Source of the DNA: Ewingella americana ATCC 33852
Lineage (GTDB): Bacteria > Pseudomonadota > Gammaproteobacteria > Enterobacterales > Enterobacteriaceae
Assembly: GCF_000735345.1 (NCBI RefSeq)
Contig: NZ_JMPJ01000065.1
Location: 310,001-374,000, forward strand
Reading direction: 5' to 3'
Length of the DNA stretch: 64,000 nt
The translations under genes and the position numbers were made by a program. Shown in pieces: positions 1 to 64,000 of the stretch. Position 1 is the first letter of the stretch. Each line of letters begins with the position of its first letter. The notes beneath the pieces were generated by a model that was given only the letters and a program-made list of their open reading frames with translations, was not told where the DNA came from and did no database searches.

Positions 1-2
1 TC

Positions 3-287
3 ATCTTGATCCTCACCCCGGTGCTGCTGCCGGTCATCAACTCATTGGGCATTGATCCAGTGCATTTCGGCATGATCATGCTGGTGAATCTGGGGATCGG
101 GCTTATCACACCGCCGGTGGGCTCGGTGCTGTTTGTCGCCAGCGCGGTGAGTAAGCAGAGCATTGAGAAAGTGGTCAAAGCCATGCTGCCGTTCTATCTG
201 GTGCTGTTCGCCGTGTTGATGATGGTGACCTATATTCCGGCTATTTCCCTGACGCTGCCGAAGCTGTTTGGGGTCTACACCGGCTAA
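3..287 (+). CDS. TRAP transporter large permease (DctM family), C-terminal fragment
   Basis: The reading frame is open from the left edge of the window, so only about the last 95 residues are visible and the start lies outside. They are very hydrophobic and contain the late-DctM pattern NLGIGLITPPVGSVLFVA followed by a last membrane segment ending ISLTLPKLFG. This is the large membrane subunit of a tripartite ATP-independent periplasmic transporter, which imports organic or sugar acids using an ion gradient. The small permease and binding protein would lie upstream, outside the window. The substrate cannot be told from this fragment. The family call is firm; a specific gene name is not possible. 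Confidence 0.85.
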   Translation: MLILTPVLLPVINSLGIDPVHFGMIMLVNLGIGLITPPVGSVLFVASAVSKQSIEKVVKAMLPFYLVLFAVLMMVTYIPAISLTLPKLFGVYTG

Positions 288-373
288 CCCGCGTTGCAAA
301 GAGGCTGAAATTTTCTCATACATGCAGGCAAAACCTGATCCAGCCTAATCATCATGTTAAGTTAAAGAAAAAG

Positions 374-395
374 GCTCGTGCCGCAAGGCACGAGC
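374..395 (-). terminator. Perfect 9-bp hairpin with T-run on the minus strand, upstream of metC
   Basis: Arms GCTCGTGCC (374-382) and GGCACGAGC (387-395) flank the tetraloop GCAA. Read on the minus strand the hairpin is followed by TTTTTCTTT, a classical intrinsic terminator. On the plus strand no T-run follows. Both neighbouring genes run on the plus strand, so no visible gene is ended by it in its better orientation. Confidence 0.6.
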
Positions 396-425
396 TCAAA
401 AACACTAACAGGGTGAACAGGCATC

Positions 426-1640
426 ATGTCTTCCAAGAAAGCCATCTCTTCCAAAAAAATTGAAACCACGTTGGTCAGCGCCGGGCGCGACAAAAAATAC
501 ACGCTGGGCTCGGTCAATGCGGTTATCCAGCGCGCCTCTTCTCTGGTGTTTAACTCGGTAGAAGAGAAGAAATTTGCCACCAAGAATCGCGCCAACGGCG
601 AGCTGTTTTATGGCCGTCGCGGCACCCTGACCCACTTCTCATTCCAGCAAGCCATGGTCGAGCTAGAAGGCGGCGCGGGCTGCGTGCTCTACCCTTGCGG
701 CGCGGCGGCGGTCAGCAACGCTATCTTGTCGTTTGTCTCCACCGGCGACCACATTCTGGTTGCCAGCTCGGCCTATGAGCCGACGCAAGACTTCGCCGAA
801 AAAGTGCTGCGCAAGCTTGGCGTCAGCACCACTTATTTCCCGGCAGATATCGGCGAAAACCTTGGCTCCCTGATGCAGCCAAACACCAAAGTGGTGTTCC
901 TCGAAGCACCGGGTTCGATCACCATGGAGATGCCGGACCTGCCTGCGATGGTGCGTGCGGTTCGCGCCGTGTCGCCAGAAGTCATCATCATGATCGACAA
1001 TACTTGGGCGGCGGGCATTCTGTTTAAAGCGCTGGATTTCGACATTGATATTTCCATTCAGGCGGGCACCAAGTACATCATCGGCCACTCCGACGCGATG
1101 ATTGGCACCGCCGTGGCCAACGATCGCTGCTGGGAGCAGCTTCGCGAGCACTCTTACCTGATGGGCCAAATGGTTGATGCCGACACTGCTTACGTCGCCA
1201 GCCGTGGCCTGCGTACCTTGGGCATCCGCCTGCGCCAACACGAAGAGAACAGCATTCGCGTGGCCCAGTGGCTCAGCCAGCGCCCGGAAGTGGCGGTGGT
1301 CAATCACCCTGCGCTGCCGGGCAGCAAGGGCCATGAGTTCTGGAAGCGTGATTTTACCGGCAGCTGCGGCCTGTTCTCCTTTGTGCTGAAAGATCGCCTG
1401 AACGACCAACAGCTGGCTGAATACCTCGATAACTTTGAGCATTTCAGCATGGCCTATTCGTGGGGCGGCTTTGAATCACTGATTTTGGCTAATCAGCCGG
1501 AAGAGATTCAGGCCATTCGCCCGGCGGAAACCGTGGATTTCACCGGCACCTTAGTGCGTCTGCACATCGGGCTGGAAAACGTTGAAGACCTGATTGAAGA
1601 TCTGGACGCGGGTTTCGCACGTATTGCCACTTCAGCGTAA
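426..1640 (+). CDS. metC: Cystathionine beta-lyase
   Basis: 404 residues, the usual length for MetC. It cleaves L-cystathionine to homocysteine, pyruvate and ammonia in methionine synthesis, using pyridoxal phosphate in the cytosol. The Schiff-base lysine is K216 in [11 protein letters not shown], and the cofactor-contacting tyrosine lies in the FYGRRGT segment near residue 62. D191 in IDNTWAAG would bind the pyridine nitrogen. It is followed by yghB, as in E. coli. The E. coli neighbours exbBD are replaced upstream by a TRAP transporter gene. I did not find a convincing pair of MetJ boxes in the 138 bases upstream. Confidence 0.96.
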
Positions 1641-1760
1641 GGATTGCGACAGAAGGCGCAGTTTTGTGTGCTTTCTGTCTATTTCAGATCAACCCACCGG
1701 GTGCGGATCTGCGTTACACTAGCCACGTTGTCGTTTTTCAGCACTCTGACAGGACAGACT

Positions 1761-2453
1761 ATGGCAGTACTTATCGATATCCTTCATGCACTTTGGCAGC
1801 ATGACTTTAGCGTTCTCGCCGATCCGAAGGTTCTTTGGGTGGTGTACGCCGTCTTATTTATTACTCTGTTTCTGGAAAATGGCCTGCTCCCTGCTTCTTT
1901 CCTGCCGGGTGACAGCCTGCTGCTGCTGACCGGCGCGCTGGTGGCGCGTGGCGTGATGAGCTTTGTGCCAACGCTGATTATTCTGGTGGTGGCGGCAAGC
2001 CTCGGCTGCTGGCTGAGTTACCTGCAAGGGCGCTGGCTGGGCCACACCAAAGTGGTGCGCGGCTGGCTGCTGCAACTCCCCACGCACTACCACCAGCGGG
2101 CGCATCAGATGTTTATCCAGCATGGTTTAACCGCGCTGCTGGTGGGACGCTTTCTGGCGTTTGTCCGCACCCTGCTGCCGACCATGGCCGGTATTTCAGG
2201 TCTGGGTAACACCCGCTTCCAGCTGTTCAACTGGCTGAGCGCGCTGCTGTGGGTCGGCGCTTTAGTCACTTTGGGATACGCCCTGAGCCAAATCCCGCTG
2301 GTTAAGCGCCACGAGGATCAGGTAATGGCCGGGCTGATGATTCTCCCGGTGCTGTTGCTGGTGATTGGCTTGGTCGGCGGGCTGCTGGTGATTTGGAAAA
2401 AACGCAAATGCCGGAGTGCCGCCTGCTCCGCAAAAACAAAACCCGCCGAGTAG
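1761..2453 (+). CDS. yghB: DedA-family inner-membrane protein YghB
   Basis: 230 residues. The start at 1761 ([11 protein letters not shown]) is preferred over the longer frame opening at 1644, because a GACAGGA ribosome-binding site precedes it and the family begins here. DedA proteins are polytopic membrane proteins linked to undecaprenyl-phosphate and phospholipid flipping, envelope stability and proton-motive force. Visible family marks are the [16 protein letters not shown] re-entrant segment and the [16 protein letters not shown] motif with its essential arginines. Location directly after metC matches E. coli yghB; the paralogue yqjA is the alternative. The C-terminus is basic and cytosolic, and the terminator begins inside the last codons. 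Confidence 0.92.
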
Positions 2454-2466
2454 CGGGTTTCTTTTT
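2439..2466 (+). terminator. Terminator of metC-yghB
   Basis: Arms AAACCCGC (2439-2446) and GCGGGTTT (2453-2460) are followed by CTTTTTATTT. The yghB stop codon (2451-2453) lies in the loop and first stem base. It faces the convergent yqhC gene. Confidence 0.85.
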
Positions 2467-2501
2467 ATTTATCGCCAGTCATCTGTGGCAAATCGCCTGC
2501 T

Positions 2502-3428
2502 TTAACCAGCAAGCGTCTCGGCCAGCGGCAGCGCGTTATTCTCCCGCGCGCGAGCAATTTCATCACTCGGCGTCACGCCAAAGTAGCGTTTAAACTCACG
2601 GCTGAACTGCGACGCGCTCTCATACCCCACGCGCAGTGCGGCGGCGCTGGCTTTCAAACCGTCATACATCATCATCATCCGCGCCTTGTGCAATCTGTAG
2701 GTTTTCAGATATTGCAGCGGCGAGGTGCTGGTGACGGCTTTGAAGTTATGGTGGAAGGCCGACACGCTCATATTCACTTCGCTGGCCAGCAGCTCCACGC
2801 TCAGGTTCTCGGCATATTGCGCCTCAATGCGGCGCAGCGCTTTGGAGATCTGGCTGAAGTGGGTGTGGCGATTCACCAGCGCCTGTAGCGCCCCGCCGTT
2901 GTCGCTAGTCAGCACCATGAACAGGATTTCGCGAATGATCTGCGGGCCGAGCACTTTAGCGCGCAGCGGCTTTTCCATTGAATCCAGCAGGCGTTCGGCG
3001 GCGCAAAGAATGTCTTCATCCAGCACGCCAGAGCTGATGCCCGAAGATTGATCCTTCTGGCCGGAAAAACCGGCTTCTTCCATATCCATCAGTAAATCTT
3101 GCAGCATCACGGTGTTAATACTGATCTGGATCCCGGCCATTGGCTGCTCGGCGCTGGCGAAGGTTTCACACTCAAACGGCAGAGGCACTGTGAGCATCAG
3201 GTAATTTTTCGGGTCATAAGAGAAAGTGCGCTTACCCAGATACCCCACCTTGCTGCCCTGAAACAGAATCACTATTCCGGGGTTGTAGAGCACGGGCGTG
3301 CGCGGGTGGTGCTTCTCGGCATACATCAACGTGACCTGCGGCACTGTCGAATGGTGGAGAAACTTATCGTTACTCATCCGCGCAACCTGTGCCGCCAGAT
3401 TCGAGCAAAGACTTTCAACATATTCCAT
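2502..3428 (-). CDS. yqhC: AraC-family transcriptional regulator YqhC
   Basis: 308 residues from the ATG at 3428, which follows AGGAAGG by five bases. The longer frame to 3512 lacks such a site. The N-terminal half is an AraC_N (cupin-like) sensor domain with LYNPGIVILFQGSK and a following LGKRTFSYDP. The C-terminal 100 residues carry two AraC helix-turn-helix motifs, the second as ALRVGYESASQFSREFKRYFG. In E. coli YqhC senses reactive aldehydes and activates yqhD-dkgA. Here it is divergent from dkgA alone: yqhD is not present between them, so the target set is reduced or rearranged. Confidence 0.88.
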   Translation of the reverse strand: MEYVESLCSNLAAQVARMSNDKFLHHSTVPQVTLMYAEKHHPRTPVLYNPGIVILFQGSKVGYLGKRTFSYDPKNYLMLTVPLPFECETFASAEQPMAGIQISINTVMLQDLLMDMEEAGFSGQKDQSSGISSGVLDEDILCAAERLLDSMEKPLRAKVLGPQIIREILFMVLTSDNGGALQALVNRHTHFSQISKALRRIEAQYAENLSVELLASEVNMSVSAFHHNFKAVTSTSPLQYLKTYRLHKARMMMMYDGLKASAAALRVGYESASQFSREFKRYFGVTPSDEIARARENNALPLAETLAG

Positions 3429-3650
3429 TCTGACCTTCCTCATTTTCAATGATCCGGCATTGATTCTGCCACGCGCGCACAGCTTTCTACAGCCGCCAGT
3501 AGAAACAGGCAAGCCTTAGGCAGAAATGGGCATCACTTAGTGACATCTGAAACCAGCAGAACCAAGGTTAGCTGCTAGGCTTTATGAACGCATGATAAAT
3601 ACTGAAGTCAAAGTAGTAGCTAACTTAGTTAAACCCGTAAGGAGAAACTC

Positions 3651-4472
3651 ATGGCAACGCAACCCAACATCAAGCTTCACGATGGCAACAAGATGCCGCA
3701 GCTCGGACTCGGCGTATGGAAAGCCAGTAACGAAGAGGCAAGCAATGCTGTGACGACGGCCATCAATACCGGCTACCGCCACATTGATACAGCCGCTATT
3801 TATAAAAACGAGGAAGGCGTCGGCGAAGCACTGAGTGGCATCAAGGTGCCGCGCGAAGAGCTGTTTATCACCACCAAACTGTGGAATGACGATCAGCTGC
3901 ACGCCGAGAAAGCCCTCGAGGAGAGCCTGAAGAAGCTGCGCCTCGACTACGTGGATCTCTATTTGATCCACTGGCCGAAGCCGGACGAAGGCAACTATGT
4001 CGAAGCCTGGAAGCAGATCCTTAAGCTGAAAGAGCAAGGTCTGGCGAAGAGCGTCGGCGTGTGTAACTTCAACATTCCGCATCTGCAAAAGCTGAAAGAC
4101 GAAACCGGCATCTTCCCGGTGGTGAACCAGATTGAGCTGCACCCCATGCTGCAACAGCGCCAGCTTCACGCGTGGAATGCCACCCATAATATCGCGACCG
4201 AATCTTGGAGCCCGCTGGCTCAGGGTGGCGAAGGGGTGTTCGATCAGGCATTGATCCAGAAACTGGCCGAGAAATATGAGAAAACCCCGGCGCAGGTGGT
4301 TATTCGCTGGCACCTCGACAATGGTTTGATTGTTATTCCTAAGTCAGTGACGCCAAAACGTATTCATGAAAACTTCGACGTGTTTGATTTCAAACTGGAA
4401 AGAGAAGAACTGGCGGAGATCGCCAAGCTGGATCTGAATAAACGCTTAGGCCCAGATCCCGACACCATGTAA
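3651..4472 (+). CDS. dkgA: Aldo/keto reductase (2,5-diketo-D-gluconate / methylglyoxal reductase A)
   Basis: 273 residues with an AAGGAG site nine bases before the ATG. NADPH-dependent cytosolic reductase of 2,5-diketogluconate, methylglyoxal and other small aldehydes. The catalytic tetrad of the AKR fold is present: D46 and Y51 in HIDTAAIYKNEEGVG, K76 in TTKLWN and H107 in LIHWPKP. The cofactor-binding IPKSVTPKRIHEN motif lies near the C-terminus. Divergent from yqhC, whose E. coli homologue activates dkgA under aldehyde stress, so the 222-base gap between the start codons should hold the YqhC-dependent promoter. Confidence 0.94.
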   Translation: MATQPNIKLHDGNKMPQLGLGVWKASNEEASNAVTTAINTGYRHIDTAAIYKNEEGVGEALSGIKVPREELFITTKLWNDDQLHAEKALEESLKKLRLDYVDLYLIHWPKPDEGNYVEAWKQILKLKEQGLAKSVGVCNFNIPHLQKLKDETGIFPVVNQIELHPMLQQRQLHAWNATHNIATESWSPLAQGGEGVFDQALIQKLAEKYEKTPAQVVIRWHLDNGLIVIPKSVTPKRIHENFDVFDFKLEREELAEIAKLDLNKRLGPDPDTM

Positions 4473-4494
4473 CTTAGCCAAGCTCAAAAGCAAA

Positions 4495-4516
4495 AACCCG
4501 CCGAGGCGGGTTTTTT
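4495..4516. terminator. Bidirectional terminator between dkgA and ftsP
   Basis: Arms AACCCGC (4495-4501) and GCGGGTT (4506-4512), with T-runs on the plus side and A-runs before the stem, so it can serve both convergent genes. Confidence 0.85.
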
Positions 4517-4539
4517 GTTATCTCGAATCAGCCCGCAGG

Positions 4540-5955
4540 TTACATCGACGGGGTTGAGAGCATTTGGCCGGTTGAGCCGCGATCGGCCATCTCCAGCGTG
4601 CCGCTCTGGTAGAGGAACGGGAAGTGCTCGAACGACGCCTGATTGAAGTACACCAGCAGCTCCACGTCGCCATCCACCCACACCGTGTCTTTAAAACCGG
4701 CATCTTCCACCAGCGGCGCGGCGCCGTTGACGCTTTTCACCAAGAAGGAGACGCCCTGCACGGTGAAGGACTGCGGCAGGTCGGCGTGGATATTCCAGCG
4801 CTCCCACGAGCCTTGCTGCACCGTGGTATCAATGCGATTGATGTCCCAGATGGAGCCGTTAATGCCCGGCTGGCTATCGCCCAGACGGAACTCGCGGGTG
4901 CGCGCCACGCTGCCGCCAAGGATCTGGTCAGCCAGCAAGCGCATCGGCAGGTTGTCGGTCACCAGCGGCAGCAGGCCGGTCGGTTTTAATGTCAGCACCA
5001 GCGTGGAAACCAGAATGCTCGACGGCTCGAACAGGCCGCGAATACGCTGCATCACGCTCGCCGCTTCACCGGCGGTGATCGACACTTCATCGCCTTGTGA
5101 CATATCAATCAGCACTTCGCGGCGCTCGCCCGGTGCCAGCGACAGGCGCTGCACGGTGACCGGCGCAGGCAGGAAGCCGAGGTCAGAGCCAATCACGTGG
5201 AACGCGCGGTTGTCGGTCATGCTCAGTTCATAGCGACGGGCATTGGAGGCGTTGAGCAGGCGCAGGCGCACCCAGCCGCGTGATACTTCGACATACGGGC
5301 TTTGCACGCCATTTACCAGCATGGTGTCGCCAATAAAACCGCCGGAAGATGGCATGTCGTACTGCGGCACGCCGAAGTTATCCAGACGCTTGTCTTGAAT
5401 GATAATCGGGAAGTCATCCACGCCGTAGTGGTTCGGTAACGGCAGGTTTTTACTGAATTCGTCTTCCACCAGCCACATGCCCGCCAGCCCGTTATAGACG
5501 TGCGGCGCCATGCGATTTGGCGTGTTGGCGTGATACCAGCAGGTCGCAGCGGCCTGACGGATTGGCAGTACCGGGGACCAGTCGACGTTGGGCGAAATCA
5601 TGCGCGCCGCGCCGCCGGTCAGGGTGCCGGGCACCTGCAAGCCGCTGACCGTCATCGAGACAGATTCCGACAGGCGGTTGCTGTAGATAAGCTTGACGTC
5701 GTCGCCGCTGTAGACTCGCACCGTCGGCCCGAGGTACATGCCGTTAAAGCCCCAAACCGGCGCTTTATTGCCGCCGAGGAAGGACCAGTGCGCAGCTTGC
5801 ATGGTCAGAAACAGCGGCTGACCGCGACGGGATTCGATAAGCGGAGGAACGGGTAAAACAGGCTGCGGTCCATTCGCATTTGCCCTCAGTGGCAACGCGC
5901 CCGCGGCCAAAGCCACGCCGGTTGCTTGCAGGAATGAGCGACGACTGAGTGACAT
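4540..5955 (-). CDS. ftsP: Cell division protein FtsP (SufI), multicopper-oxidase-like
   Basis: 471 residues beginning with a twin-arginine signal, SRRSFLQ followed by a hydrophobic stretch and an alanine-rich cleavage region, so it is exported folded to the periplasm. Three cupredoxin-like domains follow, but the His/Cys copper ligands of true multicopper oxidases are mostly absent (for example CWYHANTPNRMAPHVYNG keeps only traces). FtsP stabilises the divisome under stress. Order ftsP-plsC-parC on one strand is as in E. coli, with a GGAGAAGAT ribosome site before the ATG. Confidence 0.94.
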   Translation of the reverse strand: MSLSRRSFLQATGVALAAGALPLRANANGPQPVLPVPPLIESRRGQPLFLTMQAAHWSFLGGNKAPVWGFNGMYLGPTVRVYSGDDVKLIYSNRLSESVSMTVSGLQVPGTLTGGAARMISPNVDWSPVLPIRQAAATCWYHANTPNRMAPHVYNGLAGMWLVEDEFSKNLPLPNHYGVDDFPIIIQDKRLDNFGVPQYDMPSSGGFIGDTMLVNGVQSPYVEVSRGWVRLRLLNASNARRYELSMTDNRAFHVIGSDLGFLPAPVTVQRLSLAPGERREVLIDMSQGDEVSITAGEAASVMQRIRGLFEPSSILVSTLVLTLKPTGLLPLVTDNLPMRLLADQILGGSVARTREFRLGDSQPGINGSIWDINRIDTTVQQGSWERWNIHADLPQSFTVQGVSFLVKSVNGAAPLVEDAGFKDTVWVDGDVELLVYFNQASFEHFPFLYQSGTLEMADRGSTGQMLSTPSM

Positions 5956-6027
5956 ATCTTCTCCATGAAAACAAAATCAAAGCTGTGTAAATCGCCTGCT
6001 GCCTTCATTGGCGGCAGGCGGAAAGGT

Positions 6028-6771
6028 TTATTTTTTGGCTTTTGCGGCGGCTTCGCGCTGGGCAACTTCAGCATCCAGCTCGGCAATTTTATCCGCCATG
6101 ATCTGATGGCAGTGGTTTGACAGCTCGCGCAGGCGCTCTTTGCCGTACTGGGAGGTATCCACCGGCGGCAGCATTTCGACAATCACCAGACCGTTTGACC
6201 AACGGTTTAATTTAATTTTATTGCTGGTGTTGGAAACGCAAATCGGCACGATCGGCACACCGGCTGAAATGGCCGCGTGAAACGCACCGGTTTTGAACGG
6301 CATCAGGCCACGACCGCGGCTACGCGTGCCTTCCGGGAACATCCAAATCGAAATATCTTTCTTGTTGATGTGATCAACCACCTGCGAGATGGTGCCGTGC
6401 GCTTTGGCGCGGTTATCACGGTCAATCAGCAGGTTGCCGGTCAGCCAGTACAGTTGGCCAAAGAACGGGATCCACACCAGACTCTTTTTACCCACGGTCA
6501 CCGTACGCGGCTGCACCACGTTGGAGGCGGTCACCATGTCGTAGTTGTTCTGGTGGTTAGCAATATAGATGCACTTTCCGTAGTGCGCCGCTTCGTCTGG
6601 AATACGTTTTTCAACGGTAATACCCAGCACCGGGGCGAGGCGCCCGAACATATGGCCAAATGTCGCCACGTGTTTTGGATTTCGCGGGCTAAACAGGCAA
6701 TAGACACAACCCAGAATACTCAGCAGAATCGAATAAAGAACAACGATGATCAGACGCAAAATAAATAACAT
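6028..6771 (-). CDS. plsC: 1-acyl-sn-glycerol-3-phosphate acyltransferase
   Basis: 247 residues. Inner-membrane enzyme that adds the second acyl chain to lysophosphatidic acid, giving phosphatidic acid. An N-terminal membrane segment (residues 1-27) precedes the catalytic NHQNNYD (HX4D) motif, then the FPEGTRSRGRGL glycerol-phosphate-binding motif and the VPIVPICVSN block. The C-terminus ends in a lysine/alanine-rich tail. Lies between parC and ftsP as in E. coli. Essential phospholipid synthesis gene. Confidence 0.96.
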   Translation of the reverse strand: MLFILRLIIVVLYSILLSILGCVYCLFSPRNPKHVATFGHMFGRLAPVLGITVEKRIPDEAAHYGKCIYIANHQNNYDMVTASNVVQPRTVTVGKKSLVWIPFFGQLYWLTGNLLIDRDNRAKAHGTISQVVDHINKKDISIWMFPEGTRSRGRGLMPFKTGAFHAAISAGVPIVPICVSNTSNKIKLNRWSNGLVIVEMLPPVDTSQYGKERLRELSNHCHQIMADKIAELDAEVAQREAAAKAKK

Positions 6772-6940
6772 AACATCCTCTTAAGCATACAGCCGAAGCA
6801 GGCAAGACGTCTTGCGGCTCCCTTCCCTCTGCGCCGGGCTATTCTCAGGCCTCAGCCAGCATGACACAACGGTTTTGTTGATACATTTGTAAAATTTTTG
6901 CGCTAGGCAACAACTTCAAAATCGCGGAGTTTTACAAAGC

Positions 6941-6966
6941 ATTCAGGGCACAAAGGTGCCCTGAAT
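6941..6966 (-). terminator. Hairpin after parC
   Basis: Perfect 11-bp arms ATTCAGGGCAC (6941-6951) and GTGCCCTGAAT (6956-6966) lie 31 bases after the parC stop codon. The T-run after it is weak (CTTTG), so termination may be partial and plsC may be co-transcribed. Confidence 0.55.
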
Positions 6967-6996
6967 AATTCAGCATTCACTGACGGCTTAAGCGAG

Positions 6997-9270
6997 TTAC
7001 TCTTCGCTGTTACCTGCTGATTTTACTACCGGGGAATCCACTTCAACGCGGTCGATGCGCTGCAAGCCGCGCGGTAACAGGGTTCCTTTACGGCCACGTT
7101 CTGCGCGGAATTTCTGCAACTCTTCCGGACGCAGGGTCAGTTTACGCTTACCGACGTACAAGGTCAGCGAGGTTTGAGGTGCTAACACCAGCAACCACAC
7201 CAGCTTGTCTTCGCCCGACGCGGCCTGTGCCGAAGGAATTGAAACAATTTTATTACCTTTACCCTTCGACAGCTGTGGCAAGTCAGCAACCGGGAACAGC
7301 AGCATACGACCCGCCGCGGTGATAGACAGCAGCATGTCGTCTTCGCCGTGCAGCTCGATTGGTGGCAGCGCCTTGGCGTTGTCCGGCAAGGTGATCATCG
7401 CTTTACCCGCGCGGTTACGCGCCACCAAATCGTTGAAGGTACAGACGAAGCCGTAGCCCGCGTCCGACGCCATCAACAGTTTCTGGTCGTCAGCGGCCAT
7501 CAACACTTGTTCAATAGTAGCACCCGGCGGCGGTGTCAGCTTGCCGGTTAATGGCTCGCCCTGCCCGCGCGCCGATGGCAGCGTGGTTGGGTCCAGCGCA
7601 TAGCTGCGCCCGGTGGAGTCGATGAACACCACCGGCTGGTTACTCTTACCTTTGGCGGCGGCGCGGAAGCTGTCCCCCGCTTTGTAGCTTAGCCCGCTGG
7701 CGTCGATATCATGGCCTTTCGCACTGCGCACCCAGCCCATTTCGGACAGGACGATGGTCACAGGTTCGGAAGGCACGAAGTCGTGCTCGCTCATGGCTTT
7801 GGCTTCTTCGCGCTCGGTAATTGGCGAGCGGCGGTCGTCGCCATAAGCTTCGGCATCGGCCTGAATCTCTTTGCGAATCAAGGTGCTCAGCTTGCGCTCG
7901 GAACCCAGCAGCGCTTGCAGTTGGTCGCGCTCTTTCGCCAGTTCATCCTGCTCGCCGCGGATCTTCATCTCTTCGAGTTTTGCCAAGTGGCGCAATTTCA
8001 ACTCAAGGATGGCTTCGGCCTGCGTCTCACTCAGCTCGTAGCGCGCCATCAGCACCGGCTTCGGCTCATCTTCGGTACGAATGATATGAATGACTTCGTC
8101 GATGTTGAGGAAGGCAATCAGCAAGCCTTCAAGGATATGCAGACGCTTCAGCACTTTATCGAGGCGGAAGTTCAGACGGCGACGCACCGTTTCGCGGCGG
8201 TAGTCCAGCCATTCGCGCAAGATCTCGACCAGCCCTTTCACCGACGGACGGTTATCCAGACCAATCATGTTCATGTTGATGCGATAGCTGCGTTCCAAAT
8301 CGGTGGTGGCGAACAGGTGGTTCATCACCTGATCCAGATCCACACGGTTGGAGCGCGGCACGATAACCAGACGCGTCGGGTTCTCGTGGTCAGATTCGTC
8401 ACGCAAATCTTCAACCATTGGCAGCTTTTTGTTGCGCATTTGGCTGGCGATCTGCTCCAGCACTTTCGCGCCAGAAACCTGATGCGGCAAGGCGGTGATC
8501 ACCGCGCTGCCATCTTCTTTATTCCACACGGCGCGCATCCGCACCGAGCCTTTGCCGGACTCGTAAATTTTACGAATTTCGTTACGCGGGGTAATGATTT
8601 CGGCTTCGGTTGGGAAGTCCGGACCCTGCACAAATTCCAGCAAATCTTCCAGCGAGCTGCCCGGTTTTTCCAGCAGCGCAACGGCGGCAGCAGCCACTTC
8701 ACGGATGTTGTGCGGAGGAATGTCCGTCGCCATACCCACGGCAATCCCCGTGGTGCCGTTGAGCAGGATATTCGGCAGACGCGCAGGCAAGGTTTTTGGC
8801 TCTTGCATGGTGCCGTCGAAGTTCGGCACGTAATCCACGGTGCCCTGACCCAGCTCGCGCAGCAGAACATCGGCGTATTTCGACAGACGAGATTCGGTAT
8901 AACGCATGGCGGCGAAGGACTTCGGATCATCCGGTGCCCCCCAGTTCCCCTGACCATCCACCAGCGGGTAGCGGTAAGAGAACGGCTGCGCCATCAGCAC
9001 CATCGCTTCATAACAAGCGCTGTCACCGTGCGGGTGATATTTACCTAATACGTCACCGACGGTACGGGCCGATTTCTTGAATTTAGCGTTGTTATTCAGG
9101 CCAAGTTCGGACATCGCATAAATGATTCGGCGCTGAACCGGCTTAAGGCCGTCACCGATAAACGGCAGCGCGCGGTCCATGATCACGTACATGGAATAGT
9201 TGAGATAGGCGTTCTCAGTAAACGTGTGCAGAGCTAGGCGCTCTGTCCCGTCATGAGTTATTTCGCTCAT
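6997..9270 (-). CDS. parC: DNA topoisomerase IV subunit A
   Basis: 757 residues, normal for ParC. Subunit that cuts and rejoins DNA in the ATP-dependent decatenation of daughter chromosomes, working as ParC2ParE2. The active-site tyrosine is Y124 in [12 protein letters not shown]. The quinolone-resistance region reads [11 protein letters not shown] with S84 and E88 (E. coli S80/E84), the quinolone-sensitive residues. The C-terminal third is the DNA-wrapping beta-pinwheel. parE is about 2.5 kb upstream on the same strand, split off by the mdaB-ygiN and TetR-tautomerase genes. Confidence 0.97.
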
Positions 9271-9600
9271 TATGTTTCATCCTCAAAACCGTGGCGTGAT
9301 GGTTTCTATATTTAGAAAGCTTACGCTCGCGGGCGTGCCACGAGGCAATAATGTTGGCGATAGTACATCATCCGGCGCATGGCTGTCACAGCCACTCTCT
9401 TTATAGACAGAATTACAAAACCTGCGCGCCGAAGGCTGCACGGCTGGCCGAGCGATAAAAGGGCATTAAATGATAAAAACAGGCAGGTTCGCGCTGGTTT
9501 ATTGCATTTTAGTCCATAGTCTTGTGCTGTAGCGCACATTTTTCTCAGGCCAATGCTTCAGTAAACTGTTGGACAACAGTTTACCAATGAGGCAGTACTT
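9271..9600. other. Intergenic region between parC and mdaB
   Basis: 330 bases holding the two divergent promoters. A 72-codon frame on the minus strand (9321-9539) has no recognisable domain, no good ribosome site and odd composition, so I do not call it. The only strong structure is the palindrome next to mdaB, listed separately. Confidence 0.6.
9561..9584. promoter_or_regulatory. Perfect 24-bp palindrome just upstream of mdaB
   Basis: Arms GTAAACTGTTG (9561-9571) and CAACAGTTTAC (9574-9584) are exact inverse complements around the two bases GA. It ends 16 bases before the mdaB ATG and just before its GAGG ribosome site (9589-9592). A two-base centre is too small for a normal RNA loop, so a site for a dimeric repressor is more likely than a hairpin. 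Confidence 0.6.
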
Positions 9601-10188
9601 ATGAGCAACATTTTGATTATTAACGCAGGTAAAACCTTTGCCCACTCAAAAGGCGCATTGAACATTAGCCTGACCAAACTCGCCCACTCCGTCCTGACCG
9701 AAGCCGGACACGACGTGCGCGTGACTACCCTTGAAGATGGTTATGACATCCAGACCGAGATCGAAAGCTACCTGTGGGCCGATACCGTGATTTATCAGCA
9801 GCCGGGCTGGTGGATGGGTATGCCGTGGACGCTGAAAAAATACGTCGATGAAATCTTCACCGAAGGCCACGGCAAGCTCTACGCCAGCGATGGTCGTACT
9901 CGCTCAGATGCATCGCAGAAATACGGTTCAGGCGGCCTGCTGCAAGGTAAAAGCTACATGCTTTCCCTGACCTGGAATGCTCCGCTGGAAGCTTTCGAAG
10001 ATAAAGAGCAGTTCTTCCACGGCGTGGGCGTTGACGGCGTGTATCTGGCGCAGCACAAAGCTAACCAGTTCTTGGGGATGCACGGCCTGCCGACCTTTAT
10101 CTGTAATGACGTGATCAAACAGCCTGATATCGACGGTTATTTTGCTGCTTACCGCGCACACCTTGAAAATGTGTTTGGTCGCGCATAG
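9601..10188 (+). CDS. mdaB: NADPH:quinone oxidoreductase MdaB
   Basis: 195 residues of the flavodoxin-fold Flavodoxin_2 family, starting INAGKTFAHSKGALN and containing the QQPGWWMGMPWTLKKY active-site loop that contacts the flavin. It carries out two-electron reduction of quinones, avoiding semiquinone radicals. Followed 48 bases later by ygiN, the quinol monooxygenase thought to form a quinone redox cycle with MdaB. A perfect palindrome precedes the gene and suggests repressor control. Confidence 0.95.
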   Translation: MSNILIINAGKTFAHSKGALNISLTKLAHSVLTEAGHDVRVTTLEDGYDIQTEIESYLWADTVIYQQPGWWMGMPWTLKKYVDEIFTEGHGKLYASDGRTRSDASQKYGSGGLLQGKSYMLSLTWNAPLEAFEDKEQFFHGVGVDGVYLAQHKANQFLGMHGLPTFICNDVIKQPDIDGYFAAYRAHLENVFGRA

Positions 10189-10236
10189 TTTAGAGGTTCA
10201 TTGAGAAGCCTGTCAGGTTTCAAACAAGAGGTTGTT

Positions 10237-10542
10237 ATGATCACTGTTATTGCCGAAATCATCATGAAACCGGGCCGCCGCGACGCGGTGCTGGAGAAGA
10301 TCAACGCCCTGCTGCCAAGCGTGCTGGCCGAAGAGGGTTGTCACCGCTACGATCCTTTCACTGATTTCAACGGCCAGATCCCGTGGCGCAAAAGCGCACC
10401 AGATTCTGTTTTCATGGTTGAAGAGTGGGAAAGCTTGGCGCATCTGGAAGCCCACCAGCAGGCTGCGCACATGAACAAACACCGCGAAAACATCAAAGCT
10501 GACGTACAGGATGTGGTGATCAACATCATCGAAAAAGCCTGA
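10237..10542 (+). CDS. ygiN: Putative quinol monooxygenase YgiN
   Basis: 101 residues from the ATG at 10237, which follows AAGAGG; the TTG opening at 10201 is not needed. ABM-fold (antibiotic biosynthesis monooxygenase) ferredoxin-like protein with the typical core VFMVEEWESLAHLEAHQQAAHM. In E. coli it oxidises menadiol back to menadione, so with MdaB it may cycle quinones. Same operon as mdaB. Ends before a strong shared terminator. Confidence 0.93.
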   Translation: MITVIAEIIMKPGRRDAVLEKINALLPSVLAEEGCHRYDPFTDFNGQIPWRKSAPDSVFMVEEWESLAHLEAHQQAAHMNKHRENIKADVQDVVINIIEKA

Positions 10543-10596
10543 TCAAGGGCTGGCGCTAGCTGCAGCTTTTAGAAGCATCGCTGAAGATTGAAACAG

Positions 10597-10629
10597 AAAC
10601 GCCGGAGCGGCAAAGCCCCGGCGTTTTTT
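10597..10629. terminator. Terminator between ygiN and the TetR gene
   Basis: Arms AAACGCCGG (10597-10605) and CCGGCGTTT (10618-10626) followed by a T-run; the A-rich left flank also lets it serve the convergent tetR-type gene. Confidence 0.85.
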
Positions 10630-10635
10630 ATTGGC

Positions 10636-11211
10636 TCATTGCACCAATGTGGCTTCGTTCAGTAGCGCCAGCGCGCCCTCTGCGGCACTCGCCATCAAGG
10701 ACTCATCTTGAAAACTTCGCGCCAGCACGTATCCGCCCTGTATCAGCGCGGTTAAAGAAACAGCGAGCGTCGCGGCGTCCAGCCCTGCTTTAAAGGTGCC
10801 TTCCCGCTGGGCCTGTTTCAGGCATCGCTCGATATGTCCCCGCACCGCGGTGAAATAAGCGGCGACGGGCTGGCGCAGCTCTTCCTGCTCAATGGAAGCC
10901 TCACTGACCAGACGCCCCAGCCTGCATCCCTGAAAGACATTACGTTTGAACAGCAGATAATCCCGAACAGCTTGCAGAGGCGATTTTGCAACAGCAAAAA
11001 CCTCTTCAAGGCGCGCGACCTCTTCTGCCGCCGAGGCTTGCAGCGCCTCCTCGGCAATAGCCAGTTTGGAAGGGAAATGGTGATAGAGGCTCCCCGGCCT
11101 TGCCGCGCTGCGCTCTTGAATGCTGCGTGGCGACATGGCCTCGTACCCTACTTCCCACAGTAGCTCCTTGGTGGCCTCGACCAGTTGATCGCGTTTGGAA
11201 GCTTTAGGCAT
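10636..11211 (-). CDS. TetR/AcrR-family transcriptional repressor
   Basis: 191 residues. The N-terminal TetR_N domain is clear, with the helix-turn-helix around SPRSIQERSAARPGSLYHHFPSK, and the C-terminal ligand domain is of the LmrA/YxaF-like type. The start overlaps the last bases of the tautomerase gene (8-base overlap), so the two are co-transcribed and coupled. The 26-bp near-palindrome in the promoter of that pair (11674-11699) is its probable operator, giving autorepression. The natural ligand is unknown; a reactive carbonyl or quinone-like compound is a guess from the neighbours. Confidence 0.88.
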   Translation of the reverse strand: MPKASKRDQLVEATKELLWEVGYEAMSPRSIQERSAARPGSLYHHFPSKLAIAEEALQASAAEEVARLEEVFAVAKSPLQAVRDYLLFKRNVFQGCRLGRLVSEASIEQEELRQPVAAYFTAVRGHIERCLKQAQREGTFKAGLDAATLAVSLTALIQGGYVLARSFQDESLMASAAEGALALLNEATLVQ

Positions 11212-11602
11212 GCTGAGTTATTCCTGATGCATTGGATTGAGGTGGAAAGCGCGGAAAATGCGGCTCAACCTCTTGGAAGATATAAAGAATATCCTGAGGG
11301 GCGAGCTGGAATCGCTCCGCAAACAGCCGGGTGGACTCTCTGGCAATAATGTCTGCGGTGTCCGCAGGTTTACCTCTGGAGATGATAACGTCCACTATCA
11401 TGAAGCGCGCGGATCTGTTGTTGCTGTAATCAGGGAAGCGAGGATCGATATACAAATCCTCAGCGCCTACCTCATAAAAACGGTGAAAAAGATCTTCAGG
11501 AGGATAACCCGCAGCCACCTGCGCCTCTATCATGGCCTGAGACAAACCGGCTTTATCACTAGCACTAAGACCACGTTGAACGGTGAAAGTCACAAACGGC
11601 AT
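11204..11602 (-). CDS. Tautomerase-superfamily protein
   Basis: 132 residues. After removal of the initiator methionine the chain starts with proline (MPFVTF), the catalytic N-terminal Pro of the 4-oxalocrotonate tautomerase/MIF superfamily. Later segments PPEDLFHRFYEVGAEDLY and FMIVDVIISRGKPADT fit the long-chain tautomerase group. Enzymes of this group isomerise or hydrate unsaturated keto-acids; the substrate here is unknown. It is first in a two-gene operon with a TetR repressor, behind a promoter whose -35 and spacer lie within a palindrome. Confidence 0.8.
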   Translation of the reverse strand: MPFVTFTVQRGLSASDKAGLSQAMIEAQVAAGYPPEDLFHRFYEVGAEDLYIDPRFPDYSNNRSARFMIVDVIISRGKPADTADIIARESTRLFAERFQLAPQDILYIFQEVEPHFPRFPPQSNASGITQHA

Positions 11603-11667
11603 TTTCTATCTCCTGATCACAGATCAAACGATCGCGCTGATACTTTGAGGATGAGTTTATGTCTTCA

Positions 11668-11699
11668 ATCTACAATTTGACCTACTAGTCGGTCAAATT
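11668..11699 (-). promoter_or_regulatory. TetR-type operator over the tautomerase promoter
   Basis: A 26-bp inverted repeat (11674-11699) has arms AATTTGACC and GGTCAAATT about an ACTAGT centre, with one mismatched pair. Read on the minus strand it contains a TTGACC -35 (11691-11696), a 17-base spacer and a GTAGAT -10 (11668-11673) directed at the tautomerase-TetR operon. A bound repressor would cover the promoter. Confidence 0.75.
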
Positions 11700-11765
11700 A
11701 AATTGTGTGAATAATTAGCAATAAATGATCGGAAGATTTGGGGGAGTTTTGGGGAAATGTTAAGT

Positions 11766-11798
11766 ACGTTAGCCTGCGATCGGTTCACAGGCTAACGT
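11766..11798 (-). terminator. 11-bp hairpin after parE
   Basis: Perfect arms ACGTTAGCCTG (11766-11776) and CAGGCTAACGT (11788-11798) with an 11-base loop, 27 bases after the parE stop. No strong T-run follows, so it may be a weak terminator or an mRNA 3' stabiliser. Confidence 0.45.
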
Positions 11799-11824
11799 GA
11801 GGAAAAGATGACTTAAGGCGCAGA

Positions 11825-13762
<1,938 letters not shown>

Positions 13763-13857
13763 CTAACGATAGTATAAATAAGTCTAAAAGCGTGTGTTGG
13801 GCCGATGCCCACGGGCGGCGAGTCAGCAAAAACCAGAAGATGCTTCGCTCTGAAAGG

Positions 13858-14439
13858 TTAGTCTGACGCCAGCCCCAGGAAATCAACAATCGGCGAAAAA
13901 TAGCGTTCGAAGCCGACAAAGCTATGATTTCCCTCAGGTTCGACCGTTTGCCGACACGCAGTGTAATAGGCCACGGCCTGACGGTAATCGAGGGTTTCAT
14001 CACCCATTTGCTGGAGCAGCCAGAGTAAATCCGGGGACTCCAGCGGTTCAACCTGCATGACTTTCAGGTCGTAAACGTGGCGTGACTCTAACACATATTG
14101 CTGCCCGGTGTAGGGGTTCTGATTCTGCCCAAGGTAGTCGACAAGCAGCTCATAGGGCCGCACGGCGGGGTTCACCACCACCGCAGGGACGGTGAAACAC
14201 TGCGAAAGCCACGTGGCGTAATAACCGCCGAGAGAAGAGCCCACGATACCTAACTTGCGCCCGGCTTTTTGCATCACCAGCGACTCAAGCTCTTCCGCCG
14301 CTTCTGCCGGAAAAGGAGATAACTGCGGCACCACCATCTCAATATGAGGATGTTGTACCGCCAGCCAATCTTTCAATAAGGTCGCTTTTGCCGAGTTGGG
14401 AGAGCTATTGAAACCGTGCAGGTAGAGTAAGGTACTCAT
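13858..14439 (-). CDS. yqiA: Esterase YqiA
   Basis: 193 residues, alpha/beta hydrolase. The oxyanion segment [14 protein letters not shown] is at the N-terminus, the nucleophile serine sits in [13 protein letters not shown], and the histidine lies in EGNHSFVGF near the C-terminus. E. coli YqiA is a small esterase active on short acyl esters. Its start overlaps the stop of cpdA by four bases, so translation is coupled. Confidence 0.92.
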
Positions 14440-15266
14440 TCGTAGCCTTCCGAATCGCTATCCGGTCGGAACTCATCGCTTTCAATGCGCATAACCTGTG
14501 TTTCCACACGGCCGTCTGGATAGAGATCGAGATAGCGCCAGCCCGGTGCCGCGGTATCAATGGCGAAATTAGTGCAGTGAGGCTTGAACTGTACGCAGGT
14601 CGAAGGCGTGGCGTACAGGCGTTTGCCGTGCCAATCGAGATCCAACTCTTGGTGGATATGGCCGCACAGCAAGGTATTCGCTTTCGGATAGCGCGCCAGC
14701 ACCTCGGCCAGCATATGGGCATTGCGCAGGCTGTGTTGATCCAGCCACGTGCAGCCCGACGGCAGAGGGTGATGGTGCAGCATAATCAGCGTGAAACGGT
14801 CTGGATTCTGCTGCAAGCAGCGCTCCATCCATTCCAACTGGTGATCGCTAAGATGACCATGGGGAACGCCGAACACTTGGGTGTCGAGCAAAACGACCTG
14901 CCAATGATCCCCTAAAAGAAGCTGCTTCGACGGATGAATGCCTTCTTCAAGCAACGCATCGACCATGGCTGGCTGGAAATCATGGTTTCCCGGCAGCCAA
15001 ACGCAGGGGGTGGACAGCTCATTAATGCCGCGCGCAAAGTGATGATAGGCATCCAGGGATTGGTCCTGTGCCAAATCGCCCGTGGCGGCAATGATGTCGA
15101 TGCCACGGTTCTGCGCCTTGATGGCGTCCAGCACGGCGCGATAGCTGCGGAAAGTATTCACTCCCAGCAACGTTTCGTTCTCACCGGCGAAAAGATGGGT
15201 ATCGGTAATTTGCAGAATTCTGACTTTGGCCCCATTAACCAAAGGCAGTGTAAACAGGCTTTCCAA
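14436..15266 (-). CDS. cpdA: 3',5'-cyclic-AMP phosphodiesterase
   Basis: 276 residues. The start is a TTG (MESLFTLPL) preceded by AAAGGA, the same MESL start as E. coli CpdA. It hydrolyses cAMP to AMP and so tunes CRP signalling. The calcineurin-like metallophosphoesterase motifs are all present: [27 protein letters not shown] and CGHIHQELD. Located between yqiB and yqiA in the conserved order. Confidence 0.95.
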
Positions 15267-15293
15267 GTCGTATCCTTTGTAATTGAAGTCTGT

Positions 15294-15719
15294 CTAACAA
15301 ACCGGAACGGCCATCGCTCCATGCGCAAGGCAATAACGCAACCAGTCCGCAAGGAACTGGTTAATTTGATGCTTTTCGTCACGCTGATGCAACTTTTTAT
15401 TAGGATAATCATAGCGTGCTTTGAAGCGAAAGATCTGCTGGGTCGAACACACTTCCGCAACCATGGCGTCATGGTAAAGACGCACGGTGAGCGAAGGCAA
15501 GCTCCAATAGCTCACCGCAGGGGCAGTCTGTTCGATTTCAACCAGCGTGGTGTAACGCGTAGACTCGGTGATGGTCAGACGGTAGGTTGCGCTACTCACC
15601 TGATAAGTCGCCGTTTCGCCCACTTCATCGTTACGCGGCATCAAACGACGTAGTTGTGCGAAATTGGTTTCACACAATCTCATCATTTCAGGGAAATCAG
15701 GGGTATAGCGCTTCATCAT
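15294..15719 (-). CDS. yqiB: DUF1249 protein YqiB
   Basis: 141 residues from the ATG at 15719. That ATG overlaps the nudF stop by one base (TAATG), a sign of coupled translation. It is a conserved cytosolic gammaproteobacterial protein of unknown biochemical role, with the family core [19 protein letters not shown] and the very conserved end [20 protein letters not shown]. The first four residues of the longest frame are not used. Confidence 0.93.
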
Positions 15720-16351
15720 TAGTTGGACCACTCTTTTCGCAGGGATTCATGGTGCAGGGCCAGCCATTGAAGTGCAATAACTGACGCCGCATTGTCGATT
15801 ACTCCTTCCTCCACCCAGCGATAAGCCTGTTCACGACTTACCACATGCACGCGGATGTCCTCATTTTCGGCAGCAAGGCCGTGAATTCCCTGTGCTGTTG
15901 TCGCATCAACTTCGCCGACCAAAATCGACAAACGTTCGCTGGTTCCACCCGGGCTCGCGAGGTAACTCAGCGCGGGTTTGCAGCGACCGACAACAATATT
16001 AGCTTCTTCCAGCGCTTCGCGCCGGGCGACATCTTCGACCGTTTCGCCGGGCTCAATAATACCGGCGACCATCTCCAGAAGCCAAGGGGTATCACTGGAA
16101 TCAATGGCTGGGATACGAATCTGTTCAATCAGCACCACTTCATCACGTTGTGGATCATAGGGCAATAAGACGGCGGCGTGCCCACGCTCAAAAACTTCGC
16201 GAACCACTTCATGACTCATTTCACCGCTAAATAAGCGGTGGCGGAAGCGATATGCAATGATTGAAAAAAAACCTTTATATCGCGTCTCACGTGCAATAAT
16301 TTCTACATCATCTTTGCCGAAAGTAACGGGTGAACCCTTCGTTTGGGACAT
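15719..16351 (-). CDS. nudF: ADP-ribose pyrophosphatase
   Basis: 210 residues of the Nudix family; hydrolyses ADP-ribose to AMP and ribose-5-phosphate. The Nudix box is [23 protein letters not shown], carrying the GX5EX7REUXEEXGU metal-binding pattern apart from asparagine in the place of the last glycine. Divergent from tolC with 227 bases between the start codons. First gene of the parE-containing run. Confidence 0.95.
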
Positions 16352-16469
16352 AATGCTGTTTCCTTATTACCTTTTGCTGACAAATTATCGTCATTTGAGG
16401 TCAATTTGATGAAATTGCGCTAATAATAATCAGGCACGTTTGTGGTAGATTTGTACCACTTTGGCTGAG

Positions 16470-16488
16470 AAGGCACGTAAAGCCACTC
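16470..16488 (+). promoter_or_regulatory. Candidate mar/sox/rob box of tolC
   Basis: The stretch around GCACGTAAAGCCA (16473-16485) fits the core of the MarA/SoxS/Rob consensus (GCACnnWnnRYYA), about 90 bases before the tolC start. E. coli tolC is known to be a mar-sox-rob regulon member. The outer bases of the consensus fit less well. Confidence 0.5.
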
Positions 16489-16578
16489 AGTCCTTCTGCC
16501 AGTCTCTGCTAGAATCCGCGTCTATTGGTATTTTGACAGCGTCACCATAACAACATTGCTGCACAACAAGGAATGCAA

Positions 16579-18114
16579 ATGAAGAAACTGCTCCCCCTTC
16601 TAATCGGACTGAGCCTGGGCGGCTTCAGCGCGATGAGCCAGGCTGAAAACCTGATGCAGGTCTACCAGCAAGCCAGGGAAAGTAACCCGGATCTGCGCAA
16701 GTCCGCAGCCGATCGTGATGCTGCATTCGAAAAAATTAACGAAGCTCGCAGTCCTTTATTACCGCAACTCGGATTGGGTGCGGATTATAACTATACCAAC
16801 GGCTACCGTGATGCGAATGGTGTTAACAGCAACCAGACCAGCGCGTCTCTGCAATTGACCCAGACCATTTTTGACATGTCAAAATGGCGTGCCCTGACCC
16901 TGCAAGAAAAAGCAGCCGGTATTCAGGACGTTTCTTTCCAGGTTGATCAGCAGAAACTGATCCTGGACTCGGCGACAGCCTATTTCAACGTGCTGAGCGC
17001 GATTGATTCCCTGTCCTATACCGAAGCACAGAAACAAGCGATTTACCGTCAGTTAGACCAAACTTCGCAACGTTTTAATGTAGGTCTGGTGGCGATCACC
17101 GACGTGCAAAACGCCCGTTCACAATACGACACCGTGTTGGCGAACGAAGTGACTGCCCGAAATAACCTCGATAACGCGCTGGAATCCCTGCGTCAGGTTA
17201 CCGGTGTTTATTATCCGCAGCTCTCTTCTCTGAATATCGATAACTTCAACACTCAGCGCCCACAACCGGTTGCTGGCCTGTTGAAAGAAGCTGAAAACCG
17301 CAACTTGAGCCTGCTGTCTGCCCGCCTGTCTCAAGACTTGGCGCGTGAGCAAATTCGTTCCGCCCAAACCGGTCACATGCCAACTATCGATTTGACCGCG
17401 TCAACTGGCGTTAGCAACACCAAATACAACGGTTCTAACACCGGCGAGTCAGCCAGCACCCGTGATTCCGATGCTGGTCAGAACAAAATTGGTCTGAGCT
17501 TCTCTCTGCCACTGTACAGCGGCGGCTCGGTGACCTCTCAGGTGAAACAAGCGCAATACAACTTCGTTGGCGCTAGTGAGCAGTTGGAAAGCGCGCATCG
17601 TTCAGTGGTTCAGACCGTGCGTTCTTCCTTCAACAACATTTCTGCGTCAATCAGCAGCATCAACGCTTACAAACAAGCCGTTGTTTCTGCACAAAGTTCT
17701 TTAGACGCGATGGAAGCCGGTTATCAGGTGGGTACCCGTACTATCGTTGACGTGTTGGATGCCACCACGACCCTGTACAACGCCAAGCAACAGCTCTCTT
17801 CTGCGCGTTACACTTACCTGATTAACCAGCTGAACATTAAGTCTGCGTTAGGTACGTTGAACGAGAATGACCTGCTGGCACTGAACGGCACCTTGGGTAA
17901 AGCTATCCCAACCACGCCAGAAGCCGTAGCTCCAGAGAACCCACAGCAAGATGCTTCCGCTGACGGTTATAACGGCAGCCAGACCGCCGCAGCTCCGGCC
18001 GCGAAACGCGTTCAGGCAGAGAAAGTCAGCTCCCCTGTGGTAAACCGCACGCCGGCTAACTCAGGCAGCAGCACTTCCACCACCAAGAAAAGTGGCAATC
18101 CTTTCCAGAATTAA
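16579..18114 (+). CDS. tolC: Outer-membrane efflux channel TolC
   Basis: 511 residues from the second ATG; the AAGGA site (16568-16572) lies six bases before it and touches the first ATG. A signal peptide of about 22 residues (cut after SQA) precedes two repeated outer-membrane-efflux-protein halves. The trimer is the exit duct for AcrAB-type drug pumps, haemolysin-like toxins and siderophores. Recognisable blocks are LRKSAADRDAAFEKI, ITDVQNARSQYD and GTRTIVDVLDATTTLYNAKQ. The C-terminal tail beyond about residue 430 is long and Ala/Pro/Ser-rich. A candidate marbox precedes it, and a terminator follows. Confidence 0.96.
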   Translation: MKKLLPLLIGLSLGGFSAMSQAENLMQVYQQARESNPDLRKSAADRDAAFEKINEARSPLLPQLGLGADYNYTNGYRDANGVNSNQTSASLQLTQTIFDMSKWRALTLQEKAAGIQDVSFQVDQQKLILDSATAYFNVLSAIDSLSYTEAQKQAIYRQLDQTSQRFNVGLVAITDVQNARSQYDTVLANEVTARNNLDNALESLRQVTGVYYPQLSSLNIDNFNTQRPQPVAGLLKEAENRNLSLLSARLSQDLAREQIRSAQTGHMPTIDLTASTGVSNTKYNGSNTGESASTRDSDAGQNKIGLSFSLPLYSGGSVTSQVKQAQYNFVGASEQLESAHRSVVQTVRSSFNNISASISSINAYKQAVVSAQSSLDAMEAGYQVGTRTIVDVLDATTTLYNAKQQLSSARYTYLINQLNIKSALGTLNENDLLALNGTLGKAIPTTPEAVAPENPQQDASADGYNGSQTAAAPAAKRVQAEKVSSPVVNRTPANSGSSTSTTKKSGNPFQN

Positions 18115-18148
18115 TCTGGTTTTAAAGGGAATACCCCATTTTTGCGAT

Positions 18149-18176
18149 AAGCGGCCTGAAAAGGCCGCTTTTTTTT
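18149..18176 (+). terminator. tolC terminator
   Basis: Arms AAGCGGCC (18149-18156) and GGCCGCTT (18163-18170) followed by eight T residues (18169-18176). Confidence 0.9.
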
Positions 18177-18305
18177 GCCTATGTCACAGCCTTTCGTAAA
18201 GTCTCGTAACAATTGCCCCTGACTGCTTTAACATTAACCGTCTTTACCCTATTCTTACGCACTACTGGGAAAGGGGCGAAAAAGCCCTATACATGGGATA
18301 ATTCG

Positions 18306-18974
18306 ATGAAACGGACACAAAACATCAATCTGGCTACCTTCCGGAAATCCTGGCGTAGCTACCGTATCGCACCTGTCGCATTAGCAGTCAGCGCCGTCTT
18401 TATGCTTTCCGCCTGCGAAAAAACCGATGAAACCGTCTCGCTTTACCAAAATGCGGACGATTGCTCAAAAGCCAACCCGTCAAACAGCGCGCAATGTACT
18501 GCGGCCTATGACGCGGCCAAGAAAGAAGCTGAAAAAACCGCGCCTAAATACGCCAGCCGTGAAGAGTGCGTGGCAGAGTTCGGCGAAGGCCAATGTACCC
18601 AAACCCCAGCGCAGGCTGGCATGGCGGCTCAGCCACAGCAGAGCGGCAGCTTCTGGATGCCTCTGATGGCCGGTTACATGATGGGCCGTATGATGGGCGG
18701 CGGCGCGGGCTTTGCTCAACAGCCTCTGTTCACCTCGAAAAACCCTGCCAGTCCGGCGGGCGGCAAGTTCGTTGATGCAACGGGCAAGAGCTATGGCCCA
18801 GCGACTGCGGGCGGGCGCACCATGAATGTGCCGAAAACCGCCATGGCACCTAAGCCTGCGACCACCACAACCGTGACCCGTGGCGGCTTCGGCGAAAGCG
18901 TCGCTAAGCAGAACACTATGCAGCGTAGCTCCGCGTCAACCACGCGTTCACCATCACGCAGCATGGGCGGCTAA
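18306..18974 (+). CDS. ygiB: DUF1190 family protein YgiB
   Basis: 222 residues from MKRTQNINL; the longer frame from 18213 is not supported. A membrane/signal segment ends in [15 protein letters not shown], which resembles a lipobox with Cys as the first mature residue. Then come paired cysteines ([16 protein letters not shown] and [13 protein letters not shown]), a glycine/methionine-rich [13 protein letters not shown] segment and a Ser/Thr/Arg-rich low-complexity tail. Function unknown. The family sits next to ygiC, an ATP-grasp enzyme, 9 bases downstream, which suggests the two act together. Confidence 0.9.
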
Positions 18975-18983
18975 GAGTCCCAG

Positions 18984-20144
18984 ATGAAACGTTTACCGAT
19001 TGCCGAGCGTCCAGACTGGCGAGAAAAAGCCACAGAATTTGGCTTCAGTTTTCACACCATGTATGGCGAGCCGTACTGGTGTGAAGACGCCTATTACGAA
19101 TTCACCTTAGCGCAGATTGAAGAGATCGAAGACGCCACCGCCGACATTCACCAGATGTGTTTGAAGGTGGTGGAGAAAGTGGTCGCCGACGACGCGCTGA
19201 TGGCGCAATTCCAGATCCCCAAGCACTGCTGGGAATTCGTCAGAAGCTCGTGGCGCACCCAACAGCCTTCGCTCTATTCGCGTCTGGATCTGGCTTACGA
19301 CGGGGTTAACCCGCCTAAGCTATTGGAAAACAACGCGGATACGCCAACTTCGCTGTACGAAGCTGCCTTCTTCCAGTGGCTGTGGCTCGAAGAGCAAATT
19401 GCCGCAAGTAAGCTGCCGCAGGATGCCGACCAGTACAACAGCATGCAGGAAAAGCTGATTGAGCGTTTTGCTGAGCTGAAAAGCCAGCACGGTTTCTCTT
19501 TGCTGCATTTCGCCTGCTGTCAGGATACCGAGGAAGATCGCGGCACCGTGCAGTATCTTCAGGATTGCGCGTTAGAAGCTGAGTTAGCCAGCGATTTTCT
19601 GTTTATCGAAGAGATCGGTTTGGGCGAACGCGGCCAGTTTACCGATCCGCAGGATCAGGTGATCAGTAACCTGTTCAAGCTCTATCCGTGGGAATTTATG
19701 TTCCGCGAGATCTTCTCCACCAAGTTGGAAGATGCGGGCGTGCGTTGGTTAGAACCAGCATGGAAAGCCATTCTGTCCAATAAAGCCTTGCTGCCAATGC
19801 TGTGGAAGATGTTCCCGAATCACCCTAACCTGCTGCCAGCCTACTTCGCTGAAGAAGAGCATGCAGAGATGGATCATTACGTGATTAAGCCGCTGTTCTC
19901 CCGCGAAGGTGCCAATATCCGCATCATCGAAAAGGGGCAAGAAGTGGCGAGCGTCGATGGCCCCTATGGTCAGGAAGGGATGATCCACCAGCAGTTCCAC
20001 CATCTGCCTAAATTTGGCGACAGCTATACGCTGATTGGCAGCTGGTTGGTGAACGATCAGCCTTGCGGCATTGGTCTGCGTGAAGATAAGGAGCTGATCA
20101 CTCAGGATCTCTCCCGTTTCTATCCGCACGTAATCGTCGGCTAA
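18984..20144 (+). CDS. ygiC: Glutathionylspermidine-synthase-like ATP-grasp ligase YgiC
   Basis: 386 residues resembling the synthetase half of GspSA without the amidase half. Family segments are [37 protein letters not shown] and the closing [21 protein letters not shown]. It probably forms an ATP-dependent peptide-like bond, but no substrate is proven for YgiC. It is nine bases after ygiB in a two-gene operon and ends in a strong terminator. Confidence 0.9.
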
Positions 20145-20168
20145 TTTTCAGGATCGACAAGACATATT

Positions 20169-20206
20169 AAGCGGGGAGCGAATTCAATTCACTCCCCGCT
20201 TTTTTA
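20169..20206 (+). terminator. ygiBC terminator
   Basis: Arms AAGCGGGGAG and CTCCCCGCTT around an A/T-rich loop, followed by a T-run; it also faces the convergent ygiD. Confidence 0.88.
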
Positions 20207-20216
20207 TCTTTGAAGG

Positions 20217-21005
20217 TTAGCCAACCTGCACGGAGAGCATACTCAGCGAGCTCAGCACGATGCCGTCCGTCGGGGTGGAAATAGGCTCCACGCCATCCCA
20301 GCTTCCCAGCACATACAGCAGCGGCAGATAGTGCTCGATAGACGGGTTAGAGAGCGCAGCGCCCTCATGCTGGGAGAAGTTCACCAGCGGGTGCTGGCTG
20401 TCTTCGCCTTTCCAGCGCAGGTTCTCTTTCACATACTCATTGAACGAAGTCGCCCACGGGTAGTGCGCGCCGTCCCCGTCCCGCTGCATCAGGCGCAGGT
20501 TGTGAACCACGTTGCCGCTCGCCACAATCATGATGCCTTCATCGCGCAGCGCCGCCAGCTTTCTACCAATCTGATAGTGATATTCAGCAGGCTTGGTGCC
20601 GTCGATGCTCAACTGCACCACGGGGATATCGGCCTCAGGATAGACTTTGATCAGCACGCCCCAGGTTCCGTGGTCGAAGCCCCACTCGCTGGTGTCCGCA
20701 ATCACGTCAATCGGCTTGAGCAGCTCTTGCAGCTTTTTCGCCAGTTCAGGCGAGCCGGGTGCCGGGTAACGCTGGTCAAACAGCGCCTGCGGGAAGTTGC
20801 CGAAGTCGTGAATGGTGCGCGGGTGCTCCATCGCGGTCACCGCCGTACCACGGGTAAACCAGTGGGCGGAGACGGCAACAATGGCTTTCGGGCGCGGCAA
20901 TGTCTCGCCCAGCGTTTGCCATGCGCGGGTAAATTCGTTGTCTTCAAGCACGTTCATCGGGCTACCGTGACCTAAAAACAGTGCTGGCATACGAGGGGAA
21001 GTCAT
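20217..21005 (-). CDS. ygiD: 4,5-DOPA-extradiol-dioxygenase-like protein YgiD
   Basis: 262 residues of the LigB (class III extradiol dioxygenase) family. Zinc/iron ligands are visible as the first histidine in LFLGHGSPMN, the second in PRTIHDFGNFP and the third in SGNVVHNLRLM. The EWGFDHGTWGVL segment carries another conserved histidine. E. coli YgiD is a zinc enzyme that opens the DOPA ring, though its physiological substrate is not known. Convergent with ygiC; alone on its transcript. Confidence 0.92.
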   Translation of the reverse strand: MTSPRMPALFLGHGSPMNVLEDNEFTRAWQTLGETLPRPKAIVAVSAHWFTRGTAVTAMEHPRTIHDFGNFPQALFDQRYPAPGSPELAKKLQELLKPIDVIADTSEWGFDHGTWGVLIKVYPEADIPVVQLSIDGTKPAEYHYQIGRKLAALRDEGIMIVASGNVVHNLRLMQRDGDGAHYPWATSFNEYVKENLRWKGEDSQHPLVNFSQHEGAALSNPSIEHYLPLLYVLGSWDGVEPISTPTDGIVLSSLSMLSVQVG

Positions 21006-21234
21006 AACGTTTTCCTTGGCTCTGAGTGAATGAGGAGCAGAAACAGTTCTGCACGATGAAAATACGTTACTCTTTTTCTTTCACCCACACAGCCGGATAA
21101 CTATGATGAAGTTGTTCAAAAAAGTTGAATTAATATTTCGCACCTTTTTGACCTTCGGGACGGGCTTTCTAATACACTTAGCCAGCTATCTATCAATTTC
21201 GTCTTTGTATTACCGAAATTATGCTTTAGGCACA

Positions 21235-21260
21235 AAAAAGGCCGCATAAGCGGCCTTTTT
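21235..21260 (-). terminator. ribB terminator
   Basis: Arms GGCCGC (21240-21245) and GCGGCC (21250-21255) with loop ATAA, flanked by A5 and T5, so it works in both directions. Confidence 0.85.
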
Positions 21261-21282
21261 CGATGCACAAACAAAAACCCCG

Positions 21283-21936
21283 TTAGCTGGCTTTCTGCGT
21301 CTGCGACTGACGGTACGCCACTAAATCTTCAATGGTCAGTACCGGCATATTGTGTTTCTTGGCGAAGACAATCGCTTCTGGCGCGTGCGCCATGCTGCCA
21401 TCATCATTGGTCAGTTCGCACAGCACGCCGAATGGCTTCAGACCGGCCAGTTTGACCAAATCAATAGAAGCTTCAGTGTGGCCGCCGCGAGTCAGCACGC
21501 CACCCGCCTGCGCGCGCAGAGGGAAGATATGCCCCGGGCGGTTCAGGTCAGAAGGCTTAGCGCCCTCTTTGATAGCAGTGCGAATGGTGGTGATGCGGTC
21601 AGCGGCAGAAACACCGGTGGTGACGCCTTCGGCCGCTTCAATTGTCACGGTGAATGGCGTTTGGTACGCGCTGGAGTTGGTCTCAACCATCATTGGCAAA
21701 TCGAGCTTTTTGCGGCTCTCTTCGGTCATGGTGAGGCAGACAATTCCGCTGCCGTGGCGAATAGTCAGCGCCATCTGCTCAACGGTCATGTTTTCAGCTG
21801 CAAAAATTAAATCGCCTTCGTTTTCACGATCTTCGTCATCCAGCACCATCACACCACGGCCATTGCGCAGTGCTTCTAGAGCCTGCTCAACGCGCTGAGT
21901 CGGTGTACCAAATTCGGAAAGTAGGGTCTGATTCAT
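21283..21936 (-). CDS. ribB: 3,4-dihydroxy-2-butanone-4-phosphate synthase
   Basis: 217 residues from [13 protein letters not shown], exactly the E. coli RibB length; the longer frame to 22059 runs back into the leader. It makes the four-carbon unit of riboflavin from ribulose 5-phosphate. The metal-binding [12 protein letters not shown] motif near residue 30, the RHGSGIVC block and the [11 protein letters not shown] motif with the GGHTEA signature are intact. The leader contains an FMN riboswitch, so flavin represses the gene. Confidence 0.97.
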
Positions 21937-22083
21937 GGTAAAAATAACCTCATAAACTGTATGTAATATACATGGATTACCAGAATCAGGGCGTCTTGAG
22001 GAGTTCACTGTAGCCCAGCGATGCCGTGCAACAGTGTGAAAAAATAACGCAGCAGGCAATTTTTTGCCTGGCTTGAACCGTTA

Positions 22084-22253
22084 CTCTCTCCCATCCGGAC
22101 TATAACCGTCGGCTCCGGGATCTAACCGGATCTGCTGACCTCAAACTGCAAAGTTTGAGCGCTCGCGGGCTCCCACTATGGCAGAAATGCGTTCCGCCAA
22201 AGAAGATGTGGTTTACCGCCGGTGGGGACTTTCACCCCGCCCTGAGAATAAGC
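22084..22253 (-). ncRNA. FMN riboswitch (RFN element) upstream of ribB
   Basis: Read on the minus strand the element opens with TATTCTCAGGGCGGGG, then GTGAAAGTCCCCACCGGCGGT, and closes with GCCGACGGTTATAGTCCGGATGGGAGAG, the signature conserved blocks of the RFN aptamer. About 145 bases separate it from the ribB start. That expression platform includes a CAGGCAA/TTGCCTG hairpin (22053-22070) followed some eight bases later by T6. FMN binding is expected to reduce ribB expression. Confidence 0.95.
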
Positions 22254-22387
22254 AGTTCAACTATAACGCCAATAAAAGGTCTCGGCAACGTGTCGAATAG
22301 CCGAATAATGCCATCGCGAAGGTTTATAGAAAGGGTATCTAGGATTACACTAGGAGAAAGCTGCTAATTCGAGACAAGGGAAAAACC

Positions 22388-22654
22388 ATGATCGACCCGA
22401 AAAAAATTGAACAAATCGCTCGTCAGGTTCACGAGTCAATGCCGAAAGGTATCCGTGAGTTTGGTGAAGATGCAGAAAAGAAAATTCGCCAAGTATTGCA
22501 GGCGCAGTTTAGCCGCATGGATCTGGTCAATCGCGAAGAGTTCGACGTGCAGACTCAGGTTCTGCTGCGCACCCGCGAGAAGCTGGTTGCTCTGGAGCAG
22601 CGCCTGACCGAGTTGGAAGCGAAATTAGCGACCGAGCAGAAGCCAGAAGCCTAA
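22388..22654 (+). CDS. ubiK: Ubiquinone biosynthesis accessory factor UbiK
   Basis: 88 residues, formerly YqiC (BMFP family). N-terminal helix [20 protein letters not shown] and a C-terminal coiled coil (roughly residues 50-83, [20 protein letters not shown]), which trimerises and binds the UbiJ scaffold of the aerobic ubiquinone-synthesis complex. Divergent from ribB; monocistronic, followed by a terminator. Confidence 0.95.
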
Positions 22655-22676
22655 TTCCCGGCGACCGGCCTTGCAT

Positions 22677-22707
22677 AAAAAAACCACGCTCATGAGCGTG
22701 GTTTTTT
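22677..22707. terminator. Bidirectional terminator between ubiK and hldE
   Basis: Palindromic stem with arms ACCACGCTC and GAGCGTGGT flanked by A-run and T-run, serving both convergent genes. Confidence 0.9.
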
Positions 22708-22735
22708 ATTATCTGTCGGCAGAGGTTAGCGACAG

Positions 22736-24163
22736 TCAGTCTTGGCTTTTAATCTGGTTGATGATGCCCGTGGTGGACAAGCCATCTTCGAAGTTCAACA
22801 CGCGAACTTCGCCGCCGTTAGCCCAAACTTCTTTGCTGCCCGCGATCTGCTCTGGCTTGTAATCGCCGCCTTTCACCAGCAGGTCTGGCAGAATTCCGGC
22901 GATCAGGCGCTGCGGCGTGTCTTCTTCGAAGGCCACCACCCAGTCAACCGCACCCAGCGCGCCAAGCACAATCATGCGATTTTGCAGAGCATTGACCGGG
23001 CGAGTTTCGCCTTTCAAACGCTTGGTAGAAGCATCGCTGTTCACCGCTACAATCAGACGATCGCCGAGCTTACGCGCATTGGCTAAGTAAGAAACGTGGC
23101 CCGCGTGCAAGATGTCGAAAATGCCGTTGGTCATCACCACTTTCTCGCCGCGCTGACGCGCCAGCGCTACGGCCTCTTTCAGCCCAGCTTCGGTCATCAC
23201 GCCAAAGCCCACTTCTGAACGCCCGCCAATCGCATCTTCCAACTCGACCGGAGAAACGGTTGAAGTCCCCAGCTTACCAACAACTACGCCTGCGGCGGCG
23301 TTAGCTAAGAAGCAGGACTCTTCCAGCGAGTTCCCGGCAGCCAAAGCGGCGGCCAGAACGCCGATCACCGTGTCACCGGCACCGGTCACGTCGTAGACTT
23401 CTTGAGCCTGAGTCGGCAGGTGCAGCGGCTCTTTGCCCGGTTGCAGCAGGGTCATGCCGTGCTCGGAGCGGGTTACCAGCAGGGCTGACAGCTCGAAGTC
23501 AGATACCAGCTTCATGCCGCGCTCGACGATTTCAGCTTCGTCTTTGCAGCGACCAACCACGGCTTCGAATTCAGACAGGTTAGGCGTCAGCAGGGTCGCG
23601 CCGCGATAACGCTCGAAATCCGATCCTTTTGGATCGATAAGCACCGGAACGCCGGCCTTCTTCGCCAACTGGATCATCGGCTGCACGTCTTTCAGTGCGC
23701 CTTTGGCGTAATCTGACAGCACCAGCGCGCCAGTTTTTGGCAGCGCTTGTTCGATCTTCTCCAGCATCGGATTGAGATCAACACCGTCAAAACCTTCTTC
23801 GAAATCGAGGCGGATAAGCTGCTGGTTGCGAGACAGCACTCGCAGTTTGGTGATCGTCGGGTGGGTTGCTAACGCCACGAAATCACAATGAACGTTAACA
23901 TTGTCCAAGTGCTGATTCAGAGCACGAGCAGCATCATCGATCCCCGTCAGACCTATCAAACGAGATCCCGCGCCGAGTGACGCAATGTTCATCGCCACGT
24001 TAGCAGCACCGCCAGGGCGCTCCTCGATGGTGGTGACTTTCACGACCGGCACCGGCGCTTCTGGTGAAATACGGTTAGTCGGACCATACCAATAGCGGTC
24101 CAACATGACGTCGCCCACGACCAGTACGCCGGCACGGTGAAAATCAGGTAAAGTCACTTTCAT
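22736..24163 (-). CDS. hldE: Bifunctional heptose-7-phosphate kinase / heptose-1-phosphate adenylyltransferase
   Basis: 475 residues from [24 protein letters not shown]; the eight residues before it are dropped. The N-terminal PfkB ribokinase-like domain (to about residue 320) shows the GGAANVAMN and [17 protein letters not shown] signatures and phosphorylates D-glycero-D-manno-heptose 7-phosphate. The C-terminal cytidylyltransferase-like domain contains [16 protein letters not shown] and the second half of its site; it adds AMP. Product is ADP-heptose precursor for LPS inner core, hence also of the innate-immune signal ADP-heptose. Follows glnE on the same strand after 96 bases. Confidence 0.97.
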
Positions 24164-24259
24164 CCCTTGCTCCAAAAACAGATACAACCTGACATAAAAA
24201 TAGTGCGCCGGATAATATCACAAGCGCTCATACCGCGAAAAAAAGCTTGGACGCGGCGA

Positions 24260-27097
24260 TTAACTGAGCCAGCCTTGCCAGCTCGCCAAAATTTGCTCGC
24301 GTTCAGTCGTAAAGCTATCGACAGCAACTTTGCCACTATGTTCCTGTAAAGCCAGATGATGGATTTCATCACGCAGCGTGACATAGGCGTGTTTTAGCCG
24401 CCGCGACTCATCCTCTGACATGATGTCGTATTGCGCCATCAGTTCGAAAATTCGCACGTTATCAGACCACTTGGTCAGGCCCGGCTCATCGTGGGCATAG
24501 CGCAGTACCAGATATTGTGCGATGAATTCAATGTCCGTGATACCACCCGGATCAGCTTTCAGGTCGAAGGTATTGCCTTTTTTGCTGCCAAGATGAGCAT
24601 GCATCTTCTCGCGCATCTCGCGCACTTCTTTGCGCAAGGTGTCGGCATCACGCTGGCGGCACAAAATCTCACGGCGCGTGGTATTAAACTGGCGTGTCAG
24701 CTGCGGGTCGCCGTAGACCACGCGGGCGCGAACCAGCGCCTGATGCTCCCAAGTCCAGGCTTCGTTTTGCTGATAATCAGCAAAGGCTTCAATGGTGCTG
24801 ACCAGCATTCCCGCCGCGCCGGATGGGCGCAGGCGTGCATCCACTTCATACAGAATGCCGGACGAAGTGCGGGTGCTGAACAGGTGCATAATGCGCTGGG
24901 CCAGCCGCAGGTAGAACTGGCGGCCGTCAATGCTGCGCTCGCCTTCGGTCATGACGTCCGGCGCGCAGTCGAGCAGGAAAACCAAATCCAGATCCGAGCT
25001 ATAACCCAGCTCCCAACCGCCCAGCTTGCCATAACCCACCACGGCAAAACCGCGCCCTTCGCGGCTACGCAGGTGCGAAGGTTCGCCATAGCGCGTCACC
25101 ATCTGCTCCCAAGCTTGCTGGATCACCGCTTCAAGAATGGCTTCGGCCAGATAGGTCAAATGGTCGCTAACCTTCATCACCGGCAGCGCGCCCGAGATAT
25201 CCCCGGCGGCGATGCGCAGGTGCTGGGCCTGCTTAAACTGGCGCAGTGCTTCCAGCTGCTGCTCTTCGTCATCGGCAGGCACGCGCAGCAGATATTGGCG
25301 CAGCTCGTCGCGATAAGCATCTGGCGCAATCGGCTGGTAAAGGGTGCGCGGGTCGAGCAGCTCGTCGAGCAAAATCGGGTGGCGAGCCAGCTGGTTGGCG
25401 ACCATCGGCGATGCCGCGCACAGGCGCACCAGCTGCTTTAGCGCGCCCGGATACTCCACCAGCAGTTCTATGTAAGTGGTTCGCGTGACGATATTGAGCA
25501 GCAGCAGGGTTAAGCGTTGCAGGGTAATATCGGCATTTTTGTAGCCACACACCTGCGCCAGCAGGTTCGGCATCAGCTGATCCAACTGGTCACGGCCGCG
25601 TGGCCCGATGGTGCGTTTATCCACGTCACGGCGGAATTCGGCGATTTGCCGCAGCAGCTGCCCTTGGGCTTCCGGCGCGAGTTGCGGCACCAAATGAGCG
25701 ATATCATCGTGCTCAAGCGCATCAATCCACAGGCTGCTGAACTCGGCGTGCTGCGGATCTTCGCCGATGTCCGGCGTGTCATCACCAATCAAATCATCAA
25801 ACACGGCGCGCACTGCCAGCATGTGGGCATTCAGGGCGTCGAGCAGCGTTGGCCAGTTAGGGAAGTCCATCCCCCATGCCAGACGCGCCTGATTGAGGTC
25901 GTCGGATGGCAGAGTTTGAGTCTGTTCGTCAGCAATCGCCTGCAACAGGTTTTCGAGGCGACGCAGGAACAGATAGCTTTCACGCAGCTGCGACACCTGC
26001 ACGGCGGGCAGCAGCTCCAGCTCTTGCACCGCCTGCAAGGTCGGCAATAGAGAGCGCTGCTGTAAAGAGGGCTCGCGGCCGCCGCGGATCAGCTGGAAAA
26101 CTTGCGCGATAAACTCGATTTCGCGAATGCCGCCCGCGCCCAGCTTGATGTTGTCCTTCAGGCCACGGCGACGCACTTCGCGGGCAATCATGCCTTTCAT
26201 ATTGCGCAGGGACTGAATCACGCTGAAGTCGATATAGCGGCGGAAAACGAACGGCATCAGCATCTTACGCAGTTCCTGACTGCTGCTGTCCTCGGCGCCG
26301 CCCATCAGTCGCGCTTTGACCATCGCGTAGCGTTCCCAGTCGCGCCCCTGCTCCTGATAATAGTCTTCCAACGCCGGGAAGCTCATCACCAGCGGGCCGC
26401 TGTCGCCAAACGGCCGCAGGCGCATATCCACGCGATAGACAAAACCATCAATGGTTGGCTGATCCAAGGCTTTAATCAGCCGCTGGCCGAGGCGGGTGAA
26501 GAACTGCGCGTTATCCAGCTCGCGGCGTCCGCCTTTGGTTTGACCATTCTCGGGGTAAGCAAAAATCAGGTCGATATCCGAGGAGAAGTTCAGCTCGCCG
26601 CCGCCCAGCTTGCCCATGCCGAGAATTAACAGCTTTTGCGGCACTCCTTCGGCATTCATCGGGGTTCCAAATTCGCGGCAGCAGGCGTCGTAGAGCCATT
26701 CGCGGGCGCTGACAATCAGGGTTTCCGCTAACTCGCTAAGCTGAAGCAGTGTCTCTTCGCACTGGCTGGTGAGCATGGCCTGTGACCACGCGATGCGAGT
26801 CAACATTCGCTTGCGGAACAGGCGCAGCGCTTTCATCAGCCCGGCTTCATCACTGACCTGCGCCAGCGCCTCGGCTAGCCAGCCGCGATAGCTTTGCCAC
26901 TCCTGCGCGTGCGGCGGATGTTGCACAATCTCATGCCACCAGTCTGGAAATGCCAGCAGGTTTTCACTGATAAAATCACTGCTCGCGGCCACCGCCAGCG
27001 TGCTTTCATCAAGCTCTGGTAAGGACGCGGCGTGCTCCTGACAACGAATAACGAAGTTGTCAGCCTGACTTTGCAAAACAGAAGGGAGTGGCAACAT
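24260..27097 (-). CDS. glnE: Glutamine synthetase adenylyltransferase / deadenylase
   Basis: 945 residues from the ATG at 27097; the TTG opening seven codons earlier overlaps a terminator T-run. It adds AMP to, and removes it from, glutamine synthetase in response to PII. Two nucleotidyltransferase domains carry the paired motifs [20 protein letters not shown] (N-terminal, deadenylation) and [20 protein letters not shown] (C-terminal, adenylylation), each with the DXD metal site, linked by helical regions. Lies between ygiF and hldE as in E. coli. Confidence 0.97.
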
Positions 27098-27116
27098 GAG
27101 ATCAGGTTCCTTTCGC

Positions 27117-27141
27117 AAAAAAGCCTGAGTCAGACTCAGGC
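27117..27141 (-). terminator. Intrinsic terminator between ygiF and glnE
   Basis: On the minus strand, stem GCCTGAGTC / GACTCAGGC with a one-base centre (27123-27141) is followed by six T (27122-27117). It lies 20 bases before the glnE ATG, so read-through from ygiF would be reduced. Confidence 0.8.
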
Positions 27142-27183
27142 CACTTGTTCAATTAAACTTCACCATAACCAAAACGCGGGTTC

Positions 27184-28491
27184 TTATTTGACTTTGCCGT
27201 TGAGCCAGAAGGCGTCCATCATCACGGCGTGCTGGCGGGCGGAATCTTCCCACGCATGCTGTTGCTGGATGATCGCCTGCTGCAATTCAAGCCAGCCATT
27301 GATGTATGGGCTGTACTCTTCGTGAGAGTAAGCGCCCGCTAACATATGGAAAGAGATAATCTGGCGTTTCAGGCGAGCCAGTTGGTCGCGGAAGCCATCT
27401 TCGTCCAGCGGCTGGCCGAATGCCTCTTTTAAATCTGCGGCGGTGCGGCCCAGCATGATATCTGCGAAACGTTTGAAGGAGCCATCGAGCTTTTTCTGTG
27501 CTTTCTCATCAATGAAAGGTTTCCACTGCTGAGTTGCCAACCATGAAGTAAGTGCTAACTTACATTTCAGATAGGCTGGGCTGTAACACACAGCCTGCGC
27601 GTCTGCGCCCTTCTGCTCTAGCGCGGGCAGTAAGTCAGTCAGCAAGGCACGCAGTTCAGTCGAGGCTTTACGTGGGATCAGGCCGCCGAACAGCACCAGC
27701 GTCTGGCGCACGGCTTCAACCGCTTGCAGCACGCTCAGGCGCACGGCCTTGTCACCGCGCACCCACAGCTCTTCGTGGTACTGCCACTGGTCCAGCGCGA
27801 GAGCCAAAATGCCCTCCATCGCCTGCTCTACCGTGGCTTTCGGCGCGGCTTTAAATACTGGCAGCGGGCGCGATTCGCGCACCGGATTGCCTTTCGCCAA
27901 GTGGTAACCCCGGGCAGCTTTACTCAACCCGCCCTGACGCAGGCCGCCGTTTTGACCAATCAACGCCGCGAGAGCCAGCAGGTCCGCGGTGTTGCCGCTT
28001 TTCAGCTCCAGCTCAATTTCAGCCAAAGGTTCGGACAGCTCGCCAGCCACCACTTCACCCTGATCCAGACCAAGCTCAATCTCGCTTTGCTGGTAAGTGA
28101 TCACCCACTTCTCACGCATGAAATTGGTGGAAAACAGCGGCAGCAGCGCCTTCTGCAGCGCGGCGACTTTGCAGCCTTCCGGCCAGATTTCTTTCGGGAA
28201 AGCGCTGAGTTTCAAGGTCGGCTTCTTCAGCTCAACATTGTATTCCGGGCGCTGATGCAAGCCCCCTACCACGCTACCGGCGGTTTTGATGGTCATCTCA
28301 TATTGGTCGTCAAAACCGCGAATACGCAGGCCCATATCGTGGCTGCGCATCCAGTTATCAGCGGTTTCGTAATAGATGTTGGTCAGCTTCTGTGGAGCAG
28401 AATGTTCGCTGGAAAATTGCGCCAATTGCTCCGGTAATTCGGCGATAGCCGCGGCAGTGGCGATAAACTTTAATTCTATTTCTACGGTCAT
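27184..28491 (-). CDS. ygiF: Inorganic triphosphatase YgiF (CYTH-CHAD)
   Basis: 435 residues from the ATG at 28491, the GTG four codons earlier being less likely. The N-terminal CYTH domain starts with the diagnostic EIELKF (EXEXK) and continues with MGLRIRG and the YHLAKGNP end; it hydrolyses tripolyphosphate. The C-terminal half is a CHAD helical domain with conserved histidine and lysine/arginine residues that bind polyphosphate (YHEELWVRGDKAVRLSV). A strong terminator separates it from glnE. Confidence 0.93.
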   Translation of the reverse strand: MTVEIELKFIATAAAIAELPEQLAQFSSEHSAPQKLTNIYYETADNWMRSHDMGLRIRGFDDQYEMTIKTAGSVVGGLHQRPEYNVELKKPTLKLSAFPKEIWPEGCKVAALQKALLPLFSTNFMREKWVITYQQSEIELGLDQGEVVAGELSEPLAEIELELKSGNTADLLALAALIGQNGGLRQGGLSKAARGYHLAKGNPVRESRPLPVFKAAPKATVEQAMEGILALALDQWQYHEELWVRGDKAVRLSVLQAVEAVRQTLVLFGGLIPRKASTELRALLTDLLPALEQKGADAQAVCYSPAYLKCKLALTSWLATQQWKPFIDEKAQKKLDGSFKRFADIMLGRTAADLKEAFGQPLDEDGFRDQLARLKRQIISFHMLAGAYSHEEYSPYINGWLELQQAIIQQQHAWEDSARQHAVMMDAFWLNGKVK

Positions 28492-28730
28492 AGTGATCTT
28501 CACACCGAGTTCTGGATGTCAAAAGGCTGTCATAAAGCCGACAAAAGGAGTTAGCGATAAGTCGCAATTCTAACACAGGGTCTGGCCGCAAGCCGCATGC
28601 AACGGGATAGTAAGATAGTTCCCATTCCTGTTTATACGTTGCGTAGTCAAACTGTTGCCCTTAGTATCAAACCCTCATAACGTCGGTTCCTACATCGCGT
28701 TCCATAAATTCACAAAGAAACGATGAAATA

Positions 28731-29351
28731 ATGCAGAAACTCCGCCTAATTGGTCTCGCTGTGCTTAGTTTAAGCATCACTTGGGGCGCTCACGCCGATG
28801 AAAAGCGCTACATTTCCGACGATCTGATCACTTATATCCACAGTGGTCCGGGTAATCAATATCGTATCGTTGGCACCCTGAATGCCGGTGATGAAGTCAC
28901 CCTGCGCAGCGTCAACGACAGCACTAAATACGGCGAAATCATTGACTCTAAAGGTAAAACCGCCTGGATCCCGCTGGACCAGTTGAGCAATGTGCCAAGC
29001 ATCCGCACCCGCGTTCCTGACTTGGAACAGCAGGTGAAAACGCTGACTGACAAGCTGACCAACATTGATTCCAGCTGGAACCAGCGCACGGCTGAAATGC
29101 AGCAGAAAGTCTCTTCGAGCGACGGCATCATCAATGGCCTGAAGAAAGAGAATCAGGACCTGAAAAATCAGCTGATTGTGGCGCAGAAGAAAGTGAGCGC
29201 AGTGAATGTTCAGCTTGACGACAAGCAGCGTACTATCATTTTACAATGGTTCATGTATGGCGGCGGCGTCGCCGGTGTTGGCCTGCTGTTGGGCTTAATC
29301 CTGCCGCATCTGGTGCCTCGCCGTAAGAAAAATGATCGCTGGATGAGCTGA
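28731..29351 (+). CDS. ygiM: SH3-domain membrane protein YgiM (TIGR04211 family)
   Basis: 206 residues. Cleavable signal peptide (about 22 residues, ending GAHA), a periplasmic bacterial SH3 domain (residues about 25-85, with [20 protein letters not shown]), a coiled coil (about 95-165), then one membrane helix (about 170-192) and a basic cytosolic tail [10 protein letters not shown]. Role unknown; SH3 domains of this type often bind cell-wall peptides. Nine bases before cca, so the two are co-transcribed. Confidence 0.9.
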
Positions 29352-29359
29352 GTCACATA

Positions 29360-30595
29360 ATGGAAATCTATCTGGTCGGCGGCGCAGTCCGAGACAGTTT
29401 ATTAAATCTGCCGGTTACCGAGCACGACTGGGTAGTGGTTGGCGCCACGCCAGAATATATGCTTGCTGAAGGATATCAGCAGGTTGGCAAGGACTTCCCC
29501 GTGTTCTTGCATCCGGTGACTCACGACGAATATGCGCTAGCTCGTACTGAAAGAAAATCTGGCAGCGGCTACAACGGTTTTACCTGTTACGCCGCGCCGG
29601 ATGTCACCTTAGAGCAGGATTTGATGCGTCGCGACCTGACCATCAACGCCATCGCCAAGAGCGCCGAAGGTGAACTGTTCGACCCTTACCACGGCCAGCG
29701 CGATATCGAAAATCGCCTGCTGCGCCACGTTTCTGATGCCTTTGGTGAAGACCCGCTGCGCGTGCTGCGCGTGGCGAGATTTGCCGCGCGCTTCGCCCAT
29801 CTCGGTTTTAGCGTCGCGCCAGAAACTCAGCAACTCATGCAGCAAATGGCCAGTTCCGGCGAGCTTGAAGCCCTGACGGCCGAGCGCGTGTGGAAAGAGA
29901 CCGAAAAGGCGCTGCAAACGCAGGACCCGCAGGTCTTCTTCCAAGTGCTGCGTGACTGTGGCGCGCTGAAGGTGCTGTTCCCAGAGGTTGACGCGCTGTT
30001 TGGCGTGCCCGCGCCGGAGAAATGGCATCCAGAAATCGATACCGGCATTCACACCCTGATGACCCTGAAAATTGCCGCAGAGCTGACGCCGGATGTGGAT
30101 ATTCGCTTCTCCGCACTCTGCCATGACTTGGGTAAAGGGCTGACCAATCCGGAATATTGGCCGCATCACCACGGCCACGGCCCGGCGGGCGTCAAACTGG
30201 TGGAAAATGTCTGCCAGCGGCTAAGAGTGCCAACCCATATTCGCGATCTGGCGAAGCTGGTCGCGGAATTCCATGACCTGATCCACACGGTCAATAAACT
30301 GCGTCCGGAAACCCTTGTTAAGCTGTTCGACACTATTGATGTTTGGCGCAAGCCGCAGCGGCTCGAACAGATGATTTTCACCAGCGAGGCTGATGCTCGC
30401 GGGCGAACCGGCTTTGAGCAGAACCCTTATCCTCAGGGCGATTACCTGCGCGGGGCCTATGCTGCGGCGCTCACCGTGTCGATTAAAGACATTGTAGATT
30501 CAGGTTTGCAGGGGTTGGAAATCAAAGAAGAGCTGAAGAAACAGCGTATTCGCGCCATCGCCGACTGGAAAGCGCTGCAAGATCCTGCCGAATAA
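29360..30595 (+). CDS. cca: Multifunctional CCA tRNA nucleotidyltransferase with HD domain
   Basis: 411 residues. Adds or repairs the 3' CCA end of tRNAs. The class II nucleotidyltransferase head has GGAVRD at residue 7 onwards, the DXD pair and [10 protein letters not shown]. The HD phosphohydrolase domain (HDLGK with upstream histidine and AEFHDLIH) gives the 2',3'-cyclic phosphodiesterase, 2'-nucleotidase and phosphatase activities found in gammaproteobacterial Cca. Coupled to ygiM; shares a terminator with the convergent uppP. Confidence 0.97.
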
Positions 30596-30613
30596 CTTCC
30601 CGCGTTCAAACAT

Positions 30614-30652
30614 CAAACAGCAGGCGCAATGGCACCTGCTGTTTGCATTTTT
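30614..30652. terminator. Bidirectional terminator between cca and uppP
   Basis: Arms CAAACAGCAGG (30614-30624) and CCTGCTGTTTG (30635-30645) with a 10-base loop, then CATTTTT. Confidence 0.82.
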
Positions 30653-31478
30653 ACGCTATAAATATCGTGTAGGCGACGAAAGCCACCACAAAGCGGTAGA
30701 TGGCGAAAGGAATAAACGAGAAGCGTTTGATAACCGACAGGAAGGTTTTAATCGCGATTAGCGCCACCAAGAAGGCCACCACAAACCCGGTCGCGAACAT
30801 CGGCAAATCTGCCATGCTCAGGAAAGTGTAGCTCTTATAGAGGTCCAGTACGGTAGCGCCCAGCATCATCGGCACGGCCAGCAGGAAAGAGAATTCAGAG
30901 GCTGCGTACCGGCTCACTCCACTCAGCATGCCGCCACCAATGGTCGCCCCCGAGCGCGAGAACCCCGGCCACAGCGCTAAACACTGGCAGACACCAATCA
31001 TCAGCGCCTGACGGTAAGTCATATCATCCACGCCTTCGGCACGCGGCTTCTTCGGCTTGAGCAGCTCTGCGGCTATCAGCCACACACCACCAACCACCAA
31101 CGCATAAATGACGTTTTTCGGCTCAAACAGGGCTTTGATCTGCGAGTGGAAAATCAAGCCAATCACCGTGGCGGGCAGCATGCCCAGTATGATGTGGCCC
31201 AGATTCAGTCGCCCGGTACCCGTCCCTTCGTGAACCGGCGGCTTGCCAAAATGGATGCCAATCATGCCAAACAGTCGACGCCAGAACATCACCACCACCG
31301 CCATGATTGAACCCAGCTGGATAATGACTTCAAATGATTTTGCTGTATCGCCGGTAAAACCTAATAGGTTGCCGACGATGATCATATGTCCGGTTGAAGA
31401 GACCGGTAAAAATTCTGTTAACCCTTCGACAACACCCAAAATTGCTGCGACCAGCAATGAATGACTTTCAACGACCAT
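30651..31478 (-). CDS. uppP: Undecaprenyl-diphosphatase
   Basis: 275 residues, also called bacA. Polytopic inner-membrane enzyme that recycles the lipid carrier of peptidoglycan synthesis; overproduction gives bacitracin resistance. The two active-site stretches are [15 protein letters not shown] (residues 19-32) and [15 protein letters not shown], supplying the glutamates, serine and arginine of the periplasm-facing pocket. Followed on the same strand, in reverse order, by folB upstream. Confidence 0.97.
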
Positions 31479-31628
31479 TTAATATCCAACTTATTACAGA
31501 GGGTGGAATAGCGATATCGGAATAAATATCGCTGAAATAAGAATGCCTTTAAACGCCTTATTTCTAGCGCTTTTTTATGACAAAAATTCGCGCGATGAGT
31601 TGCAGGCGTTGATATTTAATTCGGAAAT

Positions 31629-31985
31629 TTAGCCACGCACGCCGCGTTCAATGATAACCCCGACGTTGGTGGCTTCTGCCACAGCGCCCGGCTTGCTTAG
31701 CTTGATGCGTACCCACGGCGAGTTGAAGCGAGATAATAATAGGCTGGCGACCTCTTCCGCGACGCGCTCGACCAGCGCGAAATTCTGCGTTGAGACGTGC
31801 TGAATGACCACTTCGCTGACATCGGCGTAGCTCAGGCAGTCATTAACATCGTCGCTGGCAGCGGCTTGGCGGTTGTCCCACGCCATTTCGATATCGAACA
31901 CTAGCTTCTGCTTTATGGTCTGTTCCCAGTCATAAGCGCCAATGGTGGTGATTACATTTAGTTGCTCAATAAATACGATATCCAT
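31629..31985 (-). CDS. folB: Dihydroneopterin aldolase
   Basis: 118 residues from the ATG at 31985 (the preceding GTG is not the usual start). Converts 7,8-dihydroneopterin to 6-hydroxymethyl-dihydropterin and glycolaldehyde in folate synthesis; homo-octamer in the cytosol. Marks are [20 protein letters not shown] with the active-site glutamate, [10 protein letters not shown] and the lysine in [12 protein letters not shown]. Divergent from plsY with about 107 bases between them. Confidence 0.96.
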
Positions 31986-32092
31986 CACGCGTTTCTCTGT
32001 TTTTGGGTCAGCCGGATACCACTTCCGGCGGAAAATGCGTATTATCCATGGATGTTGCGATTAAAACGACCCCTATTAGACGGAACTGCGTT

Positions 32093-32746
32093 ATGAGTGC
32101 TACCGCGCTTGGCATGATTATTTTCGCCTATCTCTGCGGCTCGATTTCCAGTGCAATTCTGGTCTGTCGGGTAGCGGGATTACCCGATCCACGCACACAG
32201 GGTTCCGGCAATCCGGGTGCCACTAACGTTCTGCGAATTGGTGGTCGCGCCGCCGCCGCGTCAGTGCTGATTTTCGATGTATTAAAAGGCATGCTGCCGG
32301 TCTGGCTGGCTTACCGTTTCGACGTCTCCCCGGTTTATCTTGGCCTTACCGCCATCGCCGCCTGCCTCGGCCACATCTACCCGGTGTTTTTCCGTTTCCA
32401 AGGTGGCAAAGGGGTCGCGACCGCCTTTGGTGCTATCGCGCCCATCGGCTTTGACCTGACGGGCTTGATGGCGGGCACTTGGCTGCTCACCGTGCTACTG
32501 AGCGGCTATTCGTCATTAGGCGCTATCGTCAGCGCGCTGATTGCTCCTTTCTATGTCTGGTGGTTCAAGCCCCAGTTCACCTTCCCGGTCGCCATGCTTT
32601 CGTGCCTGATTCTGTTGCGTCACCACGACAACATCCAACGCCTGTGGCGAGGGCAAGAGAGTAAAATCTGGGATAAGCTGAAGCAGAAACGCGCAGCTAA
32701 AAAAGCCGCGCAAGAAGCCGCCAAGCAAGCTGAAAAAGACCAATAA
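32093..32746 (+). CDS. plsY: Glycerol-3-phosphate acyltransferase (acyl-phosphate type)
   Basis: 217 residues from [21 protein letters not shown]; the upstream frame from 32003 is not used. Integral membrane enzyme that acylates glycerol-3-phosphate with acyl-phosphate, the first step of phospholipid synthesis (with PlsX). The three loop motifs are present: [12 protein letters not shown], the [21 protein letters not shown] nucleotide-like loop and [14 protein letters not shown]. The C-terminus is a lysine/alanine-rich cytosolic tail. Confidence 0.95.
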
Positions 32747-32763
32747 ACTCAGATTTCGGACAC

Positions 32764-32792
32764 AAAAAAACGACCTCAAGGGTCGTTTTTTT
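32764..32792 (+). terminator. plsY terminator
   Basis: Stem ACGACC / GGTCGT (32770-32775, 32781-32786) extended by A6/T6 pairs, loop TCAAG. Symmetric flanks allow use in both directions. Confidence 0.88.
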
Positions 32793-32797
32793 ATTGC

Positions 32798-32926
32798 CGC
32801 AGCCATTCAAATCATAGCCTGACTGAATGGCTGCGAGGCAAGGCGCAAGAAGGGGAGAAAGCGCAGCATACATAAGTATGTGAGCATTTCGAGCCGCCGC
32901 AGCAACACAGCCGCAGCCCCATTCAG
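32798..32926. repeat. Palindromic intergenic element reaching into the tsaD 3' end
   Basis: CGCAGCCATTCA (32798-32809) is an exact inverse of TGAATGGCTGCG (32824-32835), and a third copy, CGCAGCCCCATTCAG (32912-32926), is again inverted with two extra bases. The centre has a smaller stem, CATAC/GTATG. The structure resembles a MITE- or ERIC-like mobile palindrome. The tsaD stop codon (32923-32925) falls inside the last arm. Confidence 0.65.
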
Positions 32927-33936
32927 ACTGGCGGCAACTCAGCCAAAGGCCAGCGCGGACGCACAGACACGCTCAGATCCTGCGTCGCACCGGTCTGCAA
33001 ACGCACCATGCCCGCATAGGCAATCATCGCACCGTTATCGGTGCAGAATTCAGGGCGCGCGTAAAACACTTCACCACCGCGCTTGGTCATCATCTCACCT
33101 AGCTTGGCGCGCAGCGTGCGGTTGGCACTCACCCCTCCAGCCATAACCAAACGTTTGAAGCCGGTCTGCTCCAGCGCGCGCTTACATTTAATAGCTAGCG
33201 TATCCACCACGGCATCTTCAAAGGCTCGGGCGATGTCGGCGTGAGTTTGTGGCGAATCATCATTAGCGCGGACGGTGTTTGCTGCAAAGGTCTTCAAACC
33301 TGAGAAACTAAAATCCAGCCCCGGACGGTCAGTCATCGGGCGCGGGAAGGTAAAGCGCCCCTCTGTCCCCTGCTGCGCCATCTTCGACAGCATCGGGCCG
33401 CCGGGATAGTCCAGACCCAGCAATTTCGCTGTCTTGTCGAATGCTTCGCCAGCGGCGTCATCGATAGACTCACCCAGCAGCTCATATTTACCGATGCCGG
33501 TGACGCTAATTAATTGGGTGTGGCCGCCGGAAACCAGCAAGGCAACAAAGGGGAAATCTGGCGGATTGTCTTCTAGCATAGGCGCCAGAAGGTGGCCTTC
33601 CATATGATGGACCGGCACGGCGGGCACATCCCAGGCGAAGGCCAGAGAGCGACCGATGGTTGCGCCCACTAATAGCGCGCCAACCAGACCCGGACCGGCG
33701 GTATAAGCCACGCCGTCGATGTCTTTGGCGGTCAGCCCGGCTTCTTTCAGGGCTTCCTGAATAAGAGGAATAGTTTTGCGCACGTGGTCACGCGACGCCA
33801 GTTCAGGCACCACGCCGCCGTAGTCGGCATGCAGTTTTACCTGACTATACAATTGGTTGGCTAATAAGCCCGCTTCGCTGTCATAGATAGCGATGCCGGT
33901 TTCATCGCAGGACGTTTCTATACCAAGTACTCGCAT
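32923..33936 (-). CDS. tsaD: tRNA N6-threonylcarbamoyladenosine transferase, catalytic subunit
   Basis: 337 residues from [16 protein letters not shown], the E. coli length; four extra residues of the longest frame are dropped. With TsaB and TsaE it transfers the threonylcarbamoyl group to A37 of tRNAs that read ANN codons. The metal-binding histidines are in [11 protein letters not shown] (about 109-115), with nucleotide-binding SGGHTQL and the late [12 protein letters not shown] motif. It is divergent from the rpsU operon. Its last codons overlap a palindromic element. Confidence 0.97.
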
Positions 33937-34113
33937 CACCTTTTCCATCTCATTCTCGCGCTAACTCGCGGCGCGCAGTTTAGCACACAACACCGCGTCA
34001 GCGCTGCTTCTCAGAAGCAAATCCGCTGCTTTTGCCAATTAATGTCGAGCAATTTGAGTTGATTGGTATATAATCGCCGGCCGACGCAAAAGCGAGCGCA
34101 CTTTTGGAAATAG

Positions 34114-34464
<351 letters not shown>

Positions 34465-34599
34465 TCTTCGGGGGCAACCCCACCGTGTATTTGCTCTCGC
34501 AAAAGCACACAGATCGATGAGTAGTTGCATACGCATGCCGTGCTTTCCGAAAGGAATGCGCGGCTTGTTCTCGTTTATAGGCTAGTGAGTAAGGGGCTT

Positions 34600-36348
34600 A
34601 TGGCTGGGAGAATTCCACGCGTATTTATCAATGACTTACTGGCTCGTGTCGACATCGTGGACCTTATCGATGCTCGCGTAAAGCTGAAGAAACAGGGTAA
34701 GAATTACCACGCGTGCTGCCCTTTCCACCATGAGAAAACACCCTCATTTACCGTAAACGGCGATAAGCAGTTTTATCACTGTTTCGGCTGTGGAGCCCAC
34801 GGCAATGCCGTCGACTTCCTGATGAACTACGACAGGCTTGAGTTTGTCGAAAGTATCGAGGAATTGGCGACAATGCAGGGTTTGGAAGTGCCGTATGAAG
34901 CGGGCACCGGTCCAAGCCAGATGGAGCGCCATCAGCGTCAAAGCCTCTACCAGTTGATGGAGCCGCTCGCCGACTTCTATCAGCAATCACTTAAACAACC
35001 CGTTGGCGCACCTGCCAGAGAATACCTTTCTCAGCGCGGATTAAGTGAAGATGTTATCGCACACTTTGCCATAGGTTTCGCGCCTCCTGGCTGGGACAAC
35101 GCCTTCAAGCGTTTTGGCAAAAATGCCGATGACAAAGCCTCATTAATTGATGCGGGTATGTTGGTCACCAATGACAACGGACGCAGTTATGACCGTTTTC
35201 GCGAACGCGTCATGTTTCCCATCCGCGATAAGCGCGGCCGGGTTATTGCGTTTGGTGGCAGGGTATTGGGTGAGGGTACGCCGAAATATCTTAACTCCCC
35301 CGAAACCGAGATTTTCCATAAAGGCCGCCAGCTGTATGGCCTTTATGAAGCGCAGCTGAAACATCCGACACCTTTACGCTTATTGGTTGTCGAAGGCTAT
35401 ATGGACGTCGTGGCACTGGCGCAGTTTGGCATCGATTATGCCGTTGCATCACTGGGCACCTCGACCACCGCCGACCACATTCAGCTGATGTTCCGCGCCA
35501 CGGATAACGTGGTGTGTTGCTATGACGGCGACAGAGCCGGTCGCGAAGCAGCATGGCGCGCGCTAGAAACGGCGCTGCCCTATTTGAGCGACGGCCGCCA
35601 GTTACGCTTTATGTTTTTACCCGACGGCGAAGATCCAGACACGCTGGTACGTAAAGAAGGTAAAGAAGCCTTCGAACAACGGATGGAGCAGGCGCTGCCG
35701 CTCTCAACCTTCTTGTTTGAATCGCTGATGCCGCAGGTCGATTTGAGCAGCCCCGACGGGCGCACCAAATTGAGCATGCTGGCGCTGCCTTTGATTCGCC
35801 AAGTCCCCGGCGAGACGCTGCGCATGTATTTGCGCCAGCAGCTAGGCAATAAGCTCGGTATTTTGGACGACAGCCAGCTCGAAAAACTGGTTCCTAAGCA
35901 GGTCGACAGTGGCAATACCTATCAGGCGCCCCAGCTAAAACGCACAACCATGCGTATACTTATAGGGTTACTGGTACAAAATCCACAACTGGCTACACTT
36001 ATACCCTCGTTACAAGGATTGGAGCGAGCGAAGCAACCGGGACTGGATCTGTTTAGCGAGTTAGTAACCACTTGCTTAGCCCAGCCGGGCCTGACTACCG
36101 GCCAGTTGCTTGAGTTGTACCGAGACAATAAGTTCTACCAGCAGCTTGAAACTCTGGCTACATGGAACCATATGATCGTTGAGGATATGGTCGAAGAAGA
36201 GTTTCGCGCCACGCTGGCCAGCCTCTATGACTCGATCTTAGAGCAGCGGCTTGAAGAATTAATCGCTAAAGCCAGAACCCACGGGCTCAGCCCGGAAGAA
36301 CGCGCCGAAGTTAGCTCGTTAAATCAGGTTTTAGCGAAGAAAAATTGA
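34600..36348 (+). CDS. dnaG: DNA primase
   Basis: 582 residues from MAGRIPRVFINDLLARVDIVDLI; the longer frame from 34525 begins in the rpsU-dnaG spacer. Lays RNA primers at the replication fork. The N-terminal CHC2 zinc finger has C40, H43, C61 and C64 (CCPFHHEKTP and HCFGCGAHGN). The TOPRIM catalytic core shows VVEGYMDVVAL and the DGDRAGREAAW aspartates. The C-terminal DnaB-binding helical domain closes the protein. Spacers of about 135 and 164 bases separate it from rpsU and rpoD. Confidence 0.98.
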   Translation: MAGRIPRVFINDLLARVDIVDLIDARVKLKKQGKNYHACCPFHHEKTPSFTVNGDKQFYHCFGCGAHGNAVDFLMNYDRLEFVESIEELATMQGLEVPYEAGTGPSQMERHQRQSLYQLMEPLADFYQQSLKQPVGAPAREYLSQRGLSEDVIAHFAIGFAPPGWDNAFKRFGKNADDKASLIDAGMLVTNDNGRSYDRFRERVMFPIRDKRGRVIAFGGRVLGEGTPKYLNSPETEIFHKGRQLYGLYEAQLKHPTPLRLLVVEGYMDVVALAQFGIDYAVASLGTSTTADHIQLMFRATDNVVCCYDGDRAGREAAWRALETALPYLSDGRQLRFMFLPDGEDPDTLVRKEGKEAFEQRMEQALPLSTFLFESLMPQVDLSSPDGRTKLSMLALPLIRQVPGETLRMYLRQQLGNKLGILDDSQLEKLVPKQVDSGNTYQAPQLKRTTMRILIGLLVQNPQLATLIPSLQGLERAKQPGLDLFSELVTTCLAQPGLTTGQLLELYRDNKFYQQLETLATWNHMIVEDMVEEEFRATLASLYDSILEQRLEELIAKARTHGLSPEERAEVSSLNQVLAKKN

Positions 36349-36512
36349 ACGGCTTAAGTGCCGATATATAGTGGGACAGAGTCCCGCACGATGCCGCCAT
36401 CGCGGGCCGCGGCAACAAGTAAACGCCCCGATACCCTAACGGGTAAACGTTATTGTTGGCGGTTTCGCTGACCAACACCAACCCAAATACTCTGAAGTGT
36501 GGATACCGTCTT

Positions 36513-38351
36513 ATGGAGCAAAACCCGCAGTCACAGCTTAAGCTACTTGTCACCCGTGGTAAGGAGCAAGGCTATCTGACCTATGCTGAGGTCAATGACC
36601 ATCTGCCGGAAGATATCGTCGACTCCGACCAGATCGAAGACATCATCCAGATGATTAACGACATGGGCATCCAGGTTCTTGAAGAAGCTCCTGACGCCGA
36701 TGACTTAATGCTGGCCGAAAACCGTCCTGATACTGACGAAGATGCAGCCGAAGCTGCTGCTCAGGTGCTTTCCAGCGTTGAATCTGAAATTGGACGTACC
36801 ACTGACCCAGTGCGCATGTACATGCGTGAAATGGGTACCGTTGAGCTGTTGACCCGTGAAGGCGAAATCGACATCGCTAAGCGTATCGAAGACGGTATCA
36901 ACCAGGTCCAGTGCTCCGTTGCAGAATACCCAGAAGCCATCACTTACCTGCTCGAGCAGTACGATCGCGTTGAAGCGGGCGAAGCGCGTCTGTCTGATCT
37001 GATCACCGGTTTTGTTGATCCGAACGCAGAAGAAGAGATCGCGCCGACTGCCACTCACGTTGGTTCTGAACTGACGACTGAAGAGCAAAACGACGACGAC
37101 GAAGACGAAGATGAAGACGACGACGCTGAAGACGACAACAGCATCGACCCAGAGCTGGCGCGCCAGAAGTTCACCGAGCTGCGTGAGCAGCACGAAGCCA
37201 CTCGTGACGTCATCAAGAAAAACGGCCGTAACCACAAAAGCGCCGCAGAAGAAATTCTGAAACTGTCCGACGTCTTCAAACAGTTCCGTTTAGTACCAAA
37301 ACAGTTCGACTTCCTGGTTAACAGCATGCGTTCCATGATGGATCGCGTCCGTGCTCAGGAACGTTTCATCATGAAAGTCTGTGTTGAACAGTGCAAAATG
37401 CCGAAGAAAAACTTCGTCAACCTGTTCGCCGGCAACGAAACCAGCCAAACTTGGTTTGATGCCGCTCTGGCTATGGGTAAACCATGGTCTGAGAAGCTGA
37501 AAGAAGTGACTGAAGAAGTTCAACGCGGCCTGATGAAACTGCGTCAAATCGAAGAAGAAACCGGCCTGACTATCGAGCAGGTTAAAGATATCAACCGTCG
37601 CATGTCCATCGGCGAAGCAAAAGCGCGCCGTGCGAAGAAAGAGATGGTTGAAGCAAACTTACGTTTGGTTATTTCTATCGCCAAGAAATACACCAACCGC
37701 GGTCTGCAATTCCTTGACCTGATTCAGGAAGGTAACATCGGCCTGATGAAAGCCGTTGATAAGTTTGAATATCGCCGTGGTTATAAGTTCTCAACTTATG
37801 CGACTTGGTGGATCCGTCAGGCTATCACCCGCTCCATCGCCGACCAGGCGCGTACCATCCGTATTCCGGTGCATATGATTGAGACTATCAACAAACTCAA
37901 CCGTATTTCACGCCAGATGCTGCAAGAGATGGGCCGCGAGCCGACGCCGGAAGAGTTGGCTGAACGCATGCTGATGCCGGAAGACAAAATCCGTAAAGTG
38001 CTGAAAATCGCTAAAGAACCTATCTCCATGGAAACGCCAATCGGCGACGATGAAGATTCGCATCTGGGTGATTTCATCGAGGATACCACCCTCGAGCTGC
38101 CACTGGATTCTGCTACTTCTGAGAGCCTGCGTTCTGCAACGCACGACGTTCTGGCCGGTCTGACCGCGCGTGAAGCTAAAGTCCTGCGTATGCGTTTCGG
38201 TATCGATATGAACACCGACCACACGCTGGAAGAAGTGGGTAAACAGTTCGACGTTACCCGCGAACGTATCCGTCAGATCGAAGCTAAGGCTCTGCGCAAA
38301 CTGCGCCACCCAAGCCGTTCTGAAGTGCTGCGTAGCTTCCTCGACGACTAA
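36513..38351 (+). CDS. rpoD: RNA polymerase sigma factor RpoD (sigma-70)
   Basis: 612 residues from [21 protein letters not shown]. Primary vegetative sigma factor. Region 1.1 is at the N-terminus; region 1.2 is around [16 protein letters not shown]. The non-conserved region contains a very acidic run (window 37083-37137) as in E. coli. Region 2 has the RPAKK-like recognition stretch and [17 protein letters not shown] for -10 binding and melting; region 4 ends with [17 protein letters not shown] for -35 recognition. Third gene of the operon; its own heat-shock promoter would lie in the end of dnaG. Confidence 0.98.
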
Positions 38352-38373
38352 TCGTTAGAGTAAAGCGTCATTA

Positions 38374-38410
38374 AAAAGCCCCGCGATGGTGATGCCGTCG
38401 CGGGGCTTTT
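38374..38410. terminator. rpoD terminator, shared with mug
   Basis: Arms AAGCCCCGCGA and TCGCGGGGCTT around an 11-base loop, A-run before and T-run after. Confidence 0.9.
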
Positions 38411-38430
38411 GCTTTTCAGCCAGCCGCAGA

Positions 38431-38931
38431 TTATTGCGCGTTCAGCGCGTCATACAGCTCGCGGTAGGATGCCGTCAGCTCGTCCAGCGTCGCGCGATTC
38501 AATCCGCTTGGGTTCGGCAACACCCAGACTTCCGTCCTACCGATTTTTAACGCCTGACGTCCCCAGCTCACTTTGCTGATCCCAAACGCCTTACTGAACG
38601 CCTGCTTACCCAACACGGCCAGAGCACGCGGCTGATAGCGCTCAATCTTAGCCGTCAGCGCCGCCCCGCCCTCGCGCAGCTCATCGCGCACCAGCTCGGT
38701 GGCCTCCACCGTCGGACGCTCAACCAGCATGGTAATGCCACACCGGGTATCCAGCAGGTGCTGCTCCTCTTCCGGCTTCAACAAGCGTTCGGTAAAACCT
38801 GCCTGATGGATAACTTTCCAAAAGCGATTATTAGAATTAACGAAATGGAAACCGTGATGCGCAGTCGAAAGGCCGGGGTTGATCCCACAGAAAACCACGC
38901 GTAAATCCTCGGCAATAATATCGGTTATCAT
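38431..38931 (-). CDS. mug: G/U mismatch-specific DNA glycosylase
   Basis: 166 residues of the uracil-DNA glycosylase superfamily. Removes uracil and ethenocytosine opposite guanine. The catalytic motif [15 protein letters not shown] near residue 16 carries the asparagine that activates water, and the C-terminal LPNPSGLNR motif inserts into DNA. Located between rpoD and the tRNA gene, convergent with rpoD, as in E. coli. Confidence 0.95.
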
Positions 38932-39057
38932 GATGTATCCCTAAGACGTATTTACCCGAGTTATCGCAAAAAACCGCAGCAATGACAACAGTCTACAATT
39001 GCACATAAAACGCGCATACAAACGGAACACCAGTAGACCTGTAACAGTAACTTACCG

Positions 39058-39063
39058 TATAAT
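39058..39063 (+). promoter_or_regulatory. -10 box of the tRNA gene with GC-rich discriminator
   Basis: TATAAT followed by CCCGCCCC just before the tRNA, the discriminator type seen at stringently controlled stable-RNA promoters. The -35 (TAGACC, 18 bases upstream) is poor. Confidence 0.55.
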
Positions 39064-39073
39064 CCCGCCCCAC

Positions 39074-39150
39074 GGCCCCTTAGCTCAGTTGGTTAGAGCA
39101 CGCGACTCATAATCGCTTGGTCACTGGTTCAAGTCCAGTAGGGGCCACCA
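39074..39150 (+). tRNA. tRNA-Ile2 (anticodon CAU, lysidine-modified), ileX-like
   Basis: 77 bases with encoded CCA. Acceptor stem GGCCCCT/AGGGGCC, D-arm GCTC/GAGC, T-arm ACTGG/CCAGT and anticodon loop CTCATAA, anticodon CAT at 39108-39110. The position next to mug and sequence closeness to E. coli ileX (from memory) mark it as the minor isoleucine tRNA that reads AUA after TilS converts C34 to lysidine, not a methionine tRNA. The first base pair of the anticodon stem (position 27-43) is a C-U mismatch. Confidence 0.9.
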
Positions 39151-39178
39151 AATTTTTGCTGTGAAATCAGCATATTGA

Positions 39179-39204
39179 GCCACTTCTTAGGAAGTGGCTT
39201 TTTT
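39179..39204 (+). terminator. tRNA terminator
   Basis: Arms GCCACTTC (39179-39186) and GAAGTGGC (39191-39198) with loop TTAG, then six T. Confidence 0.88.
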
Positions 39205-39355
39205 GTTGGCTAAATATCAGTGGCGATGAAATGGCGATAGAAAATCCCTGCCTCCCGTTGGGCCATCACATACATTTAGTTTCGAATAAAACGAGACGGC
39301 TTTTCTGCCGATTTTCCGCAAGAGGGCAGCTTTCATAGTTTGAGCGAGAAAAAAT

Positions 39356-40147
39356 TCAGCTGTAATAGGCTGGAGCAAGCCTGTTTTTGCTCCATTCTTG
39401 CGGATCGTGGCCGGGTATAAATACCGCGTTATGTTGCTCGGTGAGCTGGCGTAGCTTGCGGACAGACTGAGCCACATCAGTGGCTGACGTCATCAGGCCG
39501 GGGAGCGCCCTCTCGTGGTAATGATCCAAGGTGTAAGCTGCATCAATGGCGAGCATAAAGTTCTTACCACTCGGTAATCTGATAAGAAAAGATTGATGCC
39601 CCGGTGAATGCCCCGGCGTGAAAATACACTCTAACGTGCCATCGCCATAAAGGTCATAGCTATCATCTGAAGGCCCGTTAAGAAAAAACCAATTAAGTTC
39701 AGGGCGATCGTAATCTTTTCGACAATAGGCTCCAGCTGTAAACCAATCCGGCGTAAAGGCATATTCATACTCTCGCCTTTGCACTACATAAGTGGCATGC
39801 GGGAAGCGACCAATCGCGCCAGTATGATCGGAATGCAAATGGGACAGCAGCACATAGCGGATATCCTCCGGCGCAATGCCAACGCTTTTAAGCTGCGCTA
39901 AGCATCCCTGTTTTTCTGACATCACCGGCTTAAACTGCTCTACAGCATTCCCCCAATATGCATAGGGGTCTGGCAAACCTTCAACAGCCAGACCACCGTC
40001 GATGAGGGTATATCCATCCGGATGTGTCAGTAAGAACCAAGGGACGGGGATTTCATAACTCTCTCCCATGCCCTGATTCATCCAAATATCCTGATACTTA
40101 CAATGTTGAGTTCCTGACTGGAACATAAAAAGTCTGATATCTGACAT
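39356..40147 (-). CDS. Metallo-beta-lactamase-fold hydrolase, N-acyl-homoserine-lactonase-like
   Basis: 263 residues from MSDIRLFMFQSGTQHC (start at 40147; an ATG five codons earlier is possible). The size and layout fit the AttM/AiiA lactonase group. The zinc motif HLHSDH is H103-X-H105-X-D107-H108 in LLSHLHSDHTG. The third metal histidine is in FTPGHSPGHQSF (about 180), the bridging aspartate in AIDAAYTLDHY (about 202), and the last histidine in FIPGHDPQEW. Such enzymes open the lactone ring of quorum-sensing signals or gamma-butyrolactone. Divergent from a LysR regulator with a strong inverted repeat between them. Substrate is inferred, not shown. Confidence 0.8.
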   Translation of the reverse strand: MSDIRLFMFQSGTQHCKYQDIWMNQGMGESYEIPVPWFLLTHPDGYTLIDGGLAVEGLPDPYAYWGNAVEQFKPVMSEKQGCLAQLKSVGIAPEDIRYVLLSHLHSDHTGAIGRFPHATYVVQRREYEYAFTPDWFTAGAYCRKDYDRPELNWFFLNGPSDDSYDLYGDGTLECIFTPGHSPGHQSFLIRLPSGKNFMLAIDAAYTLDHYHERALPGLMTSATDVAQSVRKLRQLTEQHNAVFIPGHDPQEWSKNRLAPAYYS

Positions 40148-40174
40148 AATTAATTTCCACATTTAAATCAATTG

Positions 40175-40202
40175 AATATATTCCAGCGCAATGGAATATA
40201 TT
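40175..40202. promoter_or_regulatory. 28-bp inverted repeat between lactonase and lysR genes
   Basis: Perfect 10-bp arms AATATATTCC (40175-40184) and GGAATATATT (40193-40202) with spacer AGCGCAAT. It contains the T-N11-A pattern (ATTCC-N8-GGAAT) of LysR-type recognition sites. It is 28 bases before the hydrolase start and 90 bases before the regulator start. Confidence 0.7.
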
Positions 40203-40291
40203 GCCGAATGTGGATTTTTTATCATTTCACAGAAAAACAGTAGATACCTATATCCACTTACATTTATCTGTAAAACCAATATAATCGCTAA

Positions 40292-41194
40292 ATGGATCTC
40301 TTCTCAGCAATGCGTATTTTTATCAGGGTGGTCGAGCGGGGCAGCATGTCAGCTGCGGCCCGCGATCTTGGCATTGGGCAACCCGCAGTCAGTGAAAGAA
40401 TAGAAAAACTGGAAGCCCATCTCGGCACTCGTTTGCTGAGGCGCAACACGCGCAACATGTCTCTGACGCATAGCGGCAATTTATTTTATGAGCGGAGCAA
40501 AACGGCCATTCAGGCGGCAGAACACGCTCTTTTAGTGAATGAAGAGAATCAGAGTCTGCAAGGCAAAATCCGCATTGCCGCGCCCTATTCTGCTGGCGAA
40601 AGCCTGCTGATGCCCGCGATACTTCGACTTCAGGACCAACACCCTAGCCTACAGGTTGATGTGATTTTTAACGATAATGTCATCGATCCTGTCACTGAAG
40701 GTGTGGATTTATCATTGAGGCTGGGAGATCTCTCGGAAGGTTTTTTTGTCGCACGTCCACTTGGCATTGTGCGCAGAGTGTTACTGGCTTCTCCCGCTTT
40801 GCTGGCTAAAATGGGCGATCCGCAGTCTCCTGATGAGCTGGCAGGTTATCCATTTGCTGCTGTTTCGGGCATATTTGCCAACAACCGGATTCAATTACTC
40901 AGCTCTGAAAACCAACTAATGAATGTTCCGATCGACGTTAGATTTCGGGCCACGCACTGGCGAAGCGTCTTCACATACTTATTAGCTGGGCATGCTATTG
41001 GTGTTCTGCAATACCCGGTTTGTAGAAACGAAATTGAAAAGAGTGAGTTAATACCTCTTTTAAGCCACTTTCAGCTCCCCTCTTTTAACGCCTATTTGCT
41101 TCATCCACCAACAGTCATGATGTCATATGAAACACGAATTTGTGCCTCTCTGCTGGAGGGTTATCTCAAAGATTCGCTGCTTGAGATGTCGTGA
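40292..41194 (+). CDS. LysR-family transcriptional regulator
   Basis: 300 residues. N-terminal winged helix-turn-helix SMSAAARDLGIGQPAVSERIEKLEAHLGTRLLRR is typical; the rest is the periplasmic-binding-protein-like effector domain of the CrgA/AaeR-type group (GKIRIAAPYSAGESLLMPAI). Divergent from the lactonase-like gene, so it most likely controls that gene through the inverted repeat at 40175-40202. The effector is unknown. Confidence 0.88.
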   Translation: MDLFSAMRIFIRVVERGSMSAAARDLGIGQPAVSERIEKLEAHLGTRLLRRNTRNMSLTHSGNLFYERSKTAIQAAEHALLVNEENQSLQGKIRIAAPYSAGESLLMPAILRLQDQHPSLQVDVIFNDNVIDPVTEGVDLSLRLGDLSEGFFVARPLGIVRRVLLASPALLAKMGDPQSPDELAGYPFAAVSGIFANNRIQLLSSENQLMNVPIDVRFRATHWRSVFTYLLAGHAIGVLQYPVCRNEIEKSELIPLLSHFQLPSFNAYLLHPPTVMMSYETRICASLLEGYLKDSLLEMS

Positions 41195-41292
41195 GGTTGA
41201 TATTTTTTGTTTGTGGCAGATAGCGGACTTTTTGCATTCGCAACAAAGCCAGCAAAGAGAAACTCGCCTGATAAGCTTGGTCATTGTTTAAG

Positions 41293-41446
41293 TCAAACCA
41301 ACCCCAACAGCCGATCCCGCAACCACTGCCCTACTCCCCGTAAGATGACTCGCAGCCATGTGTTAAATATCTTAGCTGAGAAAAATAGTCGTTTTCCCAA
41401 CAGGATAGCTGATGTAAAAACACACCTACGGAAACTAGGCACATCT
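41293..41446 (-). pseudogene. Relic of a DoxX-family gene, C-terminal end
   Basis: A 50-codon stretch on the minus strand ends VILRGVGQWLRDRLLGLV followed by a stop at 41293-41295. The intact DoxX gene 2.6 kb away ends [18 protein letters not shown] and stop. At the DNA level 41293-41349 and 43879-43935 match at 48 of 57 positions by my alignment. There is no start with a ribosome site and the part upstream of the match is not DoxX-like, so this is a broken copy. Confidence 0.75.
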
Positions 41447-41488
41447 CGTTAGATCAGTTTTAAATTCGGCGTGCCAGTCTCCTCAAAA

Positions 41489-41602
41489 TTACTTCCTTCT
41501 TGGCAACATAATCGACGTGATGCGCTTTTTTGCCCTAAAACTCCTAATTCTGATGATCATATAAACCAACACGATAAAGATAACAATGGGAAGTGTTGTC
41601 AT
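41489..41602 (-). CDS. 37-residue membrane microprotein
   Basis: Starts MTTLPIVIFIVLVYMIIRIR and ends in a basic tail (FRAKKRITSIMLPRRK). One predicted membrane helix (about residues 4-19) with a positively charged C-terminus, so probably N-out, C-in. An AAAGGAG ribosome site lies eight bases before the ATG. It begins 13 bases after the stop of the DUF4034-like gene, so the two are almost certainly one transcript. I recognise no family. Function unknown. Confidence 0.65.
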   Translation of the reverse strand: MTTLPIVIFIVLVYMIIRIRSFRAKKRITSIMLPRRK

Positions 41603-41615
41603 CGCAAAAACTCCT

Positions 41616-43637
41616 TTATTGGGCCACACTATTCATTATTTTTTTCATTTCCTCGGGTATCTTACCTCTACCCTTTTTTAGGGCACTATTGTAAAAGGGT
41701 TTTATACCAACAGCATGTTTTGCCGTGGTGTAAAAATCTTGATATTCAAGGTCAGGATACCATGCAAGTGCCATATTCATCCAAAAATCCATAACGAATA
41801 TATTTTTTCTCATCCCGCGCCCATTAAAAGCACAGAAAGCATATAGATAAGCGATATAAGCTAACTGATCTAATCTGACTCGGGATTCGGCCAGAACTTT
41901 GGGGGCCTCAATGAATAGACCTTTTATAATCTGCTGTTCTTCGCTTGAGGAAATTAAGCTGCATGCATAATCGTACTGAGATACAGCATCTCCCAACTGA
42001 ATGTTCTGTTTAAGTAATCTCTCTCTTTCGAGAGCAAGCTCGGACTTCACGGATGGCTTAGTACTACGCTCAATTAAACTCTCTAAATCGCGAGATTTAA
42101 TTAAAATGGCGTGTGTTGAACCCTGCTTAACTGCAATATCTAAAAATTCTCTTTCTTTATTCTCGTCAGGATGAATTGAAAGCATGCCTGCCATCCCAGG
42201 GACGTTACCGTGATAAATTTCATAGAACAGCAACGAGGCACTGGTAGTCATATTTTCGATTGCAAACCTTTCCAACACTGGTTTTATTGAAGAGGCATAT
42301 CCCATTTTGCAAAGCATGAAAATGTGCAGTCTGAAAATGTAGTAATCGAAGTTCTTCTCAGCGAGCATATAATAACGTTCGAGGCTTTCACGTTGAGTGA
42401 AAAGCGAAATATTAGCTAATGTGAAGTTTGCCGCGAAAGTACTATAAAGAACATCTATCGGTGAAGTTAAATTTCGGAACTGTGTCTGTCTAGCTATGTC
42501 GTCAAAGACATGGGATTTATCATCGAATTCATAAATTTTCATAAATGAAATGAGTTGATTAAAAATCTCTTCTGATTGATAAAAGAGGAACCAAGGCGAC
42601 GCTAGCTTTACAATATGATGTAACGATTGATAAACACTTTCTACCATGTCATCTTTTGCACTTTGTTTAGCCTTTGGATCTGTCTCTAAGACATGGTTAC
42701 AAAAGTAAACATACTCAAGCAATGTCCGAGAAGTCTCATCCTTGGTGAGCGGAGAATTAATTAAATCTATAAAATTACTTGCTCTCCTCTTTAACTCTTT
42801 TCTGTAATTAAGCAAAGGAAGAGTATTATATGAGGTTAGTTGGTCGTACTCTTTTTCACGCTTAAGTATTTTTATATCTAACTCGGATAAACTGGAACAG
42901 TAATCACTCGCTAAAAAATAATCAATATCTTCATATTTTTCTCCCCCATACCATCTTGGCGACAAGAGTTTTATCACTACTTTTCTTGAAATCATATGGT
43001 CAGGAGCAATAGCCAGAATTCTCCTCAACCAGTAGAGCGGAATAAACCTCTCTTCTTCTTCACTAGGTGATGGAAGATTTATATTAATTGAACCATGTGG
43101 AATACTATAGGTTGTGAATGAAGATACAAACTTCACAGCTTCTTCATTATAGCTTTCACAAGAATAACGAATAGGCTTAGTGACTAGAAAATCAAGCCAC
43201 TCCGGCATACCGAAATATCCTGAAGCCTCTAACAGCATTGTATATGCTGTTTCACACTGAGGATTAAACTCTAGAGTTTTCAAAGCCCAATAAAAAAATT
43301 GATCATTTGCCGCACTACAATTCTGACGCTGTGCCGGAGTAACTCGATCTATAGTTTGTTTACCACGCTGGTTGGCGGCAGTAATAAACCAGAAACTAGC
43401 AAAAAAGACATAAGGGTAATAGCTATGTGGGGTTTCCTGCTGCCACTCCTGAAGCTGTGACAATATTGAATCCAGCCCTTCCACCTGAGAATTAAAAATA
43501 AATGGAAATTGAAGTACATTTTGTAAGTCCTTTCTGGAGAGTGGCGCAAACAGGGCCTCAATATCTTGATATTTTTTTTGGCTTATTTTTTCCTTCACTT
43601 GCTGTTGTAAGTCATATATCTCAACGAGGGATTGCAT
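41616..43637 (-). CDS. Large AT-rich protein, DUF4034-like N-terminal region
   Basis: 673 residues from the ATG at 43637 (AGGA about ten bases before it); the frame extends to 43718 without support. The first 150 residues resemble the DUF4034 pattern: a hydrophilic start, LQEWQQETPHSYYPYVFFASFWF, ANQRGKQTID, then FFYWALKTLEFNPQ. The later part is helical and repeat-like (Sel1/TPR-type character, for example the LAYIAYLYAFCAFNGRGM stretch). No signal peptide. The base composition is clearly more A/T-rich than all neighbours, a sign of horizontal gain. Function unknown; the next gene is a 37-residue membrane protein. Confidence 0.75.
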   Translation of the reverse strand: MQSLVEIYDLQQQVKEKISQKKYQDIEALFAPLSRKDLQNVLQFPFIFNSQVEGLDSILSQLQEWQQETPHSYYPYVFFASFWFITAANQRGKQTIDRVTPAQRQNCSAANDQFFYWALKTLEFNPQCETAYTMLLEASGYFGMPEWLDFLVTKPIRYSCESYNEEAVKFVSSFTTYSIPHGSININLPSPSEEEERFIPLYWLRRILAIAPDHMISRKVVIKLLSPRWYGGEKYEDIDYFLASDYCSSLSELDIKILKREKEYDQLTSYNTLPLLNYRKELKRRASNFIDLINSPLTKDETSRTLLEYVYFCNHVLETDPKAKQSAKDDMVESVYQSLHHIVKLASPWFLFYQSEEIFNQLISFMKIYEFDDKSHVFDDIARQTQFRNLTSPIDVLYSTFAANFTLANISLFTQRESLERYYMLAEKNFDYYIFRLHIFMLCKMGYASSIKPVLERFAIENMTTSASLLFYEIYHGNVPGMAGMLSIHPDENKEREFLDIAVKQGSTHAILIKSRDLESLIERSTKPSVKSELALERERLLKQNIQLGDAVSQYDYACSLISSSEEQQIIKGLFIEAPKVLAESRVRLDQLAYIAYLYAFCAFNGRGMRKNIFVMDFWMNMALAWYPDLEYQDFYTTAKHAVGIKPFYNSALKKGRGKIPEEMKKIMNSVAQ

Positions 43638-43803
43638 GAGTAAACGTCCTGTTCTGAAAAGATAGCTGTAATTGTAGCAGCACAAAAAAAATTTTCTGAA
43701 TATTGAATACCCATACAATTAGAAGGCATTTTAGGCATGGACCCTAGCTGGCGTAAATTATTGGGTGGAGTTGGAGAATTAATGTCTTATGTTGAAATGC
43801 GGT

Positions 43804-43826
43804 AGGGCGGATCTCAAATCCGCCCT
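43804..43826. terminator. Hairpin after the bufferin operon
   Basis: Arms AGGGCGGAT (43804-43812) and ATCCGCCCT (43818-43826) lie about 53 bases after the DoxX stop. No good T-run on either strand, so it may be a weak terminator or 3' stabiliser. Confidence 0.45.
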
Positions 43827-43878
43827 AAACTATTTACTTCTACTGTTTATAACGGATCCACTTTCACTTAGCACCTTA

Positions 43879-44361
43879 TCAAACCAACCCCAGCACCCGA
43901 TCCAGCGACCACTTCCCGGCTCCGCGTGAGATGACCATCAGCAGCAATCCGCCCCAAATCAGGTGAGTTGGCCATGCGTCGGGATAGACAAAGATCTCAA
44001 TAATCAGCGTCATAAACAGCAGGCCGCTGGCAGCGAAGCGGGAGAGCAGGCCGAGGACCAGCAGCACTGGGAAGGTGTGTTCGGCAAAGGTCGCCAGATG
44101 CGCGGCGATGTCATAGGGGATCAGCGGCAAGGCGTATTCGGTTTTAAACAGCTCATAAGTCGAAGGTTTGAGGGTCATGAAGCCCGTCACTTTGGTGCGC
44201 CCCGAGAGGAAAAACACCGCCGCAATGCCCACTCGGGCGACCAGCAGCAGCACGTTGCCACTGACCACACGCTGCACGCCGCGCCAGGTCCCATTCCACA
44301 ACCCGCGCAGACCTTGCTCAGAAGAAGCCTGATTATTTAAAGAGTTATCTGTCGTTTTCAT
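43879..44361 (-). CDS. DoxX-family membrane protein of the bufferin operon
   Basis: 160 residues: a cytosolic N-terminal arm of about 35 residues, then four hydrophobic segments (about 37-55, 82-103, 107-124, 132-143) typical of DoxX/quinol-oxidase-like proteins, with the conserved [20 protein letters not shown] entry and [17 protein letters not shown]. The last gene of four; it begins 15 bases after bufC. DoxX members close many bufferin (gig-type) operons. An exact role is not known; handling of quinones or of redox during cysteine modification or export is a guess. Confidence 0.88.
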
Positions 44362-44376
44362 TTTTACCTCTAAGAA

Positions 44377-45129
44377 TTAATGCGCCGTCGCGGCGAACAC
44401 GCCGAGATGCAGTAAGCGCGTGAAAAATGGACCAATATCGAATGTCGGTTCGGCGTGTAATGCCCGTTCGCTCGCCGCGTTCAGGTTCGCGCCATCGCGG
44501 CAGGCAGCGAGAAATGCCGCGCCGCCACGGCTTATCGGCTCGGCCTCAATACCCTGTTGGCGCATCACCAGTAGCGCGCCCTCTCCTTGCCACTGAATAT
44601 TCTCCGGCGGCGCAGTGTGGTAACGGTTGAAATGCCACAGCGTGAAGACCGGCAGGCTCGGGTGCCAATGCCAGCGCACCGCGTCGCGCAAGGATAAAAC
44701 CAGCTCGCCAACCGACTCTGGTGGCAACTCAGCCAGTGCCTGCACCGCCAAACAGGCTGCCGATTCGGCGCAAAACATCTCCAACCACAGCCAGTCGAGT
44801 CGCGCCACGTCAGCCAGATAGCCCAGGTCGGCGGCGGGCAGATAGGTGGCGATAAAAGCCGGGAAGAACTCGCCGTAGCGAATCAGCATCCCCTCCCTCG
44901 GCGGCTCCACCAGCGCGTATTGCCGCGCCATCTCGCGGAAGAAGTCCTCTCCGGTCAGGCTGGCAACGCTGGGGAAATTGGCCTGAAGCGCGTCGATGCA
45001 GCCTTTTAGCACGCTGTTGCGATAGACCATAAACCCCGGCTGTTGCTGTAAATGCGCCAGTTCATTGCTGTTCTCGTCATACAGGGCGCGGATAAAAGCC
45101 TGATGATACCGAGCCAGTTCGCCGCTCAT
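44377..45129 (-). CDS. bufC: Bufferin maturation partner BufC (DUF2063)
   Basis: 250 residues. N-terminal DUF2063 domain with [16 protein letters not shown] and the [29 protein letters not shown] hallmark, then a second helical/mixed domain. DUF2063 proteins are the RRE-like partners of MNIO enzymes that hold the precursor peptide. Its ATG overlaps the bufB stop (ATGA), so equal amounts of both are expected. The family is often mislabelled as a DNA-binding protein. Confidence 0.88.
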
Positions 45130-45962
45130 CGCAGACCTCCGTAGGTGTGAAGGATGCCCTGTGCTCGCTGCTGCTCCTGTAATAACACCGCGAACTCCGG
45201 TAGTTTGTCGTCGCGTTCAATCAGCGTTGGGCGCGCACCGATGCGCTGAATAAGCCGTTGATAAAGCGCCCAAACATCGTCGGAAACCGGGTTGTCGTGG
45301 CTGTCGATCAGCAAACTGCTGCCGCCTTCGTCGCTACTAAACCCGGCCAGATGGATCTCGGTAACGTGGTCTGCCGGAAAACCGTCGAGCCACGCGGCGG
45401 CGTCAAACCCCAAGTTGTGGGCACTCAGCCAGACATTGTTGATATCCAGCAGCAGCCCGCAGCCCGTGGCACAGCTCACTTCGTGCAGAAACGCGATGTC
45501 ATCCCACTCGTGCTCCGGCATATGCAGATAGTGTGTCGGGTTCTCCAGCGAAATCTGCCTGCCCAGCGCGTCCTGCACCCGGTCAATATTGTCGATTAAC
45601 CGGCGCATCACCTGCGAGGTGCGCGGCACCGGCAGCAGATCCGGGTAGTAAGCGCCGTCCCACTGCGACCACGCCAAATGCTCGGAAACCAAGGCCGGTT
45701 TAACCTCGTCCACCAGCATTTTTAGGCGAGAGAGCAGCGCGGCGTCCGGCGGAGCATCGGCGGCCAGAGAGAGCGAAACGCCGTGCAGAGAAATTGCGTG
45801 CTGCTGGCGAATCGCCTCCAGCCACTCCCTGCGTGGGCCACCGGCCATGAGATAATTTTCACTGTGGACTTCAAACCAAACGTCCGCCGGACTTTTAAGC
45901 GCCTGCTGGTAATGTTCCGGCTTCAGCCCCAGCCCGGCACCCAGTTGAGTTATTGTCGTCAT
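45126..45962 (-). CDS. bufB: MNIO enzyme BufB (DUF692), bufferin cysteine-modifying oxygenase
   Basis: 278 residues, TIM-barrel DUF692 protein. Multinuclear non-heme iron oxidases of this family convert cysteines of BufA-type precursors to thiooxazole-like heterocycles. The metal-ligand pattern is intact: FEVHSENY (E31, H33), LHGVSLSL (H60), VSEHLAWS (E94, H95), LENPTHYL (E140), [13 protein letters not shown] (D173, N176, H182) and EIHLAGF (E202, H204), followed by the IDSHDNPV block. It lies 18 bases after the precursor gene and overlaps bufC. Confidence 0.92.
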
Positions 45963-45980
45963 GGTGGTGGCCCTCTTGGC

Positions 45981-46247
45981 TTAGCCTTCGGTCAGTGAAC
46001 CGTGGCCTTTTGGTGTCTGGATGGAGGTGCAGGTGCCTTGCGGAACCATCTTGTAGGCGTCTTTCTGGTAATCGATTTTGGAAGTCCCGGCGCAGGTGGT
46101 GCCCGCCCCGGCCTTGCAGTCGTTATCCGCCGCTTTTGCCACACCAAAACAGCGCTCTAAATTAGGGCCAGTGGCTTCAGCAGCTAAAGACGCGGCGCTG
46201 AAAGAGATCAGAGATAAGGCAATAGCGGACATAGCAATACGTTTCAT
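45981..46247 (-). CDS. bufA: Bufferin precursor peptide BufA (DUF2282)
   Basis: 88 residues with a Sec signal peptide of about 22-23 residues (cut near SLAA), unusual for RiPP precursors but normal for bufferins. The mature part has four cysteines, C33, C44, C52 and C73, in the family pattern [20 protein letters not shown] and MVPQGTC, ending in a glycine-rich GHGSL tail. After modification by BufB/BufC and export, such peptides bind copper in the periplasm and protect cells. The equivalent gig genes of Cupriavidus respond to gold and copper. First gene of the operon. Confidence 0.9.
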
Positions 46248-46346
46248 ATAAAGCTCCAGAAAGTTGAAAGTTAAATTAAATAAATGATGTCAGACACAGC
46301 ATTAACACAGTGAGATTATCTAATGTGACATTACCTCCTTATTAAA
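46248..46346 (-). promoter_or_regulatory. Leader between dipZ-like gene and bufA
   Basis: 99 bases, A/T-rich. On the minus strand AAGGAGG stands two bases before ATG-TCA-CAT-TAG, a three-codon frame right after the dipZ-like stop. The rest probably carries the bufA promoter; no clear -35/-10 pair or ECF-type box could be fixed by eye. Confidence 0.35.
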
Positions 46347-47537
46347 TTAAGCCTTAGCTTCGGCTAATAATGCGTTGATGACTTTCTCTTGCTGCTGATA
46401 ATTACCTTCTCCGAAGTTCTGATAACGTAATTGTCCTTTGGCATCGAAATAATAATGCGCGGGCCAATATTGGTTACCGAAGGCATTCCAGATGGCGTAA
46501 TTATTATCAACCGCGACCGGGTACTTAATATTCCATTTATTCAGCGCTTGTTTTACGGCATCGATATTCTTCTCCCACGGATATTCCGGGGTGTGAATAC
46601 CAATCACCACCAGCCCCTGCGACTGATATTTCTCAGCCCACTCGCGGACGTAAGGAATACTGTGCTGGCAGTTAATGCAGTCGAAGGTCCAGAAGTCGAT
46701 TAACACCACTTTGCCTTTTAACTGCTCCGGCGTGAGTGCCGGGGAGTTCAGCCACGTTATGGCGCCATTGAGAGACGGCATTTGGCTGGAAGGTGCCTGA
46801 ATATCAACGGGTTGTAGAATCACTCTCTTGGCCGGTGAAGGCTTGAGGGTCAGCAGATGCTGCTCCAACTGCTGTCCAACGGCGCTATTGGTATCCAGCA
46901 AACTGGTAGCTCCCGAGGCGATAAACACCACCGAGGCCAGCATCATCACCCCGGCCATCTGGCGAAAACGCAGAGTGAGTGCCATTTTGGCTCGCAGTCT
47001 GGTGAGCAGCTTGTCACCGCAAAACCACAGTAAGGCCAGCATGGTCGCGCAGCCGCTGCCATAGGCCAGCAGCAGTAACCCACTCTGCCCTGATGCTCCG
47101 TTAAGCATGGTGGTACTGAGGATCGCCCCCAGAATCGGCCCCGCGCAGGGTGCCCATAACAGCCCGACTGCTCCCCCGGCCAGCAGCGCGCTGGTGATAC
47201 CCCGCTGCTGGCGGCTGCGGCTATCCAGCAGTGAGCCAAGGCGCACCGCGGGCTGCGCAATCTTCTGAGCAAAACGTTCAGAGATAAGCGACAGCGCGGT
47301 GATAGCCAATAACCCCAGCGCCAGCCAGCGGCCATATTTGCTGGCATGAACCACCCACTCGCTGCTCGCCGTTGCCAGCAGAGCCACCAGCGTGAAGGTC
47401 AGTACCATGCCGACGAGCAAGGCCGCGAAATGGCGTTTATTGCTGCCCGCTCCGGCGAATAACAGCGGGATCACCGGCAGCGTGCACGGGCTTAACAAAG
47501 TGAGCATTCCGCCCAGATAAGCAATCAGAATTGGCAT
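46347..47537 (-). CDS. DipZ-like protein: CcdA membrane domain fused to thioredoxin domain
   Basis: 396 residues. The N-terminal part has six or more membrane helices of the CcdA/DsbD-beta type, with the two redox cysteines in TLLSPCTLPVIPLL (C18) and LLWAPCAGPILGAI (C131). The C-terminal domain (about 260-396) is a TlpA/ResA-like thioredoxin with active site CINC (C287, C290) in IDFWTFDCINCQHS and a VAVDNNYAIWNAFGNQYWPAHYY cis-proline region. It should carry electrons from cytosolic thioredoxin to periplasmic thiols. It lies 99 bases upstream of bufA on the same strand, which suggests a link with the thiol-rich bufferin. Confidence 0.88.
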   Translation of the reverse strand: MPILIAYLGGMLTLLSPCTLPVIPLLFAGAGSNKRHFAALLVGMVLTFTLVALLATASSEWVVHASKYGRWLALGLLAITALSLISERFAQKIAQPAVRLGSLLDSRSRQQRGITSALLAGGAVGLLWAPCAGPILGAILSTTMLNGASGQSGLLLLAYGSGCATMLALLWFCGDKLLTRLRAKMALTLRFRQMAGVMMLASVVFIASGATSLLDTNSAVGQQLEQHLLTLKPSPAKRVILQPVDIQAPSSQMPSLNGAITWLNSPALTPEQLKGKVVLIDFWTFDCINCQHSIPYVREWAEKYQSQGLVVIGIHTPEYPWEKNIDAVKQALNKWNIKYPVAVDNNYAIWNAFGNQYWPAHYYFDAKGQLRYQNFGEGNYQQQEKVINALLAEAKA

Positions 47538-47557
47538 GAGAACTCCCTGACCACGGG

Positions 47558-48325
47558 CTAGTTACCCGAAGTGATATTCACCGCTTTGAAAATTGTGCGG
47601 GCGACGTTTTTTGGGTCATACAGCATCGGAACGTGGCTCACCGGCAATTCGGTCACGTGGGCGTGGATTTTCTTCGCCATCGCGCGCTCCAAGTCGGGAT
47701 TGATCATCCGATCCTTGCTGCCGACCAAGAACCAGCTGGGCTTGGTTTCCCACGCGGCTTTAGTGACTTTTTCATCAAAACTTGAGGCGCGGATTGGCAC
47801 CTGAGTAATGCCCACTATGTTCTGCGCCTCTGGCGTGGCGTCCTGTGCAAAGTCGCTGGCGATGGCGCTGGTTGGCAGGCTGAGGAAGCCGTCAGCCCCT
47901 TTCACAATTTTTGCGCTGCCCGGAGGTGCTGGGAAGCTTTTCACCAAGTCGGCGGTGGACTGCCCGGCAGACGGCGCGAAGGCGTTGATGTACACCAGCC
48001 CTTTGACGCGCGGGTTGTTGCCAGCCTGGGTGATGACCGTGCCGCCCCACGAGTGGCCGACCAGAATCACGTCGCCTTTGGCGCGGGCAATGGCGCGTTC
48101 AGTCACTTCGACATCATCTTTCAGCGAGGTCAGCGGGATTTGCGCGGTGATAATTTCGTAATGGCGCGACTGTAGCGCGGGGATCACCTGCTCCCAGCTG
48201 GCAGTGCCGTCGGCGAAAGCGCCGTGGACCAGAACAATGGTGTGAACCTGCTCCGCGTGGGCGGAAAAGCCGGTCATCAGACCGGCGACGGTCATTGCCA
48301 AAAACGTTTTGTGTAGCGGCTTCAT
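47558..48325 (-). CDS. Exported alpha/beta-fold hydrolase
   Basis: 255 residues from the second ATG of two in tandem (AGGAG is six bases before it). Signal peptide of about 23 residues (ending FSAHA). The mature protein starts TIVLVHGAFADGTASW with the oxyanion histidine-glycine; the nucleophile serine is in VGHSWGGTVI, and the acid and base are in LVGSKDRMINPD and VSHVPMLYDP. It belongs to the salicylate-esterase-like (RsbQ/EstA-like) periplasmic group. Substrate unknown. Twenty bases before the dipZ-like gene, so one operon. Confidence 0.85.
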   Translation of the reverse strand: MKPLHKTFLAMTVAGLMTGFSAHAEQVHTIVLVHGAFADGTASWEQVIPALQSRHYEIITAQIPLTSLKDDVEVTERAIARAKGDVILVGHSWGGTVITQAGNNPRVKGLVYINAFAPSAGQSTADLVKSFPAPPGSAKIVKGADGFLSLPTSAIASDFAQDATPEAQNIVGITQVPIRASSFDEKVTKAAWETKPSWFLVGSKDRMINPDLERAMAKKIHAHVTELPVSHVPMLYDPKNVARTIFKAVNITSGN

Positions 48326-48400
48326 CATTTTCTCCTGAAATACCAGACCAAGTGACGTGGGCGGGATGAGCTTCCCGACATAACAAGACTAAAGTTGTTA

Positions 48401-48477
48401 TGTATCTGGCATGTTTCGGTCTGGTAGCGGATTCTTATGTCTATGTATCTGGATGACGTAATAAATAATGAGATACA
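48401..48477. promoter_or_regulatory. Repeated TGTATCTGG motifs in front of the hydrolase gene
   Basis: TGTATCTGG occurs at 48401-48409 and 48444-48452, and the inverse hexamer GATACA at 48472-48477. The same motif pair occurs upstream of the response-regulator gene at 51037-51061. This distribution suggests sites for the neighbouring OmpR-type regulator. Confidence 0.45.
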
Positions 48478-48480
48478 CAA

Positions 48481-48750
48481 TTAACGGTATATTTCAGCGA
48501 CGCCGTAATAACTGTTATTGCCACCGGCGGCGATAATGCGATACGCGCTGGCCCCGGCTTTGTCCGCTTTCATCGAAAGATTGTCATTTAATTCAGATAA
48601 TGAAAGTGCATTACTGCTGCTGTCAGAAACGGTGCCAATTTTCACCAAGCCCTGTGCGTTGTTGACTTCTTTGGCGGCAAAGGCAGGTGTAGCGGCAGCG
48701 GCGGCAATAAGCAAAGAGAGTGGCAGAATAACGGTGCGGAAGAGTTTCAT
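48481..48750 (-). CDS. DUF1471 periplasmic stress protein (YhcN/BhsA-like)
   Basis: 89 residues from MKLFRTVILPLS, which follows GAGG; the longer frame is not used. Signal peptide of about 25 residues (ending PAFA), then one DUF1471 fold (KIGTVSDSSSNALSLSELNDNLSMKADKAGASAYRIIAAGG). Enterobacterial relatives BhsA, McbA and YhcN are small periplasmic or outer-membrane proteins induced by copper, acid, peroxide or chlorine stress; BhsA (ComC) lowers outer-membrane copper permeability. That history fits the copper-related context here, but the specific role is inferred. Confidence 0.85.
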   Translation of the reverse strand: MKLFRTVILPLSLLIAAAAATPAFAAKEVNNAQGLVKIGTVSDSSSNALSLSELNDNLSMKADKAGASAYRIIAAGGNNSYYGVAEIYR

Positions 48751-48911
48751 AATAAGCCTCACAATATATCGGTTAGGTTAAGTTTATTTCCGCCGGACCC
48801 TGTCTCGGCGGATGACTTATTTAAACGTATAAATGTATGTGGGCTGTTTCAATTAACGGTAGATTTGTTTTCCTGTATAGCGCCGGGCGGCGCTGATACA
48901 TAAGAAAACAA

Positions 48912-50219
48912 TTATTCAGTGAGAGGGAAATGGATCTTGACCTGCAAACCCTGTGGCTGGCGGTTGGCTAATTGCAGTTTACCCTTCAGCTGATTGACCA
49001 ACTGCTGGGCGATAGCCAAGCCTAAACCTGTGCCGCCAGTATCGCGATTGCGCGAGCTTTCGACCCGATAGAAAGGTTGCAGCACGGACTCCAGCTCTTC
49101 TGGCGGAATGCCCGGCCCGTTGTCAGCAATCACAATCTCCACCGCTCCACTCTCGCCGAGGCTAAGCCGCAGCTCGGCACTACCGGCAAACTTCAGCGCG
49201 TTATCAATCAGGTTGGTCAGAATACGCCGCAGCGCCTGTGGGTGAGTGACCAGCGCCACGGCCTGCCCGGCGGGGGTGAAAGTGACGTTTTTCCCCACGT
49301 CGAGATAGTCGCACACCAGACTGTCGATAAAGGCATTGAGGTCGATTCGACTCAACTTCTCTTCAAGATTTTCTGACGCGCGGGCATAGGCGATCCCCTC
49401 GCGCACCAGATGAGTCATCTCCTCGAGATCCAACAGCAGCTTGTCGCGCAGCTCGGGCTGGTCGGCCATTTCGGCACGTAATTTCATCCGCGTGATTGGC
49501 GTCTGCAAGTCGTGGGAGATGGCCGCCAGAATCTGCGCCCGCTCCTTCAAATAACCTTTAATTCTGGCCTGCATGGCGTTAAAAGCCCGCGCGGCGTAGC
49601 GCACCTCGGCGGGTCCGCTCTCCACCATGGTGCTAGCAGACAGCGAGGTCGGGTCGAGTGACTCAATCGCCTTGGTAAAAACGGTCAAAGGCCGCACCGC
49701 CTGACGCACGGCGAACCACGAACAAATCAGCAGCAGGACCAGCTGCACGCAGAGCACGAAGGGCAGCCAGTTGGCGATAGGCGTCGGGCGCGGCATGACA
49801 TCAATGGTCAGCGGCTGGCCGTCTTTCAAGGTGAGGTGCGCCTGTAGCTGCTCCTGCTTGCCCGCAATAGCATTGATCGACAGGTGATAATTGGCACCCA
49901 GCGCCTGCTCCAGCGACTTGGCGGTATCCTGTGAACGCCACGTCGTCGGGTACTCGCCGGACTGACCGGCGCTAAGCAAATAATGGTAGTTCCCGCGCCC
50001 GAGCATGCTCAACCAGGCCGGGCGCTCGGCGGCGGGCAGCCGGTCGAGGATCGCCACGCTGGTCGCCACGTCATATTCGAGGTTACCCAGCATCACCGAG
50101 CGCGCACTGCTAATGCGTTCATACATCAATAAGCTCAGCGTCAGGGCGTTAGCCAGCAGCAGGCCGAGCAGCACGATAATCAGCAGGCGGGAAAGCAGAG
50201 AGCGCGGCCACCACGTCAT
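48912..50219 (-). CDS. Two-component sensor histidine kinase
   Basis: 435 residues. Two membrane helices (about 10-32 and 152-170) enclose a 115-residue periplasmic sensor region. HAMP domain (about 171-225), HisKA with phospho-acceptor H236 in AISHDLQTPITRM, and HATPase_c with N-box LIDNALKF, G1 DNGPGIP and G2 GGTGLGLAIAQ. The family is EnvZ-like. Its start overlaps the regulator stop by four bases. No cysteine or histidine-rich metal site is visible in the sensor region, so the signal cannot be read from sequence. Confidence 0.93.
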   Translation of the reverse strand: MTWWPRSLLSRLLIIVLLGLLLANALTLSLLMYERISSARSVMLGNLEYDVATSVAILDRLPAAERPAWLSMLGRGNYHYLLSAGQSGEYPTTWRSQDTAKSLEQALGANYHLSINAIAGKQEQLQAHLTLKDGQPLTIDVMPRPTPIANWLPFVLCVQLVLLLICSWFAVRQAVRPLTVFTKAIESLDPTSLSASTMVESGPAEVRYAARAFNAMQARIKGYLKERAQILAAISHDLQTPITRMKLRAEMADQPELRDKLLLDLEEMTHLVREGIAYARASENLEEKLSRIDLNAFIDSLVCDYLDVGKNVTFTPAGQAVALVTHPQALRRILTNLIDNALKFAGSAELRLSLGESGAVEIVIADNGPGIPPEELESVLQPFYRVESSRNRDTGGTGLGLAIAQQLVNQLKGKLQLANRQPQGLQVKIHFPLTE

Positions 50220-50974
50220 TCGCGTGCCTCTTTAATCACCACCGGCATGGAGAAAACGTAGCCTTCGCTGCGCATGGTTTTGATGTAGGCCGGTTCGCGA
50301 GCGTCATCGTTAAGTCGCAGACGCAGGCGGCTGACCAGCAAATCGATTGAGCGCTCGAACAACTCGGCGTCGCGGCCTTGGGTCAGATTGAGCAGTTGGT
50401 CGCGGTTTAGCACGCGCTGGGGATGGTCGAGAAACACCCGCAGCAGCCGATATTCCGCGCCGCTGAGCGCCACGATAGTGCCGTCGGCAGCCACCAGATG
50501 GCGCGCCGACGTGTCCAGATCCCACACGCCAAAGGAGAGTAAACGCCCTGCTTCGGTCACTTGCAGGTTTGGTGGCATCATGCGCGCACGGCGCAAAATC
50601 GCCTTGATGCGCGCCAGCAGTTCACGGGCGACAAAAGGCTTCACCAGATAGTCGTCCGCGCCCATTTCCAATCCCAAAATCCGGTCAGTTTCCTCATGGC
50701 GGGCGGTCAGCATCAGGACCGGAATAGTGCGATGCTTGCCGCTGCTCAACTCGCGGCACAGCACCAGACCGTCATCGCCCGGCATCATGATATCCAACAC
50801 AATCAGGTCCACCGGCTGGGTTTCCAGCAAGGCGCGCATCTGCTTGCCATTGGCCGCCACGCTGGTGCGCAGCCCGGCCTTTTGCAGGTAATCGGCGATA
50901 AGGTCACGAATATCGCGGTCATCATCCACGATCAGAATATGGTCAATATGATCCACGTAAACGTCCATTAGCAT
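50216..50974 (-). CDS. OmpR-family response regulator
   Basis: 252 residues. Receiver domain with acidic pocket VDDDRD and phospho-acceptor D61 in IVLDIMMPGDDG, and lysine in DYLVKPF. C-terminal winged-helix DNA-binding domain with SGAEYRLLRVFLDHPQRVLNRDQLLNL and RSIDLLVSRLRLRL. The exact start is uncertain: neither ATG has a good ribosome site, and a GTG at codon 7 is possible. An inverted TGTATC/GATACA pair lies 63-87 bases upstream of the start (51037-51061), as expected for autoregulation. Confidence 0.9.
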   Translation of the reverse strand: MLMDVYVDHIDHILIVDDDRDIRDLIADYLQKAGLRTSVAANGKQMRALLETQPVDLIVLDIMMPGDDGLVLCRELSSGKHRTIPVLMLTARHEETDRILGLEMGADDYLVKPFVARELLARIKAILRRARMMPPNLQVTEAGRLLSFGVWDLDTSARHLVAADGTIVALSGAEYRLLRVFLDHPQRVLNRDQLLNLTQGRDAELFERSIDLLVSRLRLRLNDDAREPAYIKTMRSEGYVFSMPVVIKEARE

Positions 50975-51036
50975 CAGGAGGGATGAACAGATTGTATCCT
51001 ATTATTTCGGCCTAAAAAGTCGGCTTTGTACCACAG

Positions 51037-51061
51037 TGTATCTGGACGGGCTGGGGATACA
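51037..51061. promoter_or_regulatory. TGTATC/GATACA inverted pair upstream of the response-regulator gene
   Basis: TGTATCTGG at 51037-51045 and GATACA at 51056-51061 form an inverted pair with 13 bases between the hexamers. The same motif recurs near the hydrolase gene. Confidence 0.45.
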
Positions 51062-51097
51062 TGGCGAGAGATAAAGAGAGGAGAAACGAGATAATAA

Positions 51098-51140
51098 AAA
51101 AGCCGCTCGGCTGTTTTCGAGGCAGCGGAGCGGCTTTTTT
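51098..51140. terminator. Terminator of the acid phosphatase gene
   Basis: Arms GCCGCTC (51102-51108) and GAGCGGC (51128-51134) flanked by A-run and T-run; can act in both directions. Confidence 0.85.
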
Positions 51141-51158
51141 ACTGGCGAACTGGGGAAA

Positions 51159-51860
51159 TTACTTCAACCCCATGCTCGCGCGAAGTTCAGTTTTGGCGGC
51201 GTCGAATTCGGTCTGGAATTCTGGCTGCTCGGCCATTTTCTGGGCGATCAGCGCGGCACCGGTACGGCTCATGACAGTGTCAGAACGGTAGTGGAAACCT
51301 GCCACCAGACGGTTCTCGGCATAGCCTGCGGCGCGGGTGAACAGCTCGTTGCGTTTTTCCGGCACCATATCGGCCAGCACGGTCGCCATCAGGTAACCGA
51401 CGGTTGAGTGGCCGGAAGGCCATGAGCCAGACTTGGATTTTTTCAGCAGCGGGTGGATCTGCTCATCGACCATGTACGGGCGTGAACGGTTGAAGAACTT
51501 CTTGGCGGAGTCATCTACCACGTCTTCCGTCGCGACGATACGGTCAAACAGCGCGGCCACTTTTGGCAATTTTTCAGCAGTGAATTCAGGGCCCATCACA
51601 TCGGCAAAGCGCCAAACGTTTTCCTGCGCGTCGGCAATCGCCTCCTTCTCCTGCTCCGGCGTACGGCTAGCCTGAATCGCCAACAGCTCTTTGATTTCAG
51701 CTTTGGTTTGCGCCGAGTCATCCGCCGGTGGCGCTGGCAGATACTTACTCAGATCAACCTCTTTGCTGGTGACAAACGGCTTGGCTTCTTCAGCGGCCTG
51801 AGAAGTGAATGCTGCACCGGTGAGGGTTAAAAACAGTAACGCGACGAGGGACTTACGCAA
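51159..51860 (-). CDS. Class A non-specific acid phosphatase (PAP2 superfamily), exported
   Basis: 233 residues from a TTG at 51860, chosen because AGGAG stands eight bases before it and it gives a normal signal peptide (RKSLVALLFLTLTG, cut near SQA); the longer frame from 51932 puts a second odd hydrophobic segment in front. The phosphatase signature is complete: K-X6-RP in KKFFNRSRP, PSGH in GSWPSGHSTVGY, and SR/H-X3-D as ENRLVAGFHYRSD. PhoN/PhoC-like, periplasmic, releases phosphate from organic esters. Single gene with its own terminator. Confidence 0.88.
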   Translation of the reverse strand: MRKSLVALLFLTLTGAAFTSQAAEEAKPFVTSKEVDLSKYLPAPPADDSAQTKAEIKELLAIQASRTPEQEKEAIADAQENVWRFADVMGPEFTAEKLPKVAALFDRIVATEDVVDDSAKKFFNRSRPYMVDEQIHPLLKKSKSGSWPSGHSTVGYLMATVLADMVPEKRNELFTRAAGYAENRLVAGFHYRSDTVMSRTGAALIAQKMAEQPEFQTEFDAAKTELRASMGLK

Positions 51861-51965
51861 GGGAGAGCTCCTGAGTTTTTTTTCGAATAGCAGGAGAGTA
51901 AAGAGCGGATATGACAGCAATATGACAGCCATGCCCCGCGCGAGTGGCGGAGCATTGCCGGGGAA

Positions 51966-52604
51966 TTACGCCAGCAGGGTTCTGACGAAATCTTCGATCT
52001 CTTTGTTCTGACCGTTTTCAAACAGGCATTTCTGGAAGCGCGGGCCACTGACCGCCGTCTTCACCAAGTCTTTATCAATGGCGCGCAGGGTGTCGAGGTA
52101 GTTCTCCTTCACCACGGCGGCTTTGACCTGATTAAGAATTCCAGCGTTGCGCACCTGAGGCTCTTTGCGATCCGCCGGATAGCCCTGACCCCTTTCACCC
52201 GAGAAGGCTTTCTCAAAGATGAAGCGCACGTTCAGCTCTGCGCCCCAGCCGTAACCTTTGGCGAAAGGCAGGGAGAGCGCGTTGCCGTTGTTGATCTGGG
52301 CAAACAGGTAGGCATCCGCCGGGTCGATACAGTAACCACAGGCCACGCCCGGATGGATATTCAGTGACATCAGCGCGCCCTGCCCGGTGCCGCAGCCGGT
52401 GACCACGAAGTCCACCGCCTTGGCATTCAACAGAATGCTGGCCATGATACCGAGATGAATATAGGTCAGGTGGTGGTCCTGCTCGTCACTCATGCCGACG
52501 TTGTAAACCGAGTAAGACTTCTCGTCCGCCACGGTTTTCAGCTCTTTCAGGACCGACGCATTTTTCGCGGCCTGACTGTTTTCCATCATCAGTGCAATTT
52601 TCAT
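51966..52604 (-). CDS. RpiB/LacA/LacB-family sugar-phosphate isomerase
   Basis: 212 residues, longer than E. coli RpiB (about 150). The RpiB fold is recognisable from VDFVVTGCGTGQGALMSLN, where CGTG forms the phosphate/active-site loop with the catalytic cysteine, followed by HPGVACGYC and ADAYLFAQINNGNALSLPF. The extra C-terminal 60 residues are typical of a distinct subfamily. It should interconvert aldose and ketose phosphates; the sugar is unknown because no transporter or kinase is nearby. A DUF2000 gene lies 99 bases upstream on the same strand. Confidence 0.82.
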   Translation of the reverse strand: MKIALMMENSQAAKNASVLKELKTVADEKSYSVYNVGMSDEQDHHLTYIHLGIMASILLNAKAVDFVVTGCGTGQGALMSLNIHPGVACGYCIDPADAYLFAQINNGNALSLPFAKGYGWGAELNVRFIFEKAFSGERGQGYPADRKEPQVRNAGILNQVKAAVVKENYLDTLRAIDKDLVKTAVSGPRFQKCLFENGQNKEIEDFVRTLLA

Positions 52605-52703
52605 TTCTTCATCCCATTCAATTATTGAACCGTCATTTCATTTTAATGAAAAAATGGTTTTATGCTTGAAAAAATGACCCTTGCCGTGACTGGTTTCACA
52701 GAA

Positions 52704-53150
52704 TCAGCCCAGTAAGCCGAGCTTGCCGGTGAGTTTTCTCACCACTTTCTTATTACCCGCCAGCGCAATGCCCAGCAGTTGCAGCGAATCCGTCGGCACC
52801 TGAGTCACGGCCTGACGAAACGCCGCGTAGTCGGTGGTTTGCTGGCCTTCGACCGGAAAAATCACCCCGTCCATCTCATCATCGTTGAGCAGCGTTTGGT
52901 GCAGTTGCGAGAGGGTTTGGCTGTCCGCCACCAGCACGCTAATCCCAATCGGAATGAGCCCCGGATGCACTCGCGCATCGGCATCAATCAGCGGCTCACC
53001 CACCAGCCCCGGATGGCGCTGGCCGAGAGTCAACGCCAGCACCGCCGCGGCATTGGCGGCATGTCCGGCACTCAGTTCGCTATTGATGACCACCACGCAG
53101 CGTTCCGGCAGTGAAGAAGAGGGGGATGAAGGAGATACAGGCGCATTCAT
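52704..53150 (-). CDS. DUF2000 family protein
   Basis: 148 residues from MNAPVSPSSPSSS; the 16 residues before it in the longest frame are dropped. After a short Ser/Pro-rich N-terminus comes the DUF2000 core CVVVINSELSAGHAANAAAVLAL and a C-terminal LLGIALAGNKKVVRKLTGKL. The fold is related to peptidyl-tRNA hydrolase II, but no function is proven. The ribosome site is weak. Next to the RpiB-like gene. Confidence 0.8.
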   Translation of the reverse strand: MNAPVSPSSPSSSLPERCVVVINSELSAGHAANAAAVLALTLGQRHPGLVGEPLIDADARVHPGLIPIGISVLVADSQTLSQLHQTLLNDDEMDGVIFPVEGQQTTDYAAFRQAVTQVPTDSLQLLGIALAGNKKVVRKLTGKLGLLG

Positions 53151-53287
53151 AAAAACAAACTCCGATTTACACAGTGAAAACCGGAGCATAGCCCGCAAGA
53201 AAAACTCAATCTGGAAGATTTGTGCACAGCCAACGGTAACGGGGGTATTATCTGTCGCACAAAAAACAAGCTAAGGAAGGATGCCTA

Positions 53288-53851
53288 GTGAACGAGTTAT
53301 CAAATAAGGATATTCACGATAAATGTTTGGGGGCCACCTCAGAGGTCATTTCCGGTTTCGGGTGGAATAATATTTCTGTAGGTACATTGAGTGATACAGA
53401 TAAACAACGCCTTAAAAGCGATGAATACAGCGGCACCTTAGATTGGCAGTGGGCGATGGAGCGATACCAAGGCAGCGTAGAGGACGGCATTCTGGATATC
53501 TCACTTAAGGTCATCGACCATAATGATCCTGACTCTCTTCATGCCGTAATACTTTGCAAATATGATCCGCTAAGAGGTGAATTTGCTATTTGCATGCTAG
53601 AAAATTTCTTAGCCAAGCAGCGGACTCCGCTAACAGGCAACGTGTTCATTATTGCGCTGATTTACTCGACAACCTTTTGTGATATGACTGGCATCGAGGA
53701 CATTGTTATTCAAGATCCGACCGATGAAGCAAGACCGCGTTATAGGTCTTATGGCTTTGCCGCCGTATGGGACGACCTTAATAAAATTTCGGCAGGTTTA
53801 GACGACATTAAGCAACGCCTCATCGAAAAGATAAGTCGTTTTGAGCAATAA
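53288..53851 (+). CDS. Uncharacterised protein, possibly GNAT-like
   Basis: 187 residues from a GTG with AAGGAAGGA six bases upstream. No firm family. The segment FCDMTGIEDIVIQDPTDEARPRYRSYGFAAVWDDL resembles the end of an N-acetyltransferase fold (final strand, then a Y-X-x-GF turn), but the acetyl-CoA loop is not evident. Less G/C-rich than the neighbours and isolated on its strand, which suggests an acquired gene. Confidence 0.65.
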   Translation: MNELSNKDIHDKCLGATSEVISGFGWNNISVGTLSDTDKQRLKSDEYSGTLDWQWAMERYQGSVEDGILDISLKVIDHNDPDSLHAVILCKYDPLRGEFAICMLENFLAKQRTPLTGNVFIIALIYSTTFCDMTGIEDIVIQDPTDEARPRYRSYGFAAVWDDLNKISAGLDDIKQRLIEKISRFEQ

Positions 53852-53944
53852 AAGGCCGTCTTAGTGCAATCCATAGTTGATTGTTAAATGAGCAGGGCTG
53901 CGTTAGAATCAGCAGCATTAGCCACAATATGATTAGGAGGCGTT

Positions 53945-54118
53945 ATGACTCAGCAAGCGACAAAAATCAGCGCCGAGAAAGCCAATGCCGCCGCGCAACG
54001 TTCTGTGGATTTTTGGGCGAAAATTGATGGCAGCAAACTCGCTAAAGTCGGTCTGAAAGAAAAAGATATGGATTTAGTCGGTCAGCCTAAAAGCCAAAAG
54101 ATGGTGAAATTAGGTTAA
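53945..54118 (+). CDS. 57-residue small protein of unknown function
   Basis: Starts MTQQATKISAEKANAAAQR and ends in LVGQPKSQKMVKLG. TAGGAGG is a very good ribosome site four bases before the ATG, and a canonical terminator follows 12 bases after the stop, so this is a real short gene. Soluble, alanine/lysine-rich and probably helical in the first half, with no membrane segment or signal. I recognise no family. Confidence 0.78.
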   Translation: MTQQATKISAEKANAAAQRSVDFWAKIDGSKLAKVGLKEKDMDLVGQPKSQKMVKLG

Positions 54119-54130
54119 TACCAGATAGAA

Positions 54131-54154
54131 AAGGCTCCTTCGGGAGTCTTTTTT
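54131..54154 (+). terminator. Terminator of the 57-residue gene
   Basis: Arms AAGGCTCC (54131-54138) and GGAGTCTT (54143-54150) with a stable TTCG tetraloop, then six T. Confidence 0.9.
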
Positions 54155-54211
54155 ATGGCTACTATTTGGCACTCCTTCGCAAGCAAATCTCATCCATTTA
54201 TATCTCCCCCG

Positions 54212-55051
54212 TTAAATATTGCCCTCTTTGCCACACAGCCGCCTATAACGTGCTGGCGTCAGCTGATAGGCGCGGCGGAACCAGCGGCCGAGGTGGCTTT
54301 GGTCGGCGAAACCGAGGTCAGTGGCGACACGCACCGGCGAGTGTCCGGCGGCGAGCCAGTGGCGGGCGCGGGTCAGTTTAAGTTGAATCAGGTAGGCGTG
54401 AGGCGGCAAGCCGAAAGCGGCTTTGAAGGCTCGGGTGACGATGAAACGGCTTTCGCCGAGGGCGGCGGCCAATTGATCCAGCCCGATATCTTCCTGCATA
54501 TGGGCGTGCAGGTAGTCCCGCGCGCGATAGGCCAGTGAGGCATCGGTTCCCTCACCGTCGGCCTTCAGTCGCCACGTCAGGTGGCCACCCAGCGCATTGA
54601 GCATGCCGTCTAATGCGGACTCGCGAACAATACGCAGGTCATTGCCGTGCAAAGCGTCGAAGGCGCTGGAAACCGCCTGAGCCAGGTGCACATCCTGCGC
54701 CAGAGTACGCTCAAAACTAGGGTCGCCGCCGGGGATGAAATCCTCCCGACGCGAAGCCAATTCGCGGCTGAGCCACTGCGGGTCAAGATAGAGCATGTGG
54801 TAGGTGAAACCGTCGGGTGCCACGGCGTCGCCGTCGTGGATCTCGCCGGGTTCGAGCATAAAGACTTTGCCGGGCAGGCTTTGGTGTTTTTGCCGACGGC
54901 AGCTGAACTGCTGCACGCCCTGACGGGTTACGCCAATCAAATAGCTGTCGTGCCAGTGCGGATCATAGGCGTGGCCTTCGAAATGCGCCTGAATGGTCTC
55001 GATGCCGCTCTCTTTATCTTTCGATAAATCGACCCAGTTTTTTGGCGCCAT
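54212..55051 (-). CDS. AraC-family transcriptional regulator
   Basis: 279 residues. N-terminal cupin (arabinose-binding-like) with PHWHDSYLIGVTRQGVQQF and LEPGEIHDGDA. C-terminal AraC DNA-binding domain with two helix-turn-helix motifs (LGESRFIVTRAFKAAFGLPPHAYL and LGFADQSHLGRWFRRAYQLTPARYR). No adjacent target gene: neighbours are a convergent small gene and malM. The relatives often control amino-acid or drug exporters located beside them, which is not the case here. Confidence 0.85.
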   Translation of the reverse strand: MAPKNWVDLSKDKESGIETIQAHFEGHAYDPHWHDSYLIGVTRQGVQQFSCRRQKHQSLPGKVFMLEPGEIHDGDAVAPDGFTYHMLYLDPQWLSRELASRREDFIPGGDPSFERTLAQDVHLAQAVSSAFDALHGNDLRIVRESALDGMLNALGGHLTWRLKADGEGTDASLAYRARDYLHAHMQEDIGLDQLAAALGESRFIVTRAFKAAFGLPPHAYLIQLKLTRARHWLAAGHSPVRVATDLGFADQSHLGRWFRRAYQLTPARYRRLCGKEGNI

Positions 55052-55158
55052 GGCCCTGCTCCGCTGTCTAAATTAACAACAGAGTAACAAAATGGCAGGA
55101 GGAAGAGAAAGGATGTTCAGCTCCCCCAAAACGGAGGAGCTGAAGCCGTCAGCGGGGA

Positions 55159-56085
55159 TTAATGCTTAACGCTGTCGATAAAGGTTTTACGGGCAGTTTT
55201 CGAACCCAAACGCTCAGCTTCGTCCAGCAGTTTCAGTGCCTTATCCACATCACCCGCTTTCACCGCTTTCTTAATTGCGCTGTTGAAGTAGGCTTCTGAA
55301 TCAGAAAGCATTGGCTCCGCCGGTTTAGCTGGCGCGGCAGGCTCAGTGCGAACTGGTGTTGGCGCGGCCTGCTGACCGACGATCACAGGCGTTGGAGCCG
55401 GCGTCGTGCTGCTGGTGCTGGTATTCACGTTATCCAGAATCTGACCAATCATGATGTTGCCCGACTTCTGCTCGGCGCGAACTTTAATGCTCAGCGTGCC
55501 GGTTGGCGTGTGGCGAGCAATCGGGTCTGGAATATCCGGGATAGCGTTACCCACGCCAGCAGCATACGCCTTGGCCGGGTTGGTCATCTGGGTAGTGGTC
55601 GCCAAGTCTTGCTTAGTGGTGTAAACCAGCAGGTAAATCTGTTTCTGACCCAGCGCTGGTGTCAGTTTCAAAGTGCCTTCCAGACGGTCGCTGGAGACAA
55701 TGCCCGGTTTCTCATACGGGAAGTAGCTCGACGGGTAATAGGCCGCCGGGCGCATTTGTTCGTCCAGCACTAAGACGTTCGGCACATACACCGTTTTGCC
55801 GGTCGCGATGCTGGTGACGGTAATTTCCAGAGATCCACGGTCAGCTGGAACAGCAAATGCCCCCACCGCGCCCTGAATATTTCCCTGATTGATTTGTGCG
55901 CCAGAAGCCGACAGCGTCACATCCTGCGTCACCGGAGGAACCAGTGGCGTCCACGACAATTTCTGTAAGGTCTGAGCGGAGATCACCGGCGCAACCGCTG
56001 TGTCAGTTTGCGCAGCATAAACACCTGCGGGGGTCATCGCCAACAGGCTCAATGACAGACACAGTGACAGCAGATTCTTTTTCAT
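55159..56085 (-). CDS. malM: Maltose operon periplasmic protein MalM
   Basis: 308 residues from MKKNLLSLCLSLSLLAM; the 19 residues before it in the longest frame are dropped. Signal peptide of about 24 residues (ending VYA). Beta-rich MalM domain with PLVPPVTQDVTLSASGAQINQG and SLEITVTSIATGKTVYVPNVLVLDE, followed by a Pro/Ala-rich linker (about 230-260) and an alpha-helical tail rich in AEPMLSDSEAYFNSAIKKAVKAG. Function unknown but always the last gene of malK-lamB-malM. Confidence 0.95.
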   Translation of the reverse strand: MKKNLLSLCLSLSLLAMTPAGVYAAQTDTAVAPVISAQTLQKLSWTPLVPPVTQDVTLSASGAQINQGNIQGAVGAFAVPADRGSLEITVTSIATGKTVYVPNVLVLDEQMRPAAYYPSSYFPYEKPGIVSSDRLEGTLKLTPALGQKQIYLLVYTTKQDLATTTQMTNPAKAYAAGVGNAIPDIPDPIARHTPTGTLSIKVRAEQKSGNIMIGQILDNVNTSTSSTTPAPTPVIVGQQAAPTPVRTEPAAPAKPAEPMLSDSEAYFNSAIKKAVKAGDVDKALKLLDEAERLGSKTARKTFIDSVKH

Positions 56086-56180
56086 CGTTATTTCCTTTTG
56101 AATCACCATGAAGGCTGGCGAAAGGATCGCCAGCCAGCACATCTTGGTCTTTTAGCTTTTAAGGACATCCACTGCTTTTT

Positions 56181-56300
56181 TCCTAAATCATTCGTGTTGC
56201 TGGAAGGCGGCAACCAAGCTCATCCCCAGGATCGTAGACAACTACGTGACTGGGGTGAGCGCGGGCAGCCAACGCCTCAGCAACGCGAAGGATGACGGAA
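56181..56300. repeat. ERIC-like palindromic repeat between malM and lamB
   Basis: Central arms GCTCATCCCCAG (56218-56229) and CTGGGGTGAGC (56250-56260), inner GTAG/CTAC, and outer arms TTCGTGTTGCTG (56191-56202) and CAGCAACGCGAA (56278-56289). The core words CCCCAG and GTGACTGGGGTGAG match the enterobacterial ERIC consensus as I remember it. It would be transcribed within the malK-lamB-malM message. Confidence 0.75.
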
Positions 56301-56304
56301 AAAA

Positions 56305-58740
<2,436 letters not shown>

Positions 58741-59195
58741 AGCCGACTCCTGAACAGACTTGCTGGAGTCTCCCGCTCACCGCGCGACCAATCATTTATT
58801 TGCCGCGTAAGCAAGGAAACTGAATGTCAGGCAGAGTGCGGGAACGATACCTTTTCGTAATCATCCGTAACAAAGATTTTCGTGGGGGAGGAGGAAGGAG
58901 GATGAGGCTATTGCGCAAACGGCTGAAAGTTCACACTAAAGATCAAATTCGTGATCTCGGCGGCAAATTGCCACCCATAATTTTGAGTTATACCCCACAG
59001 AATGCGCGGCAGTGTTAAGTGGATCACACAACCAGAGAGGGGGGCGTAGAGAGGGGGATGATGAAGCTGGGTTGAGTTATCACCGACACTGGTCCGGCAA
59101 GCTTATCTGGCTACCTCAAACAGACTTTTACGGCACAAACATCGCCTTCAGACGGAATAAAAATCGCCTCTCTACGCTCGTTAAAGGATTAGATT
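58741..59195. promoter_or_regulatory. malK-malE divergent control region
   Basis: 455 bases with no gene. MalT-like boxes on the plus strand: GGGGAGGAGG (58885-58894), GAGGATGAGG (58898-58907) and GGGGATGATG (59054-59063), against the consensus GGGGA(T/G)GAGG; one more GGATGA core on the minus strand at 58861-58866. A CRP-like site TGTTA-N6-TCACA occupies 59013-59028. The layout agrees with MalT and CRP activation of both operons, as in E. coli. Confidence 0.75.
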
Positions 59196-60383
59196 ATGAA
59201 GAAGACAGTCACACGAACTCTCGCAGTATCTGCCCTGGCAACGCTTTTCATGTCGTCCTCCGCGTTTGCCAAAATCGAAGAAGGCAAGTTGGTCATTTGG
59301 ATCAACGGAGACAAGGGCTACAACGGCCTGGCCGAAGTGGGTAAGAAGTTTGAGAAAGACACCGGCATCAAAGTGCTGGTTGAGCACCCGGACAAACTGG
59401 AAGAGAAGTATCCGCAGGTGGCCTCCACCGGCGACGGCCCGGACATTATCTTCTGGGCTCATGACCGTTTTGGCGGCTACGCCCAGTCCGGCTTGCTGGC
59501 GGAAATCAGCCCAGATCAGGCGTTCAAAGATAAACTCTTCCCGTTTACCTGGGACGCGGTGACCTTCAACGGCAAGCTGATTGGCTATCCGGTTTCGGTC
59601 GAAGCGCTGTCACTTATTTACAATAAAGACATCATCAAGCAAGCGCCGAAGACGTGGGAGGAGATCCCTGCCCTCGACAAAGAGCTGCGCGCCAAAGGCA
59701 AAAGCGCCATCATGTGGAACCTGCAAGAACCCTACTTCACATGGCCAATTATCGCCGCCGACGGCGGTTACGCGTACAAATACGAAAACGGCAAATACAA
59801 CATCAAAGACACCGGCGTGAATAACGCGGGTTCGCAGGCTGGCCTGCAATTCATCATCGACATGGTGAAAAACAAAAATATCAACGCCGACACCGACTAC
59901 TCCATCGCCGAAGCCGCATTTAACAAGGGCCAAACCGCGATGACCATTGATGGCCCTTGGGCGTGGTCAAACATCGATAAAAGCAAAATTAACTACGGCG
60001 TAACCCTGCTGCCAACCTTCCATGGCAAACCGTCGAAGCCGTTCGTCGGGGTATTAACTGCCGGGATCAACGCCGCTAGCCCGAATAAAGAGCTGGCCAA
60101 AGAGTTTCTGGAAAACTACCTGCTGACCGATGACGGCTTGGCGGCGGTGAACAAAGACAAGCCGCTGGGTGCCGTGGCGCTGAAGTCTTATCAGGAAAAA
60201 CTCGAGCAAGATCCGCGCATTGCCGCCACCATGGCGAACTCGAAAACCGGCGAAATCATGCCGAATATCCCGCAGATGAGTAACTTCTGGTATGCCGAAC
60301 GCAGCGCGATCATCAATGCTATTAATGGTCGCCAAACCGTCGAGCAGGCACTGAAAGAAGCTGAAACCCGCGTCACCAAGTAA
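59196..60383 (+). CDS. malE: Maltose/maltodextrin-binding periplasmic protein
   Basis: 395 residues with a 25-residue signal peptide (ending AFA) and mature start [20 protein letters not shown], the classic MBP N-terminus. Binds maltose and dextrins in the periplasm and presents them to MalFGK2. The [33 protein letters not shown] block forms the ligand cleft. An AAAGGA site precedes the ATG. It is separated from malF by a hairpin that may favour malE mRNA. Confidence 0.97.
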
Positions 60384-60415
60384 CCTGACGCCTGAGCTAA
60401 AAATGAGTCGTAATC

Positions 60416-60441
60416 CGCCGGGGTGAAGCTTCGCCCCGGCG
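60416..60441 (+). repeat. Strong hairpin between malE and malF
   Basis: Arms CGCCGGGG (60416-60423) and CCCCGGCG (60434-60441) with an inner GAAG/CTTC stem, no T-run after it. It is in the same place as the REP elements of E. coli malE-malF, which protect malE mRNA from 3' decay. Confidence 0.65.
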
Positions 60442-60457
60442 TAACAAGGGATGTGCT

Positions 60458-62020
60458 ATGCGAGAAAGCGGAATGTCAGCCAGAAAAAAAGGGCGCATCG
60501 GCAATGGCGTAAAATGGCTGGTGGTCAGCCTGCTGGCCTTGTTTACCGGCTACCTGATTGTCCTGATGTATGCGCAGGGCGAGATGCTATTCGCCATGCT
60601 AACGCTGCTGCTTTCCAGCGTAGGTTTATATATTTATGCCAACCGCCGCGCCTACTCGTGGCGCTATATTTATCCCGGCCTCGCCGGTATGTCGCTGTTC
60701 GTGCTGTTCCCGCTGGTCTGTACCATTTTCATCGCCTTCACCAACTACAGCAGCACCAACCAGCTGACCTTTGAACGCGCGCAGTCAGTATTAATGGACC
60801 GCCAGTTTCAGGCTGACAAAGCCTACGCGTTCGCCCTGTTCCCCGCCGACGCCAACCAGTGGCGCTTGGCCCTGACCTCGCCAGACAGTGGCGAAACCTT
60901 GGTTTCCGCCCCCTTTGCTTTCAACCCAACCACGCCGCAAACCTTGACGCTCTCCCCGCAGACCATGCCCGAGGGTGAGAAAGCCGGGCTGCGCGTGGTG
61001 ACGCAAAACCGTCAGGCGCTGGGGCAATTGACCGCCAAACTGCCGAGTGGCGAAAGCCTGAAGATGAGCTCGCTGCGCCAGTTTTCCGGCAGCCAGCCGC
61101 TGTACCAGCGCGCCGAAGATGGCGAACAGCTGACCAATGTGCAGAGCGGCCTGGTGTATCGGCCAAATATGCAAACCGGCTTCTATCAGGCGGTGAATGC
61201 CCAAGGCGAGTGGCAGGCGGAGAAACTCAGCCCCGGCTTTACGGTAAACATCGGCTGGGCCAACTTCCTGCGGGTGCTGCATGACGACGGTATCCAGAAG
61301 CCGTTCCTGTCTATCTTCGTCTGGACCATTATTTTCTCGCTGCTGACGGTGATTTTCACTACCGCCGTGGGCATGGTGCTGGCCTGCGTGGTGCAGTGGG
61401 AGGAGCTGAAAGGCAAAGCCATTTATCGGCTGCTGTTTATCCTGCCTTATGCCGTGCCAGCCTTTATTTCTATCTTGATCTTCAAAGGGTTATTCAACCA
61501 AAGCTTCGGCGAAATCAACCTGATGCTCAGCAGCCTGTTTGGTATCAAACCGGCGTGGTTTAGCGACCCACTGACCGCCAAGACCATGATTATTATCGTC
61601 AATACGTGGCTGGGTTATCCCTACATTATGATTTTGTGCATGGGGCTGCTGAAGGCGATTCCTGATGACCTGTATGAAGCCTCGGCGATGGACGGCGCGA
61701 CGCCGATGCAGAACTTCTTCCGCATCACTTTCCCTTTGCTTATCAAGCCACTGGCACCGCTGATGTTGGCGAGCTTTGCCTTTAACTTTAACAACTTCGT
61801 GCTGATCCAGCTGTTGACCAACGGCGGCCCGAACATGATTGGCACCACCACCCCGGCCGGGCATACCGACCTGCTGGTCAGCTACACCTATCGCATCGCC
61901 TTTGAAGGCGGCGGAGGACAAGATTTCGGGCTGGCGGCGGCGATTGCCACGCTGATTTTCCTGTTAGTGGGCGCGCTGGCTTTGATCAACCTGAAAGCTT
62001 CCCGCATGAAATTCGACTAG
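60458..62020 (+). CDS. malF: Maltose/maltodextrin transport permease MalF
   Basis: 520 residues. An ATG five codons later is also possible. Three N-terminal membrane helices, then the large periplasmic P2 loop (about 95-275), which is distinctive for MalF, then the ABC permease core. The coupling-helix EAA motif is [22 protein letters not shown]. Contacts MalE, MalG and MalK. Conserved runs such as [16 protein letters not shown] and [18 protein letters not shown] match the enterobacterial protein closely. Confidence 0.97.
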
Positions 62021-62039
62021 TCGACAAGGAGAGAGACAG

Positions 62040-62930
62040 ATGCCAATGGTTAAACCTAAGTCGCAAAAACTCCGGCTGCTGGTCACTCACGTGTTGCTGC
62101 TGTGCTTTGTGGCGCTGATTTTATTCCCGCTGCTGATGGTGTTTGCTATTTCGCTGCGCCCCGGTAACTTCGCCACCGGCAGCATCATTCCTGAGCAAAT
62201 ATCTTGGGACCACTGGAAGCTGGCGCTGGGTATGGCGGTGACCAACAGCGACGGCAGCGTCACGCCGCCGCCCTTCCCGGTAATGCTGTGGTTGTGGAAC
62301 TCGATTAAGATTGCGGTGATCACCGCGATTGGTATTGTGGCGCTCTCCACCACCTGCGCCTACGCCTTTGCGCGCATGCGCTTTCGCGGCAAAAGTACGC
62401 TGCTGAAAGGCATGCTGATTTTCCAAATGTTCCCGGCGGTGCTCTCTCTGGTGGCGCTCTACGCCCTGTTCGACCGCCTCGGGCAGTATGTGCCTTTCCT
62501 CGGGTTGAATACCCACGGCGGGGTGATTTTCGCCTATATGGGCGGCATCGCGCTGCACGTCTGGACCATTAAGGGCTACTTCGAAACCATTGATAATTCA
62601 CTGGAAGAAGCCGCCTCGCTCGACGGCGCGACGCCGTGGCAGGCCTTCCGACTGGTGCTGTTGCCTTTATCAGTGCCGATTCTGGCGGTGGTGTTTATTC
62701 TTTCGTTTATCGCCGCGATCACCGAAGTGCCGGTGGCTTCTCTGCTGCTGCGCGACGTCAATAGCTACACGCTGGCGGTCGGCATGCAGCAATATCTCAA
62801 CCCGCAAAACTACCTGTGGGGAGACTTTGCCGCAGCGGCAATTCTGTCTGCGATACCTATCACGGCGGTGTTCCTGATTGCACAACGCTGGCTGGTGGGC
62901 GGGTTAACGGCTGGCGGGGTGAAGGGCTAG
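62040..62930 (+). CDS. malG: Maltose/maltodextrin transport permease MalG
   Basis: 296 residues, six membrane helices. AAGGAG nine bases before the ATG, 19 bases after malF. EAA motif [22 protein letters not shown] binds MalK; the C-terminus ([12 protein letters not shown]) reaches into the maltose-binding protein as in E. coli. Last gene of the operon, followed by a terminator. Confidence 0.97.
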
Positions 62931-62994
62931 TTTACTGCAATGCGCTTGGTGTTATTTGGTTTTACTTCTCAACAACCTCTGTGTCTGAACTATT

Positions 62995-63020
62995 GGCGAC
63001 TTGCGAAAGTCGCCTTTTTT
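62995..63020 (+). terminator. malEFG terminator
   Basis: Arms GGCGACTT (62995-63002) and AAGTCGCC (63007-63014) with a GCGA loop, then six T. Confidence 0.9.
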
Positions 63021-63038
63021 CATCTGGTTTAGAAGGCG

Positions 63039-63377
63039 TTACGCGAAGTAGAACCACGCGGTTTCAATCAGGCCATTTTCAATTTCAAACACTGCGACGC
63101 TTTCGATGGGCTGCTCATTAATGCCGTGAATACGTTCGTGGTCAAACACCTTATTGCCCAGCACCGAGCGGGATATTAATTCAGCCCGTAGCTTCGGGTT
63201 ATTAAAGCGGTGATTAGCATAAAACTCGCGTAACTGCCGCTTGCCGATGGTCGAAGGCTCGGTGGCAGGCATACGGAAGCCTTTGAAAGTTTCACTGAAA
63301 CAGGCGACGAATTTTTCTAAGTTATGCTCGTTATAGGCATAAAACTGCTGTTCAACAGGCAATAAAGGTGAAGACAT
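63039..63377 (-). CDS. SnoaL-like / NTF2-like nuclear-transport-factor-fold protein
   Basis: 112 residues. One NTF2-like cone fold: helices FYAYNEHNLEKFVACFSETF and LREFYANHRFNNPKLRAEL, then the beta-sheet SVLGNKVFDHERIHGI and SVAVFEIENGLIETAWFYFA. Many such proteins isomerise steroids or bind small molecules, but no catalytic set can be assigned here. Convergent with malG, standing alone before the inositol-phosphatase gene. Confidence 0.8.
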   Translation of the reverse strand: MSSPLLPVEQQFYAYNEHNLEKFVACFSETFKGFRMPATEPSTIGKRQLREFYANHRFNNPKLRAELISRSVLGNKVFDHERIHGINEQPIESVAVFEIENGLIETAWFYFA

Positions 63378-63450
63378 ATTAACTCCGGTATTGAATAAAA
63401 ATTCTTATTATTTGAATGGAAATTCAATATCTATTGATGCAGTCAATATG

Positions 63451-64000
63451 TCAATCACGAGGTTTTAAATCCCACAGGCCTCTGACCGTGCTCATCAAGC
63501 TGGCCGTGCCGCTGGCAACCGACAACCCGCGAATACCTTCATCGCCAAAGCTCACCACGGTTTCTAGCCCGGCCTCTTGGCACAGCACCGCGCCTCCGGC
63601 GATATCCCACAGGGTGGTGCGGCGTTGAAGATGGCCGTCAATCACGCCTTTGGCGGCAAACACCATACCGACGGTGGTACAGCGATAGCACTGCACCGAC
63701 CAATCGGCGGCACGCAGCCCTTGGTAGAAGCTGGCGGCGTCATCGAGACGGTCGTCGGAGCTGTCGCCGAGGGAGAGGATCTGCACGTCGCCAAAACGGT
63801 TGTCGCGGGTAAAAGGCTCGCCGTTGAGGAAGATGCCTTTGCCGCTTTGTGCCGCAAACTGTTCATTGAGCACCGGCAGCGCCACCACGCCAATCACCGG
63901 CTTCTTGCCTTCCACCAGCCCCAGCGACACGCCCCACAGCGGCGAACCGCGCAAGAAGTTCGAGGTGCCGTCGATAGGGTCGATAACCCAGCAGGCCGCG
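63451..64000 (-). CDS. Inositol-monophosphatase-family phosphatase, N-terminus outside the window
   Basis: About 183 codons visible to the right edge; the frame stays open to base 64000, so the true start lies beyond. The Mg-binding signature CWVIDPIDGTSNFL and the C-terminal LWDIAGGAVLCQEAGL (second FIG/IMPase signature) are complete. Removes phosphate from inositol-1-phosphate or a related sugar phosphate or nucleotide such as histidinol phosphate; the exact member cannot be fixed. The frame continues upstream past the internal TTG at 63954. Confidence 0.88.
   Translation of the reverse strand, partial: AACWVIDPIDGTSNFLRGSPLWGVSLGLVEGKKPVIGVVALPVLNEQFAAQSGKGIFLNGEPFTRDNRFGDVQILSLGDSSDDRLDDAASFYQGLRAADWSVQCYRCTTVGMVFAAKGVIDGHLQRRTTLWDIAGGAVLCQEAGLETVVSFGDEGIRGLSVASGTASLMSTVRGLWDLKPRD

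Follow-up and report, generated by a model that had tools for sequence, protein, structure and literature searches.

Bufferins are numerous, and most regulators that have been reported next to their genes are ECF sigma factors. In Cupriavidus metallidurans CH34 (NC_007974.2), the gigPABT genes encode a precursor, an MNIO enzyme, a DUF2063 protein and a DoxX protein in the order P-A-B-T, and they are reported to be oriented divergently from rpoQ, for an ECF sigma factor, and rsqA, for an anti-sigma factor (PMC10304878). The sigma-F operons of Caulobacter (CC3254-3257 and CC2907-2905) have the order DUF2282-DUF692-DUF2063(-DoxX), form a small stress regulon and are governed by ECF sigma-F together with a DUF1109-type negative regulator; the two genes tested are reported to have responded to chromium and cadmium, not to hydrogen peroxide or t-butyl hydroperoxide (PMC3511200). 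For the Buf1 class (bufferins/captophorins), two papers describe modification of the central two cysteines and a disulfide bond between the outer two (PMC12452194; PMC13097082). As linked regulators, the 2025 bufferin survey names sigma/anti-sigma genes, and the term "two-component" has no occurrence in its main text (PMC12452194).

The window analyzed here (64,000 nucleotides from Ewingella americana ATCC 33852) contains a complete cluster of the Buf1/gig type on the minus strand (43879-46247). Its first gene, bufA (45981-46247), encodes a DUF2282 precursor of 88 residues (PF10048, 80.6 bits, cut-off 22.4), and bufB (45126-45962) encodes an MNIO bufferin maturase of 278 residues (PF05114, 320 bits, cut-off 25). 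Directly after the MNIO gene follows bufC (44377-45129), the product of which is a DUF2063 partner of the PME1 type (250 residues; PF09836, 72.4 bits, cut-off 27.2), and the cluster ends with doxX (43879-44361) for a GigT-like membrane protein of the DoxX family (160 residues; PF07681, 55.6 bits, cut-off 23.6). The first two genes are 18 nt apart, bufB and bufC overlap by 4 nt, and 15 nt separate bufC from doxX. The original prediction had given this order and, exactly, this spacing, and it had called the operon bufferin-type; the profile search with the DUF2282, DUF692 and DUF2063 models that it had proposed placed all three proteins above cut-off, and BufB also passed the NCBIfam model MNIO_BufB (NF050167; 354 versus 310 bits). 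The bufferin-type assignment was further borne out by the match to gigPABT in order and sequence: identity was 64% over 58 residues to GigP, 62% over 265 to GigA, 46% over 220 to GigB and 58% over 156 to GigT. Phylogenetically, BufB and GigA fell into one 10-row clade with support of 100/100. The other enterobacterial bufferin type, considered as close kin, was rejected because its members (L095, L096, L097 and L099) formed a clade of their own (support 100/99). Also rejected was the Haemophilus-type HvfABCX, the equivalog cut-offs of which were missed (HvfX 40.5 of 80, HvfC 20.6 of 142 and HvfB 211.8 of 360 bits).

The predicted signal peptide and four cysteines of the precursor were found as well. 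The N-terminus of BufA was judged by eye to be a Sec-type signal peptide, and Cys33, Cys44, Cys52 and Cys73 were invariant in all 78 relatives, a set of four that is common to the Buf1 class. In BufB, ten residues (H60, H95, E140, D173, N176, H204, D220, H222, E249 and D251) were invariant in 88 of 88 sequences; we take them to include the metal ligands of MNIO enzymes, in which sense the ligands are intact, as had been claimed. Sequence searches of the PDB matched BufB to 3bww, 8hci and MbnB chains and returned no credible match for BufA or BufC. The AlphaFold model of BufA (38 sequences) reached a pLDDT of 74 and a pTM of 0.57. By homology, the product of the cluster should be an exported, cysteine-modified, copper-binding peptide; modification, copper binding and induction are all inferred from these relatives.

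The limits originally drawn around the four genes proved too narrow. The buf genes are the end of a nine-gene array on the minus strand (43879-50974), RR-HK-bhsA-like-abh-dipZ-bufA-bufB-bufC-doxX, and the unit extends to about 50974-51067. It begins with an OmpR-family response regulator (RR, 50216-50974; PF00072 and PF00486), the best NCBIfam model of which was OmpR itself (238.6 bits, below its cut-off of 331), and an EnvZ-like sensor histidine kinase (HK, 48912-50219; HATPase_c and HisKA), which together form a complete OmpR/EnvZ-like two-component system (50974-48912). The bhsA-like gene (48481-48762) encodes a YdgH/BhsA/McbA-domain protein (PF07338, 56.8 bits) that stayed below the NCBIfam BhsA/ComC copper-resistance model NF047859 (64.6 bits, cut-off 90), which the protein in the same slot of genome G016 passed with 91.3 bits. 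It is followed by abh (47558-48328) for an alpha/beta hydrolase (PF12697, 79.4 bits) with a signal peptide by eye, and by a dipZ-like gene (46347-47537) for a protein with a DsbD transmembrane and a TlpA/redoxin domain and a CINC motif (PF02683, PF08534 and PF00578). The original prediction that control of the operon differs from that in related operons stands insofar as ECF sigma and anti-sigma genes are not its neighbors: none was among the 13 genes in and beside the cluster scanned with Pfam, and the whole genome gave no match to the NrsF anti-sigma, which rules out ECF control of the NrsF type and sets the locus apart from the Caulobacter operons. What the prediction had missed is the likely two-component control encoded upstream on the same strand.

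This control was approached with a promoter profile trained on 14 promoters, all from other genera, and searched against 1.59 Mb. In the window it matched the region before bhsA on the minus strand (48818-48912; nhmmer E 1.9e-9), which genome-wide was the best match in the genome (E 2.8e-10). All eight bhsA promoters searched, at seven distinct places, were found (E 1.2e-10 to 5.3e-9), and the best match outside the system had an E of 0.24 in 1.59 Mb. Since two of the training promoters precede bhsA-like genes and one precedes abh (L169, L182 and L170), this search is not free of shared descent. When these three were left out, the remaining profile of 11 dipZ promoters recovered the same eight bhsA promoters (E 1.8e-10 to 1.6e-8, the latter for 48818-48912), the next outsider being at 0.54; letter-shuffled training sites gave zero matches. 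The bhsA promoter may be in part common by descent. It ranked first or second genome-wide in each of the seven genomes found with this bufferin type, and in the four members of the genus without the block no genome-wide match fell below E 0.41. A few genome-wide matches lay at E 0.1-0.6, and the profile also matched Ohr and secreted-hydrolase genes. Within the matched region, a direct repeat of the response-regulator type, TTGTTTTCTTATGTATC (48895-48911, minus strand), was the sole match of TTGTNTYNNTNTGTATC in the 64 kb when up to one mismatch was allowed (0.09 matches expected); as the site was already known when this pattern was drawn up, the independent evidence consists of the two profile searches. 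A weaker site of the promoter type precedes the RR gene (51003-51067, minus strand; E 7e-4 in 1.59 Mb, 0.0015 genome-wide) and contains the box TTTGTACCACAGTGTATC (51025-51042, plus strand). As a profile from other genera finds the bhsA site in all seven genomes, the operon is very probably a two-component target.

The distribution of the genes points in the same direction. Of the 290 genomes of the family, 22 have the HK, and they belong to 14 of 154 genera. It was present in all seven genomes found to carry the bufferin type of the array; in five of these, RR-HK is remote from the cluster or is located on another contig. Of the six genomes with the other enterobacterial type, one (G166) has the HK. 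Because just two lineages carry the cluster, this co-occurrence is not independent. Both have the same gene inventory, merged in the Ewingella genus and split in Cedecea-type genomes into RR-HK-dipZ and bhsA-abh-bufABC-doxX. In other genera, RR-HK mostly precedes dipZ and sometimes a bhsA-like or secreted-hydrolase gene, with the direct-repeat promoter in between; dipZ, abh or bhsA-like genes follow it in 17 of 20 loci, also on Pantoea plasmids, and dipZ orthologues (55-67%) adjoin the HK gene. Three loci (L179-L181) have the HK without a site after it, the sites being further upstream; that of L179 precedes a 157-aa ORF which, by eye, resembles a DUF6130-annotated gene of L215. G016 has the promoter-bhsA-abh unit without buf genes, which suggests that the latter joined an already existing target. 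Gene content, family membership, conserved linkage and the common promoter are established by computation. We consider it likely that this gig-type bufferin operon is under the control of the RR-HK system, whichever signal the latter perceives.

Could the bufferin genes instead have a promoter of their own before bufA, with RR, HK, bhsA, abh and dipZ as a separate transcription unit? The 99-nt gap between dipZ and bufA, which in both lineages holds a conserved stretch containing AGGAGG, would leave room for one. However, at none of the eight loci did the promoter profile match ahead of bufA, a sigma-70 scan of the minus strand found no site in this gap or in that before abh (152 nt; the scan also missed the bhsA promoter), NrsF is absent from the genome, and the one terminator-like match on the minus strand from bhsA to bufA is weak and located inside dipZ, so that we regard a separate bufferin promoter as unlikely. 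Even less can be said for a relic island with intact genes that no longer yields the modified peptide. The array is an accessory block that two of the six genomes examined from the genus carry, a patchiness that would fit decay, but all frames are open, key residues are kept, the promoter is retained and BufA, BufB, BufC and DoxX are 88-100% identical between the two carrier species, which makes this very improbable. We also considered whether the genes had recently been exchanged with E. coli or with enterobacterial plasmids, and rejected both: a search of 20,395 E. coli records gave no DNA match, and plasmid MNIOs reached at most 47% among the matches listed (25 and 60 of 342 records).

Which signal two-component control would convey is a separate question. 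The locus may be an ordinary gig operon induced by copper or gold through RR-HK or another regulator, its neighbors being incidental passengers of the island; this reading is compatible with two-component control because the latter leaves the signal open. In its favor, GigA is among the closest relatives of BufB, the block is accessory in the genus, and published work reports induction of gigPABT by copper and gold (PMC10304878), a decreased envelope permeability to copper through E. coli BhsA (PMC12096828) and the response of Caulobacter bufferin genes to metals rather than peroxides (PMC3511200). Yet bhsA and abh (an 85% orthologue) stay directly before bufA at the unrelated chromosomal site of Cedecea-type genomes and are thus not mere passengers, and the genome-wide profile matches identified were Ohr, DipZ and secreted hydrolases, with no known copper gene among them. 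The sensor also lacks a conserved metal-binding cluster: in the periplasmic region of 22 HK orthologues, the invariant positions among the residue types examined were E34, R35, M43, D59, E65, R66, W69, R75, Y78, Y80, Y111, H128, D133, D140 and W151, that is, no cysteine and one methionine and histidine each, which leaves copper as the direct signal unsupported. Assignment to the named heavy-metal systems (CusRS, CopRS and CztRS) was rejected by score (HK, TIGR01386 141 of 292.6 bits and Cu(+)/Ag(+) sensor NF007345 104 of 423; RR, TIGR01387 135 of 279). Such an ordinary copper- or gold-induced operon is plausible, if short of probable. The matches to Ohr and secreted hydrolases suggest that the other targets of RR-HK protect the envelope from oxidants and that peroxide or electrophile stress, and not copper, may be what is sensed. 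We tentatively propose that a metallophore RiPP was recruited into an envelope regulon that senses organic peroxides or electrophiles and is common to Enterobacterales and Rhizobiales, where the bufferin would partner DipZ, Ohr and secreted hydrolases and chiefly stop copper-catalyzed peroxide chemistry in the periplasm instead of acting as a copper-triggered buffer. Against this counts the report that neither hydrogen peroxide nor t-butyl hydroperoxide induced two sigma-F-dependent genes of Caulobacter more than twofold (PMC3511200).

Under the favored two-component control, a Buf1 operon would have been placed under a pre-existing envelope-stress system. The HK would detect an envelope signal, and the phosphorylated RR would bind the TTGTATC-N4-TGTATC repeats and activate the promoter at 48818-48912, giving a single transcript from bhsA through abh, dipZ, bufA, bufB and bufC to doxX. 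In the cytoplasm, BufB and BufC would convert the central Cys44 and Cys52 of BufA to 5-thiooxazoles; after export via Sec, a Cys33-Cys73 disulfide would form and the peptide would sequester periplasmic copper. The BhsA-like protein would decrease envelope permeability, DipZ would provide the periplasm with thiol reductant, and reactive organics would be cleared by the secreted hydrolase, plus Ohr in some relatives. Binding by the RR, the single transcript, the chemistry, copper binding and this physiological role are what we infer from the genes.

The RiPP cluster type is already known; the probable two-component control has apparently been unreported. No published name for the RR-HK system and no paper on it, or on a bufferin with BhsA or DipZ, was found in a search that left subscription journals mostly outside. 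As the regulator, its binding site and other regulon genes are predicted from sequence alone, the question of copper versus oxidants becomes testable for bufferins in one strain, and the locus offers an entry point to a two-component system that apparently has no name and that, from enterobacteria to rhizobia, lies beside DipZ, Ohr and secreted hydrolases. The loci of this system that were read (Enterobacterales, Sinorhizobium pSymB and a Microvirga plasmid) differ from the Ewingella array in having no bufferin genes, whereas their neighbors and promoter site are the same and their HK orthologues are at 55-72%. With the Buf1 bufferins, the Ewingella cluster has the core gene set in common. Linked ECF sigma and anti-sigma genes are frequent, not universal, in gig operons; unlike gig, the Ewingella cluster is preceded by the RR-HK pair and by bhsA-like, abh and dipZ genes.

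The original prediction of a four-gene bufferin operon proved correct in gene order, position, and spacing: bufA (DUF2282 precursor, 45981-46247), bufB (MNIO maturase, 45126-45962), bufC (DUF2063 partner, 44377-45129), and doxX (43879-44361) follow one another on the minus strand at distances of 18, minus 4, and 15 nt, and all four exceeded their Pfam cut-offs. Against NCBI's curated bufferin-maturase model, BufB scored 354 bits (cut-off 310). In a conservation panel of 89 loci, among which L006 and L102 are one and the same place, 78 of 78 aligned relatives kept the four BufA cysteines and 88 of 88 kept ten key BufB residues; loci without a match (11 for BufA, one for BufB) had been dropped. 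The predicted extent, 43879-46247, holds for bufABC-doxX, but the true block is larger and continues on the same strand through a DsbD/TlpA-type gene (dipZ-like; 46347-47537), a signal-peptide alpha/beta hydrolase (abh; 47558-48328), a BhsA-like gene (48481-48762; promoter 48818-48912), a sensor kinase (HK; 48912-50219), and a response regulator (RR; 50216-50974).

DNA comparison within the genus revealed the block from doxX through RR to be one accessory unit: it is syntenic in the relative G001, and the remaining four genomes have no DNA match specific to it. The bufB gene was present in two of six genomes of the genus. The PAP2 gene beyond the block is retained in all four block-less genomes, and the PAP2 neighbour at 51966-52604 also in genomes G002, G003, and G005. 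Across the family, DUF2282 occurred in 11 of 295 genomes (5 of 154 genera). On the other side, the genes that come after a tRNA-Met gene (39074-39150) vary among genus genomes; one of them is a DUF4034 gene of low GC content (about 36-41%) at 41616-43718; this region (39074-43718) looks like an integration hot spot adjoining the block. Elsewhere, the window's genome encodes a DipZ paralogue of greater length (579 aa, 46% identity; locus L139, 4671-7150, G000:C25), which adjoins a methionine sulfoxide reductase gene.

In the Cedecea-type loci (L004, L005, L006/L102, L101, and L103), bhsA-like and abh genes lie directly upstream of bufA, with 65-69%, 85%, and 89-90% identity to the window, respectively. 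These clusters occupy a different chromosomal place, by eye beside formate dehydrogenase-like genes, and lack dipZ, HK, and RR. An HK orthologue is encoded elsewhere in these genomes, beside dipZ in all three in which DipZ was searched (G075, G195, and G269). Seven genomes therefore carry both this gig-type bufferin and HK: the window's own (G000), G001, G075, G195, G269, and those of L004 and L005 (L006 is apparently in the same assembly as G269). Cluster and HK are far apart on one contig in G075 and on different contigs in G195, G269, and the genomes of L004 and L005. A strong AGGAGG (46334-46339), with no obvious ORF behind it, lies ∼90 nt upstream of bufA and is kept in both lineages, though one has dipZ intervening. 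The presumed bhsA leader contains a GC-rich hairpin (48789-48812), and similar CCGCC...GGCGG stems occupy the same place in the Cedecea-type clusters.

Of 290 family genomes, 22 had an HK orthologue, spread over 14 of 154 genera and 61-72% identical outside the genus. When all 20 HK loci besides those of the window and G001 were surveyed, the gene after HK was dipZ in 14 (in L166 masked during ORF picking and placed by a separate dipZ search); abh and then dipZ followed in L170, the start of a gene that by eye resembles bhsA and then dipZ in L169, and a bhsA-like gene alone in L182, while L179, L180, and L181 had none of the three. A second secreted hydrolase lay upstream of RR in six of eight loci inspected (Pfam check on one). 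Related arrangements occur on plasmids: hydrolase-RR-HK-abh-dipZ in Pantoea sp. Nvir, RR-HK-bhsA-like in Pantoea sp. Lij88, hydrolase-RR-HK in a Klebsiella record, cupin-epoxide hydrolase-RR-HK on S. meliloti pSymB, which has a hydrolase and DipZ nearby, and DipZ, RR-HK, Ohr, and hydrolases together in Microvirga. On a Paraburkholderia plasmid, the neighbours are different. A different two-component system lies between bufC and bufA/doxX in seven Burkholderiaceae clusters (L045, L063, L070, L077, and L079-L081); its HK is only 25-26% identical to that of the window, and the one of L063 fell below every NCBIfam cut-off listed.

The region after HK contains TTGTATC-N4-TGTATC, then GACAAAAC, then GACACA...CACAT and TTAAAT. 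A profile was trained on 14 of the 20 HK loci; the Cedecea loci L166, L167, and L184 were excluded because training sites must not come from genera under test, and L179-L181 have no such site in that region. Across 97 loci (1.59 Mb), this profile yielded 17 matches better than 1e-6: eight upstream of the bhsA gene of a bufferin cluster (at seven distinct places), three at the held-out Cedecea dipZ promoters, five upstream of the hydrolase in RR-HK loci, and one in L179, ahead of a DUF6130-like ORF. The window's RR promoter scored more weakly (7e-4). The best match elsewhere was 0.24 (L036), with none better in the rest of the 77 bufferin loci L007-L083 or in the six that belong to the other enterobacterial bufferin type. 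Because three training sites themselves precede abh or bhsA-like genes, the test was repeated with 11 dipZ promoters, which recovered the same eight bhsA sites (1.8e-10 to 1.6e-8; window 1.6e-8; best outsider 0.54). A control profile from letter-shuffled training sites gave no matches.

Genome-wide, a model using only the sequences of the 14 sites was applied to nine genomes and later to nine more. In three Cedecea genomes, the top two matches were the promoters of dipZ and bhsA (E 2e-12 to 8e-11) and the third a hydrolase promoter (4e-9 to 8e-8); the bhsA promoter ranked first in G000 (2.8e-10) and G001 (7.7e-11). Three of the four block-less genus genomes lacked any match with E ≤1; the fourth had one at 0.41. 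Weaker matches (3e-5 to 0.35) preceded Ohr in all three Cedecea genomes (family confirmed in one; TIGR03561, 149 bits, cut-off 89) and another hydrolase in G000 and G001. Among the nine further genomes, one gave no match, and matches in six arise by construction because their dipZ or abh promoters trained the model; the new matches are the dipZ and bhsA promoters in the genomes of L004 and L005, sites ahead of genes for a hydrolase or a DUF6130-like protein, and a site ahead of an unlinked abh orthologue in each of G016, G148, and G242. The order in G016 is promoter-bhsA-abh without any bufferin gene, its BhsA passing the NCBI cut-off (91.3 versus 90). In a search space of about 71 kb, the profile scored ahead of Ohr (1e-8) and DipZ (1e-6) in Microvirga and, in S. 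meliloti, ahead of three units (4e-6 to 0.0014).

Upstream of bufA, neither a profile match nor a sigma-70-like site was found. Because of strand, spacing, and this lack of a promoter match, we infer that transcription of bufA starts at the bhsA promoter. In the simplest account, promoter-bhsA-abh would have been a pre-existing target of the two-component system, behind which bufABC-doxX was then added; dipZ and the RR-HK pair would have joined this unit in the genus of the window. The RiPP cluster itself is of a known kind; for its two-component control, the conserved bhsA-abh partnership, and the regulon, our searches, which lay largely outside subscription journals, retrieved no publication.

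As to the inducing signal, a copper or mixed role appears the more probable. It is favoured by homology to the gig operon, described in the available text as induced by copper and gold (PMC10304878), by copper binding reported for the bufferin class in the accessible parts of two sources (PMC13097082; PMC12452194), and by the copper role ascribed to E. coli BhsA (PMC12096828, available portion). On the other hand, the HK sensor sequence shows no metal site. That the system responds purely to oxidants or electrophiles is the less probable reading, although the predicted regulon includes Ohr, DipZ, and hydrolases, and hypothiocyanite is reported in the same portion to induce E. coli bhsA about 15-fold (PMC12096828). 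Against an oxidant signal, the Caulobacter sigma-F genes tested did not respond to peroxide, as far as the accessible text reports (PMC3511200).

A second, distant bufferin type (L095-L100; BufB 44-46% identical) occurs in three other enterobacterial genera (g17, g57, and g138), without bhsA-abh partners and with HK in only G166 of its six genomes. MNIO matched 342 plasmid records (by first name word, Escherichia 72, Klebsiella 18, Salmonella 8), and many enterobacterial plasmids carry other MNIO genes (matches H43, H46-H49, H58-H68, and H82-H85; 34-47% identity among the matches listed).

Among 80 genome loci retained of 120 encoding a BufB relative, the top matches were three enterobacteria, isolate RIT693, Enterobacter sp. 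Cy-643, and Cedecea neteri (75-76%), followed by three Burkholderiales (58-60%) and then ≤48%; plasmid-record matches listed included plasmids of Stenotrophomonas and Pseudomonas at 62.5% and C. metallidurans CH34 at 62.3%. A tree of 87 rows grouped the window with its sister species and four sequences of the Cedecea type (support 100/100). This clade nests in a larger one of 10 rows that also contains GigA and three sequences from Burkholderiales (100/100); four further maturases from enterobacteria branch separately as a clade of their own (100/99). Together with the identities to the C. metallidurans gig cluster (64% for GigP, 62% for GigA, 46% for GigB, and 58% for GigT, the counterparts of BufA, BufB, BufC, and DoxX), these matches and clades mark the window's cluster, by sequence, as gig-type and argue that it was probably acquired from a beta-proteobacterial source.
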